Below are positions 1 through 28,302 of a stretch of DNA of 28,302 nt, piece by piece. The stretch lies in the IMG/VR virus record IMGVR_UViG_3300035701_000214, positions 1 through 28,302 of that record, one strand, 5' to 3'. The notes beneath the pieces are model-generated. The model saw only the letters and a program-made list of their open reading frames with translations. It did no database searches and was not told the DNA's origin. A program made the translations under genes and the position numbers. Positions within the stretch are counted from its first letter, which is position 1. Every line of letters begins with the position of its first letter. This DNA comes from a virus.

Positions 1-291
1 AAAGGCGGTCGTTCTCTTAATAGAAGCTTTGCCGGTAATGGTTCGAGTCGAGGTAACCTTAATACTGGCTTTACCGGTTTGAGTACGAGAGGTTGTAACT
101 TTGATACTGGCTTTACCAGGTTGAGTTCTGGAAGTCGTGACACCGCCACCACTAGCGGGAGGAATTTGAAGTTGAGCAAACGAGACATAGCTCTTTACTA
201 CAATACTAGCCTTGCCAGTTTGCGTTCGTGTTGTTGATACGGGCCCTAATTGCCGAGCCGCGGGGAGCAGTGGTTGGAAAAACCAGGACAT
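1..291 (-). CDS. Virion protein with GKASI tandem repeats (C-terminus beyond window)
   Basis: This reading frame starts at ATG 291-289 and runs leftward off the window edge, so only the first 97 residues are visible. The start MSWFFQPLLPAA is followed by four copies of R-T-x-x-G-K-A-S-I at residues 22, 55, 69 and 83, the last three exactly 14 residues apart. The rest is Thr/Ser/Val-rich and looks beta-stranded. I recall similar GKA[RS]I repeat proteins from phage structural modules, but I cannot name a function. It lies last in the leftward virion block, 42 nt after the 119-aa gene. A purine-rich AAGAAAG lies 8-9 nt before the ATG. A fibre, baseplate or surface-decoration role is inference. 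Confidence 0.75.
   Translation of the reverse strand, partial: MSWFFQPLLPAARQLGPVSTTRTQTGKASIVVKSYVSFAQLQIPPASGGGVTTSRTQPGKASIKVTTSRTQTGKASIKVTSTRTITGKASIKRTTAF
4..129 (-). repeat. Three 42-bp tandem coding repeats (14-aa GKASI unit)
   Basis: Residues 55-96 of the edge gene consist of three 14-residue units with the core RTxxGKASIKxT, giving a 42-bp period. A fourth, diverged copy begins 33 residues earlier. The array may continue outside the window. Confidence 0.75.
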
Positions 292-333
292 TGGATTGTC
301 GCTTTCTTAAATTACGCCTATGGTATTAGGCTA

Positions 334-693
334 TTATGCAACTTGCCTTATGGAGTATCGAATCCCCGGGGCTCCAGTTCCCGCTGTTAGTTTCAATGTT
401 ACATCCCAGCCATTAAGTAAAATGAGGGACGGACTGACCCATATGAGGGGTGCTTGAGGGCCTAATAGATTAGATTGATAGACGAGTTGTTGAGCATCTG
501 TTGTCGTGACTTTCTCATATATCTTAATTTGTAGTTCCTGCCCCGCCAGAAGGCCCGAACAACTTAGGAAAACCTGATATACTCCATCCGTTGTTATGGG
601 TACTGGAGTGAGGTCTCTGTTGGAGTTGTTGGGGCAAGACCATTCGCTACCCGATGCATAAATTTGACCTGTGTAAAGTTCTGCTAAAGCCAT
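334..693 (-). CDS. Beta-rich putative virion protein (119 aa)
   Basis: The product has no recognised family. It is a compact, beta-rich, soluble protein without signal peptide or membrane segment. It alternates polar and hydrophobic residues, as in YQVFLSCSGL and LQIKIYEKV, in the manner of a small jelly-roll or immunoglobulin-like fold. ATG 693 follows AAAAGGAATAATAAC, which contains a usable Shine-Dalgarno. It lies 18 nt after the 289-aa gene and 42 nt before the repeat protein, in the leftward block that follows the capsid gene. A tail or capsid accessory role comes only from position and composition. Confidence 0.65.
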   Translation of the reverse strand: MALAELYTGQIYASGSEWSCPNNSNRDLTPVPITTDGVYQVFLSCSGLLAGQELQIKIYEKVTTTDAQQLVYQSNLLGPQAPLIWVSPSLILLNGWDVTLKLTAGTGAPGIRYSIRQVA

Positions 694-711
694 GTTATTA
701 TTCCTTTTATT

Positions 712-1581
712 TTATCCACCACAACCATATACAATTGCCGCCGAGGATGAGTCTGGAGTTCCGGAACAGGCTCCACGTACATACACTAAAGCTCCGGCAC
801 GTGCGGAGTATGCTGGAATGCCCATGCCCCCACCCTGCGGATAGCCGGCTGCTTCCACCGTACCGATGTTGACGTACTGAGCATCGGAAATTACGATAAT
901 CTTATCCGTGGCGTTTCCTACGGCGACATCTATATAATATGTTACGGCAGTTAGCGACGTATCCGTAAAATTGAACCCGGCTTGCCACCACCATAAACCG
1001 CTATCGTTTGCAGATATGGTTCCGACCTGAGTCCATGCTCCTTTTGCCCCGGCGGAGCCTGCGGTGAAGGTTGTTCCCGTGGATGTTGCCGCCGTGGCGC
1101 CAAAGGTCCTCACCACCGTGCCTACCTTCATAGCTTCAGCATTCATGGGTTCGCCCCAGAGGGATATAGATACCCCTATCGTAGTATTGGCAGCGAGCTC
1201 TTGAACATTCATTCCTATAGAGGAGCCAGCTTTAATGAAGAGCGGAAAATAATAATTCTGGCCACCTTGAGTTTCAGATACCGAATTTACGATGAGGTTC
1301 GCGATTCTTGGAGTACTTTCCCAGCTCGTTCCTCCCGCCGGGTCTACAAATAAGTTGGCGAGATATTTCCTATTTGAACCCGAAACAAACGCCCGTTGGA
1401 AACGAATTGCTATTCCATATACATCATTAACTATTATAGAACTGGCGCATACCGTAGATGTAACACCTACCGTATTCGCAGAACTTCCTGCTTGAATTGT
1501 TCTTCCTCTTCCTGCTTCTGTATAAAGTCCGCTACCTTGAACGTGCCATGTAAGGCAAGAGGACATTGGTACGAATAACAT
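712..1581 (-). CDS. Putative phage surface/tail structural protein (289 aa)
   Basis: A Ser/Thr/Gly/Ala-rich, beta-rich protein with no recognised enzymatic motif. The N-terminal part (about residues 1-140) contains YGIAIRFQRAFVSG and NYYFPLFIKAGSSIGMNVQ, which resemble strands of a receptor- or fibre-type beta-sandwich. Residues 140-270 hold a second beta-rich segment and the end is Gly-rich. The start is well supported by AAGGAG seven nt before ATG 1581. It sits between the 595-aa protein and the 119-aa protein, 13 and 18 nt away, so the three are probably co-transcribed. Tail-fibre or appendage identity is inference from composition and neighbours. Confidence 0.6.
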   Translation of the reverse strand: MLFVPMSSCLTWHVQGSGLYTEAGRGRTIQAGSSANTVGVTSTVCASSIIVNDVYGIAIRFQRAFVSGSNRKYLANLFVDPAGGTSWESTPRIANLIVNSVSETQGGQNYYFPLFIKAGSSIGMNVQELAANTTIGVSISLWGEPMNAEAMKVGTVVRTFGATAATSTGTTFTAGSAGAKGAWTQVGTISANDSGLWWWQAGFNFTDTSLTAVTYYIDVAVGNATDKIIVISDAQYVNIGTVEAAGYPQGGGMGIPAYSARAGALVYVRGACSGTPDSSSAAIVYGCGG

Positions 1582-1594
1582 TGTATTTTTCTCC

Positions 1595-3382
1595 TTATGG
1601 ACCCGCTGTAAATCTTAAACGTAAATTGGTGTAATCAGTAATGGTTGCCACGTTCGCCGGAGTAACTAGAAATCCCCGTGTAGCAAAAGACGTTGTTAAA
1701 TTTGTAAACGTCTCCTGTTGTATCAATGCGGCCCCCTGATATAGTCCTACAACGAGACTACACGAAGGATTATCTGCCTTAACATGTATTGTCACAACAT
1801 GGCCTGATACACTAATGGGCGTGAATAAGTTACTCAACTTAACCTCAGATGAATTGCTTGCAGTATTAGGACTATAAATATATTTCGGATCTCCTGAAAT
1901 AAGTCCGCTGATTGTTGCGTATAGGGCCTCCGTAGATGAGGAAATCCAATTTCCTAGAGTTATGTCTGAATTTGGAATTCCATATTGAGACGAAGCGCTA
2001 GCAACATTTGTTAGCCCTGATATTGTTCTATCGTTCGTCGCTCCCGCAGCCGTCATGAGCGTCCAGGCTACCGAATACCACGTATTAGCTGAAGGAAGTC
2101 CGGGGGGTACTGTTGCCGCATCTCTTATATCCCAGGTCATTGTAACACTTGTGCCGGAATCTTTCTCCGAACCAACAATATCATCGGATGGAGAATATTG
2201 CGTACGCGCCATCTGGCCTGAACCATATACAGGATATCTTAGTCCGGATGTAGCTGAACCATCGACTACAAGGTTTCCGGCGGATGAGGCTAAGGTGTTA
2301 ACAATTAGAGCAGTACCCGCTCCAGTACTTTCCGTATAATTATCTGCTCCAAAGAAAGGCGATGACTGGCTAACTTTACCTCTAATAGTTGCCCAGCCAA
2401 TCATACGACATGCGGCTGTAGGTGTAGCCGTGATGGTAATATTTCCTGTAACGGGAGAACCGAGCGATAAATACCAATGCTCCAATGTATCAGAAGTATC
2501 CGTTACCCCCTGATTACGACTTTTTAGGGTCATATTGGCGCCATTATATGTTGTGGCCGTTGTTTGGGGAGGGCCGCCTATCATGCGAATAATAACATCG
2601 GCGTGGGCGCTCGACAGCCCGGTGGGCACATTGAGCGTGATGCTCATGGGATTGGTATTACTTACACCTTTAGCATTATGCGCTTCAGCCCCAAAGATAA
2701 TTCCTGCGGTAGATGGTACCAGCGATATTGCGGTATATGCATTATTTCTAGTGCTGTCGCCATCTGTTGAAAGGTCCCATCCAATAGTATTCGAGGAAAG
2801 TCCTGGGGTTTCCCCCATAAGATTAAGACTATCATAATTACTTCCGACAGAAGGGCCCTGCTGTCGACGTACTCTTACATGTTGAATACCGGAAGCCGTA
2901 TTAGTGGAAGGATTGGTATGGAAATATGTACCTAAGTCATCAATAATAACGTCACCTAGGGCACTGTTCAGTGTAATCGCCGCTACGTCACTGAGGCCAG
3001 AAATTGTGGCACCCCCTCGAATGGGTGTTGTTTGATCGACTCCATAATACGAAGCTAAATTAGCGGACAAAGAACCGTTTGAAACTATACTAACACTAAA
3101 CGTTTTATTTCCCGTAGCCGGGGCTTTCAAATACCAAAGACCGTCATACGATTGACTGGGACTACCGCCATCAAGTATTGCAGTACGATTATACTCAGTG
3201 AGTGCAACACCGTCCCAGGTAACTGAGGTAGGAAATACACCATTCGTATCAGATGCGTGGGAAATGCCCGCAACTAGTAAACGGTCAGCGTTATTACCTA
3301 TCGTCATATTTACCGTATAAGTTCCAGAACTTTCGGCTGTTCCGTTATTCAATCCTGATACGGTGTCTCTAAATATTGGCAT
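1595..3382 (-). CDS. Large beta-rich putative tail/appendage protein (595 aa)
   Basis: The protein reads as two similar beta-sandwich regions followed by a different C-terminal one. About residues 10-120 (NRTAILDGG, GLWYLKAPATGNKTFSVSI) and 240-340 (ITLNVPTG, LEHWYLSLGSPVTGNITIT) share the theme of a [WL]YL-x-x-P-x-T-G-N-x-T-[FI] strand pair, which suggests internal duplication. Residues 450-595 look like a carbohydrate-binding or laminin-G-like sandwich. There is no signal peptide. It begins 3 nt after the stop of the 175-aa gene without a clear Shine-Dalgarno, so translation is probably coupled. It may be an adhesin or fibre binding the cell surface; no family was identified. Confidence 0.6.
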   Translation of the reverse strand: MPIFRDTVSGLNNGTAESSGTYTVNMTIGNNADRLLVAGISHASDTNGVFPTSVTWDGVALTEYNRTAILDGGSPSQSYDGLWYLKAPATGNKTFSVSIVSNGSLSANLASYYGVDQTTPIRGGATISGLSDVAAITLNSALGDVIIDDLGTYFHTNPSTNTASGIQHVRVRRQQGPSVGSNYDSLNLMGETPGLSSNTIGWDLSTDGDSTRNNAYTAISLVPSTAGIIFGAEAHNAKGVSNTNPMSITLNVPTGLSSAHADVIIRMIGGPPQTTATTYNGANMTLKSRNQGVTDTSDTLEHWYLSLGSPVTGNITITATPTAACRMIGWATIRGKVSQSSPFFGADNYTESTGAGTALIVNTLASSAGNLVVDGSATSGLRYPVYGSGQMARTQYSPSDDIVGSEKDSGTSVTMTWDIRDAATVPPGLPSANTWYSVAWTLMTAAGATNDRTISGLTNVASASSQYGIPNSDITLGNWISSSTEALYATISGLISGDPKYIYSPNTASNSSEVKLSNLFTPISVSGHVVTIHVKADNPSCSLVVGLYQGAALIQQETFTNLTTSFATRGFLVTPANVATITDYTNLRLRFTAGP

Positions 3383-3385
3383 TAA

Positions 3386-3913
3386 TTAGTTCTCGTCATA
3401 TTGTAAAGTTATAGTGACTGTAGGGCAATCACCTGCAGCCGTGGAGCCATTAGTTTGCATTTGCGTTGTAAGGTAGTTTGTATACAATGGATTTGCAGTA
3501 CCTGATGTAGCTTTTCCTATGGTGTTCGGGCTGGTAGGTCCAAAATAAACTGGCACGCCGGAACCAATAGCTGTAACGGCGGTCATGTCTACAATAAGGC
3601 TTATATTAACACCTAAGGCTGGAGTTGTATATCCTAATTGATTATTTCCGGCAGGTGCGCCTTTTAGAGTAACCGCGGTAGCAACCAGGGATCCGGCTGT
3701 ATGCGCCCATTTACCATTCGAGATCTGGGTAAACGTTCCATAGAACATTCCATATTGCCATTTATCGTATGAAGTGTCTAAATATCCTATAGGAGCTGAT
3801 GAGTATGGAGTTGTCGTATCATCGGCATTTTTCCAATTTACATTGGTTACACCAGAAGTTGTTGTTGCAGGACCAACTCCATTATCTTCACACCAGTTGA
3901 ATGCTGCTGCCAC
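3386..3913 (-). CDS. Putative virion protein, paralogue of the 179-aa gene (GTG start)
   Basis: This 175-aa product is clearly homologous to the 179-aa product at 4409-4948. Both begin MAAAFNW, share VNWKN.DDT, KWQYG.FYGTF, ANP.[YF]TNYLTTQM and end in YDEN. The start is GTG at 3913-3911, preceded by AAAGG. The duplicated MAAAFNW start makes this choice secure despite the rare codon. It is beta-rich and lacks membrane segments. It lies directly behind a strong intrinsic terminator, so its transcript must come from read-through. Two diverged copies in the post-capsid block suggest related structural subunits such as fibres or head decorations; the function is unknown. Confidence 0.7.
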   Translation of the reverse strand: MAAAFNWCEDNGVGPATTTSGVTNVNWKNADDTTTPYSSAPIGYLDTSYDKWQYGMFYGTFTQISNGKWAHTAGSLVATAVTLKGAPAGNNQLGYTTPALGVNISLIVDMTAVTAIGSGVPVYFGPTSPNTIGKATSGTANPLYTNYLTTQMQTNGSTAAGDCPTVTITLQYDEN

Positions 3914-3930
3914 TATTAACCTTTAGTTTA

Positions 3931-3966
3931 AATAAAAAGGCGAACACCATGGAGTTGGCGTTCGCC
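3931..3966 (-). terminator. Intrinsic terminator, leftward
   Basis: Read leftward, an 11-bp stem (3956-3966 pairing with 3939-3949, one G-T pair) encloses a 6-nt loop and is followed by TTTTTATT. It lies between the 128-aa gene and the 175-aa gene, 17 nt upstream of the GTG of the latter. Only read-through transcripts would reach the four genes at the left end of the window. Confidence 0.85.
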
Positions 3967-4003
3967 CTGTTGCATTGAATTGCTCTATGGATCAGCTATT
4001 GAA

Positions 4004-4390
4004 TTAGCTTATATTGATTACACGTTGTATATTTTCTCCGGTACCAGGAACGTTTCCTTGCCATCCGAAGTGGTATTGCACATAATGACTTTGTTCTTCG
4101 TAATCTATATTGACATTATGTGTGTGCCTGCGAAAAAATACTAATCTTCTATTTTCAATAGGTGCATCATATACTTGAAAGGCTATGCCGTCAATCTCAA
4201 AGTGGCCATCATCTAAACTTACGGAATATTGGTGACCATCTCCGTGAAGTGCAAAAGCCACTATGTCTTTTTCTCTTTGCAGCACATCATAGAACTGAGA
4301 TTTTTTAGGATTTGTTAATGAAATATCGTGCTGATCTTGGTAGAAAATAGTGCCGTCATTGTATTGAGCGGCAAATAAATATTTAAGCAT
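4004..4390 (-). CDS. Hypothetical post-capsid protein (128 aa)
   Basis: No family was recognised. The product is rich in His, Tyr, Gln and Asp, with motifs such as FAAQYNDGTIFYQDQ and YHFGWQGN. It is soluble and looks mixed alpha/beta. The start ATG 4390 has no Shine-Dalgarno; an A-rich stretch precedes it, so translation probably uses an AT-rich unstructured leader or coupling to the gene ending 18 nt upstream. It is placed between the two homologous MAAAFNW genes, and the strong terminator lies directly after it. It could be an accessory of the structure formed by the paralogues, which is inference. Confidence 0.6.
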   Translation of the reverse strand: MLKYLFAAQYNDGTIFYQDQHDISLTNPKKSQFYDVLQREKDIVAFALHGDGHQYSVSLDDGHFEIDGIAFQVYDAPIENRRLVFFRRHTHNVNIDYEEQSHYVQYHFGWQGNVPGTGENIQRVINIS

Positions 4391-4408
4391 TGTATTGTTT
4401 TGTTTTGG

Positions 4409-4948
4409 TTAATTCTCGTCGTAACGCAAAGTAAAGGTTAGTGTGGCAGTATCTCCTGCGCTCGCTGACGCTTGTGTATCCATTTGCGTTGTAAGATAGT
4501 TAGTGAAACATGGATTTGCAGAACTAGATGCTTGTTTGCCAAATATCTTGTCTGGACCCGTAGCCCCAAACATTACGATTGCGGCATTCGTTGGAAACGA
4601 TGCATTCGGCGGCGTGTAGTCTCTTGTAAGATTTGCATTTTTGGTAGTCGATGGGGTAGTATATACCAACGCTAATCCAGATGTTGTCATGGAGACCATG
4701 CCGCTAACTGCAAGTCCAGTACCTAGAGTTCCGGAAGTATGATCATAGAATCCATTTTGAATTGTATTGAATGTTCCATAGAAAATACCATACTGCCATT
4801 TCTCGAATGAGTTTGAACCCGCGGTGATAGGGGCCGCTGTATATGCAGTGCCTGTGTCATCTACGTTCTTCCAATTTACGTTCAAAAGTCCTGAGGATAG
4901 GGTTTGACCTGCTCCATTTGCCTCGCCCCAATTAAATGCTGCTGCCAT
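4409..4948 (-). CDS. Putative virion protein, paralogue of the 175-aa gene
   Basis: This 179-aa beta-rich product matches the 175-aa product along its whole length: MAAAFNW, VNWKNVDDT, KWQYGIFYGTF, NYLTTQM and a C-terminal RYDEN. It has no signal peptide or membrane helix. ATG 4948 follows AAGGAG at a good distance. A TTGACT/TACAAT promoter lies immediately upstream, so this is the first gene of its transcript. Together with the downstream copy it probably forms part of the virion surface or neck. The exact role is unknown. Confidence 0.7.
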   Translation of the reverse strand: MAAAFNWGEANGAGQTLSSGLLNVNWKNVDDTGTAYTAAPITAGSNSFEKWQYGIFYGTFNTIQNGFYDHTSGTLGTGLAVSGMVSMTTSGLALVYTTPSTTKNANLTRDYTPPNASFPTNAAIVMFGATGPDKIFGKQASSSANPCFTNYLTTQMDTQASASAGDTATLTFTLRYDEN

Positions 4949-4971
4949 AGAGTTACTCCTTATTATATGTT

Positions 4972-5000
4972 ATTGTACTATTTTTCTTCCGTAAAGTCAA
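4972..5000 (-). promoter_or_regulatory. Sigma70 promoter for the paralogue cluster
   Basis: Read leftward: TTGACT at 5000-4995, a 17-nt spacer and TACAAT at 4977-4972, 24 nt before the ATG of the 179-aa gene. A GACTC/GAGTC inverted repeat (5001-5012) abuts the -35 element. Confidence 0.8.
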
Positions 5001-5017
5001 GACTCACGAGTCGGTAA

Positions 5018-5344
5018 TTATTTCACTTCTGCATCATGCCCATTACCATTTCCGTTACCATTTCCGTTACCATTTCCGTTTCCGGGCCTGGTCTTTTCAT
5101 AGACCTTTAAGCCAAGCATACCCATAATTGTAGCGGCCCAGCCCCAAGGCATGTCCGGAACTATTAAGGCAGTCCCGGGCGTGAAGGTGATTGCAAGAGC
5201 TACCTTCAAGAAAGCTATGAGAAATACCCACACGAGGGCGAGTTCTATAACCCGTTTTGAACTAAATTTTCCGGCCAATCCCTTTTCATAACTTTCTGAT
5301 AATCCAGATTTTAACCATTCTATTTGATTTGCTACCCAGTTCAT
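5018..5344 (-). CDS. Two-helix membrane protein with Gly-Asn repeat tail (holin-like?)
   Basis: This 108-aa protein has an amphipathic N-terminus (1-30), a hydrophobic helix at about 34-54 and a second at about 62-82. It ends in a charged tail with seven Gly-Asn dipeptides (88-101). Size, two membrane helices and a polar C-terminal tail fit a class II holin or a small membrane-bound phage protein, but no family motif is visible. It begins at ATG 5344 behind GGGGGA and has its own consensus promoter just after the capsid-gene terminator. The low-complexity tail may be a flexible linker. Holin identity is tentative because no endolysin adjoins it. Confidence 0.6.
   Translation of the reverse strand: MNWVANQIEWLKSGLSESYEKGLAGKFSSKRVIELALVWVFLIAFLKVALAITFTPGTALIVPDMPWGWAATIMGMLGLKVYEKTRPGNGNGNGNGNGNGNGHDAEVK
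5037..5083 (-). repeat. Gly-Asn coding microrepeat (12-bp unit)
   Basis: The C-terminus of the 108-aa membrane protein is encoded by near-perfect 12-bp direct repeats of alternating Gly and Asn codons, a stretch prone to slippage and length variation. Confidence 0.8.
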
Positions 5345-5364
5345 TAATCCCCCGATTTTATTAT

Positions 5365-5393
5365 ATTATAGTCATTTTTATAAATAGTGTCAA
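5365..5393 (-). promoter_or_regulatory. Perfect-consensus sigma70 promoter
   Basis: Leftward TTGACA (5393-5388), 17-nt spacer, TATAAT (5370-5365). It lies between the capsid-gene terminator and the 108-aa membrane protein and should drive that gene independently. Confidence 0.9.
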
Positions 5394-5406
5394 CGGCTAT
5401 AAATAG

Positions 5407-5429
5407 AAAAAGCGGCCAGGGGAGGCCGC
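5407..5429 (-). terminator. Intrinsic terminator after the capsid gene
   Basis: Leftward GCGGCC, 6-nt loop, GGCCGC, then TTTTT, starting 28 nt after the stop of the major capsid gene. It closes the capsid transcript just before the next promoter. Confidence 0.85.
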
Positions 5430-5457
5430 CTTCTCTACTGATAGGGAGAGGTAAAGA

Positions 5458-6366
5458 TTACTGGGTAAGAGTAACCTTCGCGATTGCGTTAGTATTGATG
5501 ATTGCTTCTGCAATCGTCTCATACGCAGACCACTTAATAAGATTACGTTTCTTCTCCACCCAGAACTTTGTATCGTTAAGGATGTAGAATTTGCCTAGGA
5601 ACTCTTGGCTAGCGAATGCATAGATTGATTTTTCGGGAACTAAATCGCCCTTATTCGTAACGATGAGTTTCTTGCCTAGAAGCGTATCATATTTAAAGCC
5701 ATTGATGTACTGCTCACCGGCTACTGCCGAACCAATTGTGGTGGCCGGTAGTGCCATGAACTTATTGAAATCTGCAAGATTCATCAGCACCAGGTCAGTC
5801 TTAAGTGGTGATGTTGTAGAGATTGCTTCAAGTGAATTGAAGAGCTTTACAAACGCACCAATTTCGATCGTACCTGCTGTTGCTGGTGTATATGTGACAG
5901 ACTTTCCTGATAGTGCAACTGCTGCATTGACCCCTGTCATGAATGCAGTGTCTTCGATTTTCTGAATGTCTTTGATCGAGTTACGCTCAATGACTTCGGT
6001 AACCGGCATTTCGTAGGCTAGAAGTTCTTCCTCTGTTTTCTGGAATTCTTCTGACGAGACGTTGAAGAACTGTACTTCAACTCTCTGACCTTCAACATAG
6101 CGCACATCGGGATTTCCACGAAGGTTGATCATCATCGCTGCTGAATCAGGTTCGATGTCCACGATCTTTACTAGTTGATCCCACTGTACCGACCGCTGAA
6201 GATCAGCTTTCGTTACATACTGGGGGTTGATAACTTTACGCGCGAACGAAACTTCACGAAGCTTCGTGCGAATAAATGCGGCCGTTTCGGCTGCTACTTT
6301 TTCGTGCTCGGAGTCCAGCTTTTGGACGAAGAGCTCGTTTAATGTTCTTGGATTGACATTTTCCAT
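5458..6366 (-). CDS. Major capsid protein (HK97 fold)
   Basis: This 302-aa protein is best read as the phage major capsid protein, the subunit of the icosahedral shell. Residues 1-60 are charged and helical (N-arm). A central part contains QRVEVQFFNVSSEEF and YEMPVTEVIERNSIKDIQKIED, matching the E-loop and spine helix of HK97-type shells. A-domain-like segments follow (LVLMNLADFNKFM, LLGKKLIVTNKGDLVPEKSIYAFA), then a beta-rich end (FWVEKKRNLIKWSAYETIAEAI). The length is normal for the family. No N-terminal delta domain of about 100 residues is present, which agrees with separate scaffold-like proteins upstream. GAGGAG precedes ATG 6366, and a strong terminator follows the gene, as expected for the most abundant virion transcript. 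Confidence 0.9.
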   Translation of the reverse strand: MENVNPRTLNELFVQKLDSEHEKVAAETAAFIRTKLREVSFARKVINPQYVTKADLQRSVQWDQLVKIVDIEPDSAAMMINLRGNPDVRYVEGQRVEVQFFNVSSEEFQKTEEELLAYEMPVTEVIERNSIKDIQKIEDTAFMTGVNAAVALSGKSVTYTPATAGTIEIGAFVKLFNSLEAISTTSPLKTDLVLMNLADFNKFMALPATTIGSAVAGEQYINGFKYDTLLGKKLIVTNKGDLVPEKSIYAFASQEFLGKFYILNDTKFWVEKKRNLIKWSAYETIAEAIINTNAIAKVTLTQ

Positions 6367-6378
6367 AGTGAGCTCCTC

Positions 6379-6819
6379 TTATATTACGTATATGTCCATA
6401 GCGGTCACCGAGTTGCCTAGGTATGTATAGGCATAAGGTGCTTTAATGCAGAATGCAACGTTATTTGCGTTTACGCTGCCAGACGAAACCAGTGCGCCGT
6501 TCGTGGATACATCAAGAGGTGCTCCTACGACTGGCGTTCCAGTAAATTTAGTTGTACGCGCGAAATACTTGCCCGACAGAACTGTCGCCTGCTTTGTATT
6601 AAGAACGTCCGGGGCCCATTTACCCACAGTTTGATCTCTTTGTGATTCATTGAAGACAGGCCATGCTAGCGGTGTTGCTATCTGGGTCAAGAATGCAGTA
6701 CCCGTACCACTGAGGGTTACCCATGATCCTTGAATACCAGATGCTATAATGGATGCCGACACATCAATCGTTAGATCTTTGCGGGTGAGAAGAGCTAGAT
6801 CTGATAGAACTAAAAACAT
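6379..6819 (-). CDS. Putative head decoration/stabilisation protein (146 aa)
   Basis: A beta-rich, Thr/Ser/Val-rich protein encoded immediately before the major capsid gene (12-nt gap), where many tailed phages encode the capsid decoration or stabilising protein. It has no enzymatic motif, no membrane segment and few charged residues. GAAGGAG stands about nine nt before ATG 6819, which is close behind the stop of the preceding coiled-coil gene. Decoration function is inferred from position, size and beta composition; an unrelated head-completion protein is the main alternative. Confidence 0.6.
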   Translation of the reverse strand: MFLVLSDLALLTRKDLTIDVSASIIASGIQGSWVTLSGTGTAFLTQIATPLAWPVFNESQRDQTVGKWAPDVLNTKQATVLSGKYFARTTKFTGTPVVGAPLDVSTNGALVSSGSVNANNVAFCIKAPYAYTYLGNSVTAMDIYVI

Positions 6820-6823
6820 TTAG

Positions 6824-7153
6824 TTATTCTCCTTCGGTTAAAAATGCGGTTAGAGGATCTAATCCGCGTCCATCCGTGTGTTCGCTTAACTTTCCAAACC
6901 CAGAAAAGAAACCACCCTGATAGAGTTCTGCTGCTTTTTCCATTATCACTAGATCCTCCAGTGACTTTTGTCTCAGTTCGCTGAGTTTACTTAAAATCTC
7001 TTCGGTAGAGATTGTTTCATTTTCTAAGAGCTTTTGAAGAATATTTTCCGCGGCTGTTTCTCTAGCGATCTTCTCGCGAAGTCCCTTGATCTCATCACGC
7101 TGATTCCTCAAAGTGGATGCGGCTTGTTTTAAAATTTCGCCCTTAGTTTCCAT
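6824..7153 (-). CDS. Coiled-coil protein before the capsid gene (candidate scaffold/core)
   Basis: From METKGEIL the product is 109 aa. Residues 1-75 form a continuous highly charged helix with heptad spacing of Leu/Ile (ILKQAASTL, GLREKIARE, ILQKLLEN, ILSKLSEL). A Gly-Phe-rich stretch (GGFFSGFGKL) and a short acidic tail follow. I chose ATG 7153 because GGTGGAG lies directly upstream, rather than an ATG seven codons earlier. The gene overlaps the preceding one by 11 nt. Position between protease and capsid genes plus coiled coil suits a scaffold or internal-core protein, but this is inference. Confidence 0.65.
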   Translation of the reverse strand: METKGEILKQAASTLRNQRDEIKGLREKIARETAAENILQKLLENETISTEEILSKLSELRQKSLEDLVIMEKAAELYQGGFFSGFGKLSEHTDGRGLDPLTAFLTEGE

Positions 7154-7331
7154 TTTTCTCCACCATGTCTGCAACTACTGCAGCCTTTACTAAATCATCT
7201 ATTAGAGTATCCTCTTCGGCAAATGCTTCAAGGTACTCCGCCAGTTTCTCTACTTCTTGTTCATTGACTTCGTGCTTTTCAGGAACCGGGGTCACTGGAG
7301 CTGTGGAATCAATGAGTTCACCAAGCTTCAT
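7143..7331 (-). CDS. Small acidic helical protein (62 aa)
   Basis: A 62-residue, Glu/Ala/Val-rich protein: a Pro-rich N-terminal part (APVTPVPEK) followed by helices EKLAEYLEAFAEED and DDLVKAAVVADMVEK. AAGGAG stands before ATG 7331. The EKLAEY stretch recalls the [KE]xAE[YF] module of the neighbouring 125-aa and 168-aa proteins. It overlaps the coiled-coil gene by 11 nt, which suggests translational coupling. No family was recognised; a part in prohead assembly is inference from the neighbourhood. Confidence 0.6.
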   Translation of the reverse strand: MKLGELIDSTAPVTPVPEKHEVNEQEVEKLAEYLEAFAEEDTLIDDLVKAAVVADMVEKNGN

Positions 7332-7349
7332 GGCCTGCTCCTTTCCAGA

Positions 7350-7607
7350 TTAAGCCGTTATGGCATTATCGAGTCTCTTTAATACAGGAATAGGGTCTAT
7401 CCCTATGTTTTTCAACTCATCTGCAAAGGAACTAAAGATAGCGAATTCTGCTTCTTTTTTCATGGCAGCTTGCTGATCCTGGGCGATGAGAACTTGCGCA
7501 AGTTTTCTGAGATCCTCCGAGGTATAATTAGTACCATATTCAGATTCCAGTGCCGCTTGTGCAAGTTTTACATATCCAGATAAAATTTCTTCAGCTGCTT
7601 TATCCAT
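7350..7607 (-). CDS. Small helical protein sharing a module with its neighbour (85 aa)
   Basis: Residues 12-46 align with residues 31-65 of the 125-aa product encoded directly upstream: Y..LA...L..EYG..Y...D...LA..L...D. A second helix, EAEFAIFSSFADELKNIG, resembles the AAFADELQKIA helix of the 168-aa protein. No Shine-Dalgarno stands before ATG 7607, and the gene starts 5 nt after its neighbour's stop, so coupling is likely. The protein appears entirely helical and soluble. It belongs to a local family of small helical proteins between the protease and the capsid gene; function unknown. Confidence 0.65.
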   Translation of the reverse strand: MDKAAEEILSGYVKLAQAALESEYGTNYTSEDLRKLAQVLIAQDQQAAMKKEAEFAIFSSFADELKNIGIDPIPVLKRLDNAITA

Positions 7608-7612
7608 GGGAG

Positions 7613-7990
7613 TTATTCGCCCCCACGTTTTGAATCGGCCTTGATTTTCTCAAGAGCTTCTTCCTTTGAAGATTCTTTCTTTTCTTTTTTTTCTTTTTTT
7701 TCAGCGGCTTCTTTTTTCATATTCTCAAAATAAGTATGAGCTAATTGGCGCCCGATCGAATCGTATTCAGCAACCTTTTCTTGTTCCTGAACAATTTCCG
7801 CATCTCGAACCATTAGACCATTAGCCAAAGATGCGACGTCATTAACGTCATAATCCTTGCCATATTCTTCTGCGAGAAGAGATTCTGCCGTTTCAGCATA
7901 TTTGGAGAACATCTCTTTAAGATTGCTCTGCACTTCTGCCGCTTCGGCCTCTTTACGCATCGTTTCGTAAACTTCTAGTAGGCGTGACAT
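7613..7990 (-). CDS. Helical protein with Lys/Glu-rich tail (125 aa), local paralogue family
   Basis: The N-terminal two thirds is helical and has two modules. One (31-65) is shared with the 85-aa protein. The other (KVAEYDSIGRQLAHTYFENMKKEA) is shared with the 168-aa protein. The C-terminus is a run of KKEKKEKKE-type charged residues, a possible single alpha-helix or capsid- or DNA-contacting tail. AGGAGG stands six nt before ATG 7990. The composition is typical of phage scaffolding or core proteins. That role is inferred, not shown. Confidence 0.65.
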   Translation of the reverse strand: MSRLLEVYETMRKEAEAAEVQSNLKEMFSKYAETAESLLAEEYGKDYDVNDVASLANGLMVRDAEIVQEQEKVAEYDSIGRQLAHTYFENMKKEAAEKKEKKEKKESSKEEALEKIKADSKRGGE

Positions 7991-8005
7991 AGTTGCCCTC
8001 CTACC

Positions 8006-8512
8006 TTAGTTTCCGAAAAAGTAGCTATACAAAACGTCGACTGCTGCTGATGCTTTCTTTTCCGGTGCCATATCTGCTGCAACTGGCGGATTTTCTGCCA
8101 CTGACGCTGGAGTTGGCATGACAATATGTCCACCTGAAACTTCAACTTTTCCTGCGGGTGATAGATCTGCTTCTGCTCCCTGTGTTAAGGCGCGAAGCTG
8201 TCCAACCACTGCACCGACATTTGCAAGCTGGATATCTTGATCAGATACTTGAACTGCGGGATTTTCTGGTACCGCTGCGGTATTAGGAGTAACCCCCGTA
8301 ACGCCTACTGCGATCTTTTGTAGTTCATCGGCAAATGCAGCCGCCATGATACGACCAGCCGCATCGTATTCTTCGGCTAACTTGCGCAACTCGGTATCTT
8401 CGCTGACTTGGATTTCAGCAGGAGTTGCTGCAGGTGCAGGAGTAGCTGTTACTTCTGGCGCTTGTCCGACTTTTTGTAGCGTTGCTAGTACTTCTGTTAA
8501 TGTTGTTGCCAT
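8006..8512 (-). CDS. Ala/Pro-rich modular protein (168 aa), first gene of capsid transcript
   Basis: The N-terminus is an Ala/Pro/Thr-rich linker (APAATPAEIQ). It is followed by a helix (LAEEYDAAGRIMAAAFADELQKIA) that matches the 125-aa neighbour, then further Pro-rich flexible sequence and a short terminal helix (VDVLYSYFFGN). GGAGG is about ten nt upstream of ATG 8512, and a perfect sigma70 promoter precedes it. It opens the transcript that ends with the capsid gene. Low-complexity spacers between short helices suggest an assembly or core protein that may be processed by the adjacent protease; this is inference. Confidence 0.65.
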   Translation of the reverse strand: MATTLTEVLATLQKVGQAPEVTATPAPAATPAEIQVSEDTELRKLAEEYDAAGRIMAAAFADELQKIAVGVTGVTPNTAAVPENPAVQVSDQDIQLANVGAVVGQLRALTQGAEADLSPAGKVEVSGGHIVMPTPASVAENPPVAADMAPEKKASAAVDVLYSYFFGN

Positions 8513-8550
8513 ATTGGTATTTACCTCCGTGATATATGGTTAGGTATTAG

Positions 8551-8579
8551 ATTATACATAATTTCCACTTTAATGTCAA
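8551..8579 (-). promoter_or_regulatory. Perfect-consensus sigma70 promoter for the capsid transcript
   Basis: Leftward TTGACA (8579-8574), 17-nt spacer, TATAAT (8556-8551). The -35 overlaps the stop codon of the protease gene. It should drive the 168-aa gene through the capsid gene to the terminator at 5407-5429. Confidence 0.9.
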
Positions 8580-10390
8580 GGGTTTGTAATCCCCACAACG
8601 TCATTGTAGAGCTCTTCGAACTTTTCGGGGCCCAGTCCATAGACTACCTTATCTAGAGAGCCCAAATAACTTGCAAGTTTGGATCCTACATCTTTCTTAA
8701 TGTGGGGCCAAGCCCAACCATGCGCGCCTAATGTCCCTGCAGCTGCTAGGAATGGATGTTTGCGAACCAAGTCTTCAAATTTAGAGATTGGTTTACCTTC
8801 TTGCATCTTATTCTCTATATGGCCGGCGTAGATATATGAAGCCGGAACCGCAACCACAATTTTCTTAGCTATATCAGGAAATTTCTTTACAGCAGTTTCT
8901 CCAACACCTGCTTCTTTTTTGTGGAACAATACTTTTCCTAGTCCTTCCGTGCCCATGGCTACCGCGCCCACAAACAACGGGACTAGCCAGGGATTCTGTA
9001 AAAGGAATTTATCATAATCACCGAAGTGCCCAAATACTTCGGAACTGACATGTCCTGACTGAACTACTTTATTCAGAAGAGTACCAAATCCAGCATAAAG
9101 TCCACCTAACCCAATCATAGGAAGGAGAGGATTTTTGGTTGGAGCATACATTGATGGACGGGGTCCCTTTGGTATTCCTACTCCAGGTATCTTTTGTACC
9201 ATTGTTCCTATGAGACCCTGCTTTGAAGATTCAATGTCTGCCCTCTTCACCATAACGCGCCGAATGATAAGCGGTTTGGTAAGAGCTATCTCAGGAAGAT
9301 AGTCTAGCATGTTAGCGGCCAATTCATGATTGAATCCGTCTAGAGTAATATCTATAGGAATTTGTGGCTGTTCTTCCATATCCATAATCATGGCGCCTCT
9401 CTCGAGAACTTGATCGGCATATGGTTTTCTATCCATGTTTACAAGAACTATTCTCTGAAACTCTTCTGGTCTTGGCATAACTCTTAATCCCAAGAATGTG
9501 GAGAGTATGTCCTTAAGAGAATGTTGTTCCGCAATCTTATCAAGCAACTCCACTGGGAGTTTCTTTTGAGAATCAAGAATTAGGCTATGTGGATCTGCTG
9601 AGAAAGCTTCGATGGTTGCGGGTACTTCTTTCGTTAATGCCGATTCCTTCAATCCACTTTCCTTAAGAAAGTCTTCCCCAATTTGTGCTGAAGGAATGAC
9701 GGATTCATTATCATCTGTATCGGGCACATGTTCCGCCGATGCAATTTTTGCGATGGTGCCTGCAACACGATCGGCAGGAATTCTCACTTTGGAAATATCG
9801 AAGAAATTTAAACGATCATCGTTAATTGCCATAACCCTCCTGCCATCGGGAAGAACTTTACGCATTTCAAATTTAAGGTGGTCACAATATTCATGTATAT
9901 TTTTTGATCTATTGCCACAAATGGAGCATTTGTCAGAAGGAGTTCGTACGCCCATGGAGACGGGGAAGAGCTCACCTGCATTAAGTGCTTCCAATATATC
10001 TTGTGATTTTTTGTTATCTAGCGCAATCACAAGTTCTACACGATGCATGTCGGGATTATGAGAAGCATAGATAACTTTTCCTGCTGATTCTTCCGGATTT
10101 TTGTTTTTATGATGTCTGTAGAAGTGAGCGTTCTTTTCAAACGTCTTGTGATACTTTGTCAGTTGGTCGTCGGAAAAATAATCTCCATTCAGATTGGGGC
10201 CGTAGAAATCTCCCGAAGTCATGGCGTTGACAAGGATATAGGTATGATCGGCTTTCTTCTCCATAGTGGAGATGAAGTCTTCGACATCTGGTTTATATCC
10301 CGCATTCTTCTCTAAAAGATCGCCGTTAAGAATACGTATTAGTGGATGGCCTTCTTTATCTGCCGATGCAAAAGTTGTGAATTTTATCAT
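8576..10390 (-). CDS. Prohead protease-like protein with long membrane-like C-terminal extension
   Basis: Residues 1-200 resemble phage prohead serine proteases of the assemblin-like clans (HK97 gp4/T4 gp21 type). GPNLNGDYF is followed by a His-rich segment (H89, H93, H94) before SAGKVIYA, then FPVSMG with candidate nucleophile Ser145. Directly behind the Ser is a small Cys/His cluster (C155, C158, H166, C169, H171) that could bind zinc. The family is usually about 200 aa; this one is 604. The extension (about 380-604) contains at least three hydrophobic Gly-rich stretches, such as MIGLGGLYAGFGTLL and WLVPLFVGAVAMGT. The gene precedes the scaffold-like and capsid genes as expected. ATG 10390 has no Shine-Dalgarno but begins 2 nt after the upstream stop. 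The catalytic assignment is by pattern only. Confidence 0.75.
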   Translation of the reverse strand: MIKFTTFASADKEGHPLIRILNGDLLEKNAGYKPDVEDFISTMEKKADHTYILVNAMTSGDFYGPNLNGDYFSDDQLTKYHKTFEKNAHFYRHHKNKNPEESAGKVIYASHNPDMHRVELVIALDNKKSQDILEALNAGELFPVSMGVRTPSDKCSICGNRSKNIHEYCDHLKFEMRKVLPDGRRVMAINDDRLNFFDISKVRIPADRVAGTIAKIASAEHVPDTDDNESVIPSAQIGEDFLKESGLKESALTKEVPATIEAFSADPHSLILDSQKKLPVELLDKIAEQHSLKDILSTFLGLRVMPRPEEFQRIVLVNMDRKPYADQVLERGAMIMDMEEQPQIPIDITLDGFNHELAANMLDYLPEIALTKPLIIRRVMVKRADIESSKQGLIGTMVQKIPGVGIPKGPRPSMYAPTKNPLLPMIGLGGLYAGFGTLLNKVVQSGHVSSEVFGHFGDYDKFLLQNPWLVPLFVGAVAMGTEGLGKVLFHKKEAGVGETAVKKFPDIAKKIVVAVPASYIYAGHIENKMQEGKPISKFEDLVRKHPFLAAAGTLGAHGWAWPHIKKDVGSKLASYLGSLDKVVYGLGPEKFEELYNDVVGITNP

Positions 10391-10392
10391 TA

Positions 10393-11055
10393 TTATAAAG
10401 CCAATCTTAGTTGTTTGGGATCAAAATATGTAGGTGACTTCGCGAAATCTATGGGACTTACTGCTCCACCCGCCTTAGGTTTAAACGGAAGGAACAACGC
10501 ACCGAGTGGTGTAGTATATTCTGATTTTTCTTTGTCTCGAATGTCCGACTGATTCTTCTGCACCAATGTTGCCTTCTCTACCATCTCGGGTAGCGGTCCG
10601 CCTGCAACGTGGTGCATCTGAAGAGCTTGTTTAATATATGCTCCAGCTGCCAGAGGAGATTGTGCCATTGTTGGGCTGAAGTGATGAAGAGCTTCAAAAT
10701 ATTTGCGTGCAAGATTTTCTCTTTCTTCGGTTTCTTTAAGTTCAGGGTGATCCACGAGAACGGCTTGAAACATCGGCTCCATGCTTGCACTTAATTGATG
10801 CTTATCCCAGGCATGTTCCATTGCTTGGATGCCCATGTGGATTAGAGAACCAATGCCCTGAACGCCACCAAACGCTATAGCAGCGGTTGCGGCGACACCG
10901 GCATGTGAATGTAAATGTGGTTCCATGGCTTTAAAGAATTCAGATATACCGGCATGTTTTTCAAGTTCGGCTTTAAATGCCGCCATTTTAATCATGGTAG
11001 CTGCAGATACATTTCCTTTTTTATGTTCTTCAACAATTTCAGCAACTTTAATCAT
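10393..11055 (-). CDS. Helical virion-module protein with hydrophobic segment (220 aa)
   Basis: Residues 1-35 are a charged helix ending in ELEKHAG, a motif that recurs in this phage's head proteins. Residues 50-75 form a Gly/Ala-rich hydrophobic stretch (GVAATAAIAFGGVQGIGSL) that could cross a membrane. The rest is helical and His/Met-rich, and the C-terminus is Pro-rich (FAKSPTYFDPKQL). AAGGAG precedes ATG 11055. It is encoded between the 324-aa protein and the protease, where phages often place portal or head-internal proteins. It is too short for a portal. An internal or ejected protein is possible but unproven. Confidence 0.6.
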   Translation of the reverse strand: MIKVAEIVEEHKKGNVSAATMIKMAAFKAELEKHAGISEFFKAMEPHLHSHAGVAATAAIAFGGVQGIGSLIHMGIQAMEHAWDKHQLSASMEPMFQAVLVDHPELKETEERENLARKYFEALHHFSPTMAQSPLAAGAYIKQALQMHHVAGGPLPEMVEKATLVQKNQSDIRDKEKSEYTTPLGALFLPFKPKAGGAVSPIDFAKSPTYFDPKQLRLAL

Positions 11056-11064
11056 GTATTCTCC

Positions 11065-12039
11065 TTAGCGTGCATACTGTACTGGAACTGCGCCCATTGG
11101 CATGGATGCTTGATTTTTTTTATACTCAGTCATGTGATGTTCTAATGCCAATCCACCAACAAGGCCTGTTCCGCCTATAAGTGCAATTTTCTTTCCCGCC
11201 GATAACCCCTTTTTAGCAACTTCCGCGGCCGGCATTGCAGACTTGAGTAAATGTTTGGTTTCTGGAAAGCGCGCGGCGCAACTCCTCATACCCTCATAAA
11301 CTTCCGCCCTCTTCTCCCGAAGAGTAACAAATTCCTGCGTATCTTTAACAAGTGCGCCCGCCTGTTTAATAATTGGATTTTCGGAATTAACAGAACCGTG
11401 ATTTGTTTCGGCGAGTATGAGTTGTTTAGGATATATTTCTTCAGCTAATTTTTCCTGACACTCCTTGAGTACTTCTGTGACCACAGGAGAATCATATACT
11501 GCATTAACTGCTGAGCGTATATCGCCAAATGACGTTCCGCCTAAATAGGCTTGTTTAACTAAGTGGTAAAGAATCTCTGTATTCTGTTGAAAACGGATAT
11601 CAACCTCATCGAGTGAATTGCCCAATTGCTCATCCAGGCCTGCGAGTTTAACTGCTTGCTGATGTACGATTGTATGGTCGAACGGCTTCTCTTCTTCCGA
11701 AGCAATTTTTTCTAGGAAGGATCCTTCGAGGGTCTCTTCTTGCGGTAATGAATCATAATCATCGGTAATAATTTCTGCGATCTTTTCAGTCCCATGAACT
11801 GCCGATGCGACCTTTTCGGCCGAGGCATTTTCAAACTGAACATACTTGTCTGAGGATTGATTCATGAGCTGAACATATACCTCGGTATTCGCGCCCTCTA
11901 CTACTCGTGCAATTTGGTCATGATTCAGACCATGTTCTGAAGCGATTTTCGTAATAGTTTCATTAAGGGGTTTTGCCTCTTTTAAGAAGGCACGTGCGGA
12001 TTCTTCGATATAACGATCCATTGCATCGGTTGTGAACAT
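11065..12039 (-). CDS. Helical virion-module protein after terminase (324 aa)
   Basis: The product is mostly helical and acidic. It carries repeated K-x-A elements (ITKIASEHGL, AEKVASAV, TEKIAEII, FLEKIASEEE) and a Gly-rich hydrophobic segment near the C-terminus (KKIALIGGTGLVGGLAL, about 287-303). CGGAGAATCTCTA before ATG 12039 gives a Shine-Dalgarno, and a perfect promoter lies upstream. In many phages the gene after terminase is the portal, but this protein is shorter and lacks a portal-like pattern that I can see. It may be a head-internal or membrane-interacting protein. Confidence 0.6.
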   Translation of the reverse strand: MFTTDAMDRYIEESARAFLKEAKPLNETITKIASEHGLNHDQIARVVEGANTEVYVQLMNQSSDKYVQFENASAEKVASAVHGTEKIAEIITDDYDSLPQEETLEGSFLEKIASEEEKPFDHTIVHQQAVKLAGLDEQLGNSLDEVDIRFQQNTEILYHLVKQAYLGGTSFGDIRSAVNAVYDSPVVTEVLKECQEKLAEEIYPKQLILAETNHGSVNSENPIIKQAGALVKDTQEFVTLREKRAEVYEGMRSCAARFPETKHLLKSAMPAAEVAKKGLSAGKKIALIGGTGLVGGLALEHHMTEYKKNQASMPMGAVPVQYAR

Positions 12040-12060
12040 TAGAGATTCTCCGTTTTAGTT

Positions 12061-12089
12061 ATTATACTGATTTTTTGCGTGTTTGTCAA
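12061..12089 (-). promoter_or_regulatory. Perfect-consensus sigma70 promoter after terminase
   Basis: Leftward TTGACA (12089-12084), 17-nt spacer, TATAAT (12066-12061), in the only gap (58 nt) between the terminase and the 324-aa gene. It serves the 324-aa, 220-aa and protease genes. Confidence 0.9.
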
Positions 12090-12097
12090 GACACCCG

Positions 12098-14950
12098 TTA
12101 ATTGCCAATTGGTTCCGGCGATATAGTCCTCATGTAAAGTTCGGCTATAATATCCCCATATAGTATGGAGTGAAAAGTATCGTCTGGCGCGGAATTAATA
12201 AATCGATACTTTCCCTTTTCCTCATCATAGTCTATCATAATGCCTAGTATATCTTTAGCAAATGGCTGAAAATCTTCCCATTGTGGGAATATGATTTGAC
12301 GATTCTTAATCTTGTTGAAAAGCCAGGTCATCATTCTATTTCGGCTGAGTGTATACGCATTTATTTTTTGATTCCAAGACATCATTTGTTTTTGATTCCC
12401 TTGGTGAAGAAGTGCGATTAAGCGTGTAGAGTTGGCTAACCTTCTTCTGATTTCTGAATTAACTGATTCACCAAAACCAGCATCAGCCCCAATAAGCATG
12501 CAATTCCAACGGGCGAACTCAGCGGGGATTGTTCTGTGTATGTACGCATAGTCAGATTCCTTTCCTTCATATTTTTTCAAATAAAGAACTTCGGTCATAT
12601 TACCCTTCTTCTGGATAATTGATTCCACAGTTTTGGAATTCTCCGAATTGATAGGTCCCCAGTCCATTCCCATGAAGGTAGGATATGATCCGGTATAACT
12701 ATCAGGGCCATGGCGCATAGGTCCTCCTGTACAACAGGCACGTATCTCCCTTTCGGTAATGGGCTGTACTCCCGCATCGTAAGGAAGTCCTATGTACTCG
12801 TTAAGGAAGAGTCCTCGAGGTTTCTGCTGGAAAGGAATAACGACGTCTTTTTGCCAATCAACCCAGGGAGAATGTGCGAACATTAAAACAGATATTCTAA
12901 AACCTTCGAAAATGTATTGCCCGGTTTTTTCAGATACGTGTGATTTGGGATTCGTTCGCACCCACTGTCCATTGCGTGCATCGAGCGACTGATGACATTT
13001 ATTACATCCTAGACCCCAAGGCTGTATATTATTTTCTGTGAGATAGTTCCAATATTGACAATGAGCGCATAGAACGAACCATTCATTTTGTGTGGATGCC
13101 GTCCAACGAGAAGCGAGCGTACCAATAGTCCGTTTGGGAGTGCCAGCATATAGTGTCCGTTTATACAGCGAACGTGACATGGCCTGTTGTATAACGGATA
13201 TATTGTCGTCAGGAATGTCCTGAATCTCATCAGCAAAAATCTGATCAACAGAGAGACCTCTGGCCTTGTCAGCGGAAGCTGCAGCATATCGGAAATACAT
13301 CGAGGAACCATTAATGAACCTCTTATGAAAAACGTTCTGTATTTGGCTCGAGTTAACATAGTGTCGTTTAATTATTGGGCTTTGTTCGATCACAGGAGAA
13401 ACTCTATCATGACTGAACACCTTAACCTGCTCTACTGTAGGTGCAATGTAGAGAGTACGAAATCCTCCGGAGAACTCCGGACGTACCTGTGGCATAATGC
13501 ACATCTTACTCACGGCGAGATTTGCCAAAGTTGTGGAATTATGTGTCACTAAATTATCTATTAAAAATGTATTATGCGGATATTCCATTTCTATAGATGT
13601 GGTGGATTCGGGGATGGATATTCCGATTTCTACAATCCGGTCGTATATGATGTCTGCATCATAGATAGTTTTTAAATAATCATCATGAAGATTTTCCTTC
13701 AATTCCCTAAGTTTAGAGTAGGTTAGATCGTATCCTAATGACCATTGTGTCCATCCATGATCATGTCTGGAATTCCTTAGATTACCGTATTGTTGTTTCT
13801 TTAGTTTCTTAAAATAAGGTTGTAATGCCTTCTTGGGAATTACAAGACGATTATTGTTTTGTTCTTTTTTATTATACGGCTTCAGTTTTCGTGTAGAAAT
13901 AAGTTCATAGAAACGTTCTACTGAATCAGCACCCTCGACTCGTAATTTATAAACTTGTTTATCCGTACCTTCGTATATTTTGGGATTCTGAATGGACTTT
14001 GTAGTATGAATACCTAACCTGAGCAAGAGTTCCTGAAGCCCATCAATAAGTTCTTTGGAGATAAGTGCTATACCAATATCTGGAAGAGAGGCACGTCCTT
14101 TGATAGATACATAACCATCTGTATTCCACCATATACGAATATAATCTTGAAGTTGTTCTTTTGTTAGTTTAAAAATAAGGGGCGGATGAAACTTAATATC
14201 AGATTTTTTACCCATTAATTTTAAATCGATCAACCATTGTTTTAAGGGATTTAAATGTTCGTGTTCTACACCATATTTAAAGCATACGGCAAATTGCCCT
14301 ATAATATTATACTCTCTTAATTCCAAAGTATCATTAAAAGATTGTATATTACAATTTAATTCATCTGAATTATCTTTTTCAATATTTGTATATTTTATTG
14401 ATTTCGTCGATAATCCTCCTTCGGCCAGAAGATGTGCCAATATTATATACTCGTGATCTGGCACAGTTTTTTCTATTGGAAGTGCCGATGAGTTATTCCG
14501 CGATAATCCAATTAAATCTCCTACCTTCAGATCTCTTGCTTCGGTCCATTTTGGATTTAATGTCCAGAATGGATGTTCGGCTGTTACTTCAGCTATACGA
14601 CCTGTACGAGTTTTGATAGTATAGATTGGTTTCTTACCATTATCTTCAACATCTTTTATTTTGTTAACAACTATTTTTTGAGTTTCTTCATCGAGGGAAA
14701 GTAATTCATCTCCGGCTTTCAAATCTTTTATATATTTTTTTTCTCCAGTAGCTAAATAAATTTGTGAAGAATCGCGGAGACATTTGGCTACCTGGCGGCT
14801 CGTGTGGAGAACTATTTCTGGTGAGTCGATGTTATAAATAATTCTCATATGAGGATAGTCCTCAAGTGAGAAAGGTTTGAAGTTCAGATAACAGAACTTC
14901 TCTACAAAATCAGACATCGTGGTTGTTAATGAAGTAGCCAATTTAACCAA
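12098..14950 (-). CDS. terL: Terminase large subunit, interrupted by an intein in the P-loop
   Basis: This is the motor ATPase and nuclease that packages DNA into the prohead. Residues are counted from TTG 14950, which overlaps the glycosyltransferase gene; ATG 14917, after that gene's stop, is equally or more likely. The P-loop SRQVAK|STT is split by an intein at 57-471. Joined exteins give about 535 aa, a normal terminase length. Walker B is IFADE (571-575), followed by the coupling motif YAGTPK (601-606). Two CxxC pairs (628/631, 649/652) form a zinc-knuckle insert as in some large terminases. The RNase H-like nuclease shows FMGMDWG (D763), IGADAG (D823) and a late APDD acidic site. The P-loop has Ala where Gly is usual. 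Confidence 0.93.
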   Translation of the reverse strand: MVKLATSLTTTMSDFVEKFCYLNFKPFSLEDYPHMRIIYNIDSPEIVLHTSRQVAKCLRDSSQIYLATGEKKYIKDLKAGDELLSLDEETQKIVVNKIKDVEDNGKKPIYTIKTRTGRIAEVTAEHPFWTLNPKWTEARDLKVGDLIGLSRNNSSALPIEKTVPDHEYIILAHLLAEGGLSTKSIKYTNIEKDNSDELNCNIQSFNDTLELREYNIIGQFAVCFKYGVEHEHLNPLKQWLIDLKLMGKKSDIKFHPPLIFKLTKEQLQDYIRIWWNTDGYVSIKGRASLPDIGIALISKELIDGLQELLLRLGIHTTKSIQNPKIYEGTDKQVYKLRVEGADSVERFYELISTRKLKPYNKKEQNNNRLVIPKKALQPYFKKLKKQQYGNLRNSRHDHGWTQWSLGYDLTYSKLRELKENLHDDYLKTIYDADIIYDRIVEIGISIPESTTSIEMEYPHNTFLIDNLVTHNSTTLANLAVSKMCIMPQVRPEFSGGFRTLYIAPTVEQVKVFSHDRVSPVIEQSPIIKRHYVNSSQIQNVFHKRFINGSSMYFRYAAASADKARGLSVDQIFADEIQDIPDDNISVIQQAMSRSLYKRTLYAGTPKRTIGTLASRWTASTQNEWFVLCAHCQYWNYLTENNIQPWGLGCNKCHQSLDARNGQWVRTNPKSHVSEKTGQYIFEGFRISVLMFAHSPWVDWQKDVVIPFQQKPRGLFLNEYIGLPYDAGVQPITEREIRACCTGGPMRHGPDSYTGSYPTFMGMDWGPINSENSKTVESIIQKKGNMTEVLYLKKYEGKESDYAYIHRTIPAEFARWNCMLIGADAGFGESVNSEIRRRLANSTRLIALLHQGNQKQMMSWNQKINAYTLSRNRMMTWLFNKIKNRQIIFPQWEDFQPFAKDILGIMIDYDEEKGKYRFINSAPDDTFHSILYGDIIAELYMRTISPEPIGN
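13538..14782 (-). mobile_element. Intein with LAGLIDADG homing endonuclease in terL
   Basis: A 415-residue in-frame protein intron. It starts with Cys57 (CLRDSSQIYL, block A), has the block B motif VTAEHPFWT (Thr123, His126), and ends with block F/G sequence TFLIDNLVTHN, with His470-Asn471 before the +1 Ser472 of the extein. All residues needed for splicing are present. The middle contains two LAGLIDADG-like motifs, ILAHLLAEGG (E177) and YIRIWWNTDG (D278), so the homing endonuclease is probably active. The segment is visibly more AT-rich than the flanking terminase, consistent with later acquisition. Insertion within the ATP-binding P-loop means the precursor cannot act as a packaging ATPase until spliced. 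Confidence 0.92.
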
Positions 14951-15948
14951 ACTTTCTTTGATCTCTGCATTTGAATATACAAACTTATTTTGTTAAGATG
15001 TTGGGCGCCAAAGATTCGCAATCTCCATACGGTCTTAAGTGTTGAAAGTATATCGGGGACTTTACAACTAGCAGTTTTGGCAAAATAACTAGCCCAGGTA
15101 ACTTCTGGGGATACTACAATAGGAATATCATTGGCTGTGGCGTCGGCAGATATAATATTAAAGCTCTCTGTAAAACTTACTTGCATAACGATATCCATAG
15201 TTCTAAGGAGTTTTATAAATTCATTATGTACCAGCCATCCGTGTGTGACTAATTGATGAGGAGCATTATTCTCAAATAGATTAACAAGATTTTTAAAATT
15301 TGGCTCGCCCATCTGCTCAACACGAGCATGGTTTACATGAAAACGTAAGGGCTTATTTATAAACTGAGCAAATTTTATAGCGGCTGTCGCCTGGGCCAGA
15401 TGATTCTTGAATGGACGGATCGCACCAAAGCAACCTATATTCAGAACTGTCGGATCCGTTTTTCCGGGGTTATAGCTAAACGGATCCACTTCATAATAAT
15501 TGGGAAGAAGAGCTACATCTCTTGGCAATAACTCCCCCAGATCATTTATTAGTCTAATACTATTAGCCGCAATATATACATTAGAATATTTATGATATTC
15601 ATATATCCATTGTGCGGCTATCCCTTCATTGGCGAGGAATGGCACCTCACTATGTATGCGTATCACCCACTGTACCCGAGGATGTAGTTTTGCCAGAATG
15701 GCGAACTTTTCCGGAACTACCCAGAGTGCCTCAATGATCACTATATCTGGTTTGAAAGTATGCACCGCTTTATCTATGTCATTATTATCCGTGGCATTGA
15801 AAAGACTGGCGGCTACACCATTCTTTTTCAACATTTCCACTACCAGCCGGGCGGAATTATGTAATCCGGACGAAACCAATACATCCTGATGTCCGTGTGA
15901 CGTATGTCTCTTTTTACAAATGAAAAGTATTCTTTTTTTATGCGTCAT
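14926..15948 (-). CDS. GT-B glycosyltransferase (GT4-like)
   Basis: This 340-aa protein has the two-domain layout of GT-B glycosyltransferases. The N-terminal Rossmann part opens with KRILFICKK and a Gly/His-rich loop (SSGLHNSARLVVEML), with KPDIVIIEALWV further on. The C-terminal part has IGCFGAIRPFKNHLAQA, the typical start of the donor-binding domain, and SFTESFNIISADATANDIPIVV, the conserved Glu-x7-Glu-like region binding a sugar nucleotide. It probably transfers a sugar from a nucleotide donor; the acceptor is unknown (virion protein, DNA or cell surface). No signal or membrane segment is seen, so it is cytosolic. It overlaps terL by up to 25 nt and follows the 173-aa gene by 1 nt. Confidence 0.8.
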   Translation of the reverse strand: MTHKKRILFICKKRHTSHGHQDVLVSSGLHNSARLVVEMLKKNGVAASLFNATDNNDIDKAVHTFKPDIVIIEALWVVPEKFAILAKLHPRVQWVIRIHSEVPFLANEGIAAQWIYEYHKYSNVYIAANSIRLINDLGELLPRDVALLPNYYEVDPFSYNPGKTDPTVLNIGCFGAIRPFKNHLAQATAAIKFAQFINKPLRFHVNHARVEQMGEPNFKNLVNLFENNAPHQLVTHGWLVHNEFIKLLRTMDIVMQVSFTESFNIISADATANDIPIVVSPEVTWASYFAKTASCKVPDILSTLKTVWRLRIFGAQHLNKISLYIQMQRSKKVWLNWLLH

Positions 15949-15949
15949 A

Positions 15950-16471
15950 CTACATCCTTAATAGATTATTGTACACATTTGAATGAAGCGCTCTCAGCCC
16001 TAAGTTTAGGGCCCGGGCCGGTAACTGTTTCAATATCTTAGTCGCCTTCGGAACAATTCCCGTATTATGTAGTGCATACCCCGCCATGTTATGAAGAGAT
16101 GCACCCGCTGCTATTGCCTCGGTTGTTCCTGGAGGACCTGCTATCCCCGCAGCTCCGGCAACCAGATATTTAGCACGATTAATTTGTTTCAATCCTGTTT
16201 TTGTGTCTGCCCAGTGTTCGGCACGAACTACGTAATCCTTGGAAGGTTTTAACATACGGGCTCCGGCTTGATATGCCCTGGTAGACTTTACCATCGGAAC
16301 CATTTTTTCTGCATGCGATATCGCTAGATCTATATCTCCTATTCCGGTACGGTAGTGCAGTATGTTGGAAGGCGTATCAATATTTTTCTTGATAATCTCC
16401 TCCGGAAGTTTCGCCAGTGCTGTTGTTTTATTTTTTATTTTGCTCATTACTGCTTTAGCTTTCTGTGTCAT
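15950..16471 (-). CDS. Basic protein with Ala/Gly-rich hydrophobic segment (173 aa)
   Basis: No family was recognised. The N-terminal half is Lys-rich and helical. Residues 100-135 form an Ala/Gly hydrophobic region (YLVAGAAGIAGPPGTTEAIA then GASLHNMAGYAL), and the end is basic. AGAAGG lies nine nt before ATG 16471. It resembles in style the hydrophobic Gly/Ala stretches in the neighbouring 599-, 530- and 324-aa proteins. A high net positive charge with a membrane-like segment would suit a protein packed with DNA or ejected into the cell, which is speculation. Confidence 0.6.
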   Translation of the reverse strand: MTQKAKAVMSKIKNKTTALAKLPEEIIKKNIDTPSNILHYRTGIGDIDLAISHAEKMVPMVKSTRAYQAGARMLKPSKDYVVRAEHWADTKTGLKQINRAKYLVAGAAGIAGPPGTTEAIAAGASLHNMAGYALHNTGIVPKATKILKQLPARALNLGLRALHSNVYNNLLRM

Positions 16472-16639
16472 GCTAAGTAAACCTTCTCATTGTATTTATT
16501 ACAAGTAATAGTGCTCCAGGAGATGATACATTAAAAAGAAGAAATATCAGAGACCGGCGAAATAGATATTTATGCGGATGTTCCGGCTTTCTGGCTATGC
16601 GTATTTTTCGCCATCTTCTGGTGAAGTTATGAAATTTCA
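16472..16639. other. 168-nt gap with two inverted repeats
   Basis: No gene fits here. A perfect 14-bp inverted repeat, TATTACAAGTAATA, occupies 16497-16510, 26 nt upstream of the 173-aa gene's ATG, close to a TACAAT hexamer that lacks a matching -35. A second, longer repeat pairs GGCGAAATA (16556-16564) with TATTTTTCGCC (16602-16612) around a GC-rich centre. It could be an RNA hairpin in the transcript after the 599-aa gene, but no U-tract follows directly. Confidence 0.4.
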
Positions 16640-18439
16640 TTATAATCCAAAATTACTAAAATTCTCAGTAACTTCTTTTCGAATCGGGCGTATAGCAGCT
16701 CCTAATTCTCTAGCTTCTGCTGCTCTAGGTGACAGCATAAGACGTTTGGCCCAATTAAGAGTTTTTGAGCCTGCACCAATATTCATACCTTTTTCTATCT
16801 GATGTTTCAAAAACTTTCTCCCCAGACTGGAAGTTCCTATACCCTGTCTTAAAGCATTGACTCCTAACTGTGCTGCAGCTTCTGGGGATGCTATAGCTGC
16901 AGCTGCTCCAATAGCTCCGTGGGTAATATTTTGAAGAACAGAAGGCTTAGATTCAAAAGGAACCGTTTTAATTTTGCCTAATAGTTTATCTATAAACTTA
17001 TTTGTATCTCCAGTAACCGCCCTATGGGCTACATCAGTTACTGTGATTTTTTTAGTGAAATTACGTAGGGCCTTTACTTCCTCTGGATGTTGTGCAACTA
17101 TAGCAGGAACTTTAGAAAACTGATTTGCTGCGGCAGAAATCTCCGGAGTTTGTATAACTTTAGCAGCTTGCCGTCCTATTCTATTTGCAATTTGATAGTC
17201 GGCAGTAAATTCAGGACCGGCACCGTATGTTAATGCACGAAATAGTCCATGTGCCATTTTTTTATCCTGCATGCCATGCTGGAATCCCGCCCTAGACATC
17301 GATGCAAGCGCTTTTCGCCCAGTTTGACTTTTCATAAATAGATTAGATGCAATATTTTGTCCCACATGAAGTGCGGCGCCGCCTAATGCAAATCCCATAA
17401 CTTCGTTTGCTAGGCCGGCATCAACGAAAGCTTTTTTATCTAATCCGAGTCGCTGGTCAATTGCCGCCTGAGTATCGGATGCAATCGGGAGCTTTGTTCG
17501 AAGACGTTTGTACCAGTCGGTAAAATGTTCATTTGTAGCCCCTTTGGTTTTTTGTACTGAATACCAATCTGCCACCGCCTCCATCCGGTACTTAAGTGGG
17601 ACAGTTGATTGATCAAGACCCAGGGCACGATAATGATGAAGATTGCCGGGAGCGTGGTAATGATGTTGAACGGCGGTTCTCCAATTTTTGAATGTTTCAG
17701 GATCTCTCGTACCAGTAATACCCTTCGGACCAGCGAACCAGTTGCGGTAGGGCCCAAACTCTGCAGGAGAAAGTTTAGATAGATCATGTTTAAAGGCTTG
17801 TCCCCAACCCAATCCCATTCCCCGCATAGGAGGTATGACATTATATTTGTGCTTGGCCAGATATGTCCCATAGGTTAGATTTTCTTTTATTTTTGGGCCC
17901 GCTGAAAAACCAATGCCGGCCCCAATCACACCTGCTATGACAAGCGGCTTTATAGACGCTTTTTTCTCGTGGTGTTTTTTTAATGCCCGTGCACCTAAAT
18001 AAGCTGCGGCTCCAGCTAAAGCAATAGACTGAATGGGCCTTTGATATACTGCTTGCATTGGACCTGCGATAACTCCAACTGTACGCGCCGCGGTACGTCT
18101 TAGTTTAGGGGGTAACCCCTTAAATTCTTTAATCCTAGCAACTCCAGATGTGAAAGCTGCAGTTTCCTCGGCAATGTTCATTGGAAGAAAATCATAATAC
18201 TTCAAGGAAGCTTTATTTTGTGAAGAACGGATAGCATGTGTTAATTCATGGCGTAAAATTTGTGACTTGAGCTCAGGACTTAGCCCCGTTCTTAAGCGAA
18301 TAGTATTAGCCTCAGTATCATATTCTCCATAATGTTTAGCACTGGAAAGACCCCCTTCTATTATCTTTGGTCGTTTGAATCCTTTGGGCCAATCAGCGAT
18401 CTTCTCAAGTATATAATTAGATTTCTGTGAGGTCAACAT
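16640..18439 (-). CDS. Large protein with N-terminal HExxH zinc metallopeptidase domain (599 aa)
   Basis: Residues 1-105 carry ILRHELTHAIRSS (zinc ligands H64 and H68, catalytic E65) and NIAEETAAF (E91 or E92), which can supply the third ligand of a gluzincin-type peptidase. LEKIADWPKG at 11-20 has the EKxA motif of the head proteins. Residues 105-185 hold two Gly/Ala-rich hydrophobic stretches (QSIALAGAAAYLGARAL; PLVIAGVIGAGIGFSAGP). The rest is basic, with more Ala-rich helices near 505-530 and no known family. ATG 18439 follows GGAAG and overlaps the nucleotidyltransferase gene by 23 nt. It may be a virion or ejected protein with a protease head; the peptidase activity is predicted only from the motif. 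Confidence 0.7.
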   Translation of the reverse strand: MLTSQKSNYILEKIADWPKGFKRPKIIEGGLSSAKHYGEYDTEANTIRLRTGLSPELKSQILRHELTHAIRSSQNKASLKYYDFLPMNIAEETAAFTSGVARIKEFKGLPPKLRRTAARTVGVIAGPMQAVYQRPIQSIALAGAAAYLGARALKKHHEKKASIKPLVIAGVIGAGIGFSAGPKIKENLTYGTYLAKHKYNVIPPMRGMGLGWGQAFKHDLSKLSPAEFGPYRNWFAGPKGITGTRDPETFKNWRTAVQHHYHAPGNLHHYRALGLDQSTVPLKYRMEAVADWYSVQKTKGATNEHFTDWYKRLRTKLPIASDTQAAIDQRLGLDKKAFVDAGLANEVMGFALGGAALHVGQNIASNLFMKSQTGRKALASMSRAGFQHGMQDKKMAHGLFRALTYGAGPEFTADYQIANRIGRQAAKVIQTPEISAAANQFSKVPAIVAQHPEEVKALRNFTKKITVTDVAHRAVTGDTNKFIDKLLGKIKTVPFESKPSVLQNITHGAIGAAAAIASPEAAAQLGVNALRQGIGTSSLGRKFLKHQIEKGMNIGAGSKTLNWAKRLMLSPRAAEARELGAAIRPIRKEVTENFSNFGL

Positions 18440-19169
18440 GACTTCCTTTCAAAGGAGTTATTCGTTCGTCATAGAAATCAATCATATCTTTAAAGAGTTT
18501 TCCATACTTACTGTGCTCAATCATCTTATAGACAATGTTCCATTCTTGGAGGGCGGGCGTTCCTGCACCAAAGCGATATGCAGCTTTTCTCCCATCCTCA
18601 ACTTGTTTGAAGAATACTGCCAAATCGGTGTGAATGATATCTGCCGCTCCTTGATCTCCCCTGCGTAATGCTTCTTGGGCCAGGTCCTCTTTTGTCTCAA
18701 TCATGGATAAGAGCATTTTTCCATATGCTATTTCACGTTCATATTTTGTGGTAGGATCTCCAATACGATCAAAGGGTATGGGCAACTTAGACCATTTACC
18801 CTGAAGAATATCATATGAACCCAGGGAATTGCTCCAATCATCTTCGGGAGTATACTCTTGGAAAAAGAAGTTAATCGGATTAGTCGTGCCTGGATAGAGA
18901 TTGTTAAGATTGTTGAACTTCTTGAATATGGAATGCCACTTCTCAAAAGTCTCCCCCTTTTGAGCTATTATGTTTACATCAATATCAGTATCTTTGCCAT
19001 ATTGATAAGATACACTAGAGCCAATCATATGCATGCCAAATACCTTGTTCATAGGAAAGATTTTCTCAAGAAGAGTAATAAGATACTCCTTTACTTCTGG
19101 TTTTAAAATCTTTCCCGGAAGCCAAAGGTCTGGGTCAAGATAAGGTTTGGGTTGATCAAATAAAGACAT
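18417..19169 (-). CDS. Nucleotidyltransferase-fold protein (250 aa)
   Basis: Residues 44-68 show the signature of the DNA polymerase beta-like nucleotidyltransferase superfamily: MIGSSVSYQYG followed by DTDIDVNII. The Gly50-Ser51 pair binds the nucleotide phosphate and Asp62/Asp64 bind metal. Such enzymes move a nucleotide onto a protein, RNA or small molecule; the substrate cannot be told here. The C-terminal half is helical, with TDLAVFFKQVEDGRKAAYRFG and EWNIVYKMIEHSKYG, like the helical bundle of minimal nucleotidyltransferases. Its ATG overlaps the stop of the 75-aa gene as TAATG, and its end overlaps the metallopeptidase gene by 23 nt, so all three are translated from one message. Confidence 0.75.
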   Translation of the reverse strand: MSLFDQPKPYLDPDLWLPGKILKPEVKEYLITLLEKIFPMNKVFGMHMIGSSVSYQYGKDTDIDVNIIAQKGETFEKWHSIFKKFNNLNNLYPGTTNPINFFFQEYTPEDDWSNSLGSYDILQGKWSKLPIPFDRIGDPTTKYEREIAYGKMLLSMIETKEDLAQEALRRGDQGAADIIHTDLAVFFKQVEDGRKAAYRFGAGTPALQEWNIVYKMIEHSKYGKLFKDMIDFYDERITPLKGSHVDLTEI

Positions 19170-19396
19170 TATGGTGCTCCTCCAAGTAACTCTTGCGTCT
19201 GTATACGTTCGGTTAGGACAGGGCTCATTCCATTACTGTTCTTCTTCAGTTTCTCAAGAACTGATTCTGCCCTCGGACTTCTAGTAATACGACCGGAACC
19301 TTTTCCCGAGAAACGGGCTTCGTCTGAATAAGACTGGTTCCTCATGTCCGAATCGTGATCAAGATTTCCGGGAATCTCCTCTAAAGGCTGATTCAT
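19169..19396 (-). CDS. Small polar hypothetical protein (75 aa)
   Basis: A 75-residue hydrophilic, probably disordered protein rich in Ser, Glu, Asp, Asn, Arg and Gly, with one likely helix (AESVLEKLKKN). It overlaps the 530-aa gene by ATGA and abuts the nucleotidyltransferase start as TAATG, so it is tightly coupled on both sides and likely real despite the lack of a recognisable family. It could be an adaptor or a substrate of one of the neighbouring enzymes; nothing in the sequence shows this directly. Confidence 0.55.
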   Translation of the reverse strand: MNQPLEEIPGNLDHDSDMRNQSYSDEARFSGKGSGRITRSPRAESVLEKLKKNSNGMSPVLTERIQTQELLGGAP

Positions 19397-20985
19397 GAGA
19401 GAAGAGTCTTTCTATTTCTTTTGTAGATGTCCATTTCTAATGAAGCTCCCTTGGAGAGAACATCCACTCTTGGATCTTCCTTCCATAGTTCAGGTCCGGG
19501 GCCTTTAGCTCTACCTGGAGTGAAGAGATCGGTGAGAACCAGGTTCTTATCGACCATGCCTTGTTTCTGAAACTTAATAGGAGAAAGTGCTCCAAGTCCA
19601 GCTGCAAGAATGGTGCCTCCTACCATTACAGGTGTTTTAGTCTTTGTATGCGATAGTGCATCGTATAATTTATTTCCTATTATGGTACTTCCGCCAAATG
19701 TAGCTGCTGATACGGCACGTTCTTTTTTAGTATATGTTCCTTGTTTCTTAAAATACTCTATTTGCTGGAGACGGTGTTTGGCCTCTCCCTCGGAATTGTA
19801 AGTACCCATGTGTTTTCCCGAATGAGAGTAGACTACATACTTTCCACCTTCGTGGCGGATGAATGAGGTCTTTTCCAAAGTTCCCCCTTTGGAGAATCCA
19901 GCGCCCGGCAGTCTTCTAGATTTAATAAGTATATCATCCTTATTCATCTTACTGCCGGCACCCTTTATTTCGTAGGATAGCTTTCCGGTAAGAGGGTCAT
20001 GTATTATTTTCCAAAATACCCCATTTTCCCCGCCAGCCTTTGGAACATTTTTTAACAGAGGTTTAGGAATCCTAAAATTAATCCTCATACTCTTCTTTTC
20101 CATCTTCTTCAGCTTCTCATAATAATGGGGATCTTCCGTTAGATGGTCCATGGCTATCTCTTTTCTGAGTGCCATATTGGAAGTGTGTTCGCTTTCAACT
20201 TCAGCGCCTGCTTTTATCGACTTAGGATCGAAATCCTTCTCAGTCTTCCCTGCTTTTTCAGCGAGGCCGCCTTTTAGGGACGCACCTTTAAAGTAATTAA
20301 TGAACTCACGCGAACGATTTGAGGCAGCAGCTTCAGCGTATGGATTCCTCATGAAACGATATCCGTGCTGTAGATCCTGGATTTCTGCTACGGTACGATC
20401 GACGACTCCTGCTGTCTTAGAAGCGTCAAGTTTTGCCCGAATAGATTTAAAATCTTCTGCCATGTGTATCGGCGTAGATACCAAACTGGTACCCTTAGGA
20501 TTATTGCCCAGTAATTTCATAGCCTTGTTTGTTGGTGCAGTTACCCCATGAGTTAGGGTTTCTGCCAATCCTTTAGCTGCTTTTGGAATTATATCTCCCA
20601 CAAACGTGGCGAGTTTTGTTGAGTTGGCGATAGCTTTGATAGCCCCTGGAATTTCAGGATAAGGTATTGAAGGTGCCCGTCCCAGAGATCTCTTCATCAA
20701 TGGTGCAAGTAATGCAGCAACTTTTGGATGGCGCATTTCTCCCGCACGGGGACCTGTAGTTTGCCCTATGGGTTTGCTCCGGATATGTCCTTCGGTCATT
20801 GGAGTTACTTGGGGAGGAGGAGTTTTAGATACTGCTTTGGGAACTCCTCTCGATGTTTCCATTACATTTCCAGTGAGTTTGGTTACGGCTGCAAGTTCGG
20901 CACTTGCCGGCTTGGCAACACCTACCACGCCCTCTACTATATTGGCTGCCGTTTCGGGCGTTATCGCTACTGATAGTTTTCTCAT
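19393..20985 (-). CDS. Phage structural-type protein with DUF5661-like domain (530 aa)
   Basis: Residues 1-240 are basic, Ala/Pro-rich and low in complexity. About 240-295 match the phage-associated DUF5661-like domain: KTEKDFDPKSI, EVESEHTSN and KEIAMDHLTEDPHYYEKL. About 375-415 form a second short phage module, EGGKYVVYSHSGKHMGTY, then EAKHRLQQIEYFK, which I recall from other phage proteins of unknown role. A hydrophobic Gly-rich stretch (VMVGGTILAAGLGALS) lies near 455-470. The start overlaps the previous stop as TAATG. The protein may be a head or ejection component. Its size is portal-like, but none of the portal features that I know is present. Confidence 0.7.
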   Translation of the reverse strand: MRKLSVAITPETAANIVEGVVGVAKPASAELAAVTKLTGNVMETSRGVPKAVSKTPPPQVTPMTEGHIRSKPIGQTTGPRAGEMRHPKVAALLAPLMKRSLGRAPSIPYPEIPGAIKAIANSTKLATFVGDIIPKAAKGLAETLTHGVTAPTNKAMKLLGNNPKGTSLVSTPIHMAEDFKSIRAKLDASKTAGVVDRTVAEIQDLQHGYRFMRNPYAEAAASNRSREFINYFKGASLKGGLAEKAGKTEKDFDPKSIKAGAEVESEHTSNMALRKEIAMDHLTEDPHYYEKLKKMEKKSMRINFRIPKPLLKNVPKAGGENGVFWKIIHDPLTGKLSYEIKGAGSKMNKDDILIKSRRLPGAGFSKGGTLEKTSFIRHEGGKYVVYSHSGKHMGTYNSEGEAKHRLQQIEYFKKQGTYTKKERAVSAATFGGSTIIGNKLYDALSHTKTKTPVMVGGTILAAGLGALSPIKFQKQGMVDKNLVLTDLFTPGRAKGPGPELWKEDPRVDVLSKGASLEMDIYKRNRKTLLS

Positions 20986-21911
20986 TAGTCATCACTTTCT
21001 ATATTCTTTACAGGTCCATCTTGGTTCATAAGAGCATCCAGATTGGGGATAGATTCATTTGTTGGTGGAGGGAGTTCAATGTGTAGTTCAGAGATATTGA
21101 TTATCTGCTGTTTAGGATCCGGTCTCGATTCCTGATTACTCAGCGTTATCTTCAATTGGGAAATAAGGCTCTGCGCATCGGCGTCCTTATCCTTGATCCC
21201 CTCTAAACGATCGGATATCTTCACAGCCAGAGAAGCATACTTCTGTGCATCATCTGGACGATTTTTTTGAAATCGTTTGAAGTATCGATATGAATCATTG
21301 AACATGTCATGAAGAAGATCAGGTACCGATAGATCAGGGTCAGTTCCCAGCCCAATTTCCCAGATAAGTTGCGCTCGGTCTTCCTTAAGTGCAAGTTTAT
21401 ATTGTTTCCTTAACTCCAGGTCTACTATCTGATCACTGAACAATTCTTTATCCGTATATGTCCATCCATCGTAATTAGCAAAGAATTGGAAGTATGCCTG
21501 GAAATCTTCGGTCTCATATGAGATGTTATATTTGGCATTGAGGATAAGTTCAATGTCGTCCTTGGTTATCCCCGCAAAGGAGAGAAGATGCATATACTTC
21601 ATCATGCGAGGATCTTCCAATATACGGAAGGCACCCTCGCAACCGCGAAGAGAAAGATCGGTAGGTTTCTTCCAACGAAAATAAAACATGGGAGATAGAC
21701 CAACATCCTTTACCCAATCTGGGTCTGCCTCTATTTCACTTGTGAAGTACTCAGGGTTGGTATTGACTAATTCATCGTGAATGGCGATGAGTTCTTTATC
21801 CTTCGGAATTTGAATCTTTCTATTAGTGAGGTCCTCAACAAATAGGGGGGAAGAGATCTTCCCCGCCATGAGAACCTCCATATATTTTCTCTCAGGAATT
21901 CTTATTACCAT
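20985..21911 (-). CDS. Hypothetical packaging-region protein (308 aa)
   Basis: A soluble, acidic, mainly helical protein without a recognised domain. Landmarks are PEYFTSEIEADPDWV, SPMFYFRWKKPTDLSLRG, a Tyr/Phe-rich middle and a helical pair near 225-270; the C-terminus is Pro/Asn/Asp-rich. Two starts are possible. ATG 21911 overlaps the HTH gene's stop by 7 nt but has no Shine-Dalgarno. ATG 21869, 14 codons later, has a perfect GGAGG five nt upstream. The longer form is listed because the intervening residues look coding; the shorter is equally plausible. It follows a possible small terminase, so a packaging role is conceivable. Confidence 0.65.
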   Translation of the reverse strand: MVIRIPERKYMEVLMAGKISSPLFVEDLTNRKIQIPKDKELIAIHDELVNTNPEYFTSEIEADPDWVKDVGLSPMFYFRWKKPTDLSLRGCEGAFRILEDPRMMKYMHLLSFAGITKDDIELILNAKYNISYETEDFQAYFQFFANYDGWTYTDKELFSDQIVDLELRKQYKLALKEDRAQLIWEIGLGTDPDLSVPDLLHDMFNDSYRYFKRFQKNRPDDAQKYASLAVKISDRLEGIKDKDADAQSLISQLKITLSNQESRPDPKQQIINISELHIELPPPTNESIPNLDALMNQDGPVKNIESDD

Positions 21912-22174
21912 AGTTTTTTAGGATGCTTTCTAGGTCTCCTATGTAGGCCTGCCCTTTGGCGCATAGTGATCATACTGTTTATTTTTTTATATATCTCGGG
22001 AAATGTTACTCCCGGGATATCCCTGCTGGGCATGCGTCTTAACCAACGATTATTTTCAATAACCGTAGATACGTACTTTTCATTAAGAAGTGGTGTATCC
22101 AGTTGAGCTACTATTTCCTTAACTGTTTTCCTCTCCTTATAATGAAGATTCCATATGGATTCTGAATAATACAT
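21905..22174 (-). CDS. Small helix-turn-helix protein (possible small terminase)
   Basis: This 89-aa basic protein contains a helix-turn-helix pattern in residues 6-46: WNLHYKERKTVKEIVAQL, then a turn and YVSTVIENNRWLRR as the putative recognition helix. The C-terminus is strongly basic (RQRAGLHRRPRKHPKKLW). Such a protein could recognise phage DNA as the small terminase subunit or act as a regulator. The neighbourhood (HNH nuclease upstream, terminase large subunit in the same direction) favours the first, but the length is short. ATG 22174 sits one base after a TATAAT hexamer, so any transcript from that promoter would begin inside this gene. Confidence 0.6.
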   Translation of the reverse strand: MYYSESIWNLHYKERKTVKEIVAQLDTPLLNEKYVSTVIENNRWLRRMPSRDIPGVTFPEIYKKINSMITMRQRAGLHRRPRKHPKKLW

Positions 22175-22175
22175 T

Positions 22176-22204
22176 ATTATACGATTTTTAGGGCATTAGA
22201 TCAA
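22176..22204 (-). promoter_or_regulatory. Sigma70 promoter overlapping the HTH gene start
   Basis: Leftward TTGATC (22204-22199), 17-nt spacer, TATAAT (22181-22176). The -35 overlaps the end of the HNH gene and the expected start point (about 22168-22170) falls in the second or third codon of the HTH gene. Confidence 0.65.
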
Positions 22205-22743
22205 GTACGACGTTTTTTCTTCCGAGTAACAACGCTGCTCCGCTTGGCCACTCGGGGACCTCCACGATCGTCCAACCGTTCAAGAAGGTTATCGGGACCG
22301 AATATTTGCACACCGAAACCCACTCGGGGGAAAAGGGGTGCGAGAATATCTTTTCGTCCAATGGTTTTGCGAAGCTGTAGTATTTGCTTATTGCGTTCAT
22401 CGAGGAACTCCAAAAATTCGGGTAGAGTTTTCTGTCCCTTGAGGGAGTTGCAGGTCGGGCACACAAGTTCTAAATTCTCTACCCCGTGAATGTTTCCGTT
22501 ATAATGCTTATGTGCCGTTCGAGGTATTTTATGATCGATAGTAATTCCCTCGAAGGTTGTTGCCATTCCGCAGGTTTCACATGCAATATAATTCCCGGGC
22601 AGAAGTAATTTTCTTATTCTATTGTAAAGCCATTCTGGGGTGAGATTAGTGCGTGCCCGCATTCTCTCTATTTCATCCCTGAATCTTATTGCTTTGCTTT
22701 TAGCAAGCCCTTTTAGTGTTAATCGTGTTACGGTTAAAGACAT
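22201..22743 (-). CDS. HNH endonuclease
   Basis: The 180-aa product contains a complete HNH nuclease site. CETCG (about 56-60) and CPTCN form the two zinc-binding CxxC pairs. ITIDHKIPRTAH supplies the first His, and NLELVCPTCNSLKGQK holds the Asn and final motif. The N-terminus has a helix that may bind DNA, and the C-terminus is Lys/Arg-rich (VVTRKKKRRT). HNH proteins beside terminase genes are known to assist packaging by nicking at the cos or pac site; a free-standing homing nuclease is the alternative. The start ATG 22743 has AAAGG upstream and overlaps the preceding gene by 10 nt. Confidence 0.9.
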   Translation of the reverse strand: MSLTVTRLTLKGLAKSKAIRFRDEIERMRARTNLTPEWLYNRIRKLLLPGNYIACETCGMATTFEGITIDHKIPRTAHKHYNGNIHGVENLELVCPTCNSLKGQKTLPEFLEFLDERNKQILQLRKTIGRKDILAPLFPRVGFGVQIFGPDNLLERLDDRGGPRVAKRSSVVTRKKKRRT

Positions 22744-23288
22744 AGAACCTTTCTAACTTGTCCCTGCGTAAAATCAAATGCTTCTAGCAATTCTGGTGCT
22801 GTAGAAGCCTGGCGGAAAAACAAATGCCACTCATCATCTTTATATACAAAGTCGTCCCAGTTCTTGTACATCTTCGCGGCGAGGAAATGAAAAAATACAA
22901 ATTTAAGCGCTTCATTCTTATCTACTATCTTTTCAATTCCATTGTCTATGAAGATAAGAGTCTTGCCCACTAGTTTACTAACAAATTCCATAAACTTTTC
23001 GCGATTATACAAGTGACCCTTATATGCAGAAGCAATTCCAGGAGTATTCACTCCTGATGGAGTGTGGAGTAGTGGATGAGGCTGAAATGGATATGGCGAT
23101 CCAGTAGACCAGGGCCCACCAGGCGTATTGAGTATACTGTTAGGATTGTTGATATACTGAGACGATCCAAAAACATTGCTGGTGATGTTACTAGTGGTGG
23201 AGAATCCGCCCAATATTTTTTGGGTTGTCACCATCCCAGAAAAAGTTATAAGCGGACCCGTCGGATAATACTTCTGATACGTATCCAT
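22734..23288 (-). CDS. Hypothetical protein, Gly/Ser/Pro-rich N-terminus (184 aa)
   Basis: The first 85 residues are rich in Gly, Ser, Thr, Asn and Pro with no clear structure (NTPGGPWSTGSPYPFQPHPL). Residues 90-184 look like a compact helical domain: REKFMEFVSKLVGKTLIFIDNGI, EALKFVFFHFLAAKMYKNWDDFVY and a C-terminal TQGQVRKVL helix. No catalytic motif is visible. It begins at TAATATG directly after the zinc-ribbon gene, without a Shine-Dalgarno, and overlaps the HNH gene by 10 nt. The disordered N-terminus is typical of virion or adaptor proteins, but function is unknown. Confidence 0.6.
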   Translation of the reverse strand: MDTYQKYYPTGPLITFSGMVTTQKILGGFSTTSNITSNVFGSSQYINNPNSILNTPGGPWSTGSPYPFQPHPLLHTPSGVNTPGIASAYKGHLYNREKFMEFVSKLVGKTLIFIDNGIEKIVDKNEALKFVFFHFLAAKMYKNWDDFVYKDDEWHLFFRQASTAPELLEAFDFTQGQVRKVLCL

Positions 23289-23289
23289 A

Positions 23290-23490
23290 TTATTTTCTTT
23301 TGAATATGCGAGGTTGGTTCTCGCTTAACCATTCATTTCGAATATAATCGTACCACGTTATATCGAACTCAAAATTACATTTCTTGCATTTCATATGATC
23401 TACGATTTCGGCATTTTCCCCTTCGCCAGTTTTTCCAATTGTATTATAGAAGAACGCCGTACTTGTGCAACCTGGATGAAATAATGTCAT
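23290..23490 (-). CDS. Small zinc-ribbon-like protein (66 aa)
   Basis: The likely start is ATG 23490, which overlaps the stop of the NlpC/P60 gene as ATGA; an upstream ATG at 23577 would cost a 91-nt overlap. The 66-residue product has FHPGC near the start and HMKCKKCNFEFDI in the middle, a His/Cys spacing that could hold one zinc ion. It ends with a basic ENQPRIFKRK tail. It is probably coupled to the preceding gene. A role in nucleic-acid binding is possible; no family was recognised. Confidence 0.55.
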   Translation of the reverse strand: MTLFHPGCTSTAFFYNTIGKTGEGENAEIVDHMKCKKCNFEFDITWYDYIRNEWLSENQPRIFKRK

Positions 23491-24083
23491 AACTGTTGTT
23501 GTTTTAATGTGAATAAATTTGGCCATGAGGTGACTATGGTATAAGAATCTGATGAGTGGAAAGTCGTACTTCTCCATTCATCCAGATGTATCCTCAAACC
23601 AGGTTTGTATTTTCCTAGTGCATATAAATAGTTCCAGGCAAGTTGTGAACAGATATTTCCGCCCGGGAACCAATTATGTTGTTTACGAATATCTTTATGT
23701 AGAATTGCTTCCACATAGAATCGATATATGAACCACGGTATCTCCATAAAGCCATAATCGCTAGCTGCATATTTTAAATAAGTTTCATTTAATGCTTCTT
23801 CGATCTGAGCATCTGTAAATCCTATAGGTTCAAATACCCAATATTTTGTGTCTTTCGTATGTTGAGAGAATGGATCAATCGTTGTACAGAGATATGCCTC
23901 TAGAACCGAATCCTGCCCAGCCTGGGGAAACCACGCTATGGCGGTATGGGTCTTGTCGCCTCGATTGAATTTCTTTGGGGAAACATGTTCAATCCATTCA
24001 TGGGTAAATAGCTTCTGTCCAATGGAGAGAATATCTTTTTTCTTGTTGGAGAATATTAGTATAGATCCGGGTTTTAAAGGCAT
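23487..24083 (-). CDS. Permuted papain-like NlpC/P60-family protein (YiiX type)
   Basis: This 198-aa protein shows the circularly permuted papain-like order His-Glu-Cys. THTAIAWF (H46) is followed by SVLEAYL (E62) and, after a long helical insert, NICSQLAWNYLYALG (C145 nucleophile). Relatives hydrolyse amide bonds in peptidoglycan peptides or act on lipids. There is no signal peptide, so it acts in the cytosol or from the virion. AGGAGG is nine nt before ATG 24083. It is the first gene of the leftward unit, directly behind the divergent promoter. It could be a cell-wall enzyme for entry or lysis, or have a regulatory role. Confidence 0.75.
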   Translation of the reverse strand: MPLKPGSILIFSNKKKDILSIGQKLFTHEWIEHVSPKKFNRGDKTHTAIAWFPQAGQDSVLEAYLCTTIDPFSQHTKDTKYWVFEPIGFTDAQIEEALNETYLKYAASDYGFMEIPWFIYRFYVEAILHKDIRKQHNWFPGGNICSQLAWNYLYALGKYKPGLRIHLDEWRSTTFHSSDSYTIVTSWPNLFTLKQQQL

Positions 24084-24138
24084 GTTAAGGGCCCTCCTGT
24101 AGATATGATAGGGAAAAGGATGGCTAAATTCAAGAGGT

Positions 24139-24171
24139 ATCCCGACATATTGTCGGGTTTAATGTCGGGAT
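24139..24171. promoter_or_regulatory. Putative operator: repeated TGTCGGG elements
   Basis: Three copies of TGTCGGG occur: inverted at 24141-24147, direct at 24151-24157 and direct at 24163-24169. The outer two are halves of a perfect 10-bp inverted repeat (ATCCCGACAT/ATGTCGGGAT), and the inner pair forms a 7-bp palindrome. They lie on the expected start of the leftward transcript, where a repressor would block it; the inner pair could also form an RNA hairpin. Confidence 0.65.
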
Positions 24172-24177
24172 TATTAT
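24150..24177 (+). promoter_or_regulatory. Possible rightward promoter
   Basis: TTGTCG (24150-24155), a 16-nt spacer and TATTAT (24172-24177) read rightward, overlapping both the operator repeats and the leftward -10. It matches consensus less well than the leftward promoter. It is the best candidate that I see for driving the rightward small genes. Confidence 0.35.
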
Positions 24178-24201
24178 ACGAAATTCCCGGACCAAAGTCA
24201 A
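24173..24201 (-). promoter_or_regulatory. Leftward sigma70 promoter of the packaging/head operon
   Basis: Leftward TTGACT (24201-24196), 17-nt spacer, TATAAT (24178-24173). The transcript would start near 24166, inside the TGTCGGG repeats, about 80 nt before the first gene. Confidence 0.88.
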
Positions 24202-24241
24202 GTTTTTTGAGGTATAAGAATTCAATACAAAGGAGGGCTGT

Positions 24242-24448
24242 ATGTCGCTTTTTTTAGTAACCAAAAAAGGGGATTCCAAGAAGACTTTTGGGGTATATAA
24301 AGTCTTCACCCCGGAAACAGGTCTGGGTCTAGACGCCGATCCAAATGATCTACAATTTCTAATCTGGGACGAGGATTGGAAAATCGTACATGCTCAAGAC
24401 TATGAACCAGAAGAATTTGATATGTTCAACGTACCGGAAGAGGATTAA
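24242..24448 (+). CDS. Small acidic protein, first rightward gene (68 aa)
   Basis: No family was recognised. The product is an acidic, soluble, beta-rich 68-residue protein (FLVTKKGDSKKTFGVYKV; LQFLIWDEDWKIVHAQDY) ending in a strongly acidic tail. AAAGGAGGG stands just before ATG 24242, an excellent ribosome site. It is the first gene to the right of the divergent control region, so it is probably expressed early or under the same repressor. Acidic small first genes of phage early operons often inhibit host proteins, but nothing here shows which. Confidence 0.6.
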   Translation: MSLFLVTKKGDSKKTFGVYKVFTPETGLGLDADPNDLQFLIWDEDWKIVHAQDYEPEEFDMFNVPEED

Positions 24449-24452
24449 CTTT

Positions 24453-24746
24453 ATGTCAACGGGAGACTTTCCGTACACACAATATGATGCGGATGTTCTA
24501 TTTGAGTTTATACGAAAGATGGGCGCTGCCCCTTCTCTTGGAAAGTCAGGCAGCACAATACTTCCGCCATATACTCCAAAAGATGAAGAGGAGCCTGTCA
24601 CATGGGACGCCGCCACTCTTCAGGATGTTCTTGAACGATTAAGGCGACTGGAACATATTACATCAATCATTCTTTTAGCAGGAGGTATCAATGTCGCTGG
24701 GAGTGGGAACAATAGTAAGACTGAAGGTACCGTGCCTGGGCAATGA
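24453..24746 (+). CDS. Hypothetical small protein (97 aa)
   Basis: ATG 24453, preceded by AGAGG and starting 4 nt after the previous stop, is preferred over an ATG 63 nt upstream that lies inside the first gene. The product begins MSTGDFPYTQYDADVLFEF and has an acidic Pro-rich middle (PPYTPKDEEEP). A helix with Leu heptads follows (TLQDVLERLRRLEHITSIILL). The last 18 codons overlap the next gene in another frame. The helix could mediate dimer formation, as in small phage membrane or tail accessory proteins; function unknown. Confidence 0.5.
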   Translation: MSTGDFPYTQYDADVLFEFIRKMGAAPSLGKSGSTILPPYTPKDEEEPVTWDAATLQDVLERLRRLEHITSIILLAGGINVAGSGNNSKTEGTVPGQ

Positions 24747-24966
24747 TGCCGGTGCACGAGGTTATGTTTTCAATAATTATGGAGATGGTTGCCAGGTGAT
24801 TTTCCCCAATGGGGAGTATGATGGTTTTGGCGATCGCCCTGATTCGGAAGAAGTAAATGTCTTCCTTGATGTTGTAGGAAAATCGGATCTACCTTATAAT
24901 TTTACAAACGTGATGAGATTATCGCGTGACTTTGATAATCACTATTTCAAGGAGGTCTTCGAATGA
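24691..24966 (+). CDS. Small beta-rich protein, SH3/KOW-like (91 aa)
   Basis: AGGAGG five nt before ATG 24691 is one of the best ribosome sites in the window, so this gene is real although it overlaps the 97-aa gene by 56 nt. Residues 4-48 (VGTIVRLKV, GARGYVFNNYGDG, CQVIFPNGEYDGFG) have the strand-turn pattern of SH3- or KOW-like barrels. The rest contains VFLDVVGKSDLPYNF and an acidic end. No exact family was recognised. Its stop overlaps the PspC gene start as ATGA. Confidence 0.6.
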   Translation: MSLGVGTIVRLKVPCLGNDAGARGYVFNNYGDGCQVIFPNGEYDGFGDRPDSEEVNVFLDVVGKSDLPYNFTNVMRLSRDFDNHYFKEVFE

Positions 24967-25160
24967 ATCGTTGGTATAGATCCACACATGATAGAGTATT
25001 CTCCGGATTATGTGGAGGTCTGTCGCGACTTATAGATATAGATCCAACACTTGTGCGACTTATTGCCATACTCATTATGGTTGGTGTAGGAATATTTCCT
25101 TTCCTCATAGGATATCTCTTCCTAACCTGGACTGTCCCCGAAGATCCCTATGGATACTAA
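24963..25160 (+). CDS. pspC: PspC-domain membrane protein (65 aa)
   Basis: The whole 65-residue product is a PspC domain. It has a basic N-terminus, RVFSGLCGGLS, then DIDPTLVRLIAILIMVGVG and a second hydrophobic stretch, LIGYLFLTWTVPEDP. In bacteria PspC is an inner-membrane sensor of the phage-shock response, which protects the proton-motive force from holin- or secretin-like damage. This is a minimal, stand-alone form with one long or two short membrane helices. It overlaps the previous gene by ATGA and the next by 11 nt. In a phage it may delay membrane collapse or affect the host stress response; that is inference. Confidence 0.88.
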   Translation: MNRWYRSTHDRVFSGLCGGLSRLIDIDPTLVRLIAILIMVGVGIFPFLIGYLFLTWTVPEDPYGY

Positions 25161-25293
25161 GGATGCGGTTGAGGAGATGAAGAAGTACTTCGCCCGGGAA
25201 AAGAAGAAAGATGGCTGGACTATAAAGGAGATTGCCAAAGAACTCAACATAACTCAAACTGAAGTAAAAGAACTACTGAAGGAGAAACCATGA
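25150..25293 (+). CDS. Helix-turn-helix micro-protein (47 aa)
   Basis: A 47-residue frame from ATG 25150 to TGA 25293. The first 20 residues are Lys/Glu-rich (EEMKKYFAREKKKDG). Residues 23-45 (WTIKEIAKELNITQTEVKELLKEK) have the spacing of a helix-turn-helix of the sigma-4 or resolvase type. It overlaps the PspC gene by 11 nt and the next gene as ATGA, which supports that it is translated. The Shine-Dalgarno is weak. It may be a small DNA-binding regulator, perhaps of this operon. Confidence 0.6.
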   Translation: MDTKDAVEEMKKYFAREKKKDGWTIKEIAKELNITQTEVKELLKEKP

Positions 25294-25430
25294 GGATAGG
25301 AATAACTCGAAAATGGAGATTCAGAAATGGCTGGTCCTGGTCTCGCGAGAATACTGAGACTTACATCAGGTGGTTTCAATTCGGCTTTTTTATTATTGAG
25401 TTCACGCTTAAAGGAGATATAAATATATGA
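25290..25430 (+). CDS. Micro-protein, aromatic/basic (46 aa)
   Basis: A 46-residue frame from ATG 25290, which has an excellent GAAGGAG upstream and an ATGA overlap with the preceding gene. It begins with a basic Trp/Arg-rich part (ITRKWRFRNGWSWSRE) and has a hydrophobic Phe/Ile-rich stretch (WFQFGFFIIEFTL). It could attach to a membrane. It ends by ATGA overlap with the next gene. The chain of overlaps and the strong ribosome site are the evidence that it is real. Function unknown. Confidence 0.55.
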   Translation: MRIGITRKWRFRNGWSWSRENTETYIRWFQFGFFIIEFTLKGDINI

Positions 25431-25597
25431 GTGATAAGGAAATAAAGGATCTCTGGTTAGATATTGTTTTAGGAAAGGGGAACCATGGAAGCTTTCTCGT
25501 ATCATTTGGAGAAACGCTTCTCAAGGCAGATGCCGAGAATTTCCAGCTCCTCAAACCAATAGCTCTCATACTCATGGAGAAATATTCACTGGAATAA
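25427..25597 (+). CDS. Small conserved phage-type protein (56 aa)
   Basis: A 56-residue helical product with GKGNHGSFLVSFGETLLKA, then DAENFQLLKPIALILMEKY. From memory this pattern (GxHGxFLxxFAxxxLxADxENFxxLxPxA) is frequent among small uncharacterised phage proteins, so it is probably a genuine gene. AAAGGAG is eight nt upstream of ATG 25427, which overlaps the previous stop as ATGA. The role is unknown. Confidence 0.65.
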   Translation: MSDKEIKDLWLDIVLGKGNHGSFLVSFGETLLKADAENFQLLKPIALILMEKYSLE

Positions 25598-25605
25598 GGA
25601 AACAT

Positions 25606-26064
25606 ATGCAGGAGATTACATCATTCACGGATAAGTTTCGATTCCTTTCCAACTTCTATCCCGCTCCTGTGGAGTTCGAGGTGGCAGTATACCCCACTGT
25701 CGAACATGCCTATCAAGCGGCTAAGACTCAGGATCCCACAATTCGGGCAGAAATATGTAATGCGCCTACTCCTGGAAAAGCGAAGAGAATGGGCTTCGCC
25801 ATAAAACTCCGAGAAAATTGGACGGAGATCAATGGCGAAATCATGCTGGAACTCCTCTACAAGAAATTTAATATTCCCGCACTAGGTGAACTACTTCTTA
25901 ATACCGGAGATGCTCAGCTTATTGAAGGGAATGATTGGGGAGATACGTACTGGGGGAAGGTACGTGGAGAGGATGGAAAATGGGAAGGTTCTAATCTTCT
26001 TGGAAAATTGCTCGAGTTGGTGCGTGAAGACATGCGTCAATTATACTCAACCACAATTCATTAA
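25606..26064 (+). CDS. NADAR-family protein (YbiA-like)
   Basis: This 152-aa protein matches the NADAR family end to end: KFRFLSNFYP (near 10-19), TVEHAYQAAK (31-40), the helical EIMLELLYKKF, TGDAQLIEGNDWGDTYWG (about 100-117) and a final SNLLGKLLELVRE. NADAR proteins are hydrolases acting on ADP-ribose-linked or ribosylamine substrates. E. coli YbiA degrades toxic riboflavin intermediates, and some NADAR proteins remove ADP-ribose from guanine in DNA, reversing DarT-type toxins. AAGGAAACAT before ATG 25606 gives a ribosome site. In a phage it may undo ADP-ribosylation-based defence or rebalance NAD metabolites. The fold assignment is firm; the substrate is not. Confidence 0.92.
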   Translation: MQEITSFTDKFRFLSNFYPAPVEFEVAVYPTVEHAYQAAKTQDPTIRAEICNAPTPGKAKRMGFAIKLRENWTEINGEIMLELLYKKFNIPALGELLLNTGDAQLIEGNDWGDTYWGKVRGEDGKWEGSNLLGKLLELVREDMRQLYSTTIH

Positions 26065-26074
26065 AGGGGACTCT

Positions 26075-27130
26075 ATGAAAAATATAGTTACTACAATAAT
26101 CTTTCTGCTACTCTATACGGGAATGCTTTATTCTCAAGCACCCGTGTGTGTTTCGGAAGCTACACATGCCATTAAGAATGCAGGCCTCTCAGGATCGATA
26201 TACTCATTCGACGTACATTCTCAACTGAATACAGGAGAGATGAAAGTCGAAGGGGGTATTTTCAAGTTCCATTATAATTCGTCGGCTCTATCTCTTCCCG
26301 AAGTTCTTCCCATGGGAAGATATGTAGGCTACTCGACTCAGGCAATTCGCTCGGGGGATACTCTCACTGTTACTCTTACTTCTGGAGGAACAGCTGTATG
26401 GATCTCTCATGTTGAGGATCCTCTATTTCGAGTAAGGTTCTCCATCACCAATCCTTCCGCCACTGGACAACTCTACTGGATAAGGAAAGGCGGCTTTCCA
26501 GGAATAGTTAATCATTTCTGTGGAGGAGACGATTCCGTTCTTCCTGTTCAACTCACGCAATTCACGGGGGAATTCGATGGAACAAAAGTCACACTTAACT
26601 GGATCACTGCAAGCGAGGTGAACAATTTCGGCTTCTATATTGAAAAAAGTTCTTCTGGAATTGAGAGATGGTTTAATATTGGATTTGTTGGGGGTCACGG
26701 AACCACCGTCTCTCCACACTCCTATAGCTTTTCATATGATACTCGAGTTTCATCGGAAGCCTATCGTCTCCGTCAACTAGACTTGGACGGATCCTACCAA
26801 TACTCGGATAATGTACTTCCGAGAAACATCGGTATTAGCGGGGTTACAGATTCTGCAGCGCCTATAGGGAAAACAGCGCTTCATCAGAACTTCCCGAATC
26901 CGTTCAATCCGGAGACGCAAATTTTGTTCGTGGTCGATAAACCCGGACCCATTTCTCTCAGGGTATATGATCTCATGGGGAAAGAGGTAGCCGTGCTTGT
27001 AAATGAATTCCGAAAAGAAGGGACATATACAGAGCGTTTCAAAGGTGAGGGACTTTCTTCAGGTACTTACATTTATACACTGCAAACGGCAGAAGGTCGA
27101 CTCGTGAGGAGAATGGTGTTAGTAAAGTAA
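26075..27130 (+). CDS. Secreted protein with T9SS C-terminal sorting domain
   Basis: The start ATG 26075 (AAAGGGG upstream) gives a classic signal peptide, about residues 1-22 (IVTTIIFLLLYTGML, cleaved near YSQA); an in-frame ATG inside the NADAR gene would hide it. The 351-aa product has an N-terminal cohesin-like beta region (30-150). A fibronectin-like domain follows, starting LPVQLTQFTGEF with LNWITASEVNNFGFYIEKS. The type IX sorting domain at the end has LHQNFPNPFNPETQ, ISLRVYDLMGKEVAVLVNE and SSGTYIYTLQTAEGRLV. This architecture is typical of Ignavibacteria and relatives, where the domain sends proteins through the T9SS to the cell surface. It is either phage cargo or the first host gene. 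Confidence 0.9.
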   Translation: MKNIVTTIIFLLLYTGMLYSQAPVCVSEATHAIKNAGLSGSIYSFDVHSQLNTGEMKVEGGIFKFHYNSSALSLPEVLPMGRYVGYSTQAIRSGDTLTVTLTSGGTAVWISHVEDPLFRVRFSITNPSATGQLYWIRKGGFPGIVNHFCGGDDSVLPVQLTQFTGEFDGTKVTLNWITASEVNNFGFYIEKSSSGIERWFNIGFVGGHGTTVSPHSYSFSYDTRVSSEAYRLRQLDLDGSYQYSDNVLPRNIGISGVTDSAAPIGKTALHQNFPNPFNPETQILFVVDKPGPISLRVYDLMGKEVAVLVNEFRKEGTYTERFKGEGLSSGTYIYTLQTAEGRLVRRMVLVK

Positions 27131-27149
27131 TTATTTAAAAGGAAAATAG

Positions 27150-27335
27150 ATGGAAAAAGATGCAAAAGCAACAGTACCTCTACTGGATATTAAAGTAGGC
27201 GAACGCTTCATGCTGCAGAACGTTGAGTATGAACGCGTTGGAGATAAGGTAGAGGACGGAACAATATACTGTAAGGACATAAAGAACGGTGGAGCAGGTC
27301 TATTATCCGCCGAACATAAAGTGGTAAGGAAGTAA
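27150..27335 (+). CDS. Small beta-rich phage-type protein (61 aa)
   Basis: A 61-residue product with LLDIKVGERFMLQNVEYERVGD and a later YCKDI segment. The pattern L-x-x-G-x-x-F-x-x-x-[GN]-V-x-Y-x-[KR] is familiar from short uncharacterised phage proteins that form a small beta-barrel. AAAAGGAAAATAG precedes ATG 27150, 19 nt after the stop of the secreted protein. If the assignment is right, phage-like sequence extends to the right of the T9SS gene, which supports its being phage cargo. Function unknown. Confidence 0.55.
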   Translation: MEKDAKATVPLLDIKVGERFMLQNVEYERVGDKVEDGTIYCKDIKNGGAGLLSAEHKVVRK

Positions 27336-27345
27336 CGATCCTTAA

Positions 27346-27374
27346 GGGTGCTCGGCTTGTATCACCGAGCACTC
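27346..27374 (+). terminator. Strong hairpin after the small gene (terminator-like, no U-tract)
   Basis: GGGTGCTCGG (27346-27355) pairs with CCGAGCACTC (27365-27374), one G-T pair, around a 9-nt loop, starting 10 nt after the stop of the 61-aa gene. No T-run follows, so it may be a processing or structured-RNA element rather than an intrinsic terminator. Confidence 0.45.
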
Positions 27375-27388
27375 ACAGGGTCATGCAG

Positions 27389-27456
27389 CGGCAAGAATAC
27401 TAATCTATACGTGTGACGGTGACCGTCAAACTATTTAGATGCCCCCGTACTTGCCG
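27389..27456. ncRNA. Candidate structured RNA with nested helices
   Basis: Three nested inverted repeats occupy this gap: CGGCAAG (27389-27395) with CTTGCCG (27450-27456), ATCTA (27403-27407) with TAGAT (27436-27440), and GACGG (27415-27419) with CCGTC (27423-27427) around TGA. They could fold into one long interrupted hairpin, 33 nt upstream of the beta-helix gene on the plus strand. No known riboswitch class was recognised, and which strand is used is unknown. Confidence 0.35.
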
Positions 27457-27488
27457 ACGTTTCACATACATCAACAGGAACATCTTAC

Positions 27489-28302
27489 ATGAACAGACGT
27501 AGCTTTTTCGGTTTTATTTTTTGTTTTTTTATTTTTACTTACCAGAGTTTCTCAGGATCATGGTATACATCTCCTACGGGAAATGGTAATGGAAGTATCG
27601 GGAATCCCTGGTCCCTCCAGACTGCGCTAAATCATCCGGCCTCGGTTCAACCTGGAGATACTATATGGCTTCGGGGAGGAACATATCGTGGTTACTTCAA
27701 AAGTTTTCTCAAAGGAACATCTAGCAAACCAATTATTGTGCGGGAATATCCCAGGGAACATGCAACCATAGATGGCGGGAATTCCCAGCAGGAAGACATC
27801 CTCAGAGTCAACGGTAATTACACATGGTATTGGGGATTTGAAATTTTTAGTTCTGACCCCGTGCGCTATACCTCGGAGACAGGCTCGTTTCCTTCGTGGC
27901 AGTCGATGGGTCGTGGGCAGTGCATCAATGTTGGAAATGATCCAGGCAATCCAACCTTCGGAAACAAGTTCATCAACCTGGTACTTCATGACGGCTTCAA
28001 CGGCTTTGGGGCGTGGGTCCCTTCCGGAACAGAAGTGTATGGATGCCTTTCCTATAATAATGGATGGGTTGCTCCCGATCGGCCGCATGGACACAATGTG
28101 TACACTCAAAATGAAACGGGAAGTGAACGAACGTTCATCGAGAATATCATATGGGGTGCATTTGAAAATAATGTGCAGGCATATGGTACGCGATACACTG
28201 ATGATCTATACTTCGAGAAAAATATCTCGTTCATGTCCGGTGGAGATGGAAGATGTCTACTAATCGGAGGAGGCGGTGTTAGCCACAATGCTATTCTTAA
28301 GG
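27489..28302 (+). CDS. Secreted right-handed beta-helix protein (pectate-lyase-like), C-terminus beyond window
   Basis: The frame opens at ATG 27489 and stays open to the window edge (271 codons), so it is incomplete. A signal peptide is visible (basic MNRRSFFGF then a Phe/Ile-rich core, about 1-22). It is followed by the start typical of parallel beta-helix proteins: a Gly/Asn-rich cap (GNGNGSIGNPWSL), PGDTIWLRGGTYRG and KPIIVREYPREHATIDGG. Repeating coils with Asn and Gly turns follow (NKFINLVLHDGF, VYGCLSYNNGW, FIENIIWGAFENN). Such proteins bind or cleave polysaccharides such as pectin or alginate. AGGA lies about 8 nt upstream. A T9SS sorting domain may lie in the missing C-terminus. A phage depolymerase is possible, but tailspikes do not normally carry signal peptides. 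Confidence 0.82.
   Translation, partial: MNRRSFFGFIFCFFIFTYQSFSGSWYTSPTGNGNGSIGNPWSLQTALNHPASVQPGDTIWLRGGTYRGYFKSFLKGTSSKPIIVREYPREHATIDGGNSQQEDILRVNGNYTWYWGFEIFSSDPVRYTSETGSFPSWQSMGRGQCINVGNDPGNPTFGNKFINLVLHDGFNGFGAWVPSGTEVYGCLSYNNGWVAPDRPHGHNVYTQNETGSERTFIENIIWGAFENNVQAYGTRYTDDLYFEKNISFMSGGDGRCLLIGGGGVSHNAILK

Follow-up and report, generated by a model that had tools for sequence, protein, structure and literature searches.

A candidate phage accessory gene for a type IX secretion cargo protein and its counterparts in other phages

Cargo of the type IX secretion system (T9SS) is exported by Sec, recognised through its C-terminal domain, translocated across the outer membrane and then attached to the surface or released (PMC7468147). 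Phage genes for such cargo have precedents. Cryophage, a 76-kb Bacteroidetes phage, carries three T9SS cargo genes, for which a hijack of the host T9SS and superinfection exclusion were proposed, and such cargo varies between phage variants (Bellas et al. 2020, PMC7468147). T9SS domains were also reported in 2019 in BACON-domain phage contigs (PMC6949934), and phage proteins bearing the name 'Secretion system C-terminal sorting domain' are present in UniProt. The original prediction for the locus presented here stated that no system of this kind had been described. That statement is contradicted by PMC7468147, which has both phage T9SS cargo and the hijack idea, and by PMC6949934, which has the domains.

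The viral contig and its small-gene arm

The window, by which we mean the whole stretch of DNA analysed (28,302 bases), is the entire IMG/VR record IMGVR_UViG_3300035701_000214, which stops at 28302. Its phage hallmarks are TerL (phrog_675, 1.3e-57) and a major head protein (phrog_2522, 1.4e-10). Coding runs leftward in a late phage cluster as far as about 24.1 kb; from 24.2 kb a series of small genes reads rightward. Relatives of TerL at about 80% identity occur in several contigs, the longest being G006 (IMGVR_UViG_3300027887_000011, 71.6 kb) and G002 (3300032516_000036, 53.6 kb). The small-gene arm past the late genes extends for at least 8 kb in G006 and at least 7.5 kb in G002, compared with 4.1 kb in the window. 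Comparison of the DNA at 23.0-28.3 kb with 15 records (14 from the terminase search, plus G015), and of 23.5-28.3 kb with INPHARED, gave only short NADAR-region matches of use. The TerL gene of the window (12098-14950, minus strand) contains an intein-like insert of about 415 aa in the ATPase P-loop region (QVAK/CLRDSSQIY...NLVTHN/STTLAN), which is missing from the relatives of about 80% identity G006, G002, G003, G004 and G007. Another relative, G012, encodes tail-fibre-like proteins that open with Sec signal peptides (L032, 2847-3731 and 4445-5158), a few kb beyond its major head gene. The features of the right-hand part of the window are as follows.

24242..25597, plus strand: small phage genes (24242, 24390/24454, 24691, PspC-like 24963, HTH 25150, 25290, 25427), with homologues in G006 and other viral contigs
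25606..26064, plus strand: NADAR-domain gene, phage-conserved (PF08719, 1.9e-25; phrog_1017, 2.1e-41)
26075..27130, plus strand: predicted Sec-exported protein of 351 aa with a type A T9SS sorting domain (TIGR04183, PF18962; signal peptide by inspection)
26075..26137, plus strand: Sec signal peptide MKNIVTTIIFLLLYTGMLYSQ, followed by A (translation, by inspection)
26891..27118, plus strand: T9SS C-terminal sorting domain (TIGR04183 positions 2-70 of 72)
27150..27335, plus strand: 61-aa ORF, 20 bp after the T9SS gene, with a AAAAGGAAAATAG-ATG start context
27336..27488, no strand: structured intergenic stretch (fold z-score -3.65) with a 10-bp hairpin and a TGACGGTGACCGTCA palindrome
27489..28302, plus strand: beta-helix/polysaccharide-lyase-like protein with an N-terminal signal peptide; 271 aa seen, cut by the contig end

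The T9SS gene had been predicted to end a chain of phage-type small genes, and the comparison with G006 bears out the chain: five genes of the arm (24242, 24691, 25150, 25427 and 25606) have homologues in the same arm of that contig. The NADAR homologue there is 45% identical, and 24691 has homologues in nine further viral contigs. One of the small genes (24963-25160) encodes a 65-aa PspC-domain membrane protein (PF04024, 1.1e-15), an envelope-related phage accessory gene. The T9SS gene starts 10 bp downstream of the NADAR gene, an operon-like placement, with a ribosome-site-like AAAGGGG. In G006 the stretch after NADAR holds genes for predicted lipoproteins and for exported small proteins, and no T9SS gene; the slot after NADAR seems to be a variable site for exported products. 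No second contig with the NADAR-T9SS junction was found, and the contigs that share the 91-aa gene showed no arm extension beyond NADAR.

The sorting-domain protein and its right-hand neighbours

The mechanical ORF of the T9SS gene opens at GTG 25886. ATG 26075 is most likely the true start, because AAAGGGG precedes it and the resulting protein begins with a signal peptide. This N-terminus (MKNIVTTIIFLLLYTGMLYSQ, followed by AP) reads by inspection as a Sec type I signal peptide. The TIGR04183 match at 26891-27118 (E 6.3e-12, 40.5 bits; curated cut-off 23) corresponds to residues 273-348 (NCBIfam, 1.6e-9), and Pfam PF18962 also matches (1.5e-6, 28.9 bits; cut-off 27). The domain is thus above both curated cut-offs, and it sits at the extreme C-terminus, three residues short of the protein end. 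The combination of a signal peptide with a complete T9SS domain, as originally predicted, is therefore sustained by a near-complete profile match and by inspection of the N-terminus. AlphaFold2 gives two confident beta-sandwiches, at residues ~159-251 and 268-351, a pair that in the model is as expected for an FN3-like linker and a sorting domain; the N-terminal 155 residues are without a confident model.

The C-terminal 200 aa share about 35-42% identity with their closest counterparts, surface proteins of Ignavibacteria/Bacteroidota, a likeness that clearly points to a host origin of the gene by ancestry. The N-terminal part (residues 22-157, ~130 aa) had no match among 296 genomes from the phylum to which an Ignavibacterium genome belongs. 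A search of IMG/VR with the protein's own peptides returned no relative, and the hits of fold searches were limited to widespread FN3/Ig arrangements plus some phage proteins of the Fn3/sorting-domain type.

No relatives were found for the 61-aa ORF, which the original prediction had passed over. It is separated from the beta-helix gene by the 153-bp gap at 27336-27488, which belongs to no Rfam family. The longest copy of the gap sequence elsewhere in the window is 11 nt, the opposite phage end lying outside the record. A secreted beta-helix protein had been predicted to follow, and this holds in part. The protein at 27489 starts, by inspection, with a signal peptide; its assignment as a beta-helix is only moderately supported, by a weak PelN match (1.1e-4) and by weak matches of its N-terminal part to alginate lyase and PL6 entries of the PDB (E 0.0036-0.1). 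It matched no Pfam family, and its AlphaFold2 model was too poor for use. Clear relatives are encoded in two other viral contigs (L219, 7992-9944; L220, 737-2425), and a genome of a T9SS-bearing phylum contains a 38% match (L251). Neither L219 nor L220 starts with a signal peptide, and both have structural-looking genes next to them, a setting that would suit tail spikes. The copy in the window may represent this phage beta-helix family in an exported form.

Sorting-domain genes in other phages

The search for the T9SS domain in other phage genomes that the original prediction had proposed was fruitful, with the domain found in three megaphages and three T4-like contigs. A scan of IMG/VR with the exact pattern QNFPNPFNP found one other contig, G015, and the looser pattern N[FY]PNPFNP found 49 stretches. 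The sorting domain was above cut-off in 38 of the 49 records searched (46 from IMG/VR and three megaphages). These 38 are not all certain phages: the PF03237 terminase was above cut-off in seven of the 37 records tested. Because the terminase is this sparse, the case for recurrence rests on the megaphages and the T4-like group. The megaphages LR756500, LR756502 and LR756504 each have a sorting domain and a terminase, and two of them are handled as megaphages in PMC9723777.

The T4-like group consists of G051 (IMGVR_UViG_3300033182_000499), G031 (3300005611_001957) and G042 (3300021197_001630). G051 has T4-type genes for sheath (PF04984), tail tube (PF06841), gp32 (PF08804) and clamp-loader lid (PF21328), and G031 and G042 have many genes in common with it. 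Each of the three encodes a protein of 646-647 aa with a signal peptide and a sorting domain; the G031 and G042 copies are 91% and 69% identical to that of G051, which also has a cohesin domain (PF00963). In G051 the T9SS gene has conserved phage genes on both sides. On this sequence evidence T9SS cargo is a recurring phage trait, present in several unrelated phage types.

In the T4-like contigs the gene lies in a module for exported proteins, at ~13.3-19.0 kb in G051 (L204), 0-5.3 kb in G031 and 26.7-31.8 kb in G042, with largely shared neighbours. The module comprises the signal peptide-cohesin-T9SS protein, a non-specific DNA/RNA endonuclease with a signal peptide (PF01223), a lipoprotein (in G051 and G042) and small membrane proteins. 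Having a periplasmic nuclease next to a surface protein suggests that the module functions in superinfection exclusion. Five IMG/VR contigs that may be phage or host (G034, G035, G039, G047 and G050) have a T9SS gene pair in common, with products of ~1000-1550 aa and 340-550 aa encoded about 4.5 kb apart.

Probable phage cargo, its alternatives and the known systems

We favour, as reasonably probable, an account in which the locus holds a phage accessory gene for T9SS cargo that acts at the cell surface. The gene at 26075-27130 would be an accessory (moron) gene in the variable small-gene arm, in line with the NADAR gene. The host would make the 351-aa protein during infection and Sec would carry it across the inner membrane; the host T9SS would then recognise the C-terminal domain, translocate the protein across the outer membrane and leave it at the cell surface or close by. 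Once in place, the unique N-terminal part (~22-155) would act on or cover surface components, most plausibly altering the adsorption of other phages. Both export signals required by the pathway are present in the protein sequence. Provided that the host has a T9SS, the protein is likely exported by it, and the infected cell probably displays this phage product on its surface. The earlier proposal that the phage redirects the host T9SS is to this extent retained: phage cargo is the better reading, and display follows from the domain architecture. What the protein does at the surface is a guess. Exclusion of other phages is the guess that fits best, because the gene lies among accessory genes and not with those for lysis or structure; receptor masking and polysaccharide remodelling, which had also been put forward, are likewise guesses. 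A broader scheme is doubtful, in which one phage envelope cassette would comprise NADAR, the 61-aa gene and the genes of the T9SS and beta-helix proteins: the cell would be coated via type IX, and the secreted lyase-like protein would trim surface glycan, to the exclusion of competing phages.

The original prediction had posed phage cargo and a prophage-host junction as alternatives. In a prophage-host junction, or a chimeric contig, phage sequence would stop at NADAR, immediately past it or past the 61-aa ORF, with host chromosome supplying the T9SS and beta-helix genes. Both proteins do resemble Ignavibacteria/Bacteroidota host surface proteins. Whereas the left side of the T9SS gene is the phage-conserved NADAR, to the right of 27130 lie the orphan 61-aa ORF, the exported beta-helix/lyase-like gene and the contig end, with no phage-conserved or otherwise phage-specific gene recognised up to 28302, and the structured 153-bp gap could hold a terminator or an att site. 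On the other side, the NADAR gene is only 10 bp away, and comparable genes are internal to other phages. The T9SS gene does not stand out in codon usage (0.047, against -0.008 to 0.084 for the phage genes), and there is no GC step; by tetranucleotide distance the stretch at 24.5-27.2 kb is among the most deviant, yet it includes phage small genes, and no clear boundary emerges. The window contains no tRNA. Neither a tyrosine integrase (PF00589) nor a serine recombinase/resolvase (PF00239) was present in the window or the related contigs, an absence that is only indicative as all of these are fragments. Since the arm runs on for at least 7.5-8 kb in two relatives and no integrase was found, phage cargo is the likelier of the two, and we keep the junction as an unlikely rival. 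The T9SS gene is quite probably phage-owned. For the beta-helix gene ownership is less certain, and we only lean towards the phage.

Granted a phage genome, the gene might be a neutral passenger, recently taken from the host and of no benefit. Its absence from the same slot of G006, and from every other related contig searched, would suit such a passenger, as would the variability of such cargo between phage variants (PMC7468147). The uninterrupted frame, the signal peptide and the full sorting domain argue against it, and the T4-like contigs have retained their cargo gene, 69-91% identical and flanked by conserved neighbours, which points to selection in at least that lineage; we regard a passenger as improbable. 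Far less probable still is a virion component that merely resembles a T9SS protein, its Ig-like domains decorating the tail or capsid. Phage structural proteins often have Ig/FN3-like folds, as the structural matches illustrate, and L219 and L220, the relatives of the neighbouring beta-helix protein, adjoin structural-looking genes. However, a virion protein would not be expected to carry a Sec signal peptide and a family-specific sorting domain, and the T9SS gene is not part of the late cluster and is read from the other strand.

The account of phage-borne T9SS cargo can now be set against the known proteins and phages. The Ignavibacteria/Bacteroidota T9SS surface proteins (L091, L093 and L109) have the same FN3-like linker and sorting domain, with ~40% identity over the C-terminal 200 residues, but they are chromosomal and do not match the N-terminal ~130 residues of the window protein. 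G051, G031 and G042 resemble the window in that a signal peptide and a sorting domain occur in phage gene order, beside exported proteins; they differ in their 646-aa cohesin protein, in a nearby Endonuclease_NS with a signal peptide and in belonging to an unrelated phage type.

That phages use the type IX system has so far been proposed on the basis of sequence. With the trait in several unrelated phage types, what phages display on Bacteroidota-type cells becomes an answerable question. Cryophage, like the window, codes for type A sorting-domain proteins, and its genes lie in variable genome slots. Its cargo consists of an endoglucanase, a GH39 protein and a PA14 protein, in contrast to the FN3-like protein of the window, whose N-terminus is unassigned, and the Cryophage genome is circular and complete whereas the window is a fragment; the two are likened here by description. 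The BACON cluster-2 contigs (PMC6949934) share with the window T9SS sorting-domain genes in phage contigs of presumed Bacteroidetes hosts, but their T9SS genes lie near the head module and are linked to BACON domains, unlike that of the window. Judged by sequence, the window gene joins a known kind, to which the present comparison adds at least two more unrelated phage types with the trait.
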